Of a DNA stretch of 64,000 nt, positions 1 to 64,000 are shown piece by piece (position 1 is the stretch's first letter; each line of letters starts with the position of its first letter). Source of the DNA: Kiritimatiellia bacterium (GTDB lineage: Bacteria > Verrucomicrobiota > Kiritimatiellia > CAIQIC01 > Lenti-01); contig JAQUJC010000003.1 of the NCBI GenBank assembly GCA_028681135.1, positions 16,263-80,262 on the forward strand. The letters are read 5' to 3'. The notes beneath the pieces were generated by a model. It saw nothing but the letters and a program-made list of their open reading frames with translations. It was not told the origin of the DNA and did no database searches. A program made the translations under genes and the position numbers.

Positions 1-75
1 CCAAAAGCCTAAAATCAGGATCAGCACCAGGGTCACCACCCCCCCCACCAGCAATGGCATGTATTTGCGGCTCAT
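1..75 (-). CDS. N-terminus of a pilus-associated membrane protein (PilO/Amuc_1100-like position), truncated by window edge
   Basis: Reverse strand reads MSRKYMPLLVGGVVTLVLILILGFW..., a short N-term plus TM helix; its ATG (75-73) overlaps the stop of the PilM gene. Confidence 0.5.
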   Translation of the reverse strand, partial: MSRKYMPLLVGGVVTLVLILILGFW

Positions 76-1778
76 AATTCCTGCGGTGCCTCCAAAACGG
101 CCAGAATTTTGAATTCCAAGGTGGACGCGTCGGGCCGCACCGGCGGCTGCCACACAATTTCGGTTTGGTCCGAAAACTGGTCGGATGCCCGCAGTTGGTT
201 TCGGAATTCTGTGATTTTGTCACTGGTTTTGATTTTGTCGAGATACCCGATGCCTTCAATTTCCAAGCCGGCAATGACAGTCCCTTTCACCGCCGCGGGT
301 TGGTCGGGATTGCGAGCGGCGGCACGGGGGGCGTCCGGCGTCCGGGGGGTGCCGGGCAACGTGGGCACCGGGGCGATACGCGTCAGCCACATCCCCTCTG
401 TCAGCGCGCCGCTGACTTCACCGAGCATGGCTCGCCACACCCCGCGATTAGCTTCCAGGGTGGTCAACTTATCAATTTGATGGGCAATGGCCCTCACCTC
501 TGTTTCCGCCTCAATTAGCTGGCGTTCCACATGCGACAACTCTTCCACACGGCTTTCCAACTTGCCGCGGATGCCTTCCATGGCATTAGACAAGCGATGG
601 TAAAAAGAAATCCACACGAAGAGCGTCACCAATGCGACCAGCGCCGCTAACGCAAACACAGGCAGTTTACGTTTGAATTTCTTTTCCTCTACCGCCTTGG
701 GCGGCAACAAATTGACTTCAATCGGGCAGGTATGCAACTGGCGCAGGGCCAAGCCAACGAGCTGGCCCATTTCGCAGGCATGGGCCCCGATTTGTTCGGT
801 GGGAATTTGCTCGGCCACCGCGACGTTATTGAACGGATTAAAATAATCTGTTTCGACCCGCAGTTTTTCTTTGAGGAAGGTATCCGTATACGGGATCACG
901 GAACTGCCGCCGGACAGCAGCAGCAGTGACGGCTGTTGGCCGCCCTGCTGGCTGCGGTAGAAGTTGATGGATCGGTTCAGCTCCTGGTGCAGGCGGGTCA
1001 TCATGCTGCGCACGCTCTTGGACACCTTGTCGACCGTCTCGCTCTGCGGGCCTTCATAGGCACCGCCAAACGCCACGTAGGCGTGGGCTTTTTTCATCGC
1101 CTCGGCGTCATCAAACGAAATCGCAAATTCGTTCATGATCAGTTGGGTGATGTGGTTGCCCGCGACAGGCACACTGCGGCTGAACACCCGCCCGGCTTCG
1201 AGGAAGATCAGGTCCGTGGAGCGCGCACCAATGTCAACCACCAAGGTGCACGGCGGCAGGGCATCATAGTTGTAGCGAACGGCATTATAGAGGGACATGG
1301 GGGCCACATCCACCAGCGTCGGCGTCAGGCCCGCAAATTGCACGCAGTCGCACAGCTCGGTGATATGGTCGGATTTGATCGCCGCCAGCATGACATCCAC
1401 ATCCCCAGTGGCACCGCTGATGAGCTGGTAATCCCAAACCACTTCGTTCATCGGGAAGGGGACATTCTGCTGCGCTTCGTATTGGATGATCTGGTAGACC
1501 TTCTCCGGCTCCACGGGCGGCAGTTTGACGAAGCGCGAAAACACGGAATGCCCGGAAATGGCGAGTTGGACCGGCCCGGGCTTGCAGCCCGATTCACGGA
1601 CCAGATCATGAATGGTGGTGATGATGTACTGAGAGCGCTCGGTATCGGCCTGGGGGTCGAGCCCCAAGTCGCTGACCGCGTAGCGCGTCATTTCCAGTCC
1701 GCCCCGCACATCCACAAACTCGGCCAGTTTGAGGGAATGCGAGCCGATGTCCAGCGTGAGAATGGGCGTTTTGGCCAT
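72..1778 (-). CDS. pilM: Type IV pilus PilM-like ATPase fused to a PilN-like TM/coiled-coil domain
   Basis: Actin-like fold N-terminus (TLDIGSHSLKLAEF, VVDIGARSTDLIF, LLLLSGGSSVIPY) followed by a TM helix (VFALAALVALVTLFVWISF) and coiled coil. Confidence 0.85.
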   Translation of the reverse strand: MAKTPILTLDIGSHSLKLAEFVDVRGGLEMTRYAVSDLGLDPQADTERSQYIITTIHDLVRESGCKPGPVQLAISGHSVFSRFVKLPPVEPEKVYQIIQYEAQQNVPFPMNEVVWDYQLISGATGDVDVMLAAIKSDHITELCDCVQFAGLTPTLVDVAPMSLYNAVRYNYDALPPCTLVVDIGARSTDLIFLEAGRVFSRSVPVAGNHITQLIMNEFAISFDDAEAMKKAHAYVAFGGAYEGPQSETVDKVSKSVRSMMTRLHQELNRSINFYRSQQGGQQPSLLLLSGGSSVIPYTDTFLKEKLRVETDYFNPFNNVAVAEQIPTEQIGAHACEMGQLVGLALRQLHTCPIEVNLLPPKAVEEKKFKRKLPVFALAALVALVTLFVWISFYHRLSNAMEGIRGKLESRVEELSHVERQLIEAETEVRAIAHQIDKLTTLEANRGVWRAMLGEVSGALTEGMWLTRIAPVPTLPGTPRTPDAPRAAARNPDQPAAVKGTVIAGLEIEGIGYLDKIKTSDKITEFRNQLRASDQFSDQTEIVWQPPVRPDASTLEFKILAVLEAPQEL

Positions 1779-1799
1779 GGAGGCGATTCCTTAACTAAT

Positions 1800-2396
1800 C
1801 TAGCGGGCCACCGCGGCAGGTTTGATGACGTTGTAGGCGTCGTAATCGATCAGCGCAAACGGAGTTTGAGCGCGATTCAACAGTACGCCATTGACCGGCG
1901 GAAATTGTTCCCACCAGTTAGGCTTCTGGGCCGAGGATTCCGTGGCCACGACCATCCCCTGATGCTTGACCACCACTGCCATCTGCTTGATCACCCCCAT
2001 CCGGTCAATGACATTGGGGTGCAAAAAGATATCGGCATTATGCCGACCCTTGGGGATATTCACATAGGTGACCACGCCACGAAACATCACCGGCGCATTC
2101 CTGGCGCTCTGGTCTTCCAAATAGGCGTAGAAGGTGAACTCCAATTCATCGACCCAGTCCGGCGCAGTTTCGAATTCCACCACCGCGCGCCACCAATCCG
2201 GCGCCCGCCCCGATCGTTGCGTGCGCATCGATGTCTGGTAGATCGGGGTTTTCTCCTTGGCCGGCGTCATCTTACGAATTCGAATGATATCCGCTCCCGG
2301 GGCCACCGCCTGTCCAAAGGCACCCGCTACAGATAGTCCCAACGCGGTACACACTACCCATCCCAGTACTCGAGTGGATCGAATTCGATGCGTCAT
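1800..2396 (-). CDS. Secreted hypothetical protein of the pilus-associated locus (Amuc_1102-like position)
   Basis: Signal peptide, 198 aa, directly upstream of pilM on the same strand. Confidence 0.55.
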   Translation of the reverse strand: MTHRIRSTRVLGWVVCTALGLSVAGAFGQAVAPGADIIRIRKMTPAKEKTPIYQTSMRTQRSGRAPDWWRAVVEFETAPDWVDELEFTFYAYLEDQSARNAPVMFRGVVTYVNIPKGRHNADIFLHPNVIDRMGVIKQMAVVVKHQGMVVATESSAQKPNWWEQFPPVNGVLLNRAQTPFALIDYDAYNVIKPAAVAR

Positions 2397-2555
2397 TTTC
2401 TTGCCTCCTGCATGTGGCGGTTCACTTCGGATTGCTCAAACAGCCTGCCTGCACAATTTTTGGAAGTATAGGCGCATGAGCTAGATTTCGTCAATCGCCA
2501 TTTCCCGTTCTTATGCATTCGGGTGCAGCGGCGCGTCGCACCATGCCCCGGACGG

Positions 2556-3320
2556 TCAGCCCATGGCATTGAATACCCTCGCCCGCGACCTCGGCGCCAC
2601 CAGCGCGCAGGTGCTCATTTCCGGCGACAGCATGTTGGATTCCGTCATCTCCACACCCATGCGCCACGCCTGCGTCCATTCCCAAATCCACCGGCTCAGG
2701 CTCATGTCCGGGCACGACGGATAGCCGGGGCCAAAGCGAGCCCCGGACATGCCCCCCCGGAATTCCAGCAGCCGCCGATGAGCCCACTCCGCCGTTGCAT
2801 CGGCGTATTCTGCCGCAAACCCCGTCCAGAGAAAATACTCCTGATAGGCGCCCGCATCTTGCAGCCGCGCCATCTCGGCCAGGGCCGCCGGGCCGCCCAC
2901 CGTCACCGTAAAAAAACCAACCACATCGCCCTCGCGCGCAAAAAAATCCGGGATGCACAACTGCTCGCGAATTTTTTGGCGTGGAAACGTCAATCGAACT
3001 GGCTCGCCATCGGGGTGCGGAAACACCCGCAGGGTGTCATGATCGGGTTGGCACTTCATCCAGGCCACGGCCGCGCGCGGTACAAACAAGCGCCGGTCTC
3101 TATTTTCGCGCCGCAGGCGCTCGTAGTGGGCCTGTGCCTCTTCGTCGAGAATCTGGCGATACGCGGCCTCCGACAGATTACCTTTTTTATACCCCCAGCG
3201 CCCCACCAACAGCGACAGGCGTTCAATGCAAAGAGTGACATCCTCCAAGGGCGGCTCCCAAACCTGCGAGCCGAGAAATGGCGGCACAATCGGTTCGTCA
3301 GCAGTATCATCAACAGTCAT
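2556..3320 (-). CDS. Stand-alone cobalamin-dependent methionine synthase activation domain (AdoMet-binding)
   Basis: VPPFLGSQVWE start, GFFTVTVGG, and GPGYPSCPDMS...VEMTESNMLSPEMS...C match the MetH reactivation-domain pattern; internal ATG at 3320 chosen. Confidence 0.8.
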   Translation of the reverse strand: MTVDDTADEPIVPPFLGSQVWEPPLEDVTLCIERLSLLVGRWGYKKGNLSEAAYRQILDEEAQAHYERLRRENRDRRLFVPRAAVAWMKCQPDHDTLRVFPHPDGEPVRLTFPRQKIREQLCIPDFFAREGDVVGFFTVTVGGPAALAEMARLQDAGAYQEYFLWTGFAAEYADATAEWAHRRLLEFRGGMSGARFGPGYPSCPDMSLSRWIWEWTQAWRMGVEMTESNMLSPEMSTCALVAPRSRARVFNAMG

Positions 3321-3393
3321 GTTGCGACCATACCCGACCCAGGGGTGAGTGAAAACCCCAGAATCGCCATCCGCCTGACGGGTCTGGAGCGAC

Positions 3394-5943
3394 TCATGAC
3401 GGGTCTGCACCCGCTCGCCGCAGGGTCCCGGTTTCCTTGAGTTCCCGGAAGGCCGCCAGGCTGTCAAAAGCATCTTTGCAATAGCGCACCGGGCCGGGAT
3501 ATACGGGCTGGCAGTCGTGGATAGTGAAATCTTCGGTCAGCGCCGCCCCCCCCAGCAACACGGGAATGTCCAGGCCCGCGGACGCCATGGCCCGCAGATT
3601 GTCACGCATCACCTGCACCGACTTCACCAGCAGTCCGCTCATGCCCAGCGCATCCGCATGGGACTCTTTCACGGCCTCGATCATCGTTTCCACGGGAACC
3701 TTCACCCCCAGGTTCACCACCTGATAGCCATTGTTCGACAGGATAATATCCACTAAATTCTTGCCGATGTCGTGTACATCACCGGCCACCGTTCCAATCA
3801 CCAAAAGGCCCGCCGCCCCCCCCGAGTCGGCCGTCAGGTGCGGTTTAATCTGATCCACCGCCTGTTTCATTACCTCTGCCGATTTCAGCACGAAGGGTAA
3901 CTGTAATATCCCCTCGTTGAACAATCGCCCGACCTCTTTCATGGCGGGAATCAAATGGCCGTTGAGAATATCCTCGGCGGGCATCTCGCTGAGCAACGCC
4001 GGGATCGCCGTGTCCAACAGCGCGGCTTTTCCCTTAATAAGGGCGGCGGCCACCTGCTGGGGCGGTGTTTGTGCCGCCGCCTCCGCCGCCGCGTCCGCCT
4101 CGGACACTTCGGCTTCAAAATACTGAAGATACTGTTCCAGGGGGTCGCCATCGGACGCATCATTGTCCAGCAACTTTTCGGCCAGGCGCACGCCCGCCGG
4201 TGCCAGAGCCGTCAGTGGTGCCAGCGTGGCAGTATTAATGATACACGCCTCCATCCCGGCCTTGAGGCACCGATCTAAAAAGACGGTATTGAGCACCTTG
4301 CGTGCTGCCGGCTTGAGCCCAAACGAAATGTTCGACAGCCCCAGGATCGTGCGTACGCCCGGAAAATCCTGGTGGATGCGCCGGATGGCGGCGAGGGTCT
4401 CTTTGGCGGCATCGCGCAAGGCCCCGTCGCCACTGCACACTGTAAAGGTCAGCGCATCGATCAGCAGGTCGCCGCGACGCAGGCCCCGCGCCTCGCAAAA
4501 GGCAATCAGACGCCCAGCGATTTCCACTTTGCGCTCCGCCGTCATCGCCATGCCGGTCTCGTCGATGGTCAAGGCCACCAACCCGGCCCCGAAACGCCGC
4601 GCCAGAGCCACCAAGTGCTCCGCTTTTTCCTCGCCGGCTTCAAAATTAATTGAATTGATCAGCAAGCGCCCGCCATGGAGTTTCAGCGCGACCTCAACCA
4701 CATCGAGTTGGGTGCTGTCGATCATGAGTGGCAGGCGGCATTCACGTGCCGCGCGTGCGACCAGCGCGGACATGTCGGCGCACTCGTCGCGTCCGGCATA
4801 GGCAACGCTCAGGTCCAGGATGTGGGCCACCCCCTCGTCCTGCTCTACCAGCAAATCGAAGGCCGTGTCGAGGCGCTCGGCCAGCAGCGCCTCACGGAAT
4901 TTTTTCGATCCCGTGGCATTGGCTCGCTCGCCCACATAAAGCGGCGGGGGCTCTTGAGACAGGTCGACCGGCGTAAACACACTGGTCACCTGCTCGGGCG
5001 TGGTGACGGAACGCGGCGGCGGTGCCGTCGCTTCGCCCAGTGCCCGGCGCAACTCACGAATATGCTCTGGCGTGGTCCCGCAACACCCCCCCACAATATT
5101 CAAACCGACGGCGTCGGCCACCGGCATAAAGGCCGCGCGATACGCCTGGGGTCCCAGCGGATAGTGTACCTGGCCATCCACCAGCGTCGGCAAGCCCGCA
5201 TTGGGCATGCACCCCATAAAACCCCGCCACTGACGAGCCAGGGCTTCCAAATGCCGTTGCATCGCCTCGGGTCCCGTCGCACAGTTGAGTCCCAGCACAT
5301 CGATCGGATAGGGTTCCAGTGCGGCCATGACGGCCCAAATCGACGACCCCACCAGCAGGGTGCCCGTCGTTTCGACCGTGACCGACACATACAGGGCCGT
5401 GGTGCGCCGCTCGCCCATCACCTGGTTCGCCGCCGCTACCGCCGCCTTAATCTGCAGCAGGTCCTGACAGGTTTCGATGATGAGGCCATCGGCGCCCCCC
5501 TCCAGCAACCCGCTCATCTGTTCCTGATAGCCCCCGTACAACTCGTCAAACGACACCTGCCCCAACGTCGCCAAACGGGTGCCCGGCCCCACCGACCCCA
5601 ACACAAACCGCGGCCGACCATCGCCGGCCTGCGCGGCGTCGGCCGCCGCGCGCGCAATCCGGGCTGCCGCCTGGGAAATGTCTTTAGCCCGCGCCGCCAA
5701 CTGGTAGTCGCCCAACGTCAGCGGCGCCGACCCAAAGCTGTTGGTCTCCACCGCATCGCTGCCCGCCGCAAAATAGGCGGCATGAATGTCGTGGATCAGC
5801 TCCGGCGCCGACAGATTCAGCCACTCATTGCAGCCCTCGTAATCGCCCCACGCCGCCGGCGTCGGCGGCCGGTCCTGGATTTGTGTGCCCATCGCCCCAT
5901 CAAGTAACAGGCGCCGAGTGTTCAATATGTCACAAACTGTCAT
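3394..5943 (-). CDS. metH: Cobalamin-dependent methionine synthase: homocysteine-, folate- and B12-binding modules, lacking the activation domain
   Basis: LLLDGAMGTQIQ, GGCCGTTPEHI, pterin-binding module (YVGERANATGSKKF), B12 motif GDVHDIGKN; start set at MTVCDILNTRRLLLDGAMG. Confidence 0.93.
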   Translation of the reverse strand: MTVCDILNTRRLLLDGAMGTQIQDRPPTPAAWGDYEGCNEWLNLSAPELIHDIHAAYFAAGSDAVETNSFGSAPLTLGDYQLAARAKDISQAAARIARAAADAAQAGDGRPRFVLGSVGPGTRLATLGQVSFDELYGGYQEQMSGLLEGGADGLIIETCQDLLQIKAAVAAANQVMGERRTTALYVSVTVETTGTLLVGSSIWAVMAALEPYPIDVLGLNCATGPEAMQRHLEALARQWRGFMGCMPNAGLPTLVDGQVHYPLGPQAYRAAFMPVADAVGLNIVGGCCGTTPEHIRELRRALGEATAPPPRSVTTPEQVTSVFTPVDLSQEPPPLYVGERANATGSKKFREALLAERLDTAFDLLVEQDEGVAHILDLSVAYAGRDECADMSALVARAARECRLPLMIDSTQLDVVEVALKLHGGRLLINSINFEAGEEKAEHLVALARRFGAGLVALTIDETGMAMTAERKVEIAGRLIAFCEARGLRRGDLLIDALTFTVCSGDGALRDAAKETLAAIRRIHQDFPGVRTILGLSNISFGLKPAARKVLNTVFLDRCLKAGMEACIINTATLAPLTALAPAGVRLAEKLLDNDASDGDPLEQYLQYFEAEVSEADAAAEAAAQTPPQQVAAALIKGKAALLDTAIPALLSEMPAEDILNGHLIPAMKEVGRLFNEGILQLPFVLKSAEVMKQAVDQIKPHLTADSGGAAGLLVIGTVAGDVHDIGKNLVDIILSNNGYQVVNLGVKVPVETMIEAVKESHADALGMSGLLVKSVQVMRDNLRAMASAGLDIPVLLGGAALTEDFTIHDCQPVYPGPVRYCKDAFDSLAAFRELKETGTLRRAGADPS

Positions 5944-6034
5944 AATCGCTGATCTTCCCGTAAAAACGGCCCACCGTCTAGCCAGGATTATGCATCCGCC
6001 ACGTTTGCCAAATGAAAGCAATCGGGGTCAGTTT

Positions 6035-6162
6035 CATAAATTAATGTTTTTGCTATTTTCCTCCTCTGGAGTGGCTTACAAATGCCATTTTTGATGAAAA
6101 ACGCCTCAAAATCGCCATTTTGGGCCTGTTTTAGCCATTTTGGGGCTGAAAATGCCGTTTTG
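6035..6162. repeat. Direct repeat copy R1 (128 bp), left flank of Rhs island
   Basis: cataaattaatgtttttgctattttcctcctctgga...gccattttggggctgaaaatgccgtttt; near-identical to 14328-14455. Confidence 0.9.
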
Positions 6163-6260
6163 GGGGAAGGGGACAGAAATGGGTCCTATTAAACAATCTA
6201 TAGCTTGACATGCTTGCCCGTTAGGAGTGAACTGGCAACAGTTCCAAAGGAGGACACACC

Positions 6261-7961
6261 ATGAGATTCATGAAGGGGCTGATGGTCGGGGGAATTGCAC
6301 TGTATGCGGTCAGTGCGGGGGCGTTTCCGAGTTGGATGGGCGTGTATGGAAGCTACGTGACACATAACGGATCGAATCCAGGCGTGTATACCATTCTGAT
6401 GAATCAGGATTATTATGGGCTCCACGCGGAGGTCGGCATCGGCATCAGCAACAACTGGTCAACCTATGCGATGAACTACGCGGGCAATGCCGACGGCAAT
6501 TCGCTCTGGCGATATACTCCTGGAGAAGCGCTTCCGACCAACACCACCGTGTATTATTACTTTCATGGCTGGGACGACTGGGGCGGTCACATCTACGCGA
6601 ACAACGGCGGATCCAACTACAGCTTTGTTGCTGGCCCGGCGGAACTGGAATGGATCGGACAGACAGAACATACGCCTGTTTCACCGGTGGCGGGACAGGA
6701 CATCCAGGTGTGGACGGAGACCTGGCCAAAGGGTGCTGGGCAGAGCGGCTACTCCCTTATTGAGGTGGATTCGAAATGGGGTGAAGTGGGATTATCAAAG
6801 ACAACTTCGACAAATCTTAACGATCTTTGGACCGGAACCTTGGGCCGCTTCCTGCCCGGAACCGCGTTGGATTATCTCGTCGCTGTGAAAGACGGCGCAG
6901 CGACGACCCATTACGACAACAACAGCGGAAACTACTATTCTATAAACGTAGCCACGGGAGCCCCCTTGTCGTATCTCGGTGGCGCCTACCACTGGCCAAC
7001 CAATGGTACGCTGGGTTCGACGAACAGCCTGTGGCTGAACTTGTTTGCCGCCCCGTCACAAACGCTGGTGAACGCCTATGCCGAATACAGCGTAAACGGT
7101 TGGATTTGGGAGCGCGCACCGCTGGACTTCTGGAAGATGGACGGCACCAACGAATGGTGGCATATCGAATTGGGTCAAATGCCCCCATCCAGCCAAGTGT
7201 GGTACGCCTTCGATGCGCAGGACGGCGAGGCCACAACGGTTTACCGCCCGACCAATGGCCTGCCCTATTCCGCAACCGTGGCCGGGAATTCCACGGATAG
7301 CGATGCAGACGGATTGCCGGACGACTGGGAAAACTTCTGGTTCGGTGGCCTGACCAACGCAACGGCCAGCGGCAATCCGGATGGGGATGGTTTGCCCGAC
7401 ATGCCGATAGACAACTGGATGGAATATGTGATGGGGTCCGACCCAACGGAATCCAACGCCATGGCGGAAATCACGGTGTTGTGGAAACCATCCATCCCAT
7501 CGCAAGGCGGGGCAATGAAAATTTCGGCGGCAACAGATGTCTTTGATGGGCTTGGACTGTCGAGCATTACGGCCGCCTTCTCCGATGGCGGCAGCGCTAC
7601 GCTCCCGGCGGCTGCTGGCGGTCGGTTTCAAAGCACATTCTTACTTTCGAAAACCAGCACAGTCTGCAAAATCACATCCCTTTCCGGTGGCGGACAGACG
7701 GACAACAACCGTGGAATTGGCTGGACCATTCCGATCCAACTGCTTGGCGGCGGGGAGCTCGCCGACACGGACGGCGACGGGATGCCCGATGCATGGGAAC
7801 TCGCGAACGGTTTGGACCCATTCGTCGACGATGCCAGCGGGGATGCGGATGGGGATGGCATCACCAACTTGCAGGAGTATTTGCATGAGCTGAACCCGCA
7901 AGAGGCCGACCCTTGGCCGGAAATAACAATCTTGTGGCCGCAGGACGGGCAGGAACTGTAA
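6261..7961 (+). CDS. Secreted multi-domain protein with starch-binding-like modules and C-terminal type-3 Ca-binding repeats
   Basis: Signal peptide; repeated Trp/Tyr-rich beta modules; DSDADGLPDDWE, DTDGDGMPDAWELANGLDP, DADGDGITNLQEY repeats; RBS aaaggagg. Confidence 0.75.
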   Translation: MRFMKGLMVGGIALYAVSAGAFPSWMGVYGSYVTHNGSNPGVYTILMNQDYYGLHAEVGIGISNNWSTYAMNYAGNADGNSLWRYTPGEALPTNTTVYYYFHGWDDWGGHIYANNGGSNYSFVAGPAELEWIGQTEHTPVSPVAGQDIQVWTETWPKGAGQSGYSLIEVDSKWGEVGLSKTTSTNLNDLWTGTLGRFLPGTALDYLVAVKDGAATTHYDNNSGNYYSINVATGAPLSYLGGAYHWPTNGTLGSTNSLWLNLFAAPSQTLVNAYAEYSVNGWIWERAPLDFWKMDGTNEWWHIELGQMPPSSQVWYAFDAQDGEATTVYRPTNGLPYSATVAGNSTDSDADGLPDDWENFWFGGLTNATASGNPDGDGLPDMPIDNWMEYVMGSDPTESNAMAEITVLWKPSIPSQGGAMKISAATDVFDGLGLSSITAAFSDGGSATLPAAAGGRFQSTFLLSKTSTVCKITSLSGGGQTDNNRGIGWTIPIQLLGGGELADTDGDGMPDAWELANGLDPFVDDASGDADGDGITNLQEYLHELNPQEADPWPEITILWPQDGQEL

Positions 7962-7971
7962 GGAGGGCGAG

Positions 7972-8484
7972 ATGAAAAACGTGGCAATCGGATTGTTGGC
8001 GTTAGCGTGGGGTGTCAGCGGGGCGCATGCAGGCTATGAAAGCGTTCCCGCACCCAAGGCGGCAAAAGATCAAGCCAAGGCAAAAGGCGGAGAAGTACCC
8101 GGGATCGTTAACCGCGCCGCCTGGACCGGCGGCATCGTGCTGGCCAATGGAAAAGAAATAACGCTAGAAAACGCAGGCGGGTATTTTCTACCGATCAGGC
8201 TGGAGTCCGGCATCAAATGTCAAATGTGGATTGCAGGGCCGGGATTGGTTCCCAACCGTTCTGTGGTTTTGTTTACCATGTGTGGAGGGTTTATCAACGG
8301 TAAGGTGAACGATAAAGTCGAGGTAGGTAAAGACGGACTCCTTCGTTTCGACTATCAAAACGGCACGTTCGGGCCGCAGCCTATCCAAGCAACCCTGATG
8401 GGAAGCACCGCCACCCTGCTGACGGTCAACGCGACAAAAAACAGCCTGGACCTGGCGGAAAGGGAACCCAATGAAATCAAATAA
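7972..8484 (+). CDS. Small secreted hypothetical protein
   Basis: Signal peptide MKNVAIGLLALAWGVSGAHA; RBS aaggaggg; stop overlaps start of the Rhs gene by 14 nt. Confidence 0.7.
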   Translation: MKNVAIGLLALAWGVSGAHAGYESVPAPKAAKDQAKAKGGEVPGIVNRAAWTGGIVLANGKEITLENAGGYFLPIRLESGIKCQMWIAGPGLVPNRSVVLFTMCGGFINGKVNDKVEVGKDGLLRFDYQNGTFGPQPIQATLMGSTATLLTVNATKNSLDLAEREPNEIK

Positions 8485-11400
8485 GAAGTTCCTGCTCTGG
8501 GCTTTGGTTATGGGGCTGTTGGTGGCCATAATGGCCATGCCTGTATTTGGAGAAGAGGCGGGCTGCGACAACGAAGATCCGCCGGAGTGCGATCCTTGCG
8601 AACAAGAATGCGATGACAGCGAGGGTCCCAACCGCTTTGAGGTGTATTCCGGCAACGTCAAGCGCTCGGTGTCGGATTTGAGAATGGCGGTTCAGATTGG
8701 CGAACACCCCTTGGAATTCTCTCGCATGCATTCAAGCCGTTCCGTCTGGGCGGTGCAGGTCCGATCGGACTTCGTTTTCGGGCGGGCCGGAAACTGGCGG
8801 CACAGCCATCAGTGGAGCATTCTCGACGACGGAGAGATCAATGGTTGCCAAGGCTTGCAGGTCATCGCCCCCAATGGTCGAGTCAGCTACTACAACAAAA
8901 AATCAACGAATGACCTCTTCATGACCTACCTGCCGGGCACCCACTCCCGGGTATGGCCGGATGGCTCTACGAACTTCTATCTCTATAATCTGGATGGAAC
9001 GAAATACCACATCACCCAAGGCGGCGGTGTGTCGAACAAAACGTTCCGGATGGAGGGATTCTGGGATGCCCATTCCAATTGGTATGGATATGCCTACGGG
9101 GACGACGGGTATCTGACCCGCGTGACAGGCCCGAACACCAACCAGTATCTTGAGCTGGAATATCGCGACCTGGAGGGCGCCGTTGCGCCGGGCTGGGTTC
9201 GTTTCACCTATACGAATGCCCAGGCCGCCGAAGTGCTGATCCCCGGCACATGGAATGACTGGACGGGCACCCAAACCCCCATGCAGACCAACAGCAGCGG
9301 CGTGTGGGAGGCCGATGTGGAACTGGGCGAAGGATTCTTTGAATACAAGTATGCGGTAAGAAACCAGGGCAGTGGGACGTGGCAGCTGGTCGCGGACCCG
9401 GAGAACCCGCTGGTGGTCGGTCTCGATTCCAATTCCCTGGCGGTGGTCAGCGATGAACAAATCATCGAGCGTGTGACCGCCGGGGACGGCCGCAGTGTGG
9501 AGTATGTCTATGACTGGGACTGGAACAATGGGCATAAGGTGTTGGCGATGCGTCTACGCGAGGCGCAATACGGCACCGGCGAGTCCGCGCTGTACGACTA
9601 TTATTCCGCCGAGCACGACCAGTATCGCAGTATGCTGTTGAAATCGGCGGATGATCCCCATGTTGCCGGGCTGGCCCGAGCTATCTCATACACCTATCAT
9701 ACCAACCGGCTCTATTCCGGGCAGATTCACGAAGAGCGGCTTCTTTCCAGCAGCCAGCTTGTGGCGCGACTTGAATACGACCCCACCAATCATCTGCGCC
9801 GAACGGTCGTGAAGGCCGATGGCACCACCAACGAATACCTGTTCGTGTCGGGCGGGGCGAACACGGAGCAAAAAACCGACGCCGCCGGACAGACCATCCG
9901 GCGCATTCACTTTGGGGGAAACGGTATGTTGCAGGCCCGGGTGGACCCGATGGGGCGCACCTCCGTGTATACCCGCACCTGGCATTTCGGCGCGGTGTTG
10001 TCGGTTTCCAATGGGTGCGGCTGCCGGGGGGATCGCATCAATACCTATACCGATAACACCTATCCATTCTACTTGGCATCCACGGCGGATGCCGCAGGAA
10101 ACACCACCACATATCAGCGGGATACCGCCCATCGCCCAACAGCCGTCTATCATCCCGACGGGACCAGCGAATATTTTGAGTATAACGCGCATGGACAAGT
10201 GACCGTGGAAAAGCGGCGCGACGGCGCCACCTGGACCAATGTCTATGACCTTCGCGGCAGGAGAACCAGTACAACGGGGCCGGACGGAGCCTACACGGGC
10301 TTTGGATATGATGAACACGACCGCGTTTCATCCGAAACCAATGCCATGGGGCTGGTCACCACAACGGAATACAACTGGGACGGCAAACCAACACGGAAGG
10401 TGTATCCCGATTCAACAGAGGAGCTGTGGCAGTACGACCGCTACGGAAGCGTGACGCAGGCCGTCAGCCGATCCGGCGGAATCACGGTCTATGAGTATGA
10501 CGAGCGCGGCAATCAAATTCGCGTGACCGACCCCGTCGGAGCCGTGACCGAAACCACGTACGATCTCGATGGCAGGAAGGTTCTGGAAACCAGTCCGGGC
10601 GGGTTGGTCGTCAGCAACACCTATGATGCCATCGGGCGCATCATCCGGCGCACCTATTCCAGCGACCTCACCTTCGAGACGTGGACCTATGTGTATGACG
10701 GTGTCAGCACCCACACCAACCGGCTCGGATATGGCACGACAAACGCCTATAATGCGGATGGCCATCTCGCCAGCGTCACCGATGCCCGGGGCAACACGAC
10801 CCACTACACCTATGATCAGCTCGGGCGAAGAGTGGCATCCGAAAATGCCTTGGGGCAGACCACAACCCAGACCCTTGACCCGTCCGGGCGAGTCACCTCC
10901 ATCACCGATGATGACGGCCTGGTTGTGGCCAATACCTACAACGCCAACGGCCAATTAATCCTGTCCGTCCAGCGGGGCGGCATTACCAACGAATATGCCT
11001 ATGACGATACAGGTCGCAGGACCAATGTCGTGCTCAACGGCGCGACGGTTTCGATCACGGCCTATGACGCCATCGGGCGGACCGTATGGACCCGAAACGC
11101 CGATGGCGTGGTGGTGAGCAACGCCTATGATTCCGCCGGCCGGCTGCATCGCGTCTATATGACCGACGGCACCTTCACCGAGAATGTCTATTCCAATGGG
11201 TGGCGATGGAAGACGATCGATCGGGCCGGACGGACAAACATAACGGAACGCGATGCCGTAGGGCGTTTGGTCCAAACCATTGATCCTTCCGGCGGGACCG
11301 TTCAGTATCGCCATGACGCATCCGGAAACCTGACCAACTTGGTGGACCAGGCCGGCAACAACACCTTCTGGACCTACGACGCTGAAGGCCGCCAAACCCG

Positions 11401-13285
11401 CAAGACCTACGCCGACTCAACCCATTGGGATTATGAGTATGATGCGGCGGGACGCCTCACAAACCGCACCGACGCCAAAAACCAGACCACACATTACCAA
11501 TATGATGCCGTGGGCAACCTGACCAATATCAACTACCCCAACGACGCCGACGTGTCCTTCATCTACGACGCCCTGAACCGGAAAACCACGATGACGGATG
11601 GCATCGGCTCCACCACCTATGCCTACAGTTCTTGCTGCGGACTGCTGGAATCGGAGGATGGGCCGTTTGCCAACTACACATTGTACTTCGGCTATACGGA
11701 CGCCAAGCAGTTGGCCTCGGTCACTTCTGCCTTCCTGATTGTTGAGTACGACTACGACGGCCTCCAGCGTCTCCGGTCGGTAGTGGGCCCCGAAGGCACC
11801 AATACCTATTTCTACGAAGGAGCCGGAACCGCATGGCGAGACTTGCAGCTCGGCAACGGCACCGCAGTATCCCGGCATTATGACGAGTTGATGCGCCTGA
11901 CAAACATGGTCAACGCTACCGATGCCGGGGTGCTCTCATCGTTCGCCCTCACCGTGGACGACGCCGACCAGCGCACGCAGGTCATTCGCGAGGATGGCAC
12001 GAGGTATAACTACGGCTACGACGCCATCGGCCAATTGACCAACGCAGCCGCCACGCTGGCGGACGACACGCCCTGGCAGGCCTATCGGTTCGGCTACCAG
12101 TACGACTCCACAGGCAATCCCGTGGAACAGGACAAGAACGGGCTTGTGTTCAGCAACTCCTTCAACCACCTCAACCAAAACGTCGCCACCGTTCCAGGCG
12201 GGTCATTGGCGGTGATGGGGCGCGTCAACTATGCGGGCGGGACCGTGGTGGTCAATTCCGTGCAGGCGCAACTTTCGCCCGATTTGATCTTCGCGGCGAC
12301 GGGTATCCCGTTCACGCTCGGAACCAACGTGATAAATACGGTGTTTACCGATCCCTTCGGACGCTCCACAAACCGGCAGACATCCGTGGTGGTGGCCCAG
12401 AAATCCTACCAATGCGACGCCAACGGGAATCTCACGAACGATGGACGCATGGCGTATTTCTGGAACGACGAGAATCGGCTGGTGGCCGTGCGCAGCGCGA
12501 AAACGGGGGCGATGATCCAGGAGAATCGCTACGATGGGCTCGGGCGTCGGCGGGAAAAAATTGAGCATGGCGCAGACGGGATCACAACCAACCGCTACCT
12601 GTACCAGAATTGGATGGTGCTGGCGGTGACGGATGGGACTGGGAACGTGCTGGAGACCTACACCCACGGCGCCGATCTGTCCGGGCAGGTGGGCGGCGGT
12701 GCAGGGGGCATCGGCGGCATTCTGGCCTTGATGCAGGCGAACGCAACGGCCTTTTATCACTACGACTTCAACGGAAATGTCGTCCAAGTGAGCGGCAGCA
12801 ACCAAACCCAACTGGCGAAGTACACCTACGGACCTTTCGGAGAGGTGTTGCTCAAAGAGGGGGAATTCAATTCCCGATACCAGTTCAGCACCAAGGAACT
12901 GGATATGTCGACTGGGATGAATTATTACGGCTACAGATTCTACTTGTCGGAGTTGGGGCGGTGGATAAATCGGGACCCTCTTAAGGAAGCAGGTGGGATG
13001 AATTTATATGCCATGGGTAAAAATTCTCCCATAAATGGTATTGATATTGACGGAAGAAAATGGTGGGAAAAGATTCCAATAGTATGTGATATATATCACA
13101 AAGCAAAATGCATTAACGAAATGGACAAATGGTATAAAGAGTGCATCGAAAGTATTCCAGACTGTGATGAGTGCGACGACTTGGTTGATTATGTCTTTTG
13201 TGTTATGGAGCAGAAGAAAAAAACCAAAGAATGCATGGAAAAATCTCAGGATATGCTTAAAGCCTGCTTAGAAGCATGTTATTAA
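8471..13285 (+). CDS. Rhs/YD-repeat protein (1604 aa) with N-terminal CBM48/AMPK-glycogen-binding-like domain and short Cys-rich C-terminal tip
   Basis: Dozens of YD repeats (YDAxGR...), Rhs core YQFSTKELDMSTGMNYYGYRFYLSELGRWINRDP, and AAEVLIPGTWNDWTG...GVWEADVELGEGFFEYKYAV. Confidence 0.93.
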   Translation: MKSNKKFLLWALVMGLLVAIMAMPVFGEEAGCDNEDPPECDPCEQECDDSEGPNRFEVYSGNVKRSVSDLRMAVQIGEHPLEFSRMHSSRSVWAVQVRSDFVFGRAGNWRHSHQWSILDDGEINGCQGLQVIAPNGRVSYYNKKSTNDLFMTYLPGTHSRVWPDGSTNFYLYNLDGTKYHITQGGGVSNKTFRMEGFWDAHSNWYGYAYGDDGYLTRVTGPNTNQYLELEYRDLEGAVAPGWVRFTYTNAQAAEVLIPGTWNDWTGTQTPMQTNSSGVWEADVELGEGFFEYKYAVRNQGSGTWQLVADPENPLVVGLDSNSLAVVSDEQIIERVTAGDGRSVEYVYDWDWNNGHKVLAMRLREAQYGTGESALYDYYSAEHDQYRSMLLKSADDPHVAGLARAISYTYHTNRLYSGQIHEERLLSSSQLVARLEYDPTNHLRRTVVKADGTTNEYLFVSGGANTEQKTDAAGQTIRRIHFGGNGMLQARVDPMGRTSVYTRTWHFGAVLSVSNGCGCRGDRINTYTDNTYPFYLASTADAAGNTTTYQRDTAHRPTAVYHPDGTSEYFEYNAHGQVTVEKRRDGATWTNVYDLRGRRTSTTGPDGAYTGFGYDEHDRVSSETNAMGLVTTTEYNWDGKPTRKVYPDSTEELWQYDRYGSVTQAVSRSGGITVYEYDERGNQIRVTDPVGAVTETTYDLDGRKVLETSPGGLVVSNTYDAIGRIIRRTYSSDLTFETWTYVYDGVSTHTNRLGYGTTNAYNADGHLASVTDARGNTTHYTYDQLGRRVASENALGQTTTQTLDPSGRVTSITDDDGLVVANTYNANGQLILSVQRGGITNEYAYDDTGRRTNVVLNGATVSITAYDAIGRTVWTRNADGVVVSNAYDSAGRLHRVYMTDGTFTENVYSNGWRWKTIDRAGRTNITERDAVGRLVQTIDPSGGTVQYRHDASGNLTNLVDQAGNNTFWTYDAEGRQTRKTYADSTHWDYEYDAAGRLTNRTDAKNQTTHYQYDAVGNLTNINYPNDADVSFIYDALNRKTTMTDGIGSTTYAYSSCCGLLESEDGPFANYTLYFGYTDAKQLASVTSAFLIVEYDYDGLQRLRSVVGPEGTNTYFYEGAGTAWRDLQLGNGTAVSRHYDELMRLTNMVNATDAGVLSSFALTVDDADQRTQVIREDGTRYNYGYDAIGQLTNAAATLADDTPWQAYRFGYQYDSTGNPVEQDKNGLVFSNSFNHLNQNVATVPGGSLAVMGRVNYAGGTVVVNSVQAQLSPDLIFAATGIPFTLGTNVINTVFTDPFGRSTNRQTSVVVAQKSYQCDANGNLTNDGRMAYFWNDENRLVAVRSAKTGAMIQENRYDGLGRRREKIEHGADGITTNRYLYQNWMVLAVTDGTGNVLETYTHGADLSGQVGGGAGGIGGILALMQANATAFYHYDFNGNVVQVSGSNQTQLAKYTYGPFGEVLLKEGEFNSRYQFSTKELDMSTGMNYYGYRFYLSELGRWINRDPLKEAGGMNLYAMGKNSPINGIDIDGRKWWEKIPIVCDIYHKAKCINEMDKWYKECIESIPDCDECDDLVDYVFCVMEQKKKTKECMEKSQDMLKACLEACY

Positions 13286-13303
13286 TAAAGGAAGTATAAT
13301 ATT

Positions 13304-13783
13304 ATGAAAAAAGCACTCTTAAATATTATTTCGTTTGTTGTCGGAATTGCTGTTGGATATTATTATGCTTACTCGCATGCGATAACAAACATTGGCCCGG
13401 CACTCGACATTGTTGGCCATTCTTATATTGCTTACATAATGGAAACATCGGAAGCTGCGTACCGAACAGAATCACCCATAATTGCAATCTGGGCCCTTAA
13501 GCAATCTGCGGATGCCCTAAAAGAGCAGCTTGAAAAAGATTATATAAGTCCAGTATTTACAAAAGAATATCTAACAATAAATCTTATGATTAATTATGCT
13601 AGACTGGCGAAGCTAACAGAGGATCAAGACACCGAACTCTCTAATGAATATATTAATAGAGCTGTTCATCTAGTTCCCAAGCGATACAGTGAACAACCCA
13701 TGTCAAAAGGCGAGCTTTTCGATTTAATTAATAAACTAGACGATTATAAGGGAAAGGGGTCGGGGAAGGGGGCGGTCCTATAA
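13304..13783 (+). CDS. Membrane-anchored small protein; candidate cognate immunity protein for the Rhs tip
   Basis: Immediately downstream of the Rhs tip, RBS aaaggaag, N-terminal TM helix, AT-rich like the tip. Confidence 0.6.
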   Translation: MKKALLNIISFVVGIAVGYYYAYSHAITNIGPALDIVGHSYIAYIMETSEAAYRTESPIIAIWALKQSADALKEQLEKDYISPVFTKEYLTINLMINYARLAKLTEDQDTELSNEYINRAVHLVPKRYSEQPMSKGELFDLINKLDDYKGKGSGKGAVL

Positions 13784-13934
13784 TAATAATCGTGATTCTG
13801 GTTGTGGGAGATATATGGCGATGATCATGAAAGTTGCCTGGAACAAATGCAAAAGGGGGGGCTTGGTGCTCGTTTAACAAGGTGGACTTGTCGAATGAGA
13901 ACTTTGATGGGATGGAGGGGGGGTAGGATATTTC

Positions 13935-14267
13935 ATGGACTTCATATGCGGCATTCTTACGGGTCTGGTTGCGTGGGTAGTGACGACCCATCTTCTTGTG
14001 CCCCGCGTTCAATTCTCACAGGATATCGGGCGAACCTTTCCCCGGGGGAAGGTTCCGAGATATCGGGTCAAGATCCGGAACATAGGGCTCCGGTCTATTA
14101 TTGATATTCAGGTGGTCTGTCGTCTGCGCATCAAAGGGCTGGACACCGAGCCGGAAAAGACCCAGGTCATCTATATTCGAATGGGGTACGAAAGAACGCC
14201 TATGCTGGCAAAAGGAAAGGCGTTGCTGAGAAGGGGTCAGTCCTATGAAATGATGTATTGGGATTGA
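13935..14267 (+). CDS. Small membrane protein, hypothetical (possibly truncated)
   Basis: 110 aa, N-terminal TM (FICGILTGLVAWVVTTHLLV), purine-rich RBS-like sequence upstream. Confidence 0.45.
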   Translation: MDFICGILTGLVAWVVTTHLLVPRVQFSQDIGRTFPRGKVPRYRVKIRNIGLRSIIDIQVVCRLRIKGLDTEPEKTQVIYIRMGYERTPMLAKGKALLRRGQSYEMMYWD

Positions 14268-14327
14268 CAAGCTGGGAGAAGATGCGGGGGAATGGGGACA
14301 TGCCAAGGGAACCAAGAGAAAAAGGGG

Positions 14328-14455
14328 CATAAATTTATATTTTTGCTATTTTTCTCCTCTGGAACAGGTTACAAATGCCATTTTTGATGAAAAACGCTTC
14401 AAAATCGCCATTTTGGGCCTGTTTTAGCCATTTTGGGGCTGAAAATTCCATTTTT
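14328..14455. repeat. Direct repeat copy R2 (128 bp), right flank of Rhs island
   Basis: Same orientation as 6035-6162; most positions identical, including ~70 bp almost without mismatch. Confidence 0.9.
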
Positions 14456-14479
14456 CGCACTTTTTAGCTTCTTTTGAGC

Positions 14480-14523
14480 CCCGACGCCCCCGTCGGGCCT
14501 TTTCCGGGACGGGGTCGTCCCGG
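14480..14523. other. Two adjacent hairpins with complementary loops
   Basis: cccgacg-cccc-cgtcggg (14480-14497) and ccgggac-ggggtc-gtcccgg (14504-14523). Confidence 0.65.
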
Positions 14524-14561
14524 CTCCATTCGGATTGCTGTAAACGCTACGAAAAAGGTAC

Positions 14562-14608
14562 CAGTTTCATAATTTAACGTTTTTGCTATTTCCCTCTTCT
14601 GGAATGAA
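14562..14608. repeat. Partial third copy (R3) of the 5' part of R1/R2
   Basis: ccagtttcataatttaacgtttttgctatttccctcttctggaatg aligns with 6029-6073. Confidence 0.75.
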
Positions 14609-14721
14609 GGTGTCTGACCCGATGTCGCGGTGGTGTTCTTATCTCTTTGGGTTGCGGCGGCCGGGAAAAATGACCATTGGCCAATTTCGTCTTGAAGGGT
14701 AAAGTGAGTGCCGATTTTACC

Positions 14722-16137
14722 ATGACTAGCGCTTATCCCACCCCGACGGCCTCCCCGGCCACCGACAGCACACGCCAGATTGGGACCGATCCCATTTTGC
14801 CGCTGCTGCTGCGGTTTTCGGTCCCCTCCATCGTGGGAATGTTGGTCCAAGCATTCTATAACATTGTAGACCGCATGTTCATTGGCCACGGTATCGGTTC
14901 GCACGGCCTCGCCGGGGTCACCCTGAGCTTTCCGCTGATGATGATCATGGTCTCGTTTTCCATCTTGATCGGCGTCGGCGCCAACACGCTCTTTTCGATC
15001 CGCATGGGCGAAGGACGCCGGAAGGAGGCCGAGCAGATTCTGGGCAACGCCTTTGGATTGCTATTTTTCGTCCCGCTGGTGGCATCGCTGATCGCCCTGA
15101 CCCAACTGGACCCGCTTCTGCGTCTGGTGGGAGCCAGCAACGACCTGCTGCCACATGCGCGGACCTATGCCCGTATCATTCTTGCCGGGTCCGCGCTGTC
15201 CACCACCAGCCACGGGCTGGCGCACTTTGTCCGTTCCGACGGCCATCCCATCGTCGCCATGGCCTCGATGATCATCGGGGCCCTCACCAATGTCGCACTC
15301 GATGCGCTCTTCATTTTCGGGTTTGGCTGGGGCATGGCTGGTGCCGCCTGGGCCACCGTGATTTCCCAGGGCCTGGCCTTCGCCTGGTGCCTGGGCTACT
15401 TCCTCTCTCCGCGCGCCAATACCCGCCTCCAGCGCCGCAACCTACGCCTGGACTACCCAAAAATCGTCTGGCCCATGCTCGGCATTGGGTTTGCGCCATT
15501 TGCCATGACCATGGCCAACAGTCTGCTCAACGTCATCCTCAATCGCGGCCTGGGGGAATACGGCGGCGACGATGCCATTGCCATCATGGGCATTCTATCC
15601 GCGTTCATGAGCATCATTTTCATGCCGGTCTTCGGATTGACCCAGGGGGCCCAGCCGCTGATCGGCTACAACTTTGGGGCGCGTCAGTATGATCGCGTCC
15701 TGCAGCTCTTCTGGAGCACGGCCATCGCCACCACCGTCGTGATGATTCTGGGCTGGAGCATCAGCCAGCTCTTTCCCAGGCAAATCCTACGCCTGTTTCT
15801 GGCCGCCGACTCGGAGCTGGTGCCCCTCGGCGTTCATGCGCTGCGGGTTTTCACACTCGCCTTTCCCATCATCGGCTTTCCCATCACGGGCGGCCATCTC
15901 TTCCAGGCCATCGGCAAACCGATCCCCGCCGCCCTGCTGGCTCTTTCTCGCCAGATCATCTTCTTCATTCCTTTCATTCTGATTTTTCCGAAATTCTGGG
16001 GCCTCAAAGGCATCTTCTACGCCGCGCCAGCCTCCGACACCCTGACCTGTCTGATTGCCATCTTTGTCGTGAGCCATCAGTTGCGCCTCCTCCGTCGCCG
16101 CATCACCTCTTCGCCCCCCCCCCCTACCACCCCATGA
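14722..16137 (+). CDS. MATE family multidrug/Na+ efflux protein
   Basis: PLLLRFSVPSIVGMLVQAFYNIVDRMFIGHGIG... and ~12 TM helices; start approximate (ATG of MTSAYPTP). Confidence 0.9.
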   Translation: MTSAYPTPTASPATDSTRQIGTDPILPLLLRFSVPSIVGMLVQAFYNIVDRMFIGHGIGSHGLAGVTLSFPLMMIMVSFSILIGVGANTLFSIRMGEGRRKEAEQILGNAFGLLFFVPLVASLIALTQLDPLLRLVGASNDLLPHARTYARIILAGSALSTTSHGLAHFVRSDGHPIVAMASMIIGALTNVALDALFIFGFGWGMAGAAWATVISQGLAFAWCLGYFLSPRANTRLQRRNLRLDYPKIVWPMLGIGFAPFAMTMANSLLNVILNRGLGEYGGDDAIAIMGILSAFMSIIFMPVFGLTQGAQPLIGYNFGARQYDRVLQLFWSTAIATTVVMILGWSISQLFPRQILRLFLAADSELVPLGVHALRVFTLAFPIIGFPITGGHLFQAIGKPIPAALLALSRQIIFFIPFILIFPKFWGLKGIFYAAPASDTLTCLIAIFVVSHQLRLLRRRITSSPPPPTTP

Positions 16138-16583
16138 ACATCTGCACGACCTGCGGCGAACCCATTGCCCCCCATTCCACCCTTTGCCCGTTCTGTGAAA
16201 CCCCGCAACGCCCCTCCCCTGGGGCCCGTCCCGGCGGCCCACCGGTGCGCCACCTCGACCTCGAAGCGGGCCTGCCGACTGTCGCCGAAGCTCTCCAGCG
16301 GCTGGAAAGCCAGCTTGCCCGCGCCCGTGCGGATGGCGTCCGCGTCGTCCGCGTCGTTCATGGTTGGGGCTCTGCCACCGGCGGCGGGGGACGCATCCGC
16401 GCCGCCGCGCGGCGATGGCTTCAGGAACGCTACGATGCCGGCCATCTGCGTACGGTTTTCTTCGGCGACCATTTCACCCATACCAGCCCCGACGGCCGCG
16501 ATTTCATCCGCCGCCATCCCGCCCTGCGTGCCAGCGAACGCAGCGATCGCCACAATCCCGGCATCACCTTTGTGGAGCTTTAA
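16134..16583 (+). CDS. Zinc-ribbon plus Smr-like domain protein
   Basis: CTTCGEPIAPHSTLCPFC ribbon and VVRVVHGWGSATGGGGRIRAAARRWL Smr-like signature; start overlaps MATE stop. Confidence 0.65.
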   Translation: MNICTTCGEPIAPHSTLCPFCETPQRPSPGARPGGPPVRHLDLEAGLPTVAEALQRLESQLARARADGVRVVRVVHGWGSATGGGGRIRAAARRWLQERYDAGHLRTVFFGDHFTHTSPDGRDFIRRHPALRASERSDRHNPGITFVEL

Positions 16584-16675
16584 AACACACCCCGCCCAGC
16601 CCGTCCGCCCACTGGGCGGCCCCGACTTTATTTTCCAAGCTGGAAAGATGAGCGGATTTCGCCCATAAAGACCCC

Positions 16676-17737
16676 ATGAAGAAATCCAAGATGCCCCCCC
16701 CCCCCATTCGCGCCCTCTATGCCGTGCTGCTGATCACGGGCGGCTTACTGCTCTGGCTGCTGGCTCAGCCGAAACCCGGCGTACGGATTCGCCACCTCAA
16801 GCCGGTACTGGCACCGGATGCCCCCCCGGCCTCCGTCATGCCATCGCGCCTTCGCGTGGCGACCTACAACATCGAGCACTTCACCGATGCCCGCGACGAT
16901 GGTCCCGAGCGGACCCCCGCACAATTCATCGCCCAGGCGCAAGGTGCCGCCGCCATTATCGCCGAGGCCAACCCCGACATCCTGATGCTGCAGGAAGTTG
17001 AAAATGCCCGCGTATTGATTTATCTGAACGAACAGCTCCCCCAGCCCTACCCGTATATTTATGTCACCGACCTACGCCGCTCCAGTGGCGCGCGCGATTC
17101 GCTTAATCTCGCCCTGCTCTCGCGCCTGCGCCCCTGGCAGGTGCGCCAGTTGGGCTTTCAGGCCCTATCCGGCAGCGCCAGCCCCACCCGCGGAACTTTA
17201 GCGGCCACCTTCCCCCTCGCCGACGGCACAGCGCTGATGACCTATAACATCCATTTAAAGTCCAATTACGGCGACGCCCCGCGCAATCAAGCCCAACGCG
17301 GAGTGGCGCTGCATCTCCTTGGTGCCGATGTGGTGACGCAAACCTTCCGCAACACCCCCCGCCCCACCTTCACCCTCGTTCTGGGGGACACCAATGTGGA
17401 CCCGGACACACCCCAATTCGCCGACGATCCCTCGCTGGATCCCTTGGCCGGTGGATTCGTGGACCTGTGGCGCGGACGCCCCATCGAAGAACGCACCACC
17501 ATCCCCTCCCGCGCTGCTGGCGAAACAGGCGACCCGCTGCTGGTCTTTCCGCCGTCCGCCTTTGATCGTGTCTTCGCCTCAAAGAATTTTCTACAGGATG
17601 GCCCCTGGCGCATTGGCCCCCCCGCTGTCCTCCAAAAAGGAACCGCCACCCACGACAATTCAATTAAACCGGGCACAGACGGCCATATGTCGGACCACTA
17701 TCTCGTCTATGTGGATCTAACCCCCACCCACAACTGA
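16676..17737 (+). CDS. Endonuclease/exonuclease/phosphatase (EEP) family secreted or membrane-anchored protein
   Basis: RVATYNIEHF, DILMLQEVENA, LGDTNVDPDTP, MSDHYLVYVDL motifs; N-terminal TM. Confidence 0.88.
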   Translation: MKKSKMPPPPIRALYAVLLITGGLLLWLLAQPKPGVRIRHLKPVLAPDAPPASVMPSRLRVATYNIEHFTDARDDGPERTPAQFIAQAQGAAAIIAEANPDILMLQEVENARVLIYLNEQLPQPYPYIYVTDLRRSSGARDSLNLALLSRLRPWQVRQLGFQALSGSASPTRGTLAATFPLADGTALMTYNIHLKSNYGDAPRNQAQRGVALHLLGADVVTQTFRNTPRPTFTLVLGDTNVDPDTPQFADDPSLDPLAGGFVDLWRGRPIEERTTIPSRAAGETGDPLLVFPPSAFDRVFASKNFLQDGPWRIGPPAVLQKGTATHDNSIKPGTDGHMSDHYLVYVDLTPTHN

Positions 17738-17760
17738 CGCTACGCCCCCCCCCTTCCGGC

Positions 17761-20079
17761 TCAATAGCTGTAGCCGATGGAAAAGCTGAAGCGGCCTTTG
17801 TCAGACGTAACCGCATCGGTATTCATTGGCCAGGCGTAATCGAGTTGAATCGGGAAGCCGGGGAAGTCGAAACGCACGCCCAGGCCATACCCGTCGAACA
17901 CGTCGCCGTCGCCGATGACTTCATTTGCGCCGTTCTCCTCGTAGAGGTCCAGCCAGACGATGCCCACGTCGTAAAAGAACGCCAAGCGCACCTTTTCGAC
18001 CACTGGCAACGTATACTCCACCGTGGCATAGGCGGCGGAGCGCCCCCCGATGGGCTCTTCCGTTTCGTCTTTAGGCCCCACTTTACGGTACTTGAACGCG
18101 CGAACCGTGCGCGGACCACCCACAAACAGCCGGTCAAACAAGGGCACCCGGTCCGAATCGCCATACTCTTTAATCATCGAGGTCCAGCCGCGGACATTCA
18201 GGACGTGATCGAACCACAGCGGGACATACTGGGAGGCGCGCAGGGTGAACTGGTATGTATCGCTTTCGCCGCCAAAAGGCCCGCCAGCCAGCGTCGCCGC
18301 CACCGACCCGCGAAAACCGCGTGAGGGCAAAAAGGGATGATTACGCGTGTCGCGAATGAGTTCCATCGTGCCGTAGCTCTTGAGCCGCCCGCCCTCTTCC
18401 TGCTTGATCAGATCACTGGCGTAATCCTTGATATTGCGGATGTCGATATCTTCCAGCCCATAAATCCAGTTGACGCGATTAAAGGCAAAGAACGGCTTGC
18501 CCAGCGTGAGCGAACCGCCGGTCGATATCTGGTCGTATTCATCGCTGTAATAGCTGGCCTCGCGCCGGAACAGGTCCAGCCCCAGTGAGAGGCGCCGATT
18601 CAGGAACCACGGTTCGATCAGCGACAGCTCCAGGTCTGTGCGCTCGCTACCGGCTTGCGCGCGTATCCGCAGTCGCTGCCCCCCCCCTGTGAACCGCGGC
18701 CAGCCCATCAGATCAAAGTTGCCCTGTGTCAGCTCCACATAGCCGATCAGATTATCAATGCTCGAAAATCCCGCACCAAACATGAGCTGGCCTGTGCGTT
18801 GCTCCTCGAGATCAAAGATCAGGTTGAAGCGATTCGAGGCCGCCGTCGCCTCTGGATAGGTATTGACGAACGAGAAGTAATTCAGATTGCGCACCCGACT
18901 CTCGCTGGTACGCACGCGCACTTCGTTATACACCTCGCCGGGCACTACGTTGATTTCACGCCGAATCACCTTGTCCTTGGTTTGCGCATTGCCGCGGATT
19001 TCGATGTTTTGGATGTAGGCCAACATGCCCTCGGCCACGTCGTAGGTAACCGCCGCGGTCGCGGCGTTGGTGTCCAGCATCACCCGTGGTTCGACCGCCG
19101 TCTTGATGTACCCGCGCGACCCGTAGAAATCACGAATATTTTGGGCGCTGCGTCGGATGGCCGCGAGGGCCGCCGTCTGATTCGTGCTCGCCACCACCCC
19201 GCCGGCCACCTTCTCGACCGCAAATTGCTCCATCCCCCTTATCCGCCAGTCGCTCAGGGAATACACCGGGCCTTCGTCTATCACAAAGGTAATATCGATT
19301 TTCTTGCGCCCGACATAGACAAAGGTGGGGTCGCTGACGGCCGCCGCCAGGCAGCCCTTATCCATGAGGACCTTGCGGATGCTTTCACGGTCAGCCAGCA
19401 CATGGCCGGGTTCATACAGGCCATCATTGGTGATCCACGTCAACCAGGACGACTGCTTCTGGGTCATCACCTTGAGCAGCTCCTTGCGGTGCGCGTGCCG
19501 GTTGCCCTTGAACAGAATCCGCCGCACCACGGCCCGTCGGCCTTCGTCCACTTCAATGGTCACATCCACAAACCCCGCCTCATCCTCTACCGGTGCCAGG
19601 GTCCAGGTCAGACGCGCATCGGGAAAGAAATCCTTGCGGTAGGCCTCGCGTACCTTTTGGGCGCGCAGGCCGAGCAGGGCATGGTCCACCAGATCGCCGG
19701 CCCCGAGTTCCATTTGGGTCCGCACCTTTTTGTTGCCGAAATAGTCGGCGCCGGCGATGCGCAACATGCGGATGCGCGGTCGTCCCTGTACGCGGTAGAC
19801 CAGCGCCACGCCATCGCCCTCGGTTTCCACGCGCACCTCGGCGTAGGAAAAGACGCCTGCGCGCTGCAAGGCGCGAATATCCTCAGAGAGGGCCGCCCGG
19901 TCGAGTTCCTGCCCCACCCGTGCGCCCACCTGCGCCACCACCTGTTCAGCACTGACCGGCACATCGCCAATAACGGCGACGCGAATATCGCGGACCGGCA
20001 CGGCCCCGGCGACGGTCGCCCACACCATAACCGCCAGTAACGCTGGCGCCCATATCCGTTGTTGCATCGAACGCGTCAT
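17761..20079 (-). CDS. bamA: Outer-membrane protein assembly factor (POTRA + Omp85 barrel)
   Basis: POTRA repeats, GGPRTVRAFKYRKVGP barrel motif, C-terminal aromatic FSFSIGYSY; start overlaps dnaB stop (ATGA). Confidence 0.9.
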   Translation of the reverse strand: MTRSMQQRIWAPALLAVMVWATVAGAVPVRDIRVAVIGDVPVSAEQVVAQVGARVGQELDRAALSEDIRALQRAGVFSYAEVRVETEGDGVALVYRVQGRPRIRMLRIAGADYFGNKKVRTQMELGAGDLVDHALLGLRAQKVREAYRKDFFPDARLTWTLAPVEDEAGFVDVTIEVDEGRRAVVRRILFKGNRHAHRKELLKVMTQKQSSWLTWITNDGLYEPGHVLADRESIRKVLMDKGCLAAAVSDPTFVYVGRKKIDITFVIDEGPVYSLSDWRIRGMEQFAVEKVAGGVVASTNQTAALAAIRRSAQNIRDFYGSRGYIKTAVEPRVMLDTNAATAAVTYDVAEGMLAYIQNIEIRGNAQTKDKVIRREINVVPGEVYNEVRVRTSESRVRNLNYFSFVNTYPEATAASNRFNLIFDLEEQRTGQLMFGAGFSSIDNLIGYVELTQGNFDLMGWPRFTGGGQRLRIRAQAGSERTDLELSLIEPWFLNRRLSLGLDLFRREASYYSDEYDQISTGGSLTLGKPFFAFNRVNWIYGLEDIDIRNIKDYASDLIKQEEGGRLKSYGTMELIRDTRNHPFLPSRGFRGSVAATLAGGPFGGESDTYQFTLRASQYVPLWFDHVLNVRGWTSMIKEYGDSDRVPLFDRLFVGGPRTVRAFKYRKVGPKDETEEPIGGRSAAYATVEYTLPVVEKVRLAFFYDVGIVWLDLYEENGANEVIGDGDVFDGYGLGVRFDFPGFPIQLDYAWPMNTDAVTSDKGRFSFSIGYSY

Positions 20080-21488
20080 CCTTCCTCCGGATCAATGCCA
20101 TCAAAGCGATTGCTGAAGCGAGTGAAACTCTCATCAAAATCCAAGTGAATCTCGCCCACGGGTCCATTGCGGTGTTTGGCAATATCCAATACCGCCAGGC
20201 GCGTATCGTCGGCATGTTGATCCTGTTTGTAGCGGGACGGGCGCCGCAGCAGCATCACCACATCCGCATCCTGCTCGATGGCGCCGGAATCGCGCAGGTC
20301 CGAGAGCTTGGGCACCGCACTCTTGGAATCGCGCGTTTCGGGCGCGCGGCTAAGCTGACTCAGTACCAGCACCGGCACCTTCAGCTCCTTGGCCATGCCC
20401 TTGAGCGCCTGTGAAATTGCCGCGGTTTCGCGCTGGCGGCCTTCCTGGGAAAATTTCGAGAAATTCATCAGTTGCAGATAATCCACCACAATGAAGCGAA
20501 TGCCGTACTTGCGTTTGAGGCGACGCGCGCGAGCCCGCAAATCCAGCGCTTCGAGCCCGGCGGTATCATCGAGATAGATCGGCGCGCTGCGCAATATGTC
20601 CGCCGCGGCAATCAGTTTCCCGTGGGCCTCCTGGTTCACCTTGCCCCGCGATAAATCCTGGCTGGGCACCCCCGCGTGGCAGCAAATCATGCGCCGCACC
20701 AGTGATTCTCCCGACATTTCCAGGCTGAAGACCGCCACCGGCACCGGCGTCTGATGTCGAGCGCCCAACGCGACATTCTCTGCAATATTCAGCGCCAGCG
20801 ACGTTTTACCCATCGATGGGCGCGCCGCCAGCACGATCAGGTCGGAATTCTGCATGCCCAGCAGCATCTCATCAATATGCATAAAGCCAGTCGAAAGCCC
20901 CGTGATCCCCTTTTTCTCAGAGATCAGCTTCTCGACCTCCTTCATTTCGTCTTCGATGAGATTCCCAAACGTGCGATCTGTGCTGACCCGTTGCTCGCTG
21001 AGAGCATAAAAGGCTTCCTCCGCCGTCCCCAGCAACGATTCCGCCTCCTGCTCGCCCTTATACACATCCTCGGTCACAAGGCGCGCCGCATCGATGATGC
21101 GCCGCATCAGGTGGTTATCATAGACGAGCTGGATATAGTAATCCGCGTGGGCGGTAGTGGGCGTGCCATCAATCAGGCGCGCCAATTCCTCCTCGCCCCC
21201 GACGCCGTCGAGCTGCTGATTTTCGCGCAGGCGATCGACGACGGTGACCAAATCGACCGGTTTGCGGGCCGAATGCAACGCCAGCATCGTCTCAAAGAGT
21301 GCCTGATGCGTCTGCACATAGAAGGACTCAACGGTGATCTGGCGTTCGATGCACAGGTCCAGGATGCGGGCGGCATCCTGCAAGGCACAGCCCAGCACAG
21401 CCCGTTCCGCATCCTCACTGTGGGGAGGAATGCGCTCGCCGGGACGCAGTGCCCGCGCACCCGGACCCGCCTGTGCTGCGCCGGCCAT
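20076..21488 (-). CDS. dnaB: Replicative DNA helicase
   Basis: PPHSEDAERAVLG, LAARPSMGKTSLALNIAENVA, VVDYLQLM, DLRDSGAIEQDADVVMLLRR. Confidence 0.97.
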   Translation of the reverse strand: MAGAAQAGPGARALRPGERIPPHSEDAERAVLGCALQDAARILDLCIERQITVESFYVQTHQALFETMLALHSARKPVDLVTVVDRLRENQQLDGVGGEEELARLIDGTPTTAHADYYIQLVYDNHLMRRIIDAARLVTEDVYKGEQEAESLLGTAEEAFYALSEQRVSTDRTFGNLIEDEMKEVEKLISEKKGITGLSTGFMHIDEMLLGMQNSDLIVLAARPSMGKTSLALNIAENVALGARHQTPVPVAVFSLEMSGESLVRRMICCHAGVPSQDLSRGKVNQEAHGKLIAAADILRSAPIYLDDTAGLEALDLRARARRLKRKYGIRFIVVDYLQLMNFSKFSQEGRQRETAAISQALKGMAKELKVPVLVLSQLSRAPETRDSKSAVPKLSDLRDSGAIEQDADVVMLLRRPSRYKQDQHADDTRLAVLDIAKHRNGPVGEIHLDFDESFTRFSNRFDGIDPEEG

Positions 21489-21501
21489 CGCTCGCCGCTC
21501 C

Positions 21502-21987
21502 CTAAGCCGTCGTCAGGGGTTCTTCGGTCACCCGTTCGCTGACAACCTTAACTTTCAGCGTGCCGCGCACCTCGGGATGCAGATGCAGTTCCGCCTCCTG
21601 CTCGCCCAGGGCTTTGAACGGCTCGTACATCACCAACTGCTTCTTTTGCAACTCGATGCCGTCTGCCGCCAGCTTGGCCAGAATATCGGCCGCGCTGACG
21701 GAACCGAACAACCGTCCCTCGGCATTGGCCTTGACGGAGCACGTCACAACCTTGCCTTCAAGCTGGCTCAACAACGCTTGCGCTTGTTCTTTTTCGTGTT
21801 CCAACCGCACGGCTGCTTCGGCCCGTTTTTTCTCGACGAGCCGCTTGGTCCCCAGCGTCATGACAACGGCCAGCTTCTGGGGGAAGAGGTAGTTGCGTGC
21901 ATAGCCCGACCGAACCCGGCAGGCATCGCCTGAACGGCCCAGATCGGCGACATCCTCTAACAAAATAACTTCAATGGATTTGCCCAT
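21502..21987 (-). CDS. rplI: 50S ribosomal protein L9
   Basis: MxVILLEDVADLGRSGDxxxVRSGYARNYLFPQKLA. Confidence 0.97.
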   Translation of the reverse strand: MGKSIEVILLEDVADLGRSGDACRVRSGYARNYLFPQKLAVVMTLGTKRLVEKKRAEAAVRLEHEKEQAQALLSQLEGKVVTCSVKANAEGRLFGSVSAADILAKLAADGIELQKKQLVMYEPFKALGEQEAELHLHPEVRGTLKVKVVSERVTEEPLTTA

Positions 21988-22009
21988 GGCACACCTATCT
22001 TTCCGCCGC

Positions 22010-22249
22010 CTATGGCAGCAATCCCATCACCCGTGCGCGGCGGATCGCCCGCTTGACTTGGCGCTGTTGCTTGGCGTTTGCCCCAGTCACACGGCCCGGC
22101 AAAATTTTGCCACGCTCGGTCATGAACTTGCGCAGGAATTCATAGTCCCGGTAGTCCACCTGCTGATCCGCCTTCAACAAGCGGGTGCGCTTGCGCGCGT
22201 CGTCCGACGCGGATGCGCGGGAAGTTCGTTTTCTCTTTGGTTTCATCAT
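22010..22249 (-). CDS. rpsR: 30S ribosomal protein S18
   Basis: [49 protein letters not shown]. Confidence 0.96.
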
Positions 22250-22267
22250 CGTCGTCCTTGCTCTATG

Positions 22268-22729
22268 TTAAAAGGGAATTTCCTCGTCGTCAGAGGGCTT
22301 GCTCAGTGGTTCGTCAAACGACGGTTTGGCGGCGGGAGCCTCTCCCCCGGGGGGGGTATCACGCATGGGAGCACTTCCGCCCCCCTCGCGGCGGGGGCCG
22401 CTCAAAAACTGCACGCGATCCGCGCGTACTTTCAGACGCGAGCGTTTCTGGCCGGTTTCTTTGTCATCCCACGTATCCAATTGCAGGCGACCTTCCACAA
22501 AGACGGGAGAGCCTTTGGACAGGTATTGCGTGCAGGTCTCGGCCTGCCGATCCCAGACATCTACATCGAGGAACACGGTCCGCTCGACATCTTCACCGCT
22601 CTTGCTTTTGAACGACTCGTTCACCGCCATGCGCAGGGTCGAAACCGCTGTGCCCGACGGGATGCGGCGCAACTCCGGATCATGCGTCAGGTTACCGATC
22701 AGTAAAACTTTATTCAGCGCTGCCATCAT
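22268..22729 (-). CDS. ssb: Single-stranded DNA-binding protein
   Basis: LNKVLLIGNLTHDPELRRIPSGTAV...; acidic tip DDEEIPF. Confidence 0.97.
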   Translation of the reverse strand: MMAALNKVLLIGNLTHDPELRRIPSGTAVSTLRMAVNESFKSKSGEDVERTVFLDVDVWDRQAETCTQYLSKGSPVFVEGRLQLDTWDDKETGQKRSRLKVRADRVQFLSGPRREGGGSAPMRDTPPGGEAPAAKPSFDEPLSKPSDDEEIPF

Positions 22730-23057
22730 CCGCTCCCTTCTCCGGTGCGGGCGGGGCGGGCGGCGCCACCACCACCTGGACACGGAACACATCGTTGTTC
22801 AGCTTCAGACGCGCCAACAACGGCGGCAGCTTGTCGCCGCCCAACGCAAACGCCATCAGGCCGTAATGCCCGCTGCGCTGCTTCTGCATCGGACGGGCAA
22901 ACTCCCGCCGACCCAGCCGCGTACAGCTCGACATCGAGCCGCCAAACTTTTCAATCTCACCCCGGACCGTTTCCACTGCTCCGTCCCAGTCCGCATCTTT
23001 CAGGCTTTCCCGAAAGATAATCATTGCCTCGTATTTATTCACCTCGTGCCTCCTCAA
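22710..23057 (-). CDS. rpsF: 30S ribosomal protein S6
   Basis: NKYEAMIIFRESLKD...GRREFARPMQKQRSGHYGLMAF. Confidence 0.93.
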   Translation of the reverse strand: MRRHEVNKYEAMIIFRESLKDADWDGAVETVRGEIEKFGGSMSSCTRLGRREFARPMQKQRSGHYGLMAFALGGDKLPPLLARLKLNNDVFRVQVVVAPPAPPAPEKGADDGSAE

Positions 23058-23617
23058 TTATACTGGTTCATGGCACTGTCCACGCTATGGGTCAGCAGAT
23101 GGTCCACGGCCTCCGCTGCACGGCTGGCAGTATCGGCCAAAACTTGCCGATCACCAGCGCTCATTCGTTCCAGTACATGATCTTTCAAATGTTGTCCTTG
23201 TTCCTGTTCTCCAACTCCAATTCGCACCCGTACAAACGTCTCGCTGCCCAGATGCTCGATCACCGACTTCATTCCGTTGTGGCCGCCCGCGCTACCGCCC
23301 GGTCGAATCCGCATCTTACCCAAGGGCAGATTGACGTCATCGGTCACCACAATCAAGTCTTTCGCGGTCAGACCCGCCGAGCGCATCAACGCCCGCAACA
23401 CCGTGCCACTCCGATTCATATAGGTCAAGGGTTTGGCGAGCAGCAGCGGCTCGCGGCCCTCTTGCGACACCTTGGCGCTTTGCACCGGGCGTCGCCAGGA
23501 ACGGCGCAACACCGCCCCGTAGCGCCGAGCAATCTCGTCTAGAACCAGCCAGCCGGCATTGTGCCGTGTCTGCGCATATGCCCGGCCAGGATTCCCGAGA
23601 CCCACGATCAGTTTCAT
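23054..23617 (-). CDS. pth: Peptidyl-tRNA hydrolase
   Basis: MKLIVGLGNPGRAYAQTRHNAGW...GSAGGHNGMKSVIEHLGS. Confidence 0.97.
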   Translation of the reverse strand: MKLIVGLGNPGRAYAQTRHNAGWLVLDEIARRYGAVLRRSWRRPVQSAKVSQEGREPLLLAKPLTYMNRSGTVLRALMRSAGLTAKDLIVVTDDVNLPLGKMRIRPGGSAGGHNGMKSVIEHLGSETFVRVRIGVGEQEQGQHLKDHVLERMSAGDRQVLADTASRAAEAVDHLLTHSVDSAMNQYN

Positions 23618-23647
23618 GTCGGCCCGCTTTTCGCCTGTGTCCTCAAC

Positions 23648-24340
23648 CTACTTCTTCTCTTTTTCGTCCTGGGCTTTCTCGCCTTCTTCTTCCTTCTTCT
23701 CGGTCAATACTTCTGGACTCGCTTCGCCCGCTTCCGCTTCCGCCTCTGCTTCTTCCTCGGCTGTTTCTTCTTCCAGACGCGGCGCGGCCACCGCCACGAT
23801 CACCTGGTCCAATTCATCCAGCAGTTTGTGCTTCGCCGCATCCACCTTCACGTCCTCGACGCGCAGGATGTCGCCCACGTTCAAATTCGTCACGTCCAGT
23901 TCCAGCTCATCAATGACATCGCCGGGCAGACACTCCATCGCCACGGTCCGCATGACGTGCTCCAGCAACCCGCCGTGTTGGGCCACCCCGATGGGCACCC
24001 CCACCAGTTTCACCGGCACCTCGATCGAAATCGTCCGGCTCATGGAGACCTCGTAGAGGTCCGCGTGGATAATGCGGCCCGTAATCGGGTGGTGCTGCAG
24101 CGCCTTGACCATCACCTTGCTGATCTTGTCCATTCCCTCAACCTCTAGGTCCAGGATCATGTTTTCACTGCGGTGGTCGCGCAGCAACATCACAAAATCA
24201 TGTTCATTGAGCTGAATATCCAGCCCTGGACGTCCCTCGCCATACGCCACCGCGGGAACCCATCCCGTACGGCGCAGACGGCCAGAGGCCGCGCTGCCTT
24301 TTGCCTCGCGCAACTGGGCTATCAGTTTTGTTTTTTTCAT
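23648..24340 (-). CDS. rplY: 50S ribosomal protein L25/Ctc family
   Basis: L25 beta-barrel plus TL5 C-terminal domain with acidic/charged tail. Confidence 0.9.
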   Translation of the reverse strand: MKKTKLIAQLREAKGSAASGRLRRTGWVPAVAYGEGRPGLDIQLNEHDFVMLLRDHRSENMILDLEVEGMDKISKVMVKALQHHPITGRIIHADLYEVSMSRTISIEVPVKLVGVPIGVAQHGGLLEHVMRTVAMECLPGDVIDELELDVTNLNVGDILRVEDVKVDAAKHKLLDELDQVIVAVAAPRLEEETAEEEAEAEAEAGEASPEVLTEKKEEEGEKAQDEKEKK

Positions 24341-25311
24341 TGCGTTCTCCCTTGATGAATCTCGAACAGTTTGGAGACCGATTCGTCTCCGTAAATCCGC
24401 TTAATGGCATCGCCGAGCAGGTCCGCCACCGACAACACCGTGATGGGGAAGTTATTCCAGCTTTGGGGCGGCAGACTATCGGTGGTGATGAGTTCTTCGA
24501 TCGGCGATTCCTTCAGCCGTTGAATCCCCAATTCGGTGATTGGGCAGTGACTCACTGCCGCCCGCACCGATTTGGCCCCATTATCTTTGGCCATCCTCGC
24601 CGCAGCGCACAGTGTTCCCGCCGTCGTGGTAATATCATCCGCCAGAACACAGTCCTTGCCCTCGACATCGCCCACCAATTCCAATGCCTCCACCTCCGTA
24701 GGCGATATGCGATGTTTGCCCGCCAACGCCAGACCGGCGTTGAGCAACTGCGAATAGGAATGAGCCATTTTGAGGCCGCCGGGGTCCGGCGCCACCACCA
24801 CGCAGTTATCCGGCGGCATTTTCTCGCGCAGGTAACGCACCAGCAGCGGTGCGGCATATAAATGATCCACCGGAATATCGAAAAAGGCTTGAATCTGCGG
24901 CGAGTGCAAATCAATCGTCAGGACCCGATCCACCCCCGCCGCCACCAGCAAATTGGCCACCAACTTGGCCGAAATCGGCACCCGCGAGCGGTCTTTGCGG
25001 TCCTGCCGCGCATAGGCAAAAAACGGCATAACCGCCGTGATCCGTCGGGCCGACGCCCGTCGCGCCGCGTCCGTCATGATCAGCAATTCCATCAGGTATT
25101 CGTTCGGCAGCATCCCCGTGGACTGGATGATGAACACATCGCGCCCCCGCACCGTTTCCTCATAGGTCACGGATATTTCGCCATCGGGAAAGCGCGTCAC
25201 GTTGGCTGCACTCAACGGAATACCCACCCGCGAAGCAATTTTCTCTGCCAGCGGGCGATTCGCATTTCCCGTAAAAAGTTTGATATGGTTCTGCATGTCG
25301 TTCATGTTCAT
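24337..25311 (-). CDS. prs: Ribose-phosphate pyrophosphokinase
   Basis: KLFTGNANRPLAEKIASRVG, FPDGEISVTYEE, VVVAPDPGGLKMA, CVLADDITTTAGTL; ATG at 25311. Confidence 0.97.
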   Translation of the reverse strand: MNMNDMQNHIKLFTGNANRPLAEKIASRVGIPLSAANVTRFPDGEISVTYEETVRGRDVFIIQSTGMLPNEYLMELLIMTDAARRASARRITAVMPFFAYARQDRKDRSRVPISAKLVANLLVAAGVDRVLTIDLHSPQIQAFFDIPVDHLYAAPLLVRYLREKMPPDNCVVVAPDPGGLKMAHSYSQLLNAGLALAGKHRISPTEVEALELVGDVEGKDCVLADDITTTAGTLCAAARMAKDNGAKSVRAAVSHCPITELGIQRLKESPIEELITTDSLPPQSWNNFPITVLSVADLLGDAIKRIYGDESVSKLFEIHQGRTQ

Positions 25312-25334
25312 TCCGTCTGTTCCTGGCAGTGCAA

Positions 25335-25409
25335 TGGTTGCCCGACAAGGATTTGAACCTTGACTCTGGCCTCCAAAGGGCCGTGTGCTACCATTACACC
25401 ATCGGGCAA
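25335..25409 (-). tRNA. tRNA-Gln(UUG) with encoded CCA
   Basis: Reverse strand TTGCCCGATGGTGTAATGGTAGCACACGGCCCTTTGGAGGCCAGAGTCAAGGTTCAAATCCTTGTCGGGCAACCA folds as a cloverleaf; anticodon loop CTTTGGA. Confidence 0.96.
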
Positions 25410-25640
25410 TGCGTTCATTAGCCTCCCGCAGCCGCGCACCGGCAGCCCTTTCGGCGCCGTGCCCGACCGTGACAAAGAACAAACTGACCCGTCCCTGCGG
25501 ACAGACCTGTCTAAGAAACTCGCGCACCTTATCCGCCTCCCCCGCAAAAGTCAATCCCCTGAATCATTTGTCCCTCCGCCCGGGCGCACCTGCCCCCCCC
25601 CCTTGCCTCGCCCCCGCTACATGCGGTAGGGTTTACCGAT

Positions 25641-26771
25641 ATGGACCTGTCGATTATGTTAACCTACCGCTGCAACTCGCGCTGTGCGATGTGCCACAGT
25701 TGGCAGCATCCCACTGTGCCGGACGAGGAAATCACCCTGGATACCCTCGCCCGCTTGCCGGGCGGCTTCGACTCCCTGAATCTCACCGGCGGCGAACCCA
25801 CCCTGCGCGCCGACCTCGAGGCCATTGTCGACCTGCTGCATCCTAAAACCCGCCACCTCGAAATCTCCACCAATGGCCTGCAAGCCGATACGCTCGAGCG
25901 GATCATTCAACAACATCCCGACGTGAAGATTCGCATCTCCCTCGACGGCATGGGCCCCCGAAACGACGCCATTCGCGGCGAAAAGGACGGTTTTGAACGC
26001 AAGCAAGCCACCCTGACACGCTTGGCGGCCGCCGGCGGCCGCGACCTCGGCTTTGCCACCACCTTCCAGGACGACAACTGCGATCAGGTGCTCGATATCT
26101 ACCGGCTGTCTGGCACATTCGGCGGCGACATGGCCACTTCCGCCCTGCACAACGGCTTCCAGTTCCACAAAATCGACAACGAACCCTATAATCGGGTGCG
26201 CATCGCCCGCGCCATCGAGCCACTCGTCGTGGAGCTGCTCAAATCGCGCCGCCCCCAGAACTGGTTTCGCGCCTATCTCAATCTCGGCCTGATGAAAAAA
26301 GTGCTAGGCCAGCCCCGTCTGATTCCCTGCACCGCCGGGCACGACTTCGCCTTCGTGGACCCCTGGGGGCGCGTCTACGCCTGCAACGTCCGCCCCGACC
26401 TCGAAATCGGCGACCTGACCACGCAATCATGGAAGGACATCCTCAAGAGCCCGCGCGCCGTCGAAGCCCGCACCAAGGTCGCCCGCTGCACCCACAACTG
26501 CTGGATGGTCGGTTCGCCCAAGACCGCCATTCGCCCCCCCCACCGGCCTACCGTGCCCCGCCTCCCCCCCCTGGCCTGGGTGTTCGTCAATAAATTGCGC
26601 GCCAGCGTCGGCCGCCCCATCCCTTTTGAGCGATATGTCGATTTCTCCGATGTCGCCCAGAGCCCTATCGTTCCCAAACGCCAAAGCTGGCAGGGCAAAC
26701 CCTTTCGCCCCACCGTCCAGAAAAAGACCGAAACCCCCTATGGTGCTTTCAACAACGTAATGAATAAGTGA
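25641..26771 (+). CDS. Radical SAM protein with SPASM-like C-terminus
   Basis: LTYRCNSRCAMCHSW CxxxCxxC, LTGGEP, C-terminal CNVRPDLEIGDL and Cys cluster. Confidence 0.9.
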   Translation: MDLSIMLTYRCNSRCAMCHSWQHPTVPDEEITLDTLARLPGGFDSLNLTGGEPTLRADLEAIVDLLHPKTRHLEISTNGLQADTLERIIQQHPDVKIRISLDGMGPRNDAIRGEKDGFERKQATLTRLAAAGGRDLGFATTFQDDNCDQVLDIYRLSGTFGGDMATSALHNGFQFHKIDNEPYNRVRIARAIEPLVVELLKSRRPQNWFRAYLNLGLMKKVLGQPRLIPCTAGHDFAFVDPWGRVYACNVRPDLEIGDLTTQSWKDILKSPRAVEARTKVARCTHNCWMVGSPKTAIRPPHRPTVPRLPPLAWVFVNKLRASVGRPIPFERYVDFSDVAQSPIVPKRQSWQGKPFRPTVQKKTETPYGAFNNVMNK

Positions 26772-26776
26772 GCCCA

Positions 26777-27919
26777 ATGAATATAGCCATCCTTGGAAGT
26801 AAATCCCTTCCCGCCTTTGCGGGTGCCGACCGCGTCGCCGAGAATATCTTGCGGCATCTGCCCACCGACGACGGCAACCAGTACCACATCTATGTCGTCC
26901 GCACCCCCGCTCAGCCCCGGGCATTCGATCACGCCCCGAACCTGCGCGTCATCCCCATCCGGGCCATGACCGGCAAACACAGCCGCGCCACGACCTTTTT
27001 CCTGTTCAGTGCTCTGCACTGCGCCCTGTGCCTGCGCCCCGATCTCGCCCATGCCCACGACTCCGCCTTCGGGCCATTCGCGTGGATTCTGCGCCTCTTG
27101 CGACCGCGCATGCCCATTGTCGGCACCTTTCATGGCAACCCCTACGAAAGGGCGAAGTGGAGCCGCTTCGCCAAATGGTTCCTGCGCGTCTCGGAAGCGG
27201 CCTTTATCCACGCCAGTCATCAACTCACAACCGTCGCCCGTGCCAAGGTCGCCGACGTGCAGGCCCGGAGCCAGGTGCCCATTGAGTTCATCCCGAATGG
27301 GGTCAATCCCAACTCGGATATTCCCTCGACCGGCCTGGCCCAACAGCACGGCCTCATCCCGGGCCAGTATCTCATGTTCGCCGCCGGCCGCATGGACCCC
27401 ACCAAGGGCCTGCACCATTTGCTCGATGCCCTGGACACCGTGAAACCCGATTTGCCCCTCCTGGTCGTGGGCGGCTTCGAAGGCCATAACCAGGACTATT
27501 CCAAACAGCTCCTCGCCCGTTGCAACGCCACCCCCCGCCTCGTGTTGCTCCCGCGCCTCCTGACCCAGCCCGAACTCTTTGAACTCGTCGCCGGGGCCAA
27601 GCTCTTCGTCTTCCCCTCCGAGATCGAAGCCATGAGCATGATGCTGCTCGAAGTCATCTCCTGCGGCGTCCCGGTGCTCGCCAGCGATATTGCCGAAAAC
27701 ACCGAGGTCACCGGTCCGGACTACCCCTGGCTGTTTCGTAATGCCGATGCCGCCCATCTCGCCGAACAACTCGCCCGCTTCCTCCGCGATGGCCCCGGCC
27801 CCGAGACCGTCGCCCTGCGCGAGCGGTGCGCCCGTGATTTCAATTGGACCGTCATTGCCGAGCGCTACCTCGCTCACTTCAAGCGCCTGGCCCCCTCCCC
27901 GAAGGAGACCCCCCTATGA
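26777..27919 (+). CDS. Glycosyltransferase family 4
   Basis: FIPNGVN, FVFPSEIEAMSMMLLEVISCGVPVLASD; ATG at 26777. Confidence 0.9.
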   Translation: MNIAILGSKSLPAFAGADRVAENILRHLPTDDGNQYHIYVVRTPAQPRAFDHAPNLRVIPIRAMTGKHSRATTFFLFSALHCALCLRPDLAHAHDSAFGPFAWILRLLRPRMPIVGTFHGNPYERAKWSRFAKWFLRVSEAAFIHASHQLTTVARAKVADVQARSQVPIEFIPNGVNPNSDIPSTGLAQQHGLIPGQYLMFAAGRMDPTKGLHHLLDALDTVKPDLPLLVVGGFEGHNQDYSKQLLARCNATPRLVLLPRLLTQPELFELVAGAKLFVFPSEIEAMSMMLLEVISCGVPVLASDIAENTEVTGPDYPWLFRNADAAHLAEQLARFLRDGPGPETVALRERCARDFNWTVIAERYLAHFKRLAPSPKETPL

Positions 27920-28323
27920 CGGCATCCCGCACTCGCGTCGAACGCTGGGAAAACAAACTCCAACAGGTCTTCGATGAAATCGATGCCGAATTGGAGGCCG
28001 AAGGCCGCAATCTGAAATACACGCGCCATCCCGCCCGCCCCCCCGCCGGCGCCACCGGCAACCCCGAAGACGATGGCCTATTCGATCTCGGCGCCGCGTT
28101 TTCTGTCGGCATCGGCTCACGCCACGGCCGCGGCTATGTCGTCCAGGCCCGCATTGCCACGCTCGATCATGTCTCCGCCGCCGCGCAGAAAAAGCTCGAA
28201 GACGACGTTGCCCGCCGCCTGCGCAAAAAGCTCCCGGCCGCCTTCCCCGGCGTCAAACTACACGTCAATCGCGACGGCCACGTCTATAAAATCCACGGCG
28301 ACCTTTCACTCGGCCAAGTGTAA
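27916..28323 (+). CDS. Hypothetical protein
   Basis: 135 aa, start overlaps preceding stop (ATGA); no recognised motif. Confidence 0.6.
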   Translation: MTASRTRVERWENKLQQVFDEIDAELEAEGRNLKYTRHPARPPAGATGNPEDDGLFDLGAAFSVGIGSRHGRGYVVQARIATLDHVSAAAQKKLEDDVARRLRKKLPAAFPGVKLHVNRDGHVYKIHGDLSLGQV

Positions 28324-28768
28324 CACGGTTGGTGGTTGATGGTTCATGGTTCATGGTTGATCGTGATCGCCACTTGAAAATTGAATATCGGATATTGAAT
28401 ATTGTGTGTCATCTCCCCCCCCCCGTAGCACGCGGCTCCTGTCGCGTGTATTCCCAATGTGGGACAGACCCCGCGCTACTCAAACAGCCACGGCTCACCC
28501 GGAGGGTTCGCCCTACCCACCGCCGATTGATAGTTGATGGTTGATGGCTCATGGTTGGTGGAAATTGTTGATCGTTGGTTGTCGAGCGAATCCGAGAAAC
28601 CTATCCGCAAAATCCGCAGCTCGACTGTTACGGCTGTTTGCCCCTTTCCAATCCTGTAAATCCAGTCAAAAAATGGCGGCCTCCTGGACACTGGACCTCC
28701 GACCTCGGCTCCCCCCTCCCCCTTTCCTGCCTTCCTGAGTTCAGATTCACCTCCGGCTGCTCCGGATA

Positions 28769-29749
28769 TTAATGCCCGCCCGCCCCCGTCTTCATCAGCC
28801 CCAACGCCACCAACTGCTGAATGCCTTCGTACTGCTGTGCGCCGGGATGCCACAACGAAAAATCGCCCTCTTTGCGAAAACGCTCGGCATAGGCCTTGTA
28901 CTCCGCGGAGGCATTCCAGTAGACCCCCCGCGCCGCCTCCCGAAAGGCCTTCTCCTTGAAATCCTGCAAGTACTTGAAATGCAAAATGGCCCCTTGGGCC
29001 TTCGAAATCTTTGCCCCTTCAATCGTGTGCAATCCCCGCCGCAAAAAAAGCTCAGGCGCATACTTGAAAAACGGATATTTGGAGCACCCGAATTCCTCGT
29101 TGAATACCCGTCCGCGTGTCCCGCCCATATAGATGGAATCCGGGGCCTCGCCATCGAAGACCGGGTGGTATTTTTTTTGAACATATCCGTCCGCATCGAA
29201 CCAGGAGGCCGCCGAGCGCAGGTCGTCACCTGGGCTGTAGGCGATCTGGCCGATGGGCTCGCGGGCAAACATCTCAATGAATAGGCTGTGTAGCGCTGCG
29301 GCACCCTCCGCTTCCAGTTCGGCCGCCAAATCGGGCAGCTTCAGCCGGTCCATCTGCGGATACACGAACAGCTCGTCGGCGTCGAGCACCAGACACCAGC
29401 GCCCGACCGCAAAACGGCGCAGCAGAGGCTCCTGCCAATACAAGGGCCCTTTGTAGCGCTCCTTCGACGTCCAAACATGGATGCGTGGATCGGCGGCCGC
29501 GAGGTCCCGCGTGCCGTCCGTCGAATCATTGTCCACCAGCAGCACCCGCGATACCCCGAGATCAAAATGGTACTGCAGCATGAAGGGCAATCGCAGCGCT
29601 TCATTGCGACACACCACAATCATCCACACCTCGTCCGAGTTCCACGCCGGCAGCGGTCGCGTATCCACTCGCCGCATCCCCGCCCAGGCCGTTTTCCGCC
29701 GCACCCAGCGGTGGGCCCGGATTTTGAGCTGCTCCAGCCGCCGGGCCAT
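28769..29749 (-). CDS. Glycosyltransferase family 2-like / DUF-type (Glyco_tranf_2_4)
   Basis: MIVVCRNEALRLPFMLQYHFDLGVSRVLLVDNDSTDGTRD, LVLDADELFVYP. Confidence 0.85.
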   Translation of the reverse strand: MARRLEQLKIRAHRWVRRKTAWAGMRRVDTRPLPAWNSDEVWMIVVCRNEALRLPFMLQYHFDLGVSRVLLVDNDSTDGTRDLAAADPRIHVWTSKERYKGPLYWQEPLLRRFAVGRWCLVLDADELFVYPQMDRLKLPDLAAELEAEGAAALHSLFIEMFAREPIGQIAYSPGDDLRSAASWFDADGYVQKKYHPVFDGEAPDSIYMGGTRGRVFNEEFGCSKYPFFKYAPELFLRRGLHTIEGAKISKAQGAILHFKYLQDFKEKAFREAARGVYWNASAEYKAYAERFRKEGDFSLWHPGAQQYEGIQQLVALGLMKTGAGGH

Positions 29750-29751
29750 CA

Positions 29752-30045
29752 CTATTTTCCCCGCCGGTTCTTCCACGAGCGTCGGAACAGGGCCAATCCC
29801 AGACTCAGGGTTTTAGGATCAACCTTGGACAAATAGGCTTCGGGATGAACCAAATCCAGAGGCCCCGCAGCATCTGACACCCCTTGCGCCTGCAAGACCG
29901 CCAACCAAGCCCCCACCCCGCACCCAACGTCCAACGCAGAGCGGACCGGCGGAATCCGCGGCAACACCAAGTCTAATATCCGGACGGACGCCTGCGCCGT
30001 CCATTCATAGCGCTGAGAATAGAAATATGGTTTGTAGTGGCTCAT
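29752..30045 (-). pseudogene. Truncated class I SAM methyltransferase
   Basis: Keeps motif I (ALDVGCGVGAWLAVL) but only 97 aa; remainder of the fold missing. Confidence 0.6.
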
Positions 30046-31049
30046 GCAGTTGATTCCCCAGGTTGTGCGGGCACAGGTCGCTCCACCGCTTCATTGGATG
30101 CCATGCGGCAAATGAAGGTGGCTTGGTCACCAGCACCCATCTGGTTCAGCCATTTTGCCCAGCGCGCGTAGTCGCGCATCTGCCGACGGGTAAAATGGAC
30201 GTATTGCTGGCTCTGGGCAAACGATTCTTTGGAATGGAAAAAACGGTCGTGCCGATAGTCTTCGCTCGCCCAGAACTGAAAACTGCTGGAGTCCTGTAGC
30301 ATCGTTTCCACTCGCAGCCCGCATTGTCTTGCTAACCTGCTGAAACTATCTTGGGTAAACAGATTCAGGTGCCGTGGCGCATCCCATTGAACCCAGTTCG
30401 CTCCATACCGGTACCTGGCGAAGGAATCCGACAACGGAATGCGAACGATCACGCACCCTCCGGGCTCCAGAAGCGCTGCCGCTTTGGTCAGTAGCTCGCG
30501 CGGATTCGGTATGTGTTCGAACGAATGGTCGAACAACACCGCATGATAACTGCCTGTCTCATCCAACAGATCCCGCCGCAGGACGACCCCCTCGTCTTCC
30601 GCCAAGTTTTCAGCAGGAAAATAGCGATCAATCCCCTGGCTGTCCACGCCTGCGCACCGCAAAATACTCACCAGCATGCCCGCGCCGCAGCCAACATCGA
30701 GAAAGCGATTGCCACGACGCAACCCTGTTTTTTTTAGCCAATAGAAATAATATGGTTTTTTCAGTAAATTCAATAGCCGCCCCAGCAAAGCCGATTGTCC
30801 CAAGGCTGGAGCGGTCCGCGAACGGTACAGCCAGCGGCGCAGGGGTGGGATATGACGTACATGGAACGGCGAATAATTCCGAGCGTAGTATTTTCCCATA
30901 TTAGCGGGAGGTGTCTCCAGGCGCAAATGGCCGCAAACCGCACACTGAACGTAATCAAATGCTTCCAGCGTTCCGTCCATTTTTTCGCGAGCCTGCCATC
31001 GGCAATTCCCCGTGACATTCCCACAGATGCTGCAACCCGCAATCGTCAT
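30042..31049 (-). CDS. Class I SAM methyltransferase with N-terminal zinc ribbon (paralog A)
   Basis: CSICGN...CAVCGHL, FLDVGCGAGMLVSIL; closely similar to 32977-33954. Confidence 0.85.
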   Translation of the reverse strand: MTIAGCSICGNVTGNCRWQAREKMDGTLEAFDYVQCAVCGHLRLETPPANMGKYYARNYSPFHVRHIPPLRRWLYRSRTAPALGQSALLGRLLNLLKKPYYFYWLKKTGLRRGNRFLDVGCGAGMLVSILRCAGVDSQGIDRYFPAENLAEDEGVVLRRDLLDETGSYHAVLFDHSFEHIPNPRELLTKAAALLEPGGCVIVRIPLSDSFARYRYGANWVQWDAPRHLNLFTQDSFSRLARQCGLRVETMLQDSSSFQFWASEDYRHDRFFHSKESFAQSQQYVHFTRRQMRDYARWAKWLNQMGAGDQATFICRMASNEAVERPVPAQPGESTA

Positions 31050-31996
31050 TGTTGTACCTCTGGACGCGTACAAGCCCAGGCTAAAGATGCTTTTTTAAAG
31101 AAACGTCGGCCAATTGTAGACCAGGCAGCCCGGCGCCGGACCCGGCGGACTTCGGCCAACGGCATATCCCGAAACAAAATCTGTTCTTGAAGTAAATCTT
31201 CCTGCTGGAGCAGCGATCCATTCCACCGGCGAAGGGGAAAGGTATAGAATTGATAGCGCGCATCATCGCTCGGCAGAAGATCAATGTCCGGCCGCTGCTT
31301 GGGATTCAAAAACCCATAGACCGGAACATGAATCTGGCAGGCTTCGGACAACCAGGCAGCAAGCCACGTAAAACTGCTGAGGCTCAACACAATATTCTTC
31401 GCCTGACGGATAATTTGGAAATCAGCGACAGCCCCTTGCGAGGGAATCAGCCGGGCGTTCGGCAGGGCCTTGAGCAAACCATCCATATAAGGCCCGGATT
31501 CGAGTTGCCCTTGAAAAACCGGTTTTAATCCCGTTCGTTGCACGACAGATCGATAAAATACAACAGGCAATAGTCCGTAGTCCGGATGGATACCTCGATT
31601 CATGATGTCTTCCGCCCGGATATTGATCAATAACTCGTCATCGCCCAGAACAGCCTGCGCCGGGCCGGATGAAATAAACAGCTCCCGACTCTCCTGGTTG
31701 GAAGGAAAATGTTCAAGTCGGAATCCGTACCCCGTCAAATTGACTTGTTCCAATTTTCCAGTCTTCATCAGGCCGCTGACTTGCCGCAAATCGAACAGAT
31801 GACCGGTCAATTTAGGTAATTCTTGATCTTGGGAATCTCGCACCGGCGCGACGAGCCTCCATTCGGGCATATGGTAGCCAGACACAGCTAAATCTTTCCC
31901 CACTAGCTGTTGAAGCCGCATGGCCACTAGATATTGTGCCATCTGATTGCCCAACCGCCCACACGGGGTTATGACGATTTCTCTCATGGCGGCCAA
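31046..31996 (-). CDS. GT11/fucosyltransferase-like glycosyltransferase
   Basis: ITPCGRLGNQMAQYLVA start motif; LLINIRAEDI; SLSSFTWLAAWLS. Confidence 0.65.
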   Translation of the reverse strand: MAAMREIVITPCGRLGNQMAQYLVAMRLQQLVGKDLAVSGYHMPEWRLVAPVRDSQDQELPKLTGHLFDLRQVSGLMKTGKLEQVNLTGYGFRLEHFPSNQESRELFISSGPAQAVLGDDELLINIRAEDIMNRGIHPDYGLLPVVFYRSVVQRTGLKPVFQGQLESGPYMDGLLKALPNARLIPSQGAVADFQIIRQAKNIVLSLSSFTWLAAWLSEACQIHVPVYGFLNPKQRPDIDLLPSDDARYQFYTFPLRRWNGSLLQQEDLLQEQILFRDMPLAEVRRVRRRAAWSTIGRRFFKKASLAWACTRPEVQQ

Positions 31997-32165
31997 TATA
32001 CGAAGATACCCGGCAGAACGCCAATTCTTTCACGGCGCACTTGCGTGGATCTCGGACACCCTCCGAGCCGACGGCAATGGGTGCTCGCCGTGTGATTGCG
32101 AATGCCCCGTCTATTTCGCAAATACGCTTGCCCCTCACCCACCCCTTTGGCACGATGCGGTCTGC

Positions 32166-32975
32166 GTGAATTCCTTTGGGCATTTCATTCTGACTCGTTT
32201 CAATGTGCCGTTGCAGTTCGATCTGCCAGCGGGACAGCAACGCGCGCCTATGGGGCTCGATGCGGGCTGGCTGTCGCGCCGGTTCGAGCTGTTCGAACGC
32301 GTCTGCCTCGCCTCCGTCGCGCTCCAGACGGAACCGGACTTTCGGTGGCTCATTTTTCTCGATGAGGCCACCCCGGCCCCCTTTCGCGACCGCATGGAAG
32401 CCCTGGCCACTGCCCATGATTTTCTCACGCCGGTCTACTGTGATCGGTTCGACGATGAGACCGTTCTGCCAGTAATTCGCCGGCACGGCCCCACGGATCG
32501 GGTCCGCATCACCACGCGGCTGGACAACGACGATGCCATTCACCCGCGGCTGATCGAACAAGTGCAGCAGCTTGCTCGCCAACATCAACAACAGCAGGAT
32601 ATGGACCGGGGGTTTTTTATCAGTTTTCCGATCGGCTGCTGCGAACGACAGGGAGACTTTTATCTCCAGCGTTATCGCTATAATCCTTTCACCAGCTTTG
32701 TGTCCTCCCCCACGGCTGAACGCACGGTGCTGGGTAGCGATCACCGCTATATTAGCGATGTCGCCCCCGTCGTATTGCATTGGTGCCGCCCCCTGTGGTG
32801 CCAAATCATCCACGGTGAAAATGTCGCCAACCGCCTGCGAGGCATCTATTGGCCCGGGGGCGCCCGCAGTGCTTTCGGCCCCTATGCCCAAGCCCGCCCC
32901 CCCCGTTCCTGCGTCTCTCAATGCGCCGAATGGCTCCGTAGCACCCACCAGTATCTTTTCCACCGAGGAACGTGA
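32166..32975 (+). CDS. Putative rhamnosyltransferase-family protein
   Basis: FILTRFNV, WLIFLDEATP, ITTRLDNDDAIHP; GTG start at 32166 proposed. Confidence 0.7.
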   Translation: MNSFGHFILTRFNVPLQFDLPAGQQRAPMGLDAGWLSRRFELFERVCLASVALQTEPDFRWLIFLDEATPAPFRDRMEALATAHDFLTPVYCDRFDDETVLPVIRRHGPTDRVRITTRLDNDDAIHPRLIEQVQQLARQHQQQQDMDRGFFISFPIGCCERQGDFYLQRYRYNPFTSFVSSPTAERTVLGSDHRYISDVAPVVLHWCRPLWCQIIHGENVANRLRGIYWPGGARSAFGPYAQARPPRSCVSQCAEWLRSTHQYLFHRGT

Positions 32976-32976
32976 T

Positions 32977-33954
32977 ATGACCCCTCCCGAATGCCCCATC
33001 TGCGCCAATACCGCCGGCAACCGACTGCTGTCGGTCTGCGAAAAAATGAACGGAACGCTCGAACCCTTCGATTATGCTCAGTGCCCCGCCTGCGGGCATC
33101 TGCATCTGGCCGCGCCCCCGGCAGATATGAGCCCCTACTATGCCACAGGCTATTATTCCTTCCATTCCCGCCCCATTCCCGCCTGGCGTCAGTGGCTCTA
33201 TCGTTGGCGCACGGCCGCCGCTTTGGGCGGTGGCGGTGTCAGCGGACGCCTGATGAACCGCCTCAAGCCCCCATTCTATGCCTATTGGCTGGAGCACACC
33301 GGCCTGCGCCTGGGTCACCGTGTGCTGGATGTCGGCTGCGGCGCAGGCAACCTGATTCGCATTTTGCAGGTGGCCGGGTTGCAGTGTACGGGCATTGACC
33401 CTTTTTTGCCTGGCGATTCACGCACCCCAGAAGGCGCCCAGTTGCGTAAGGCCGACCTGCTGGACATAGAATCCTCGTGGGATGCCATCTTGTTCAACCA
33501 CGCCTTCGAACATGTGCCCAATCCGCGCGAGGTGCTCGCCCAGGCGGCCCGGCTGCTGGAGCCGGGCGGATGCATCGTCGTGCGCATTCCGCTATCCGAT
33601 TCCTTTGCATTCTTCCATTATGGCCCTAACTGGGTCCAATGGGACGCGCCCCGCCATCTGAATCTCTTCACACGCAACAGTTTTACAACTCTGGCTGAAC
33701 AATGCGGACTGAAGGTGGAGACCACTCTTGAAGATTCCTCGCGCATGCAGTTCTGGGGCAGCGAGGAATACCAACGCAATATCTTCCACAACTCTAAGGA
33801 GTCCTACGGCCACAACCCCCACCAGACCACCTTCTCTCGGCGACAATTGCGGGATTTCGACCGCTGGTCACGCTGGCTCAACGACATGGGCGCCGGTGAT
33901 CAGGCCACCTTCATCTGCCGCAAAAAACCATTGGGGTCAGCCCTTGAATCTTGA
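32977..33954 (+). CDS. Class I SAM methyltransferase with N-terminal zinc ribbon (paralog B)
   Basis: CPICAN...CPACGHL, VLDVGCGAGNLIRIL; same architecture as 30042-31049. Confidence 0.85.
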   Translation: MTPPECPICANTAGNRLLSVCEKMNGTLEPFDYAQCPACGHLHLAAPPADMSPYYATGYYSFHSRPIPAWRQWLYRWRTAAALGGGGVSGRLMNRLKPPFYAYWLEHTGLRLGHRVLDVGCGAGNLIRILQVAGLQCTGIDPFLPGDSRTPEGAQLRKADLLDIESSWDAILFNHAFEHVPNPREVLAQAARLLEPGGCIVVRIPLSDSFAFFHYGPNWVQWDAPRHLNLFTRNSFTTLAEQCGLKVETTLEDSSRMQFWGSEEYQRNIFHNSKESYGHNPHQTTFSRRQLRDFDRWSRWLNDMGAGDQATFICRKKPLGSALES

Positions 33955-34086
33955 ATTATGGTGGCAATTTCCGGCTCGGGCAGGACGGAGCTCCCACCAC
34001 GGGCAGGTTGCCCCTCCAGGATCCTGTGGAAACGTGCCGGTTATGGGTTTGCGCTTTGTGGCGCGGACCTCCCGGGCCGCGCTGGT
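33933..34086. repeat. 154-bp direct repeat, left copy, starting GGGGTCAGCCCTTGAATCTTGAATTATGG
   Basis: Right ~104 bp identical to 34845-34998 by eye. Confidence 0.93.
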
Positions 34087-34103
34087 TTCAGCCTGAATTA
34101 TTT

Positions 34104-34568
34104 TTATTCCGGATTACTTTTGGGTTTACGGTCGATAATCTGACATAACACTCGGGCGTCTTCTTGATGACGGGGATGATTGATCGCGCTCTTGATTTGC
34201 AAAAGGGATTCGATGTCGATCCAGCAGGCCTGACTGCCTCCGTATTGAGATTTCACGCGTTTCTCCCACGCTTCAGCAAAAGACAATGGGTGCATTTCGA
34301 GCAAAAGATTAATTCGGTTTGGCGCAACACCGATTTGCAAGGCCTGATTAGGAATATCGAAATCCAATAACGTGGGACTGCCATATTCCGACAAAGCTTG
34401 ATTGGCGCGAGCGATGTTTTCCGCGCTGCCCTCCACCCATAAATCCATGTCTTTCGTGTATCGCGGTTTGGCATGGAAAATAAATGCCAACCCTCCGACA
34501 ACTAAATAGCGCACACCATGTTCATGGAATAACACGAGAAGATCTTCGAAATCAGGTATTTCGTTCAT
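34104..34568 (-). CDS. Nucleotidyltransferase (DUF6036-like, TA-associated fold)
   Basis: VRYLVVGGLAFIFHAKPRYTKDMDLWVEG (GG...DxDxW pattern). Confidence 0.75.
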   Translation of the reverse strand: MNEIPDFEDLLVLFHEHGVRYLVVGGLAFIFHAKPRYTKDMDLWVEGSAENIARANQALSEYGSPTLLDFDIPNQALQIGVAPNRINLLLEMHPLSFAEAWEKRVKSQYGGSQACWIDIESLLQIKSAINHPRHQEDARVLCQIIDRKPKSNPE

Positions 34569-34779
34569 AATTTTGTCGGGCCTGCTGCACCTTTTCGACA
34601 TCGTTGCGGATGGCAATCAGCGCTGACAAGCGCTCCTGCGGAGTCTTGGATTGCCAGAATGTCAAATCCCAGTTCTCTGCATCATCGAAATTGCAGGCGC
34701 GATGAGTCACCATTCGGGCACGGCGTTCCCGAGCACGCAACTTTCTGTCGAAAACGCCTGCTGGTGTTAGCTCGTTCAT
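34552..34779 (-). CDS. Small helical partner of the nucleotidyltransferase (putative toxin-antitoxin partner)
   Basis: 75 aa, overlaps the nucleotidyltransferase start by 17 nt; NWDLTFWQSKTPQERLSAL motif. Confidence 0.6.
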   Translation of the reverse strand: MNELTPAGVFDRKLRARERRARMVTHRACNFDDAENWDLTFWQSKTPQERLSALIAIRNDVEKVQQARQNYERNT

Positions 34780-34844
34780 TGCAACCTTTCCATGTCATCA
34801 TCCTACCCCAAAACCACAGCGCCGGGAAGATCAATTTCACCATC

Positions 34845-34998
34845 GGGGTCAGCCCTTGAATCTTGAATTATGGCGACTGCTTTCGGTTCGAGCGGGACGG
34901 AGCTCCCACCACGGGCAGGTTGCCCCTCCAGGATCCTGTGGAAACGTGCCGGTTATGGGTTTGCGCTTTGTGGCGCGGACCTCCCGGGCCGCGCTGGT
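34845..34998. repeat. 154-bp direct repeat, right copy
   Basis: Same orientation and length as 33933-34086. Confidence 0.93.
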
Positions 34999-35575
34999 GT
35001 AGCGCAATCGCCTCTGACAAAGGGCATGTCGAAGACGACCTGAACAACACATACCCAGCTAAAGAATAACCAAGGTCATTCCGTCTGTTTTCTGCCTGTT
35101 GCAGTCTTTTTCCGGTCATGGTGAGCGTAGTCGAACCATCTCGGCCCACCCCCAACGGCCAACCTGCGGAACTACGCCGAGATCCCTCGACAAGCTCGGG
35201 ATGACAACCCGAGGGGCACATCCGTCCCGTTTCCAAATTTTCAGTTTGGGTTCCCTTCTGTGAAATCCCCACCACGGGCGCGCCAGCATGAAATCCGAAG
35301 CTTGATCTCTGACGGTTCCGCTCCCTATCCCGGACAGCACGGAGGTTGTCCCTCCAGAAATCTTATTTATCCTCTGTGAGTGTCAGCTTTTTTCCTGTTT
35401 TCCTGCTCAATTCCCCCTCCTTTTCAAACCCTTCCCATTCGTGTCCATCCTGCTTGCCCACCGTCTTGTCCGCCGTAGCCTTGGTGAAGGTGGAAGCCTT
35501 GACGAAGGTGGGTGTTCATCCGTGGTTATCTTATTCTTTTGGGGTTGCGGCTATGCTGCGCTGTGGTCTCTCGTG

Positions 35576-36715
35576 TCACGCCTTGCACAATCTCTGGTAC
35601 AGCCCCATCAACTTCTCTGCGCTGGCGGGCCAGGTATGGCGTTCGAGGACCTGCTGGCGGCCGGTAGCGCCCATGCGCTGGCGCAGAGCGGGGTTTTCAG
35701 CCAGCTTCTTCAGACCCGCGGCCAATGCGGTGGGATCGCCAACGGGCACCACGATACCGGCACCATCGGCCACCAGCCGCGGCACCCAGGCACAATCTGT
35801 GGTCAAGACCGGCAGACCCGTGGCCATCGCCTCGATGGCCGCAAAGCAAAACGATTCGTAGTCGCTGGAAATCACTTTGACGTCGGCGGCGGCATAGACA
35901 GCAGGCAATTCGCTGAATGGCAGCTCGCCAAGGAATAAGACCCGGTCGGCAATTTTCAACTCGATGGCCTGCTGCTGCGTCCGCTCCTGCAACGGGCCGC
36001 TGCCTGCCAGCATCAGCCAGGAACCGGGATGGTCCTGTGTAAACCGAGCAAAGGCCTTTAGCAGCATGGCGTGATTCTTGAACGCCTGAAACCGTGCCAC
36101 ATAAAGTGCCACGAAGTCGTCCCGGCCAATGCCGTATTGCTGCCGGAAATTTGATGCTTGGGGGCGGAACCGGTCCGCATCCACTGCATTTGGAATATTT
36201 TCCACGTCCAAACCCAAATCGCGCAGTTTTTCAATCGTCGTGCCGCTGGCGATCAACCCATCGGCCATCCCTACCCCGCCCCGCGGATCATAATAATTTG
36301 GGGCCGTTAGGCGCATCACCACTGGAATCGTGACGCCCCGGCGCTTGAGCCAAACCACCAGGTTGGGCAGTTCGCAGACCTGGATCACATCGAATTCGGC
36401 GGCATGGCGCGCCACCCAGCGCGCAGCCCGCCACTCAAACCATTCAAATTCTGCTTGTCGCACCCGCCAGCCCCCTCTGACCTTGTCCCAGGGGAACGTT
36501 TTTAACCAGGGCGTATGCAGCACCACCGCCCCCTCCAGCGGCATCGGCGGTGGTCCAAACAGCGGCGCGCCGCTGAGGAACGTTACCTGCGCGCCCGCCT
36601 GCGCCACATGGCGGGAAATCTCGAGGTCAAACGTCTCCCCCCCGCCGCGTTCCAGGCAGGCCATGCGGTTGATGAACAACACCCGCAGGGAGCGAGTCGG
36701 ATGCGCGGCAGCCAT
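35576..36715 (-). CDS. Glycosyltransferase family 4
   Basis: IPNAVDADRFRP, VISSDYESFCFAAIEAMATGLPVLTTD. Confidence 0.9.
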   Translation of the reverse strand: MAAAHPTRSLRVLFINRMACLERGGGETFDLEISRHVAQAGAQVTFLSGAPLFGPPPMPLEGAVVLHTPWLKTFPWDKVRGGWRVRQAEFEWFEWRAARWVARHAAEFDVIQVCELPNLVVWLKRRGVTIPVVMRLTAPNYYDPRGGVGMADGLIASGTTIEKLRDLGLDVENIPNAVDADRFRPQASNFRQQYGIGRDDFVALYVARFQAFKNHAMLLKAFARFTQDHPGSWLMLAGSGPLQERTQQQAIELKIADRVLFLGELPFSELPAVYAAADVKVISSDYESFCFAAIEAMATGLPVLTTDCAWVPRLVADGAGIVVPVGDPTALAAGLKKLAENPALRQRMGATGRQQVLERHTWPASAEKLMGLYQRLCKA

Positions 36716-36722
36716 GCGACTG

Positions 36723-37478
36723 TCAACCCGTTTTGTTTTTTCGTCGCAACAGGAGGTCCAGCAGCCAGCGTTTCGCCACCGTCTTGGTCAGATGGGTGAC
36801 CGCCGGTCCGGCCACTACGGACGCAGAGGGGTTTTTGCGTGCCCAGGCCCAGTTGTCGCGGATCACCACGGACTCTATGTCCGGATGCTGGGACACAGCC
36901 AACGTCACCAGGCGCTCGACCTGCTGTTCGTGGCGATATTCCGTGGGCTTGTCTTGCATTGCCGGCGCCTTACTCCACCACTCAGATTTTTCGATGGAGT
37001 ACATGTAATCATCGAATAGAAACCAGCCCCCCGGCTTCAATAGCTTCATCCCCAAGAAAAAGGCGCACACATCGGTTTCCCATGTGTGGGCGCCATCCAG
37101 AAAGATGAAATCAAAGTACGGTTCGCAGCGATTATCCGCCGTCTGCTGTTCAATGATCTTTTTTAGCTCCCAGGTATAGGAGATGGCCGAGAAGATGGGC
37201 GTGACAAACTCTTGCAAGCCGGTCTTGGCCAAATGATCCAGGATGTTGGGATTGTCTTTGTGATTGCGGACGGCCTCTAGGTCAATCGACGTCAAATGCC
37301 CGACACCGTTTTCTTGGAGCGCCGCCGCGATGATGCACGAGGTTTTGCCGTAGAGAAACCCCAGTTCCAAACATTGGGCCGGACGCGATTCGCGCACCCA
37401 GTCATACAGTACTCGGCATTGGCTCTCCTCGGTGCAAGGCAAATGACCGACAGCAGCATATATTTCATTGAATTTCAT
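36723..37478 (-). CDS. Class I SAM methyltransferase (CmcI/Methyltransf_24-like)
   Basis: CLELGFLYGKTSCIIAAAL, FDFIFLDGAHTWETDVCAFFLGMKLLKPGGWFLFDDY. Confidence 0.8.
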   Translation of the reverse strand: MKFNEIYAAVGHLPCTEESQCRVLYDWVRESRPAQCLELGFLYGKTSCIIAAALQENGVGHLTSIDLEAVRNHKDNPNILDHLAKTGLQEFVTPIFSAISYTWELKKIIEQQTADNRCEPYFDFIFLDGAHTWETDVCAFFLGMKLLKPGGWFLFDDYMYSIEKSEWWSKAPAMQDKPTEYRHEQQVERLVTLAVSQHPDIESVVIRDNWAWARKNPSASVVAGPAVTHLTKTVAKRWLLDLLLRRKNKTG

Positions 37479-37637
37479 GCATTATTCTTTCATACGGGTC
37501 TATGTCGCGCTTGGCACCTTAGCAAACTGGCCCTGCGCTGTGGAATCCCTTTGTTCGGTGTCGGGTGTCGGTTCGGAGGGGGGCCGCCTTGTCGCCCCGT
37601 CTGCATCCATTACGCGCGTCGGCTGCGAGCGAAGGCA

Positions 37638-39173
37638 TCAGGCATGCGCTGAATCGCCGTCGTGCTCGTGTGTCCAATCCCGATGGCCGTGGTGGGTGTA
37701 GTGGTGCATGACGCGGTCAAATTGAGCCATGGTGGCATCGTTGCGGTCGCCACCGAAGAACGAGACCAGCGCCACCCCAAGGGCACCGGCGACGAATCCA
37801 GGCACCAATTCATAGAGCCCGGTATGGCCCATGAAGTTTTTCCACAGAATGACGGTCGCGCCGCCCAGCAGCATTCCTGCCAGAGCCCCCGCCCGGGTGG
37901 TACGGCGCACAAACAGCGCCGCCAGAATCACGGGCCCAAAGGCGGCGCCGAAGCCCGCCCAAGCGTACGACACCAATCCGAACACGGAGGAGTCTGGATC
38001 GCGGGCCATGAAATAGGCCACCGCTGCAATCAGCATCACCGCACCGCGTGACACCCACAGCAGTTCGCGATCGCTGGCTTTCTTGCGAAATAACGCATGG
38101 TAGACATCGCCCGACAGCGCCGAGGCGGCGACCAGTAGCTGGCTGTCGGCGGTAGACATAATGGCAGCGAGGATGGCGGAGAGCAACAGCCCCGCCAAAA
38201 ACGGCGGGAACAACACCCGCACCATCTCCATGAAGATGCGCTCGCCGTCGGCCAGCCCGGGCACAAACGCGGCGCCGACGCAGCCAACCAGCAGGGAGGC
38301 CGTCAACGCCATCACGACCCACACGATGGCGATCCGCCGCGCCTGCACCACCTCGCCCGGACGACGGATCGCCATGAAACGTACGAGAATGTGCGGCATT
38401 CCGCAATAGCCCAGCCCCCACCCCAGCGTTGAGAGCAGGGCAATCACCCCCACGCTCTTGGCACCATCGGCATAGGTCAACAGGTTGAACATCTGCGCCT
38501 TGCCCGCCGCGGCCAACGCGTCGTGCATCGGGGCCACGCCTCCCAGCCGGTGAATGCCAAGCGCGGGAACAATCACAATCGCCGCCAGCATCAACATCCC
38601 CTGGAATAGGTCCGTCCAGCACACGGCCATGAATCCGCCTAAAAATGTGTAGGTCAAAATCACGCCCACTCCCAGCAGGAGCGCCCCTTGGTAGGACAGA
38701 CCAAACACGGTGTTAAACAGCTTGGCCCCGGCCACAAATCCTGACGCCGTATAAATCAAAAAGAAAACCAGAATGATGAGCGCAGACACCATACGCAGCA
38801 CATGGGTGCGGTCTTGGAAGCGGTGTTCAAAGAAATCAGGGATGGTAATGGCGTTGCCGGCCATGTGGGTGTAATGACGCAGGCGCAGGGCCACATAGCG
38901 CCAGTTGAGCCAGGTGCCCACCCCCAAGCCCACGGCAATCCACAGCGAATCGGCGAGCCCGGCAACATAGGCTGCGCCGGGCAGCCCCAGCAATAACCAA
39001 CCGCTCATGTCGGAAGCTTGCGCGGAAATGGCCGTGACCCATTTGTTCAGCTTTCGGCCCCCCAGATAGTAGTCGGTTAGATTGTGCGAACGAAAGAAGA
39101 ACCAAATGCCCACGCCCATCATGCCCATCAAATAAAGCGTAAATGCGATGATAATCCATGTGTGACTGGTCAT
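37638..39173 (-). CDS. putP: Sodium:solute (proline-type) symporter
   Basis: SSS family: DYYLGGRKLNKWVTAISAQASDMSGWLLLGLPGAAY, GWGLGYCGMPHILVRFMA. Confidence 0.9.
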   Translation of the reverse strand: MTSHTWIIIAFTLYLMGMMGVGIWFFFRSHNLTDYYLGGRKLNKWVTAISAQASDMSGWLLLGLPGAAYVAGLADSLWIAVGLGVGTWLNWRYVALRLRHYTHMAGNAITIPDFFEHRFQDRTHVLRMVSALIILVFFLIYTASGFVAGAKLFNTVFGLSYQGALLLGVGVILTYTFLGGFMAVCWTDLFQGMLMLAAIVIVPALGIHRLGGVAPMHDALAAAGKAQMFNLLTYADGAKSVGVIALLSTLGWGLGYCGMPHILVRFMAIRRPGEVVQARRIAIVWVVMALTASLLVGCVGAAFVPGLADGERIFMEMVRVLFPPFLAGLLLSAILAAIMSTADSQLLVAASALSGDVYHALFRKKASDRELLWVSRGAVMLIAAVAYFMARDPDSSVFGLVSYAWAGFGAAFGPVILAALFVRRTTRAGALAGMLLGGATVILWKNFMGHTGLYELVPGFVAGALGVALVSFFGGDRNDATMAQFDRVMHHYTHHGHRDWTHEHDGDSAHA

Positions 39174-39312
39174 AGGTCGGGCCTCCGGGGGTTGAAAATC
39201 TGGCGATCTTGCACGTTTTCGAGATAAATGAAAGCGGGAAACGCAAGGTCATCACGCCGCTGGCGTGACACGTCCGGGATTGTGTCCCGTTGGGCTACGG
39301 CTGTGCCGCGCA

Positions 39313-40029
39313 TCAGAATTCCCCGCGGACCTCGACGCGCTCGACATAGGCGCGCAACACCTCGGCCCGCTGATGCAAAATTTCAGCGGGGGTTTCCCTC
39401 ATGCCGCGGAACGCGGGATCGGGCAAATCGTCGCGCGGCACGAACGCCTGCAACACGTGCCGCTTGGCCCCACGCACCCATTCCCCCATGGCCCGCATCT
39501 TCTCTGCGTCATGCCAGGCCTCAATCACCGTTGTCCGGAATTCATACTGCCGGGCCTGCTCTTGAATCAGCGCGATGGATCGGCTCACCGCCTCCACATC
39601 TGCAAAGCCCACATTCGCGGCATAGTCCCCTGGGGCACACTTCACATCCATGGCGACATAGTCCACCTGCGGCAGCAGCGTCTCCAGCACCGCCGGGCGC
39701 GACCCGTTGGTATCCAACTTGATGGTAAAGCCCCAGGCACGCAGTTGCTCCATTAGGTGGGGCAGCCCCGGATGCAATGTGGGCTCGCCGCCCGTCACCA
39801 CCACGCTCTCGATCCAATTGTTGCGGAATGTCCGGCAGATTTTTTCAACGTCTGCCCAGCTCACTGTCGGCACATCCACCCGCCCCATCAGCGGAGCATT
39901 GTGGCAAAAGCCACAGCGAAAATTACACCCTGGCAAAAACATGACCGCCGCCATCCGGCCAGGATAGTCCACCATCGAGGCATCTTGCATGATGCCGAAA
40001 ACCGGCGATTGTTTGGACCTCGTGGTCAT
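39313..40029 (-). CDS. nrdG: Anaerobic ribonucleoside-triphosphate reductase activating protein (radical SAM)
   Basis: FLPGCNFRCGFCHN, VVTGGEPTLH; linked to nrdD. Confidence 0.85.
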   Translation of the reverse strand: MTTRSKQSPVFGIMQDASMVDYPGRMAAVMFLPGCNFRCGFCHNAPLMGRVDVPTVSWADVEKICRTFRNNWIESVVVTGGEPTLHPGLPHLMEQLRAWGFTIKLDTNGSRPAVLETLLPQVDYVAMDVKCAPGDYAANVGFADVEAVSRSIALIQEQARQYEFRTTVIEAWHDAEKMRAMGEWVRGAKRHVLQAFVPRDDLPDPAFRGMRETPAEILHQRAEVLRAYVERVEVRGEF

Positions 40030-40077
40030 CTCACGGCTGGGTCATAAACGCTGAGGCGTACATTCCCCGCTCGCGTT

Positions 40078-40476
40078 TCACACCTCTTTGGCCTGCTGCA
40101 ATACCGCCTCGATCATCCGGGGTGTAATGACCCCCCGGCCCACGGCGGTATAGTCTGTCTGCAGCCCCACCCAGGTGTAGAGCGCGCTGGACCCGCCCGG
40201 GGCATCCGCCGCGCCGGGCGCGGGGTTGGCCATTGGCTGGTGTTCGCCGGTGACCGGATTCGCGCGCGAGATGTAAAACCCCGGCACCCGTTGCGGATTG
40301 AGACACTCGGCCTCGCAGAATTCCACCAGACCGTTTTCTGTCTCTAGGTCGTGATAGACCTTCTCGAACCCGGCCCATGCGTCCTCCTGCAACAGATCAT
40401 CCAGCCGCCCATTGAGAGTGTGGCACTTGGGACAGGCGGATTTCCCGAATACATGAATCTGATACGTGTTCGACAT
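40078..40476 (-). CDS. Glutaredoxin/thioredoxin-fold protein linked to nrdD
   Basis: YQIHVFGKSACPKCHTLNGRL CxxC; VPGFYI cis-Pro. Confidence 0.7.
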   Translation of the reverse strand: MSNTYQIHVFGKSACPKCHTLNGRLDDLLQEDAWAGFEKVYHDLETENGLVEFCEAECLNPQRVPGFYISRANPVTGEHQPMANPAPGAADAPGGSSALYTWVGLQTDYTAVGRGVITPRMIEAVLQQAKEV

Positions 40477-40479
40477 GGC

Positions 40480-43248
40480 TCAGGCCTCCACCGGCTGGCG
40501 TGCTGCCACCGGCGCGGGCGCACAGGCCACCGCCGCCACCGTTGGCGTCGGCGGCACCACCGTCCCGCCCTCCACCGCATACCTCCCGCGCTGGCGCGCG
40601 GGCAGCTCCCCGCCGCGCTTGCTTTTGTTCCAATTCTGGATTTTGCTGAAGTACCCCACCACCCGCGTCTCGCCCTCCACGTGCACCGATCCGCATTGGG
40701 TGCACTGCTCCTGGAGTCCACGCATATTGTGCCCGCAATCCAGACAATAGGTGAACTCGGGCGACAACGTCACCTGCGCCGACTGCGTCCGGAAAAAGGT
40801 CTCGCGCATCAGCACCTCGATGGCCCCCGGCGACGGCCGTTCTTCGCCGATAAATGCATGAGTGATGGCGCCGCTCTCGATCAGGCTGTGAAATTTCGCC
40901 TGCTGGCGAATGCGTTCGACCAGCGACACCGGCGCATCGGCCGACAAATGAATGCTGTTGGTGTAATAGGCCACATCTTCGTCCCCGCCCTTGACCACCT
41001 GCAACGCATCATCGCGATAATAGACCAAGTCGGCCTTCGCCAGCCGCCGGGCCGCGCTTTCCGCGGGCGACTCCTCCAGCGTGAGCTTCATCTTGTGCTT
41101 CACCGACAGTTTTTTGCACCGCAAAAACATGTGCGCGATCAACTTCTCGCCCAGACGAAGGGCCTCGGCACTTTCGTGAAACTCCTGGCCGGTCAGGAAC
41201 TTCACCGCATCGTTCACTCCGATCAGCCCAATGATGTACGTCGCCTTGTCCAGTTCGACATACGGTTTGCCATCGCAAGCCGTCTTGCCGATCTGCCACA
41301 GCGGAAAGCCCGGCGCACTCATCATCTCCGCGATGCGCGTGCGCTTCTGCTCGTGCGCCTTGACGGCCATATCGATCATCTTGTCCACCTCGGCCACCAA
41401 GCCCTCATAGGTGCGCTGGCCCGCCCGGGCCGCCCGATACATGCACTGGGGAATGTTCACCGTCACGTTCTGAAACCCGCAAAACCGCAGGCTCTCGGGA
41501 TGACGCAGCATGTAGTTGTCCTCAATCGTCGTGCGCAGGCGGCAGCAAGCCGACAGCGTTACCTCGTCGCGATCAAAGATGAAATAGACCGACCCATTGC
41601 GGCTGGCCACTTCACAGGCCCGCTGGTAGATGGCTATCTGCTCCGGATCGCTAAACGTTTCCGCACTGACATGGAAATCGCACTTGGGAAACTCGAACAC
41701 ATGCTCGTTGGCGTCGCCGGCCTCCCAGACCTCCAGCAGGGCGCGAGTCAGCGCGCGGGCTTCTTCCTCGAAATCGCCATAGGTCAGGATGGTATCGCCG
41801 CGGGCGACAAGGTCCTGCTGAATGTCCGGGTCATAGGCCTGCCCGTGCCGGGCATCGGCCACTTCACGCAGGACGCACCGCCGTGTGTCGTCCGACTCCG
41901 CCAGCCACAGTTCCATCATGGGGTTGCCGTGGGTATCCTTTTCGGGCTGGATGACCTCTTCGAGCCGGACCACCTCCCCATCTGCACGCCGCAGCATGTA
42001 GCGACCGCAGGGGCCCACCGCCGGCACCGACTTCAAATAGCTCGGCACGCCCGTGTGGATGTTGAAATCCAGAAAAATCGTCTGCCCGCCGCGCGAAAAC
42101 GCGTTCTGCGCCGCACCGAAAATCAGCCCCTGGGCAATCTGATAGATTTCCTTGTCGGCCTTGCCGCGCAGATATGGCGCAAACATAATATTGATATAGG
42201 CCAATCCCAGCGCCCCCGCATAATTCGCCTGCATCGAGGCCACAAAGGTGTTGAGATGCCCGGTCAGCACATGCGCGCTGCTCGCCGGTGCGCTTTCGTT
42301 ATTAAGATTGTTCAGCCCCTTCAGCCCGTACTTCTTCACATATTCAACCGAATGCGATGAGCAATAGACGCGGTGGGGATAGCCCAGGTCGTGCAGATGA
42401 ATCGCCCCGGTGTTGTGCGCGTGCTTCAAGTCCGCCGAAAAAATCGTATCCAGCGCCCACTGCTTGAGCACCAGCTCGGCAATGCCCAATTGCACTGCCT
42501 CGGGATTGTTATTGACGATGTTGCTGTTCTCGAGACTCTTGGCATACATCAGCCGGTCCACAAACTGACGCGATACGCCATAGAGCGACAAGTCGCGCAA
42601 CTGGTGGCGGTAGCCGCGCAGCGACAGCTCATTGTTCAGCAACTCGCGGATCAGCGTGCTGTCCACGCTACGCATCCCGCTGGCGATGATCTGGTTCTCG
42701 ACCGTCTTGGCAATGTTCAGCGCCACTTCTTCATTCAGATCAGTGTGCTGCACCAACGTATCGATCAGCTCCCGGCGGTCCCACGGCAGCGTGCTGCCCC
42801 GGGCCACATCGTCGACCATCAGCATGCTCGCATCCGTCAAATCCACCGGCTTGGCCTCTTCCGCGGCACGCGCCGCAGTGCGCACCCGAATGCGCTCGCG
42901 GGCCAACTGGCGATGCTTGCGAAAGCGCTTGTAGGCCGCCACGATCGGCGCGTAGCCCTGCTCCGCCAGCACGATCTCGATCAAGTCCTGTATGTCCTCA
43001 ATCAGCGGAATCCGCCGCCCCTGTTCATCCGCCGACACATGATATTCGCTGCGCGGATCGTTCAACTGCTGAATCACGATATCCGCCATCTGCTCGGGCA
43101 TCGTCTCGCCTACTTCCACATGATCCCGGCGCCGCACCTCGTCCGCCGCCCGATAAATCGCCCGAATGATCTTGTCCCGGCTGAAGGGAACAATCAGCCC
43201 ATCCCGTTTGCGGAATCCATCAAATCCTACTACTGTCGCCTTGCTCAT
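40480..43248 (-). CDS. nrdD: Anaerobic ribonucleoside-triphosphate reductase
   Basis: ATP-cone N-terminus, catalytic core, zinc-site CLDCGHNMRGLQEQCTQCG, glycyl-radical RVVGYFS. Confidence 0.95.
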   Translation of the reverse strand: MSKATVVGFDGFRKRDGLIVPFSRDKIIRAIYRAADEVRRRDHVEVGETMPEQMADIVIQQLNDPRSEYHVSADEQGRRIPLIEDIQDLIEIVLAEQGYAPIVAAYKRFRKHRQLARERIRVRTAARAAEEAKPVDLTDASMLMVDDVARGSTLPWDRRELIDTLVQHTDLNEEVALNIAKTVENQIIASGMRSVDSTLIRELLNNELSLRGYRHQLRDLSLYGVSRQFVDRLMYAKSLENSNIVNNNPEAVQLGIAELVLKQWALDTIFSADLKHAHNTGAIHLHDLGYPHRVYCSSHSVEYVKKYGLKGLNNLNNESAPASSAHVLTGHLNTFVASMQANYAGALGLAYINIMFAPYLRGKADKEIYQIAQGLIFGAAQNAFSRGGQTIFLDFNIHTGVPSYLKSVPAVGPCGRYMLRRADGEVVRLEEVIQPEKDTHGNPMMELWLAESDDTRRCVLREVADARHGQAYDPDIQQDLVARGDTILTYGDFEEEARALTRALLEVWEAGDANEHVFEFPKCDFHVSAETFSDPEQIAIYQRACEVASRNGSVYFIFDRDEVTLSACCRLRTTIEDNYMLRHPESLRFCGFQNVTVNIPQCMYRAARAGQRTYEGLVAEVDKMIDMAVKAHEQKRTRIAEMMSAPGFPLWQIGKTACDGKPYVELDKATYIIGLIGVNDAVKFLTGQEFHESAEALRLGEKLIAHMFLRCKKLSVKHKMKLTLEESPAESAARRLAKADLVYYRDDALQVVKGGDEDVAYYTNSIHLSADAPVSLVERIRQQAKFHSLIESGAITHAFIGEERPSPGAIEVLMRETFFRTQSAQVTLSPEFTYCLDCGHNMRGLQEQCTQCGSVHVEGETRVVGYFSKIQNWNKSKRGGELPARQRGRYAVEGGTVVPPTPTVAAVACAPAPVAARQPVEA

Positions 43249-43390
43249 GGCCTATCTTCCTTCCTGCAACCAACCTCATCCGCGACCGGCTTCTTCACCG
43301 GACAGCCCCCACCCTGCCAGCTTCCATTGAAGCCCCTTAATCCATCCCCGGCAACCTCCCTGCGACCGAAAAAGGAAAATAGGGCCCTTA

Positions 43391-43406
43391 CCACGATATG
43401 TTGTGG
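43391..43406. promoter_or_regulatory. NrdR-box-like palindrome 1
   Basis: ccacgatatgttgtgg resembles consensus acacwAtATwtwgtgt. Confidence 0.65.
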
Positions 43407-43422
43407 CTGTTAATTGTCAATA

Positions 43423-43438
43423 TTACTATAATATGTGG
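43423..43438. promoter_or_regulatory. NrdR-box-like palindrome 2 (32 bp from box 1)
   Basis: ttactataatatgtgg; weaker match, spacing as in tandem NrdR boxes. Confidence 0.5.
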
Positions 43439-43552
43439 TTTTTTAGTCTGCAATCCATATTTCCAGAACGGGTTAGCCCCAATTTACCCCCCCCCTCCCC
43501 ATTCCGGTTTGACCTGCTCCCGCGTCCGGTGGCAGAATGCCCATAACAGGGA

Positions 43553-44710
43553 GTGATGACGATGAATATCGATAAAGGTGCGGTTTGGGTCCCCTTTAAC
43601 CTCATGGAACGCTTCATGCGCGACGTCTTCATTGGCCTGGGCTCGCCCAAAGCCGATGCCGCTATCTGCGCCAGCGTCTTGCTCAAGGCCGACCAGCTCG
43701 GGTTTGACTCCCACGGCATTTCCCGGCTCAAACCCATCTATTATGACCGCATCCGGGCGGGCATCCAACGGCCCGCCGCACCCATTCGCACCCTGCGCAA
43801 CCGCGGGGCCACCGCCGTTCTCGATGGCGGCAACGGGATGGGACACGTCGTGGCCCACAAGGCCATGAGCCTGGCCATTCAGAAAGCCAAAAAACACGGG
43901 CTGGGCATGGTCGCGGTACGCCACTCCACGCACTTTGGCATTGCCGGCTATTATCCCCTCATGGCGGTGAAGGCCGGCATGATCGGCATCTGCGGTACCA
44001 ATGCCCGCCCCTCCATTGCCCCCACGTTCGGCATCGAAAACATGCTCGGCACCAATCCGCTGACCTTCGCCATGCCCACCGACGAACAATTTCCGTTTCT
44101 GCTCGATTGTGCAACCTCGATTGTCCAGCGCGGCAAAGTCGAACTCCATGCCAAACTGAACCAGCCTCTGCCCCACGGGTGGGTCGTGGCGCACGACGGA
44201 ACCTCCCAGACCGATCCCCACGCGGTCTTGGCCGATCTCGTCGCGGGGTCAGCCGCCCTGCTGCCACTCGGCGGCGCGGGCGAAGACTTTGCCGGTTACA
44301 AAGGCTATGGTTATGCCACGGTCGTTGAAATCCTTTCCGCGGCCCTCCAGCAAGGTGCCTTCCTGCACCTGCTCAGCGGCATCGACAAAAAAGGCGCGCA
44401 AATCCCCTATCCCCTCGGGCATTTCTTCATCGCCATCGATATCGAGCATTTCACGCCCCTCGCTATTTTTCAGAAAATTGCCGGCACCATCCTGCGCCAG
44501 CTCCGTGCCTCGAAAAAAGCGCCCGGCCAGAAACGCATCTATACCGCAGGCGAAAAAGAATATCTCACCTGGCAGGAACGCCAAAAAAAGGGCATCCCCG
44601 TCAACCGCCAAACCCAGCAGGAAATGCTCGCCATGCGCGACGAACTGGGACTGAAAAAATACAAATTTTCTTTCGATAAGCCCCCCAAACGCCGCTCAAA
44701 AAAAACATAA
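43553..44710 (+). CDS. Malate/L-lactate dehydrogenase family oxidoreductase
   Basis: GFDSHGISRL, ATAVLDGGNGMGHVVAHKAM, VRHSTHFGIAGYYPLMA, TNARPSIAP. Confidence 0.9.
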   Translation: MMTMNIDKGAVWVPFNLMERFMRDVFIGLGSPKADAAICASVLLKADQLGFDSHGISRLKPIYYDRIRAGIQRPAAPIRTLRNRGATAVLDGGNGMGHVVAHKAMSLAIQKAKKHGLGMVAVRHSTHFGIAGYYPLMAVKAGMIGICGTNARPSIAPTFGIENMLGTNPLTFAMPTDEQFPFLLDCATSIVQRGKVELHAKLNQPLPHGWVVAHDGTSQTDPHAVLADLVAGSAALLPLGGAGEDFAGYKGYGYATVVEILSAALQQGAFLHLLSGIDKKGAQIPYPLGHFFIAIDIEHFTPLAIFQKIAGTILRQLRASKKAPGQKRIYTAGEKEYLTWQERQKKGIPVNRQTQQEMLAMRDELGLKKYKFSFDKPPKRRSKKT

Positions 44711-44760
44711 TCCGCCTCGCGCTATTCTGTTTCCCTGAATCTCCCCACCGGGGCAATAGT

Positions 44761-44784
44761 ACGCGGTTATTATAATAACCGCGT
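44761..44784. repeat. 24-bp perfect palindrome (pair 1, left)
   Basis: acgcggttattataataaccgcgt equals its reverse complement. Confidence 0.97.
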
Positions 44785-44870
44785 TATTTAAAAAGCCTCC
44801 TAAACATAGCTAAAATAAGATATATAATATTTTCCCTCATATTGTTGTAGATATTATCTCTATCAAGTAA

Positions 44871-44900
44871 AGTGCGCGGTTATTATAATAACCGCGCACT
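44871..44900. repeat. 30-bp perfect palindrome (pair 1, right)
   Basis: agtgcgcggttattataataaccgcgcact equals its reverse complement. Confidence 0.97.
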
Positions 44901-44950
44901 CGGCGATAGCAGGAAAAGGGAGAGAATTGTGTGAGTCGGAACCGTTCTGG

Positions 44951-45265
44951 CTACCGCTTGGGAGCGGCGTGGTCCGGTTTGGGTTCCGGGATATCCTGTG
45001 GTGGAAAATCAAAGTTAGTCTCGAACAGCTCGACGAGCCGGTCCGCCACCTGCGTTTCGTTCTCCCCGTCGACCCCAATTTTGACCGTACTGCCCTGATG
45101 CAATTCCAAGGATAGCAGTTGCATCACAGAACTCACATCACACGAACCGTGGCCGTTTGAAATCCGGATATTCCCAGGATACTCCAGGAATTCCTTGACG
45201 ATCAAGGCCGATGGGCGGCAGTGAATGCCCTGAGAATTGGCTATAATGGTTTCGCGTGTTTGCAT
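44951..45265 (-). CDS. ptsH: HPr-like phosphocarrier protein
   Basis: GIHCRPSALIVKEF active-site region; CDVSSVMQLLSLELHQGS. Confidence 0.85.
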   Translation of the reverse strand: MQTRETIIANSQGIHCRPSALIVKEFLEYPGNIRISNGHGSCDVSSVMQLLSLELHQGSTVKIGVDGENETQVADRLVELFETNFDFPPQDIPEPKPDHAAPKR

Positions 45266-45351
45266 GGTTTAAATTGCAAAATGGCAGATACAGCCACAGT
45301 ATGGGCATTGCTGTCGAGTTAAAATCCGATTAAGATGCCTCGCCATTCATT

Positions 45352-45963
45352 TCAAAACAGCTCCACCACATAGGCAATGGCCTCGCCAATCATGTTTCGT
45401 ACGCCCTCTGAACAGCTCCACCAGTCATGATGATTGTATGCGGTCGGCGTCAGAGCCACGCTTCCCACCGCGACGCCGTCACCAAATACTTGTTGAAAAG
45501 TCCGCCAGCTTCGGCGGGTATGGGGCCCTTCGCTGGCCAGATTAAAGGCTCCCCGCTCCAGATTGAGTTCTGCCTTCAGGGCCCGCGCCGAGGCTCGGGT
45601 GCGACCTCGGCGCACTTTGTCTGCCGGAACGGCCTGCAGGTCAAATTGGCCCCCCAAGTCCAAGGCCTCCATTCGGGCTTTGGTCATTTCCGGCAGGGAA
45701 TTCCACGCCACCAAATAGCTGCCGACGGCAATGGGTCCACCCGTCAAATAAATCTGTTCCACCCCATTCGACGCGGCCCAGCCAACCGCCTGCTCCAGCA
45801 CATCGTCATCCAACCAGCCCTCGATCACAAGAAGGTCCGACACCACGGGGGCATGCCGCGCCAGAAACGGATACGCCCCCCAGAACAGCCACCCCGCCAG
45901 CAGCAGCAGCAGCACCAGCACCAACAAACCGCAGCCCGTGCCGCGTTTCTGGAAAAGCCTCAT
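45352..45963 (-). CDS. Membrane-anchored YdcF/ElyC (DUF218)-like protein
   Basis: N-terminal TM; LLVIEGWLDDDVLEQAVGW, IYLTGGP, SEGPHTRRSWRTFQQVFG. Confidence 0.6.
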   Translation of the reverse strand: MRLFQKRGTGCGLLVLVLLLLLAGWLFWGAYPFLARHAPVVSDLLVIEGWLDDDVLEQAVGWAASNGVEQIYLTGGPIAVGSYLVAWNSLPEMTKARMEALDLGGQFDLQAVPADKVRRGRTRASARALKAELNLERGAFNLASEGPHTRRSWRTFQQVFGDGVAVGSVALTPTAYNHHDWWSCSEGVRNMIGEAIAYVVELF

Positions 45964-46172
45964 GACAACTTATGCTGGCGTGGGGGCAAGCGCCGTGGGG
46001 GCATATCGCCGGGAGCATTTTTCAGGTCCGGCACCTGCATCATCTTGCCGCAAATCGGGCACTCGATCATCTCACCGAACAGCTCTCGCCCGGCATCGAT
46101 GTGCTGGCCACAGTCTGGACAAGCAAACTTTATCCCGAGCACATCCTTGCGCAATACTCTCCACGGTTTCAT
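45960..46172 (-). CDS. Small zinc-ribbon protein
   Basis: FACPDCGQHIDAGRELFGEMIECPICGKMMQVP. Confidence 0.65.
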   Translation of the reverse strand: MKPWRVLRKDVLGIKFACPDCGQHIDAGRELFGEMIECPICGKMMQVPDLKNAPGDMPPRRLPPRQHKLS

Positions 46173-46291
46173 GGCTGTATTATGCCCTGATTCTCGCTCC
46201 CAGTTCAATTTTAATCGGCGGCAAGCGATACACACACGGAAACGCGCCCTTTTATCATTGACCTGACACGGGCATCTCGTACTCTTGCTTT

Positions 46292-47152
46292 ATGTTCATA
46301 TCATGTTCACGCACCTTTCGAATGATCTACGCCGGGTTGGCCTTGCTGGTTCTGGCCTGTAGCGCCCCGCATCACGCCCTGGCCGCCAAGAAATGGCGCG
46401 AATATACGGGGTGCCGCCTCATCCCCCATTCCGGCAACGATGGCGACAGCTTTCACGTCAAACCCAGCAACAGAAAAAGCCGCTATCTCTTCCGCCTCTA
46501 CTTCGTGGACACCCCCGAATCGGAAAAATCCCTCCCTGAGCGCCTCCAGGAACAGGCCGACTATTTCGGCATCGCCGACATCAAAGACATCGTCAAACTC
46601 GGCAAGGAAGCCACAAAATTTACGGAACAATTTCTTGCGGATGGCAATTTTACTGTTCACTCCCGCCTATCAGATGCCCTGGGCCGCTCCTCCAAAGACC
46701 GCAACTATGGCATGATTCTGTCCGCTGACGGGCGCGATCTGGGCTACGAGCTGGTCCGCAACGGCCTCGCCCGGATTCATGGCATGCCTACAAATTTGAG
46801 TGATCTTGATGCCTACAAGCGCTCTTCCGCCAACTGGCAAAAGTACTTACGCGGCGCGGAAGCCCAAGCCAAGAATGAAAAACTCGGTGGCTGGGCCTAT
46901 GCCAGTCCCACCTCACGCTTGGATGCCCTCTTTGCGCCGCGTGAAGTCGAAGAACAGGATGTCGTGCTCAGCCGCACCATTAGCATCTATCCCACTGATC
47001 CCTCGCAAACCCGCCCGATTGGCCGCCTGAATCCCGGTGTCACCGTGCATGTCATCAAGGGTATCAGTCCCGACCGCGCCCAGGTGAAATTCACCACCTC
47101 CAACGGCAAAACCTACGAAGGTTCCGCTCGTTTTATCGATCTCGGCCTCTAG
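46292..47152 (+). CDS. Secreted staphylococcal-nuclease-like (thermonuclease) protein with C-terminal SH3-like region
   Basis: DGDSFHVK...YRLYFVDTPES, GRDLGYELVRNGLARI; signal sequence. Confidence 0.8.
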   Translation: MFISCSRTFRMIYAGLALLVLACSAPHHALAAKKWREYTGCRLIPHSGNDGDSFHVKPSNRKSRYLFRLYFVDTPESEKSLPERLQEQADYFGIADIKDIVKLGKEATKFTEQFLADGNFTVHSRLSDALGRSSKDRNYGMILSADGRDLGYELVRNGLARIHGMPTNLSDLDAYKRSSANWQKYLRGAEAQAKNEKLGGWAYASPTSRLDALFAPREVEEQDVVLSRTISIYPTDPSQTRPIGRLNPGVTVHVIKGISPDRAQVKFTTSNGKTYEGSARFIDLGL

Positions 47153-47384
47153 CCTGCATTATTCATCAACATGGATAAAAACGCCGTACCATAATGCAGC
47201 GTAGTTTGATATGGACAACCGCACAAAAAGTCAGTTTTCATCCATGTTGACCAAGGGCGCGACGATTCCAGCCCATCTGCTTTGTTGCGCGGGGGTTCGC
47301 AGTATGCCTATACGGCTTCACTCTCCCGACACTCTGGGAGAGGTCGGGACATCTGGGCCGGACTTGTCGCGTGAATAATCCAGG
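47153..47384. mobile_element. 232-bp MITE-like element, IS1380-type ends, CTAG target duplication
   Basis: TIRs cctgcattattca / tgaataatccagg (12 of 13 match), flanked by ctag on both sides; internal 17-nt subterminal inverted repeat. Confidence 0.75.
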
Positions 47385-47394
47385 CTAGTCCGGG

Positions 47395-47754
47395 TTAACC
47401 GGACAATTTTTGCCGCACTATGTCCACGGCCACGCTGCGCGTATGCGCCAGCGCGCCCGGTTTGTCCACGGTCACCCGCACCGCCTGCACGCCATCATGG
47501 GTCATGCAGGCCTCGGCCACTCCGGCAGCCAGCGCTTCAATCAACCGGTACTTCCCCTTTTTCGCCACTGCGATCGCGGCCTCTTCGATGAGTTCATAGC
47601 TCAGCGCGTCGGCCAGCTCATCGGATTTGCCCGCCCGCCGCGTGTCACAGGCCACCGCGATATCCACCCGAACCCGCCGTGTCCTCCGGCGCTCTTCCGG
47701 ATACACCCCCAGCACGCAACGCAGCTCCAAGCCGCGCAGATGAATCCAATCCAT
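47395..47754 (-). CDS. folB: Dihydroneopterin aldolase family
   Basis: MDWIHLRGLELRCVLGVYPEERRRTRRVRVDI...VRVTVDKPGAL; start chosen at 47754. Confidence 0.85.
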   Translation of the reverse strand: MDWIHLRGLELRCVLGVYPEERRRTRRVRVDIAVACDTRRAGKSDELADALSYELIEEAAIAVAKKGKYRLIEALAAGVAEACMTHDGVQAVRVTVDKPGALAHTRSVAVDIVRQKLSG

Positions 47755-47929
47755 TTGTTGTCCGCTCGTTTGACCAAGCGTGGCCTCAAATTTTCGGTGG
47801 GCGGGGGTTTTCATTTCACACGGAGTCTACCTCTCTTCCGCCCCGGACCGCAATCTTCACAATACCCGTTTCCTCGGCACCGGCGACGGTGTGGCCTTGT
47901 CGCGCAGGGGGACCGTTATAAGCAAAGGG

Positions 47930-48079
47930 GCGCATCTGCGATTCGGTGCAACTGTCCTGGCACGGGTTCCAATCCCGGCTCACCGGGGACGGTTCGCCCT
48001 ACCCCATGCGATGTTGTGCGCCACCGGTAGGGCGAATCGTCACGATGAGCCATTCCTGCACCCAATCGCGGATGCGCCC
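47930..48079. mobile_element. ~150-bp imperfect inverted-repeat element with 11-bp flanking direct repeats
   Basis: Left gcgcatctgcgattcggtgca...ggttcgccctacc, right ggtagggcgaatcg...tgcacccaatcgcggatgcgcc; flanks taagcaaaggg at 47919-47929 and 48080-48090. Confidence 0.7.
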
Positions 48080-48143
48080 TAAGCAAAGGGACTTGCCCAG
48101 CGCACTCGCATTGATTAGGTTTCTTGCATTAAGGAGCCCCGCC

Positions 48144-49727
48144 ATGAGTACTACAACGGCAACCCGAGAACAATGGAGCGGCCCATTGGGATTCATCCTG
48201 GCGGCAGCCGGTTCCGCCGTCGGGCTCGGCAATATTTGGAAGTTCCCTTACATCGTCGGCGAGAATGGCGGGGGCGCCTTCGTTATCGTCTATCTGCTCT
48301 GTATTGCGGTCATCGGCGCCCCGGTCATGATGTGCGAGTTTGCGCTGGGCCGGCATACTCAGCGTAATCCTGTCGGTGCCTTCAAAGCCCTGTCGCCCAA
48401 ATCCTCGATCCTGGCCCATCTCGTCGGCCTGGGGGTTCTACTCTCCGGCATCTTCCTGCTGCTGTTCCGCTGCTGGGGCTGGGGGGCGCTTCTTATCGGC
48501 CTGGGCCTGCTGATCATCCGCCACGGCTGGGTACTGGTCGGTGTCATGGGGGTCGTCGCCGGCTTCACCATCCTTGCCTTCTACAGCGTTGTCGCGGGCT
48601 GGACCCTCGGTTATGTGTGGAAAGCCATCAGCGGCCAACTTGCCTTTACCGAAGTGGCCGCCGCCAAGACCCATTTTGGGCATTTCATACAAAACCCCGC
48701 CTGGGCGCTTGGCTGCCACTTCACCTTCATGCTGCTGTGTGTCCTCATCGTCTACCGGGGTATTACCGCGGGCATCGAACGCTGGTCTAAAATTCTCATG
48801 CCGCTTCTGGTCCTGATTATTCTGGCGCTCATCATCCGCAGCCTCACCCTCCCGAATGCCATGGTGGGCGTTCGTTTTTACCTCACCCCCGACTTCTCTA
48901 AAATCAACACGGACAGCGTCCTCATCGCCCTGGGCCAAGCCTTTTTCTCGCTCAGCCTCGGGATGGGCGCCATGATGACCTACGGCAGCTATCTCGACCG
49001 CAAAGCCAACCTCTTCACGTCCACCCTCTCCGTGGTCGGGCTCGACACCCTCATTGCACTCATCGCCGGCCTGGCGATTTTTCCCGCTGTCTTCGCACAA
49101 GGATTCAACCCCGATGCCGGCCCCGGGCTCGTCTTCCAGGTTCTGCCCACCGTCTTCAACCAAATCCCCCTGGGCGCGTTCTGGGCATTCCTATTCTTTG
49201 TTCTGCTACTCATCGCCGCGCTGACCTCCGGCATCAGCCTGCTCGAAGTCGCCACGGCCTACTTCGTGGATGAACGCGGCTGGCCGCGCCGTCGCGCCGT
49301 GGTGGTTGTCGGGGGCGCCATCTTCATTCTCGGCAGCCTTTGCGCCATCAGCGTGTCCGACTGGGCGCGCCTCGAATGGATACACACCGGGCTGGTACAG
49401 ATTTTCGGCACCACCAAGGCCTCCTTTTTCGACACGATCGACAATCTCTCTTCCAACTGGTTCCTGCCCCTTGGCGGCCTGTTCATCTCGCTCTTTACCG
49501 GCTGGATTTGGGGCACGAAGTATGCCCTCGACGAAATCCGCCATGGCTCCAGCAACTTTGGCGATGTCCACCTCATTAGTCTTATCGCCGGCCTCAAAGA
49601 CGACCCCTCTCACAACGCCAGCGTCCATGTCGTGACCCTGGCCTCGCTCTGGGGCATCTTCATCCGTTTCATCTCGCCCGTCGCCGTGCTGATCGCCTTC
49701 CTTCATACCATTGGCTGGCTCGGCTGA
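48144..49727 (+). CDS. Sodium-dependent transporter (SNF family)
   Basis: WSGPLGFILAAAGSAVGLGNIWKFPYIVGENGGGAFVIVYL; ATG 48144 after aaggag. Confidence 0.95.
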   Translation: MSTTTATREQWSGPLGFILAAAGSAVGLGNIWKFPYIVGENGGGAFVIVYLLCIAVIGAPVMMCEFALGRHTQRNPVGAFKALSPKSSILAHLVGLGVLLSGIFLLLFRCWGWGALLIGLGLLIIRHGWVLVGVMGVVAGFTILAFYSVVAGWTLGYVWKAISGQLAFTEVAAAKTHFGHFIQNPAWALGCHFTFMLLCVLIVYRGITAGIERWSKILMPLLVLIILALIIRSLTLPNAMVGVRFYLTPDFSKINTDSVLIALGQAFFSLSLGMGAMMTYGSYLDRKANLFTSTLSVVGLDTLIALIAGLAIFPAVFAQGFNPDAGPGLVFQVLPTVFNQIPLGAFWAFLFFVLLLIAALTSGISLLEVATAYFVDERGWPRRRAVVVVGGAIFILGSLCAISVSDWARLEWIHTGLVQIFGTTKASFFDTIDNLSSNWFLPLGGLFISLFTGWIWGTKYALDEIRHGSSNFGDVHLISLIAGLKDDPSHNASVHVVTLASLWGIFIRFISPVAVLIAFLHTIGWLG

Positions 49728-49740
49728 CGGGGGGGGCTGT

Positions 49741-50982
49741 CTATTTACTTTCCCGGACAGCAATCGTTGCGGGAGAGAGGCCCGGAGATACAGGAAGAAA
49801 CTGGCGGCCCGCCCACGTAATCAGGAAGGCCCCAAGCGGTGCGGTCAGCAGAATGCTCAAAACCGCAATCGCGAGAATCAGTTGGCCGGGCGCGGTGCCC
49901 ATGCCGGCGGCGGCCATGGCAAACAGCGGAACACTGCCGATGGCCGCTTGGACGGTGGCTTTGGGCAGATAAGATACACCGATAAAGACCCGTTCCTTGG
50001 GGTTGAAGTCGCTGTTCAGCAGACAAAGCTGCACACCGATGGAACGCCCCACGAGACCCAACAGAATGATGCCGACCCCCGCCAACCCGGCCTGCCAGGC
50101 GACCCCGATATCCACCTGGGCCCCAACCAGTGTAAACAACAGCAATTGTGCAAAAATCCAAAACTTGCCCAGCTTCGACGATATCTCGTGAGCGATGTGC
50201 TCGTCCTTTTCCAGAATGATAAACCCGATGGCCATCAGCGCCAGCAACGCAGAATAGGGAACGACGTGTTCGATACGGTCCTGCAGATTCAGAAGCATCA
50301 CGGCCAGGCCCAGCAAAATCAGCATGCGCTTCGTTGCGCGTGGATTGAACCGTTTGAAAAACCAGAACAGGGCCAGGCCCAGCAGCAGCCCCGAGCCAAT
50401 GCCCAGCACCAGCGAAACCGGAATGCGAGCCAGACTCACTATCAGGTTCTCAGCCTGACCGACATACATGCCGACAAACGCGGTGCACAGAACAATGGCT
50501 ACCGCATCGTCAACCGAGGCCCCCGCGAGCACCAGTGTCGGGGCGCCTTTGTCAGTGCCCCTGCCCTCCTCGATGAACTGAATCATCAGGGGCACCACCA
50601 CAGCCGGGGACACGGCCGCCAGTACACTCCCAAGCATGGCAGCTTCCAAATAGGACAGAGGGAGCAGAAGGGGGCCGATGGCTGTAATAACGGCCACCTC
50701 GCAGATACAGGGGACGAATGACATCACAACGGCCCGGGGTCCGACTTTGGCCAGCGTCTCCCGACTGATTTCAAAGCCTGCCCGCAGCAAAATAACAATC
50801 AGGGCCAGCAGACGGAGCTGCTGCGACACCCGGATGATCTCCGGATTCAGCAGATTCAATGCATAGGGACCGACCACGACCCCCATCAGCAGAAGACCGA
50901 TCAGCCCCGGCATCTTCAGGGCTCGAAAAGCCCAATCCACAACCAATCCCAATAAAAGTAGTTCGGCAATACCCAACAGCAT
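49741..50982 (-). CDS. Cation:proton antiporter (Na+/H+ exchanger family)
   Basis: MPGLIGLLLMGVVVGPYALNLL, LAGASVDDAVAIVLCTAFVGMYVG. Confidence 0.9.
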   Translation of the reverse strand: MLLGIAELLLLGLVVDWAFRALKMPGLIGLLLMGVVVGPYALNLLNPEIIRVSQQLRLLALIVILLRAGFEISRETLAKVGPRAVVMSFVPCICEVAVITAIGPLLLPLSYLEAAMLGSVLAAVSPAVVVPLMIQFIEEGRGTDKGAPTLVLAGASVDDAVAIVLCTAFVGMYVGQAENLIVSLARIPVSLVLGIGSGLLLGLALFWFFKRFNPRATKRMLILLGLAVMLLNLQDRIEHVVPYSALLALMAIGFIILEKDEHIAHEISSKLGKFWIFAQLLLFTLVGAQVDIGVAWQAGLAGVGIILLGLVGRSIGVQLCLLNSDFNPKERVFIGVSYLPKATVQAAIGSVPLFAMAAAGMGTAPGQLILAIAVLSILLTAPLGAFLITWAGRQFLPVSPGLSPATIAVRESK

Positions 50983-51360
50983 GGTGCGCTCCTTCGGTCG
51001 TCGGCCAGAACGGGACCAGACAGCATCCGAAACCAGTCCACCCGTTTCGTTATATCAAGGAGGCGTCATCAGCTATATGCGGTTCGCCTGAGACAGGCCG
51101 GCAGACACCATTGCCGTGTGCGAATGAATGTAATAGCTGGTCTGAAAACTTCAAGCGGTATCTGTCCGTCGGGATTCGCGATTCCCGTGTTGACGGCTGA
51201 ATGGGCCCTCTGTTCGCTTCGCTCCATGCCATCGGCATGGCCCGCCCGCAGTCGCCCCGTGTTGCAAGACATTATGGAATTCCCGCTGCAACCCATCAAC
51301 ACCATTGGGTGTTTTCCGTGCTTTTCACTGAGACATGGATACCCTACCGTTCTCTTTCCT

Positions 51361-53892
51361 ATGTTGCCCATCTATGACATTCGAGAGGAGCTGACGGCTG
51401 CGCTGAAACGGTCGCGGCGGATCATTCTGACCGCGCCGACGGGGTCGGGCAAATCCACACAGGTGCCACAGATGCTGGCGGACATGGGAATTCTGGACGG
51501 CGGCAAGGTCGTGATTCTGCAGCCGCGGCGACTGGCAACGCGATTGCTGGCGGCACGGGTCGCCGAAGAGCGCAACACACGCCTCGGAGATGAGGTGGGC
51601 TACCAGATTCGGATGGAATCGGTCTGCGGCCCCAAGACGCGCATCCATTTCGAGACCGAGGGTATTCTGCTGCGGCAGATGCTGTCGGAGCCAGACCTGC
51701 CCAGCATCTCGGCGATTCTGTTCGATGAATTCCATGAGCGCCATGTCTACGGCGATGTGACACTGGCGCAGGCCCTGCGCCTCCAGCAAACCACACGGCC
51801 AGACCTGATTTTAATCGTGATGTCGGCGACACTGGACACGCGCCTGCTTCAGCCCTACATGGAACCGTGCGACGTGATTCGCTCTGAAGGGCGGGCCTTC
51901 CCCGTCGAAGTCGAGCATATCGCGAAGCCGCTGCATCCGGTTCACGACACCCCCTGGGATGCCGCCGCTGCCGCCTATGAGACGGCCACGCGCGATGGAC
52001 ACAATCCCGGCGACACCCTGATCTTCATGCCGGGCAGCTATGAAATCCAGCGCACGATCAATGCCCTGCGCAACTGCAGCGCCGCCAAGGGGGCCCTGCT
52101 GCTTCCCCTGCACGGGGAACTGCCGCCGCGCGACCAGGATGCCGCTGTCGCGCGCTATGACCAGAAAAAGATTGTGGTGGCCACGAATGTCGCCGAAACC
52201 TCGCTGACCATTGACGGTATCCGGCTGGTGATTGATGCCGGACTGGCGCGGGTCGCGCGGTTCGATCCCTGGCGCGGCATCAACACACTGCTCATAGAAC
52301 ATGTTTCTCATGCTTCGGCCGACCAGCGGGCAGGACGCGCGGGACGCACGGCACCGGGTCATGCCATCCGCCTGTGGACGGACTACGAGCACGCCGGACG
52401 CGCCACCCATGACCTGCCCGAAATCAAACGCGTGGACCCGTCGGACATCATCCTGACGCTGAAAGCGCTGGGGGTGAAAGAGAGTGAGGATTTCAACTGG
52501 CTGGAAGCCCCCGAACCCCGGGCCCTCGAGCGCGCGCTGACCCTGCTGCGCGACCTGGGGGCGCTCGATGGTGATGGCGCACCTACGCCGGTGGGATTGC
52601 GCATGCTGTCCTTCCCCGTTCATCCGCGCTATGCGCGTATGCTCCTCGCCGCTGCCGAGCGCGGTGCCGTCCGCCCCATTGCGCTGATCGCCGCGATAGC
52701 ACAGGGCCGCCCCATTCTGGTGCGCAAGGCCGGGAAACAGGCCGCGGAAGACCGCCGCGACACGCTGGGCGACAGCGGCGGGTCGGACCTGCTGCTCCTG
52801 ATGCGCGCGTGGAATTATGCGCGGCACCATCGTTTTGATCTGAACCAATGTCGCAAACTCGGCATCCATGCGGCGGCGGCCCGCCAGGTCGGGCCACTCT
52901 GGGAGAGCTTTCTGCGTATCGCTGAACGCCAGGGCCTCCCCATTGAATCCTCCCCGCCCGACGATGAAGAAATAGCTAAGTGCGTGCTCACCGGATTCTC
53001 CGACCAGGTCGCGCGTCGGCTCGATCGCGGCACCCTGCGCTGCGATCTGGTTCACAAACGGCGCGGTGAACTCGCCCGGGAATCGATTGCCGATGAAGCC
53101 TCGCTACTGGTGGCAAATGAAATCAATGAAATCGGGCGCGGCGACGGCGAGGTCAATGTCCTGCTGACCCAGGCCACCGCCATCCAAGAGGAGTGGCTGC
53201 GGGAACTGTTCCCGGATGATTTTTCCGAGCGCACCACCGTCGAGTGGGACGCGGCGGGAAAGCGCGTCATTGCCCACCGCGACATCGTCTTCCGCGATCT
53301 GGCGTTATCCTCGCAACCGCTGGACCCGCCCCCGGCGGAAGAAGCCGCGCGCCTCCTTGCCCGTGCCGTTCTTGCTGGCGACTGTCCGCTCAAACAGTGG
53401 AACCGCGCGGTCGACCAGTGGATCGCCCGCGTCAATTTTCTCGCCCAGGCCTGCCCCGACTGGGAACTGCCATCCTACGGCGATGCTGAACGCGAACTGG
53501 TCATCCAGCAAATCTGCCACGGAGCCGTCTCCGCCAAGGCCGTCAAGGACCGCCCCGTCTTGCCTGCCGTCAAATCCCTGCTCTCCCCCGCCCACATTGC
53601 CCTCGTGGACCAATACATGCCCGAACGCGTGGTGCTCTCCAACGGACGCAAGGTTAAGGTGCAGTACGCCGGCACAACGGAACCCTATATCTCGGCCCGC
53701 ATCCAGGAACTCTTCGGCGTCGAGTCGCTGCCCGCCCTCGCCGCCGGACGCCTCCCGCTCGTGCTCCACATCCTCGCCCCCAGCCATCGCCCGGTCCAGA
53801 TCACCAAAGACCTCCCCGGCTTCTGGCGCGACCACTACCCGCGGGTGAAGCAAGAGATGCACCGCAAATACCCCAAGCACGAATGGCGGTAA
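51361..53892 (+). CDS. hrpB: ATP-dependent helicase HrpB
   Basis: TAPTGSGKSTQVPQMLAD, LFDEFHERHVYGD, DQRAGRAGRTAPG; HrpB C-terminal region. Confidence 0.93.
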   Translation: MLPIYDIREELTAALKRSRRIILTAPTGSGKSTQVPQMLADMGILDGGKVVILQPRRLATRLLAARVAEERNTRLGDEVGYQIRMESVCGPKTRIHFETEGILLRQMLSEPDLPSISAILFDEFHERHVYGDVTLAQALRLQQTTRPDLILIVMSATLDTRLLQPYMEPCDVIRSEGRAFPVEVEHIAKPLHPVHDTPWDAAAAAYETATRDGHNPGDTLIFMPGSYEIQRTINALRNCSAAKGALLLPLHGELPPRDQDAAVARYDQKKIVVATNVAETSLTIDGIRLVIDAGLARVARFDPWRGINTLLIEHVSHASADQRAGRAGRTAPGHAIRLWTDYEHAGRATHDLPEIKRVDPSDIILTLKALGVKESEDFNWLEAPEPRALERALTLLRDLGALDGDGAPTPVGLRMLSFPVHPRYARMLLAAAERGAVRPIALIAAIAQGRPILVRKAGKQAAEDRRDTLGDSGGSDLLLLMRAWNYARHHRFDLNQCRKLGIHAAAARQVGPLWESFLRIAERQGLPIESSPPDDEEIAKCVLTGFSDQVARRLDRGTLRCDLVHKRRGELARESIADEASLLVANEINEIGRGDGEVNVLLTQATAIQEEWLRELFPDDFSERTTVEWDAAGKRVIAHRDIVFRDLALSSQPLDPPPAEEAARLLARAVLAGDCPLKQWNRAVDQWIARVNFLAQACPDWELPSYGDAERELVIQQICHGAVSAKAVKDRPVLPAVKSLLSPAHIALVDQYMPERVVLSNGRKVKVQYAGTTEPYISARIQELFGVESLPALAAGRLPLVLHILAPSHRPVQITKDLPGFWRDHYPRVKQEMHRKYPKHEWR

Positions 53893-54265
53893 TGCCAAAC
53901 CGACCCTTGTTGGCCACCCTTACACGGGTGGCGAAAGTCGTCGGGGATCGCCGGGGGTGCAACCCCGGCCTACATGGATGCCAAACCGGACATTGTAGGC
54001 CACCCTTACACGGGTGGCGGGAATTGCCGGAGATCGCCGGGGGTGTAACCCCGGCCCACATGGATACCAAATCAACCCTTGTTGGCCACCCTTACACGGG
54101 TGGCGAAAGTCGTCGGGGAACCGCCGGGGGTGTAACCCCGGCCTACATGGATGTTAAACCGGACCTTGTCGGCCACCCTTACACGGGTGGCGGAAGTCGT
54201 TGGGGGTGCATGAATGCCAAATCAACCCTTGTCGGCCACCCTTACACGGGTGGCGAAAGGCCTCT
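53892..54265. repeat. Five-unit tandem repeat array (86, 86, 87, 63 and a partial unit), hairpins with complementary loops
   Basis: Units start at 53892, 53978, 54064, 54151, 54214; each has gccaccc-ttacac-gggtggc; first three also gccgggg-gtgtaa-ccccggc (gtgcaa in unit 1). Confidence 0.92.
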
Positions 54266-54284
54266 GGCAAATCTGGTTTCAGCC

Positions 54285-55658
54285 TCATGTCTTCCACGGT
54301 ATCAATGATTTCATTGTGCGGCGGGCTTTATGCCGCCACGGAGCGGAATAAACATAATTGACCATCAGCCCGCATGATTCCGACAGTCCTCGCGGAGACG
54401 TATTCGCCCCGAAACACATCCCGGCATGGGTCACGGTGGCGCCGTTGCTGATATGGAAATTGGCGACGGGGTTGAGGGGTTTGCCCCGCTTGCCCTTCTC
54501 TTTGACCACATAAAAGTAGGCCAGCTCGAGCAACGGTTTTTTCAACCACTGGACATAGCGCGAATCCTCGATCCACTCTGTTCCCGAAAAGAGGTCCAAC
54601 AGGACCTCGGACACATCCGTCGCCTGCGTCCCGGTTTGTTCCGAAAAGTATTTCAGCAAGGCGTTGCGGTTTTTTGTGGGGAACAGGTTTTCCACCTCTT
54701 CTTTTTTCATCGCAAATCGCTGGTCATCTCCCTGGAGAATGCGCTTGAGATAGCGTTCCCAGAATCCCGGGATGGGGCTCAGCGTGGCGAAAGTCTCGAT
54801 GTGCGGATGAGTTTTGCGGATGAGGTCCACCACTTGGAAGATGAGAAGCTTGCCAAGGCCCAGGCCCGCCAAGCCGTTTTGCGCATTATTAATGGAGTAA
54901 AATATGGCGGTGTCCGGCTGGGCGCCCCGCTTGAGTTGTTTGCTTTTCGGACCCAGGATATCTTGAATGGAATGCGTGATGCCCCGCGTGAGAGCCACTT
55001 CGATAAAAATCACCATCTCGCCCGGCATGGACTGATGAAAGAGAGCAAAACATAGGCGGTCCGCGCCGAGGCGGTCGCCCATTTCGTCAATATTCGACAT
55101 GGGATGAACCAGGTCGTGATCCTTGAGAAAGCGAATATGGCGGAACGAGGACTCCATGGTGATCTGCTGCAAGAACAGAAATCCCTGTTGGAACCACATG
55201 TTGAACAATTGCGCGATGTCCTGATCCAGGAGCCGTAATTCTTCCGCGCCATGGCGTGCCGCCGTCAGGGCATCCACCCGCATATCCAGTAGAAACTTCA
55301 CCCCGCCCCTGAAGTTGACGAAGTGATTGAAGGCTCTGACTCGCGGCGACTCCAGCGCCTGGCGGAGTTCAGCCAATTGAGTTCCCCAGGCCAGTGTGTC
55401 CGACTCTTGCCCCGCGATCAGGGCGTGCAGACCCGATTCGATGTCGTACCTCCGAACTTCCATCTCCCGAAGAATCGCGGTGAAAAATATCGCGCGTTCG
55501 CTCTGTGGCAATTGATTGTACTGCTCGCGGAAGTCCGTCATCAGCCTTTCCGTCGGCTCTGAGTCGGTGGCGATCTGGCGCAAGAGGTCCACAAGCTGGC
55601 GCACCTCTTTCGATAAGGTGTTGTGCGCCGCGGTGGTTTCGTTGGAATCGGTCTTCAT
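54285..55658 (-). CDS. Malonyl-CoA decarboxylase
   Basis: FHQSMPGEMVIFIEVALTRGITHSIQDIL, DTAIFYSINNAQNGLAGLGLGKLLIFQVV, TLSPIPGFWERYL, HISNGATV...GLSESCGLMVNYVY. Confidence 0.88.
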   Translation of the reverse strand: MKTDSNETTAAHNTLSKEVRQLVDLLRQIATDSEPTERLMTDFREQYNQLPQSERAIFFTAILREMEVRRYDIESGLHALIAGQESDTLAWGTQLAELRQALESPRVRAFNHFVNFRGGVKFLLDMRVDALTAARHGAEELRLLDQDIAQLFNMWFQQGFLFLQQITMESSFRHIRFLKDHDLVHPMSNIDEMGDRLGADRLCFALFHQSMPGEMVIFIEVALTRGITHSIQDILGPKSKQLKRGAQPDTAIFYSINNAQNGLAGLGLGKLLIFQVVDLIRKTHPHIETFATLSPIPGFWERYLKRILQGDDQRFAMKKEEVENLFPTKNRNALLKYFSEQTGTQATDVSEVLLDLFSGTEWIEDSRYVQWLKKPLLELAYFYVVKEKGKRGKPLNPVANFHISNGATVTHAGMCFGANTSPRGLSESCGLMVNYVYSAPWRHKARRTMKSLIPWKT

Positions 55659-55766
55659 CGACGGCTCTCCAGCTAGGTTCCGCAAGGGGCGCGGAACATG
55701 TTTTTCTACTCGGGCTCCTGCACCCGACCATCTTGCGCTATCTCTCGCTGGATTTCAACCCCCCCT

Positions 55767-55798
55767 TTGGGGTCAGCCCTTGAATCTTGAATCTTGAA
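55767..55798. repeat. Solo 5' end of the GGGGTCAGCCCTTGAATCTTGAAT repeat family
   Basis: ggggtcagcccttgaatcttgaatcttgaatt, same head as 33933 and 34845. Confidence 0.85.
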
Positions 55799-55897
55799 TT
55801 TGCCCCTCGCGCCTTACCGTCTCAGGAGGCGAATTCGAGCCACGCACGACTGGGGTGACACGAGGCGGCCACCGTCGCCCCCCCCCCCCCCCCCCAT

Positions 55898-56923
55898 TCA
55901 ATCTCGCACCATTTCCGCATACGTGAACATGTTATCGATGCAGCGCAAGGCTCCGGCGCGAACATCGGGGGAAATCTCGATGATGTCCTCCGGTTCCGGG
56001 TGCACCAACACTCGGCGCACATCGTCCAGCGAATTCGATTTCATGTATTTGCACTCGAAGCACGGCCCGATAAAGGTCTTCCCCGGCATATCCACCTGCG
56101 CCCGCCCCGCCAACCCGCACTCCGTCAGCAGCAGGTACGCGCTCCCGGTTTGGTCGGCCTGCATATAGTCCATCAGCCCGCTTGTGCTGGCCACGAAGTC
56201 GGACTGCTCAATGATATCCCGGGTGCACTCCGGATGGCTCAAAACCTTGAGCCCGGGATGCTGCGCCTGCAGACGCCGGACTCGTTCTGCGTCGTATTCC
56301 GCATGAACATAGCAAGTCCCGTCGTACAGGCGGATATCCTTTGCCACCCCGCGCCGCTTCATTTCGTCCTGCACGTTCTCGCCCATCAGCTTGTCGGGCA
56401 GAAAATAGATTTGATCCGACGGGATTCGCTGCACGATATCGTAGACGTTCGAGCTCGTGACGCACACATCGCACTCCGCCTTCACCTCGGCCGAGGTATT
56501 GATGTAGCACACGAAGGTGAAACCGGGATGCTCCGCCTTCAGGCGCCGCACATCCTCCGCCGTGATGCTGTCGGCCAGCGAACATCCGCTCAGGCGGCTG
56601 GGAATCCGCACCTCCTTGTCCGGGTTCAGCACCTTCGCTGTCTCCGCCATGAAGCGCACGGCCACGAAAACGATCACGTCTGCGGTCGTCGCCTTCGCAT
56701 CTTTGCTCAACTGGTACGAATCCCCCACAAAATCGCTCACGCCATAGATGATTTCTGGATGCACATAGGAATGGGCCAGGATCACCGCATTCTTTTCCTG
56801 TTTGAGTCGCTTGATCTCATCGACCCGCGGTGCCATCTGCCGACAGCGCTCCAGGGAGTAGGGCCCTGAGGTTCCGGACTCCACGTTCTTCAGTTTTTCG
56901 TACAATTTTTCTGCCGTGCTCAT
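55898..56923 (-). CDS. nadA: Quinolinate synthase
   Basis: AVILAHSYVHPEI, CYINTSAEVKAECDVCVTSSN, VLSHPECT, ECKYMKSNSL. Confidence 0.95.
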   Translation of the reverse strand: MSTAEKLYEKLKNVESGTSGPYSLERCRQMAPRVDEIKRLKQEKNAVILAHSYVHPEIIYGVSDFVGDSYQLSKDAKATTADVIVFVAVRFMAETAKVLNPDKEVRIPSRLSGCSLADSITAEDVRRLKAEHPGFTFVCYINTSAEVKAECDVCVTSSNVYDIVQRIPSDQIYFLPDKLMGENVQDEMKRRGVAKDIRLYDGTCYVHAEYDAERVRRLQAQHPGLKVLSHPECTRDIIEQSDFVASTSGLMDYMQADQTGSAYLLLTECGLAGRAQVDMPGKTFIGPCFECKYMKSNSLDDVRRVLVHPEPEDIIEISPDVRAGALRCIDNMFTYAEMVRD

Positions 56924-57226
56924 ATCGCCACTTCCGCTTGTCTTCAGGTCTGTTTGTGCTAGCGCTTATAGTATGCCCCATTTTAGCCCATTTTGCAGGT
57001 AAATAGTTTCCTCGCCCCTCATTTCCTCCCTCATTTCCCGCTTTTTAGCCCCAAAATAGGGATTTTGCCCCATTTTGGCTTAAATGGAGCATTTTCCCTG
57101 TTGTTTTGTCCGATTTTTCGATTTTTCACCCCAAAACCATCAAAATCGTTCTAAAATCGGTCCAAAACGGCAATATCAGCCAAAAGCGGCCTATAATTCA
57201 CCCTGCCGGCGGCGAAAAGCGCGAGT

Positions 57227-59083
57227 TTATGCCTCTGCCATACGCTGCAGATACTGGTCCAGAATGACGCTGGCGGCTTTCCAGCCGCACTTGAGCTTAC
57301 CCATATCCAGCAGCAGCTCGGTCATCTCATGCAGCAACTGCTGACGTTCCGGGCCTTCGAGGGTTTGCATGCGCTGGCTGATGCCAGTGCGCTGCGTTTC
57401 GAGATGCCGACGCCAGATGCGCACGACCAAATCCTGAGCGGCCTTCACTCCGTTTTCGTCTTCTTCCCGGCCCCCAATTTTACACGGCGCATTGGCAATT
57501 TTGGCCGCCAGCGCCTTGCAGTCGTCGCTGGCCTCATCCAAGGCGGGTATCAGTTCTTCTTCTTCCTCGGCCAAAATCTGAATAATGGTCCGACAGTCGG
57601 GGTCTGAAATCAACGGATAGGGCAGCCAGCGCCGGACAAATGCCGCGCCTTGTTCGTGGCCGTCGGAACACAGGAGAATGGCCAGTTCCACTTCGTCGAC
57701 GGGATGGTGGGGCCCTGTCGCGGGAGGGGCGAGGGCGTCCGCCCCCGCCGATGAGACCGGGCGACGTTTCAAACGCTGGGCGCGGCGCAAATCCTCACGC
57801 AGGGCACTGTAGCCCACTTGGAGTCCGGCCGCCGCCTCGCGCAGCATCTGTTCGGCCTGCACGGCCCCCTGGGCATGGGTCGCCAACTTCAACACCGCGC
57901 GGGTCGCGCGCAGCATGCCTTCTTGCGACTCCAAATCGCCGCGTTCTTTGAACAGTCCCACCAGAAAGTTCATGGGGCTGCAAGCGTTCGCCAGCACGGC
58001 GGCAAACGCCTCCGGGCCCGCCTGTAAAATCAGCGCATCGGGATCCTGGCCCACGGGCAGGGTGGCAAGAGAAACGGCTAATCCTTCTTCTATCAACAGT
58101 TCTGCCGTGCGCAAGGCGGCCTTTCGACCCGCGGAATCGGCATCGAGCACCACCACCACATGGTCGGCGTAGCGCTTGAGCAGGCGGGCATGTTCTTCCG
58201 TAATGGCGGTCCCTTGCGACGCCACCGCCGTGGGGAATCCGCCCAGATGACAGCGAATACAATCGATCTGCCCCTCCACCAGCAGGACCTTGCGCTGATC
58301 CAAAATATCCCGTTTGCCCTTGTCGAGTCCAAACAAGATTTTGCTTTTACGAAATACGGGGGTCTCGGGCGTGTTGACATACTTGCCGCCGGTCTTCTCA
58401 TCAGGCTTCAAGATACGCCCGCTGAAACCGACCGCCCGCCCCAGTTCGTCGCGAATCGTAAACATGACCCGCCCGCGGAAGCGGTCGTAGAGATTGCCTT
58501 TATCGCTGGCCAACACCAGTCCGGCGGCCTCCAACACCTTCATGCGGGCACTGTCCCGCCCCCCCGCTTTGTCCGCGAGAAACCCCCAGCCATCCGGCGC
58601 ATAGCCAATGCCCCATTCTTTCCAGGCGTCGAGGTCCAGCGTGCGGCCGCGCAAATATGCGCGTGCCGCCTCGGCCTCGGAGCTTTGCAATAGTTCTTTG
58701 TGGAAGCGGGCGGCGGCGTCTTCATTCGCCTTGAATAGCTCATCTTTCGCCGGCCCATCCGATTTCGATCGAGCGCCGCCTTCATCGAATTCCAGCACCA
58801 CCCCCGCCCGCGAAGCCATCAGGCGCAGAGCCGTTGGAAAATCCACATTTTCGTAAAGCATCACAAACTTGAAAACGTCGCCGCCCACCCCACAACCAAA
58901 GCAATGAAACGCCTGACGAGCCGAATTGACAGTGAAGGAGGGCGTCTTTTCCTTATGGAAAGGGCATAGCGCCTTGGCTGACGCCCCGGCGCGCTTCACT
59001 TGGATATACGACCCGATAACGTCGACAATATCCAGGGAACTGCGAATCCGATCAATGACGTCCTTGGAGACTATCCCCGCCAT
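57227..59083 (-). CDS. dnaG: DNA primase
   Basis: CPFHKEKTPSFTVNSARQAFHCFGCGVGGDVFKFVM; Toprim VLLVEGQIDCI, VLDADSAGRKAALR. Confidence 0.96.
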   Translation of the reverse strand: MAGIVSKDVIDRIRSSLDIVDVIGSYIQVKRAGASAKALCPFHKEKTPSFTVNSARQAFHCFGCGVGGDVFKFVMLYENVDFPTALRLMASRAGVVLEFDEGGARSKSDGPAKDELFKANEDAAARFHKELLQSSEAEAARAYLRGRTLDLDAWKEWGIGYAPDGWGFLADKAGGRDSARMKVLEAAGLVLASDKGNLYDRFRGRVMFTIRDELGRAVGFSGRILKPDEKTGGKYVNTPETPVFRKSKILFGLDKGKRDILDQRKVLLVEGQIDCIRCHLGGFPTAVASQGTAITEEHARLLKRYADHVVVVLDADSAGRKAALRTAELLIEEGLAVSLATLPVGQDPDALILQAGPEAFAAVLANACSPMNFLVGLFKERGDLESQEGMLRATRAVLKLATHAQGAVQAEQMLREAAAGLQVGYSALREDLRRAQRLKRRPVSSAGADALAPPATGPHHPVDEVELAILLCSDGHEQGAAFVRRWLPYPLISDPDCRTIIQILAEEEEELIPALDEASDDCKALAAKIANAPCKIGGREEDENGVKAAQDLVVRIWRRHLETQRTGISQRMQTLEGPERQQLLHEMTELLLDMGKLKCGWKAASVILDQYLQRMAEA

Positions 59084-59090
59084 GACCGCC

Positions 59091-59696
59091 CTACTCCGCC
59101 GGCCAGTCCGGCACAAATCCCGCGTCATCCTCCGCAGGCGCCACCGGCGGCGGCATCACGGCATGGGGCAACTCCACACCGACGGGAATTTCGGCCTGGA
59201 TCATCTCCACCTTCTGCGCCACCACATTATAGCTTTCCACCAGATGCGGCAGCACCACGGGCCCCGTTTGCGAAGCGTGAATCTGGCGCTGGATCCACGC
59301 CGAGGGCACAAAATACACGGCCAGCATCAGCAGCAGGTAAATGGCTCCGCGGCGAAACAGGCCCGCCAGTAGGCCCCCGACCCGCTCGACCGGCCCCTTG
59401 AATGAAAACGTCATCAGGGACCCCAGACCGATCCGCAGCGCCCGCATGCCATAAAGCGAGAGGGTGACCAACACCACCACGGCAACCAGCCGCGTGATTT
59501 CAGGGTTCCAGGCCCAGCGGGCACAGATCCAGGCCGAGACCGGTTCATAAAACAGCCAGGTCACCACCACGGCCACCACCATCCCGATCAACATGGCCAA
59601 TTCATGCGAGAGCCCCCGTACCGCCCCCATCGCCGCGCCGTAGAGCAAGGCCGCCAATAAGAGCCAATCCACCCAATTCAATGTTGCCCAGTCCAT
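59091..59696 (-). CDS. CvpA-family membrane protein
   Basis: LNWVDWLLLAALLYGAAMGAVRGLSHELAMLIGMVVAV. Confidence 0.8.
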   Translation of the reverse strand: MDWATLNWVDWLLLAALLYGAAMGAVRGLSHELAMLIGMVVAVVVTWLFYEPVSAWICARWAWNPEITRLVAVVVLVTLSLYGMRALRIGLGSLMTFSFKGPVERVGGLLAGLFRRGAIYLLLMLAVYFVPSAWIQRQIHASQTGPVVLPHLVESYNVVAQKVEMIQAEIPVGVELPHAVMPPPVAPAEDDAGFVPDWPAE

Positions 59697-59723
59697 GCGC
59701 GTCTCCTTTCCGTGATGAGTGGG

Positions 59724-60245
59724 TCAGGCGATCTCCGCCCCGGAAGAAAGGTCCACATCGATCTCACAGCCCAGCATGATACTCTCATCGAACAGAAACC
59801 GCCCCGAAAACGGACGGCCCTCCAGCACCAGAGGATACCACAACCGGTCGTCGGCCCACATCTGGCTGTAGGGCATTTCGCGCTCATCCACCCACAGCGG
59901 AATGGCCTCGGTCGTCTCGGTGGGAATGCCTTCGTAGGATGCCGCCGTATACACGTGGCAGCGCAGCGAATAGCCATTCGTGAATTCAAACGCCAATTCG
60001 CCCGCTTTTTGGACCCCGATAGGCGTGACATGCAGCTCCTCCTGAATCTCCCGGATCGCGCCCTCCTCGGGTGATTCGCCGGGTTCCACCCGTCCGCCGG
60101 GGGCATTAATCAGCCCCGCCCCCATCCCCAGGAGCTTACGGATCAGCAGCACCATCCCATCCATGCGCACAAACATCAGCGTGGCCGTCTCGCGCGGCAC
60201 CCACGTCGACCAATCCATCTGCGTAAACTTTACATTACTCCTCAT
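59724..60245 (-). CDS. NUDIX hydrolase (8-oxo-dGTP diphosphatase-like)
   Basis: GLINAPGGRVEPGESPEEGAIREIQEELHV Nudix box. Confidence 0.88.
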   Translation of the reverse strand: MRSNVKFTQMDWSTWVPRETATLMFVRMDGMVLLIRKLLGMGAGLINAPGGRVEPGESPEEGAIREIQEELHVTPIGVQKAGELAFEFTNGYSLRCHVYTAASYEGIPTETTEAIPLWVDEREMPYSQMWADDRLWYPLVLEGRPFSGRFLFDESIMLGCEIDVDLSSGAEIA

Positions 60246-60402
60246 GATTAGTCCGTAATCTAACACGGAGCCCCCCTCGCGGGAAGCAAAAGCCCCCCGC
60301 AGCAAGAAAGGCAGGGAAATTCCAGAATATCCAGCCCAACTCGGACATCCCCAAAGGTCGTCCCGCCAAGCCCAGACCGAATGCGTAACCGTTTTCGCGC
60401 AT

Positions 60403-60432
60403 AATAACCGCTTATTATAATAAGCGGTTATT
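60403..60432. repeat. 30-bp perfect palindrome (pair 2, left)
   Basis: aataaccgcttattataataagcggttatt equals its reverse complement. Confidence 0.97.
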
Positions 60433-60593
60433 TCGACTGAGTACTCATCCTAAAGATGCCGCGGATATCATCATCCATCACACCCTACATGTCCTCAAAC
60501 TTCATGGTAATCATTTCTATCAAGCTCTCGCAGAACGAATAAAAGCGGACCATAAAATCTAGGGCCGAAGACATAATTGTCTTTAGATTTAAA

Positions 60594-60617
60594 AACCGCT
60601 TATTATAATAAGCGGTT
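60594..60617. repeat. 24-bp perfect palindrome (pair 2, right)
   Basis: aaccgcttattataataagcggtt equals its reverse complement. Confidence 0.97.
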
Positions 60618-60744
60618 ATTTCAACTGAAGGATGATACTGAAAATGCGAAGAAAGACGGTATCTCCCATTCTGTTCCCTACATGCCACGCTAGCCGGGAC
60701 GCCTCCCGACATGTCACCCTCCCCCCCCCTGAAAGAGGCCCAAC

Positions 60745-61314
60745 CTATTGCACGCGTTGGATGAAATCGCCGGTGCGGGTATCCACGCGAACGTGTTCGC
60801 CCGGTGACATATATTCGGGCACCTGGATCACCAGTCCTGTCTCGAGGGTGGCAGCCTTGGTTCGTGCCGTCACACTGGCACCGCGCATCGAGGGCGCGCA
60901 TTCTGCAATGCTCAACTCCACCGCATCCGGCATCTGAATGCACACCACCCGGCCGCTTTGCAACAGAGCCTTGATGCCCTCCATCCCATCCACCAGATAG
61001 GGAACGGCCTCCTCAATGTCGTTTTCCATCAGCTCGTATGGGGTGTAATCCTCCAAATCCATGAAGGTAAATCGCTCGCCCTCACGATAGCTATACGACA
61101 CCATGCGCGTCTCGAAATCGGATTCTTTCAGCGGGTCATCCCCCTTGAGCGTCTGGTCCAATTTGGCACGCGTGCGCACATTGCGAAACCGCACCTTGTA
61201 CAGCGTGGCAGCCCCGCGTGCCGACGGCGATTGCGTTCGCAAGTGCTCGACTACATGCGGGTCCCCATTGATTTCCACCACACTGTTTTTTGTCAAATCA
61301 CATGCTTTGATCAT
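60745..61314 (-). CDS. efp: Elongation factor P
   Basis: MIKACDLTKNSVVEINGDPHVVEH..., C-terminal STGDFIQRV-like end (TRTGDFIQRVQ). Confidence 0.93.
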   Translation of the reverse strand: MIKACDLTKNSVVEINGDPHVVEHLRTQSPSARGAATLYKVRFRNVRTRAKLDQTLKGDDPLKESDFETRMVSYSYREGERFTFMDLEDYTPYELMENDIEEAVPYLVDGMEGIKALLQSGRVVCIQMPDAVELSIAECAPSMRGASVTARTKAATLETGLVIQVPEYMSPGEHVRVDTRTGDFIQRVQ

Positions 61315-61424
61315 CGGTTTCCTTTCGGTTCAGAAAAACCCCGTAATGGGCTTTCTTTTTTGTGTTGTTCATTGTAGGCTTTTCAGTAATATACAGTCAA
61401 TCGGCGCATACAAAGGGACTCCTC

Positions 61425-61883
61425 ATGGAACATGTACTCGAAAAATCCTGGCAAATCCCCAACCAATTGCCAGCTATGAGCGCGGCGGCCCAGGAAGTCT
61501 TTGGATGGCTGGCCCAGCAACCCCTTCCCTCCCGCGTCAAATACTCCGTGGGCTTGGCAGTGGAGGAATTGATCACCAACATGATCCGTTACGGCTATGA
61601 CGACGACAAGGAACATATCATCCGCTTTCGCATTGTCATCCATCCCGACTACCTGGAAATTGTATTTGAAGACGACGGACATCCCTTTGATCCCACCGGC
61701 TACCCGCCCCCCGATCTCGAACATATTGTAAGTTCTTCTCGCGCGGGCGGCTTGGGCATCCAATTGGTGCGAAAAATCACCTCCAGCATGACGTATGAAC
61801 GCGACGGGAACATCAACCGCAACACATTAAGAATTCGCCGCATGGAACCCGGTGACACCCAGGTCATTCGTCTAAATCTCTAA
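61425..61883 (+). CDS. RsbW-like ATP-binding serine kinase/anti-sigma factor (copy 1)
   Basis: HATPase N-box AVEELITNMIRYGY, DDGHPFDPT, GGLGIQLVRKI. Confidence 0.85.
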   Translation: MEHVLEKSWQIPNQLPAMSAAAQEVFGWLAQQPLPSRVKYSVGLAVEELITNMIRYGYDDDKEHIIRFRIVIHPDYLEIVFEDDGHPFDPTGYPPPDLEHIVSSSRAGGLGIQLVRKITSSMTYERDGNINRNTLRIRRMEPGDTQVIRLNL

Positions 61884-61899
61884 CCCCCAGACCCTGCTG

Positions 61900-62373
61900 A
61901 TGCCCCAGTTGTATGGAGAGCATAGCTGGCAGATCCCGAATCAATTGGGACCCGCCACGGCCTTGGCCCGCAACGCGCTGGCGTGGGCCAATGACTTCCC
62001 CATCGCCGACCAGGCCAAGTATTCGCTACGCCTGGCCCTCGAAGAAATCCTCTCCAACACCGTCAATTATGGGTATACAGACCAGGCGGACCACCGCATT
62101 TCTGTGTGGATTTCCATCGACAGCGAGTTGATCCGCATCGAACTTGTTGACGATGCCCGCCCCTTCGATCCCACGCGCCAACCCAAACCCGACATTGCCT
62201 ACAATGTCCAAATGGGCATTCCGGGCGGCTTTGGCATTGAACTTGTCCGCCGCATCTGCCGCCATATGGGCTACCGTCGCGAAGAGGACCGTAATTGCAT
62301 CACCCTGCACATCGAATCCGCCGAGCCCGAGTCCGAATCGGAGCTGGCCGCCACCAAGGAACACTCACCATGA
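61900..62373 (+). CDS. RsbW-like ATP-binding serine kinase/anti-sigma factor (copy 2)
   Basis: ALEEILSNTVNYGYTD, DDARPFDPT, GGFGIELVRRI; tandem paralog of copy 1. Confidence 0.85.
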   Translation: MPQLYGEHSWQIPNQLGPATALARNALAWANDFPIADQAKYSLRLALEEILSNTVNYGYTDQADHRISVWISIDSELIRIELVDDARPFDPTRQPKPDIAYNVQMGIPGGFGIELVRRICRHMGYRREEDRNCITLHIESAEPESESELAATKEHSP

Positions 62374-62828
62374 CCCATGCCCTTCGCCTCTTATCTGTCC
62401 CGCTGCTGCTGCTGCTCCTGGCCGGGTGTGCCACCACCCCCGCCCGCCGTATCCAGAGAAACCAGGAGCTGTTCGACTCCCTGCCCGTGGCAGAGCAGGC
62501 TCGCATTCGCGGCGGCCAAATTGCTCTCGGTTATACGGCCGACATGGTCCGCATCGCCCTGGGCGATCCGCAACGGCAACTGACGCGCCGCACCCCCGAC
62601 AGCGAGAGCGCCATCTGGCTCTACCTCGACAAACTGCGCCGCTATGAACGCCAACGCGCCGATATCGACGGGCTGCTGATCTCGGGACCCGGTGGCATGC
62701 GCTCCATCGGCGGCAGTGCCTGGGTCAATGTGCTGCAGGAACGCGAGATCATGCGGATTCGGGTCGAATTCCAACAAGGCCTCGTCACGGCCATCGAGCA
62801 ACCCGCCACCGATGCCCCCGGGCCATGA
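62370..62828 (+). CDS. Lipoprotein, hypothetical
   Basis: Lipobox LLLLAGCATTP; ATG overlaps previous stop. Confidence 0.75.
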   Translation: MTHALRLLSVPLLLLLLAGCATTPARRIQRNQELFDSLPVAEQARIRGGQIALGYTADMVRIALGDPQRQLTRRTPDSESAIWLYLDKLRRYERQRADIDGLLISGPGGMRSIGGSAWVNVLQEREIMRIRVEFQQGLVTAIEQPATDAPGP

Positions 62829-63985
62829 ATATCGTTTGTGCCGCCAGTGTCCTGCACGGTCTGGACGCCTTTTCTACGCTGGGCCAGGTGGTCCCGCTTC
62901 CGGATCGCGACATCCGCCGCGAGCACCTGACCCACGCCCGGGCGCTCATTGTTCGCTCCAAGACCCGCGTCAACCGCGCATTACTCGAGGGCACCCCCGT
63001 AGAATTCGTGGCAACCGCCACGGCGGGCGCCGACCACGTAGACATCTCCTGGCTCAACGAAGCCGGCATCGCGTGGACGGCCTCGCCGGGATGCAATGCC
63101 AATGCCGTGGCCGAATATACCCTCACAGCCATGGCCCTGCTGGCACGCCAGCGGGCCGCCCCCCTGCCCGGCAAAACCCTGGGCATTGTCGGCGTAGGAC
63201 ACGTCGGTTCCCGCGTAGCTCAAAAGGCCCCCCTCCTGGGGCTGAAGCCCCTCCGCAACGACCCGCCCCTGGCCCTGAAAACCAGCTCGCCCGAATTCTT
63301 GTCTCTCGACACCGTTTTGAATCAAACCGATATCCTGACGTTGCACACCCCCCTGACAGCCGCTGGCCCCTTCCCCACCCGCCATCTGGCCGATTGCCGC
63401 CTTTTTGAGCAACTCCGTCCCGGCACTTGGCTCGTCAATACCTCCCGCGGCGCGGTCGTCGATCCCGATGCCCTCCAATGCGTGCTCGATCATCATCTGC
63501 TTACCGCCTGTGCCCTGGACGTCTGGGAACATGAACCCGACCTTTCTCCGGCGCTCTTCGACGCCGTGGACATTCTCACGCCCCACATTGCCGGCTACAC
63601 CCTGGAAGGCCTCCTCAACGGCACACAGACTTGTTATCGCGAACTGTGCCATTATCTGGAAGTGGAACCCACCTGGACCCCCGATCCGCGTCAACTTCCC
63701 CCCGCCCCCTTCCTGCACCTTGATGCCGCCCACCGCTCCGACGAAGAGGTGCTGGCCGACCTGCTCACCAGCGCCTGCCCTATTCCCGAGGACGACCGCA
63801 AATGGCGCGCGCAAATGACAGCGACCGACGCCGCCGAACTCCGGCGGCGCTTCGACCATTTCCGCCAGACCTACACCAGCCGCCGCGAATTTTCCGCCAT
63901 TCGGGCCCATATTGCCCATGCCTCCCCCGCCCTGCTTGATGCTGCCGCGGCCCTCGGCTTCCAGGTCTGCACTCACCACGCATGA
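62825..63985 (+). CDS. pdxB: 4-phosphoerythronate dehydrogenase
   Basis: D-2-hydroxyacid dehydrogenase fold with PdxB order: ATAGADHVDISWL, ASPGCNANAVAEYTL, GIVGVGHVGSRVA, LVNTSRGAVVD, TPHIAGYTLEG. Confidence 0.9.
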   Translation: MNIVCAASVLHGLDAFSTLGQVVPLPDRDIRREHLTHARALIVRSKTRVNRALLEGTPVEFVATATAGADHVDISWLNEAGIAWTASPGCNANAVAEYTLTAMALLARQRAAPLPGKTLGIVGVGHVGSRVAQKAPLLGLKPLRNDPPLALKTSSPEFLSLDTVLNQTDILTLHTPLTAAGPFPTRHLADCRLFEQLRPGTWLVNTSRGAVVDPDALQCVLDHHLLTACALDVWEHEPDLSPALFDAVDILTPHIAGYTLEGLLNGTQTCYRELCHYLEVEPTWTPDPRQLPPAPFLHLDAAHRSDEEVLADLLTSACPIPEDDRKWRAQMTATDAAELRRRFDHFRQTYTSRREFSAIRAHIAHASPALLDAAAALGFQVCTHHA

Positions 63986-64000
63986 TCCCGCCCCCCCTCA

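What the first reader, a model, noticed from the sequence alone, without database searches (positions are those of the whole stretch)
60403..60617. Second palindrome pair with identical 12-bp core but swapped G/C arms
Palindromes at 60403-60432 and 60594-60617 read (aat)aaccgc-TTATTATAATAA-gcggtt(att). The core TTATTATAATAA is identical to the 44.8-kb pair but the arms are CCGC/GCGG instead of GCGG/CCGC. Right-flanking ttatttcRactgaR is also shared by both members here. Two loci, each with two copies, same core and different arms implies a structured family with arm-encoded specificity. The spacer contains a protein-like 47-codon fragment (...LSTHPKDAADIIIHHTLHVLKLHGNHFYQALAERIKADHKI*).
Basis: partly seen in the sequence, partly recalled or inferred. 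Interest (0 to 1): 0.7.

Follow-up and report, generated by a model that had tools for sequence, protein, structure and literature searches.

The report
Dispersed palindrome pairs matched to regulators
The repeated DNA palindromes look like scattered docking sites for a little-known family of two-headed DNA-binding proteins, one head matching the shared centre and the other the variable arms; most sites do not lie where a gene switch would, so what they do there is unexplained.

Summary
The core TTATTATAATAA occurs 4 times in the window (0 expected) and 20 times in this Kiritimatiellia genome, with three arm classes (AATAACCGC, the finding; GTGCGCGG, the 44.8-kb pair; GTCTCGG). The "arm-encoded specificity" idea is right in outline, but no transposase or integrase is linked. 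Each arm class has one paralogous ~190-aa protein with two ArsR-type winged helices, encoded directly downstream of a palindrome pair of that class. Relatives repeat the pattern with their own arms. The protein family occurs in at least 63 of 346 class genomes, usually with a long palindrome before its own gene. Across 38 regulator/palindrome pairs the core covaries only with the N-terminal helix and the arm only with the C-terminal helix. Genomes rich in sites with the alternative core TATAATTATA are exactly those where a regulator of that type was found. Dispersed sites are intergenic, enriched between convergent genes, and partly at orthologous positions with different arms. They are not RAYT/REPIN elements. 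The 47-codon "protein" in the spacer has no homologue. Shown: co-occurrence, covariation, context. Inferred: binding, autoregulation. Unknown: what the dispersed sites do.

The parts
60403..60432 (.). Class A palindrome 1: AATAACCGC-TTATTATAATAA-GCGGTTATT (perfect, 30 bp)
   Evidence: same arms as the pair in front of the class A regulator G000:C51
60433..60593 (.). Spacer between the two class A palindromes; contains a chance 47-codon frame, no homologue
60591..60620 (.). Class A palindrome 2: AAAAACCGC-TTATTATAATAA-GCGGTTATT (24-bp perfect part at 60594-60617)
44761..44784 (.). Class C palindrome 1: ACGCGG-TTATTATAATAA-CCGCGT
   Evidence: class of the regulator at G000:C43
44871..44900 (.). 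Class C palindrome 2: AGTGCGCGG-TTATTATAATAA-CCGCGCACT (perfect, 30 bp); centre spacing 113
59724..60248 (-). NUDIX hydrolase gene flanking the class A pair (5' side of the gene)
   Evidence: PF00293
60745..61314 (-). Elongation factor P gene flanking the class A pair (3' side of the gene)
   Evidence: PF09285, PF01132, PF08207; the same gene neighbours flank a different-class palindrome in G001
43553..44710 (+). Malate/L-lactate dehydrogenase gene, 3' end facing the class C pair
   Evidence: PF02615
44951..45265 (-). HPr-like gene, 3' end facing the class C pair (convergent)
   Evidence: PF00381

Best explanation
The palindromes are binding sites of a family of DNA-binding proteins made of two ArsR-type winged-helix domains in one chain. 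A 14-15-bp half-site is read by one monomer: the conserved N-terminal winged helix reads the inner part (TATTA), the variable C-terminal winged helix reads the outer arm; two monomers fill one 28-30-bp palindrome. The class A pair of this finding is a dispersed copy of the pair in front of the class A paralog (G000:C51, outside the window); the 44.8-kb pair belongs to the class C paralog (G000:C43). In front of its own gene the site most likely serves autoregulation. The dispersed copies mostly sit in intergenic DNA that is not a promoter, with a surplus between convergent genes; the most likely reading is that they are a protein-tethered population of extragenic sites (architectural, insulating or titrating) rather than operators of the neighbouring genes. 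Shown by sequence: adjacency, one paralog per class, prediction of site type from regulator type, domain-specific covariation, context. Inferred: physical binding, autoregulation, and any role of the dispersed sites.
For: In G000 each of three arm classes has one paralog immediately downstream of a pair with the same arms (L053 class A, L010 class C, L012 class G); likewise G002, G007 and G012 with their own arms. Both halves of the proteins hit ArsR/wHTH models (NF033788 with two stretches) and PDB ArsR/SmtB chains. 60% of 63 family genes have a 26-bp palindrome (>=10/13 pairs) within 230 bp upstream against 0% inside genes, 13% downstream, 0.2% shuffled. Double dissociation over 38 pairs: core vs N-helix r=0.53 p=0.0005, core vs C-helix r=-0.01; arm vs C-helix r=0.34 p=0.0005, arm vs N-helix r=-0.10; holds in partial tests. 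Prediction met: TATAATTATA-core sites 13, 10, 15 and 11 in the four genomes with a TATAA-type regulator, 0-2 in six others. Half-sites vary independently within four genomes, as for protein half-sites rather than a hairpin. Dispersed sites (59, own regulators excluded): 23 convergent, 32 codirectional, 4 divergent against 18/63/21 in background (p=0.0045 and 0.023).
Against: No binding data. G015 (UBA8943, ~66% complete) has 10 pairs but no adjacent AGTCTC-type regulator was found. Mantel tests treat related regulators as exchangeable and the palindrome picked per gene is the best-scoring one upstream. The orientation background comes from one contig of one relative and a home-made gene caller. 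Spacings differ between classes (64-239 bp), so a fixed four-half-site complex is not shown for class A and C.
Confidence: 0.8

Rival explanations
1. REPIN-like mobile elements: doublets of palindromes that copy themselves around the genome with a RAYT (Y1 tyrosine) transposase.
For: Doublets of ~105 bp with sharply bounded conserved ends and diverged spacers, extragenic, presence/absence between congeners; REPINs share doublet form and 71-110 bp spacings (PMC3116915); 14 Y1_Tnp matches in G000.
Against: No family palindrome near any of the Y1 loci examined; UBA8943, with 10 pairs, has a single Y1 gene that carries another repeat (GGAGCGCGGGC...); spacers do not fold (mean z -0.2, -0.4, -1.1, +0.7) whereas REPIN spacers form hairpins; half-sites do not compensate; the tracked single-copy gene is a wHTH protein.
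Confidence: 0.08
2. Ordinary regulon: the dispersed pairs are operators that switch the neighbouring genes on or off.
For: The sites lie in front of the regulators' own genes; the finding lies on the 5' side of the NUDIX gene; some loci are shared between species.
Against: Surplus between convergent genes and few divergent sites; conserved loci flank unrelated housekeeping genes (adenylosuccinate lyase, NAD synthase, 5'-nucleotidase, histidine kinase, transporter).
Confidence: 0.2
3. Chromosome-domain sites in the manner of parS or matS, clustered around the origin.
For: In G007, 8 of 13 loci lie on one 316-kb contig that holds the GC-skew minimum, one of them at the minimum; several loci conserved between G007 and G015.
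Against: Sites of G000, G001, G002 and most of G015 do not map to that region; several different arm classes coexist in one genome.
Confidence: 0.1
4. RNA hairpins (terminators or mRNA stabilisers) encoded by the palindromes.
For: Perfect palindromes at gene 3' ends can form hairpins in RNA.
Against: No excess of intra-palindrome pairing over shuffled half-sites in four genomes; sequence of the core invariant; no Rfam match at the sites; co-variation with a DNA-binding protein.
Confidence: 0.05

Closest known systems
ArsR/SmtB family regulators (Pfam HTH_5/HTH_20, NF033788; PDB 1r1t, 6uvu, 4k2e)
   Same: winged-helix fold by sequence; palindromic site in front of the own gene
   Different: two wHTH domains in one chain; 26-30-bp sites; dozens of dispersed sites away from promoters; arms and core read by different domains (inferred from covariation)
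REPIN/RAYT (Bertels and Rainey 2011, PMC3116915)
   Same: extragenic doublets with conserved ends and diverged spacers, several sequence groups per genome, one linked single-copy gene per group
   Different: linked gene is a tandem wHTH protein, not a Y1 transposase; no spacer hairpin; no GTAG-type tag at the ends
MatP/matS and ParB/parS (chromosome-organising site systems; PMC3330122 for MatP)
   Same: one DNA-binding protein with a few dozen palindromic sites, largely outside promoters
   Different: unrelated protein fold; no consistent regional clustering across genomes; several orthogonal classes per genome

Membership tests
ArsR/SmtB superfamily | ArsR-type winged-helix domain | tested here: met
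   NF033788 E 1e-20 to 1e-25 with two stretches; HTH_5/HTH_20/MarR_2 above cut-off
ArsR/SmtB superfamily | single ~100-aa wHTH per chain, works as homodimer | tested here: not met
   ~180-190 aa with two wHTH domains in tandem; oligomeric state unknown
ArsR/SmtB superfamily | metal or other inducer sensing | not tested
   no ligand site was examined
REPIN/RAYT | doublets in extragenic space with conserved ends | tested here: met
REPIN/RAYT | cognate Y1 transposase gene flanked by the same repeat | tested here: not met
   draft genomes, so a missed copy is possible
REPIN/RAYT | spacer forms hairpin | tested here: not met
MatP/matS-type domain system | sites restricted to one chromosomal region | tested here: inconclusive
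   clustered in G007, not in the others as far as mapped; drafts only
MatP/matS-type domain system | effect on chromosome organisation | not testable with these tools
   needs experiment

The most novel reading that the evidence does not exclude
A family of tandem-wHTH proteins each maintains its own orthogonal population of extragenic palindrome pairs, which keep their chromosomal positions across species while their sequence is rewritten to follow the protein: a site-population system that is neither a transposon family nor a normal regulon.
Probability: 0.4. Interest if true: 0.85.

Novelty: new variant of a known kind. Interest (0 to 1): 0.7.

Why it matters
If right, these genomes offer a natural set of dozens of paralogous regulators with their target sites, from which a two-part recognition code (N helix to core, C helix to arm) can be read and tested, several orthogonal protein/site pairs for lab use, and a case for asking why a bacterium keeps tens of high-affinity-looking sites away from promoters. 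No paper in the held library was found to describe it, though only open-licence papers were searched.

Tried and rejected
Y1/RAYT link: palindromes and half-sites searched around Y1 genes of G000, G001, G002 and UBA8943, none found. Spacer peptide as a gene fragment: no homologue. dif/Xer, integron attC, IS200/IS605 ends, CRISPR-like repeats: considered from memory; no matching anatomy or linked gene was seen, not formally tested. Hairpin RNA: half-sites vary independently, no Rfam match. Origin-domain system: attractive in G007, not supported elsewhere. Viral scan: five hits that do not share the family arms. Most other exact 18-mer hits in the genome collection are unrelated phyla without the arms. 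TubR-type centromere proteins: a literature search returned nothing.

Full report
Observation. Looser searches add further copies. Three arm classes exist in this genome: A (AATAACCGC, the finding), C (AGTGCGCGG, the 44.8-kb pair) and G (AGTCTCGG).

Anatomy. Sites often come in pairs. For class G the second palindrome is a variant (GTCTCACATATTATAATAACCGAGAC) 78-79 bp from the first. In UBA8943, 10 pairs lie exactly 77-78 bp apart. Other genomes of the same taxonomic family have the same inner core but their own arms: ATTCTCAC in G002 (spacing 87), AGTCCCGC in G007 (77-98), ACTTGCATG in G012 (64, 75). Conservation falls off within a few bases outside the palindromes, and spacers are diverged.

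The partner. Between two pairs in G002 lies a 181-aa protein. Relatives of it sit immediately downstream of a pair of the matching arm class in G000 (class A: L053; class C: L010; class G: L012), G007 (L212) and G012 (L220). All have two ArsR-like winged-helix domains; nearest solved structures are ArsR/SmtB proteins. A profile search finds the family in 63 of 346 genomes of the class, up to 9 paralogs each as listed (only nine candidates per genome were scored, so this is a lower bound). Sixty per cent of 63 collected genes have a palindrome of at least 10/13 pairs within 230 bp upstream, against none inside genes and 0.2% in shuffles.

Recognition. For 38 regulators with a clear upstream palindrome, similarity of the inner half-site follows the N-terminal domain (r=0.53 for the helix) and not the C-terminal helix (r=-0.01); similarity of the arm follows the C-terminal helix (r=0.34) and not the N-terminal one (r=-0.10). 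Partial tests keep the separation. Within four genomes the two halves of a palindrome vary independently, as expected for protein half-sites. A prediction made from the regulator types was met: palindromic cores TATAATTATA are abundant (10-15) only in the four genomes in which a regulator with a TATAA-type site had been found, and 0-2 in six others.

Where the dispersed sites are. Leaving out the regulators' own loci, 23 of 59 lie between convergent genes, 32 between codirectional and 4 between divergent genes; background on a 316-kb contig of G007 is 18/63/21. The genes at conserved loci share no theme. Four of 11 loci in UBA8943 have both flanking genes in common with a site locus in its congener G007 (expected about 0.14 with an assumed 1000 intergenic regions), with different arms in the two genomes. 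Single shared loci in more distant pairs, including the finding's own EF-P/NUDIX locus, where G001 has TGTCTCGGTTATAATTATAAGCGAGACT, are individually within chance. At least one UBA8943 site is absent at the orthologous place in G007. So sites are old but turn over.

What it does. The safest part is cognate protein/site pairing (sequence evidence, no binding data). Autoregulation follows from position in front of the own gene. The role of the dispersed sites is open: operators, architecture, insulation or titration. The context argues against most being promoters' operators; a regional chromosome function is suggested only in G007, where 8 of 13 loci lie on the contig with the GC-skew minimum, and is not seen in the others.

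Known families. It resembles REPIN/RAYT in form but fails the transposase and hairpin tests. It resembles MatP/matS in logic but not in fold or distribution. The proteins belong to the ArsR superfamily by sequence, with an unusual tandem architecture. The mapping of draft genomes, an incomplete UBA8943 (no matching regulator found) and the non-independence of paralogs are the main weaknesses.

Noticed in passing
L001:1017-1127, L059 ~1770, L060 ~1800; 42 copies in G007:C28 (L338-L353): A separate palindromic motif TTTCCACNNNRTGGAAA in clusters spaced 22 or 31 bp, upstream of genes, including just after the tandem-wHTH genes in G007 and G012; 0 in shuffles. Probably operators of another regulator; none in the window.
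   Followed up: partly
L052 (G000:C11:1800-8200) and L216:9598-13217 (G007): In both genomes two copies of an intergenic stretch with a family palindrome (247 bp 98%; 345 bp 92%) flank about 3 kb with three genes; looks like DNA inserted between duplicated site regions.
   Followed up: partly
L139 (G056:C270): The only Y1 transposase gene found in UBA8943 carries an inserted GGAGCGCGGGC... repeat inside and beside it, a RAYT/REP-like system independent of this family.
   Followed up: no
window 51053-51124 (-): Fluoride riboswitch (RF01734) in the window.
   Followed up: no
G000:C1 (L336:905-1010): A class G pair in which both palindromes carry the alternative core TATAATTATA, as if changed in concert.
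   Followed up: no
L058:1457-1500 (G000:C10): GTTCATTAATTATAATTAATGAAC, resembling the palindrome upstream of a fourth paralog (L252), so further paralogs may also have dispersed copies.
   Followed up: no
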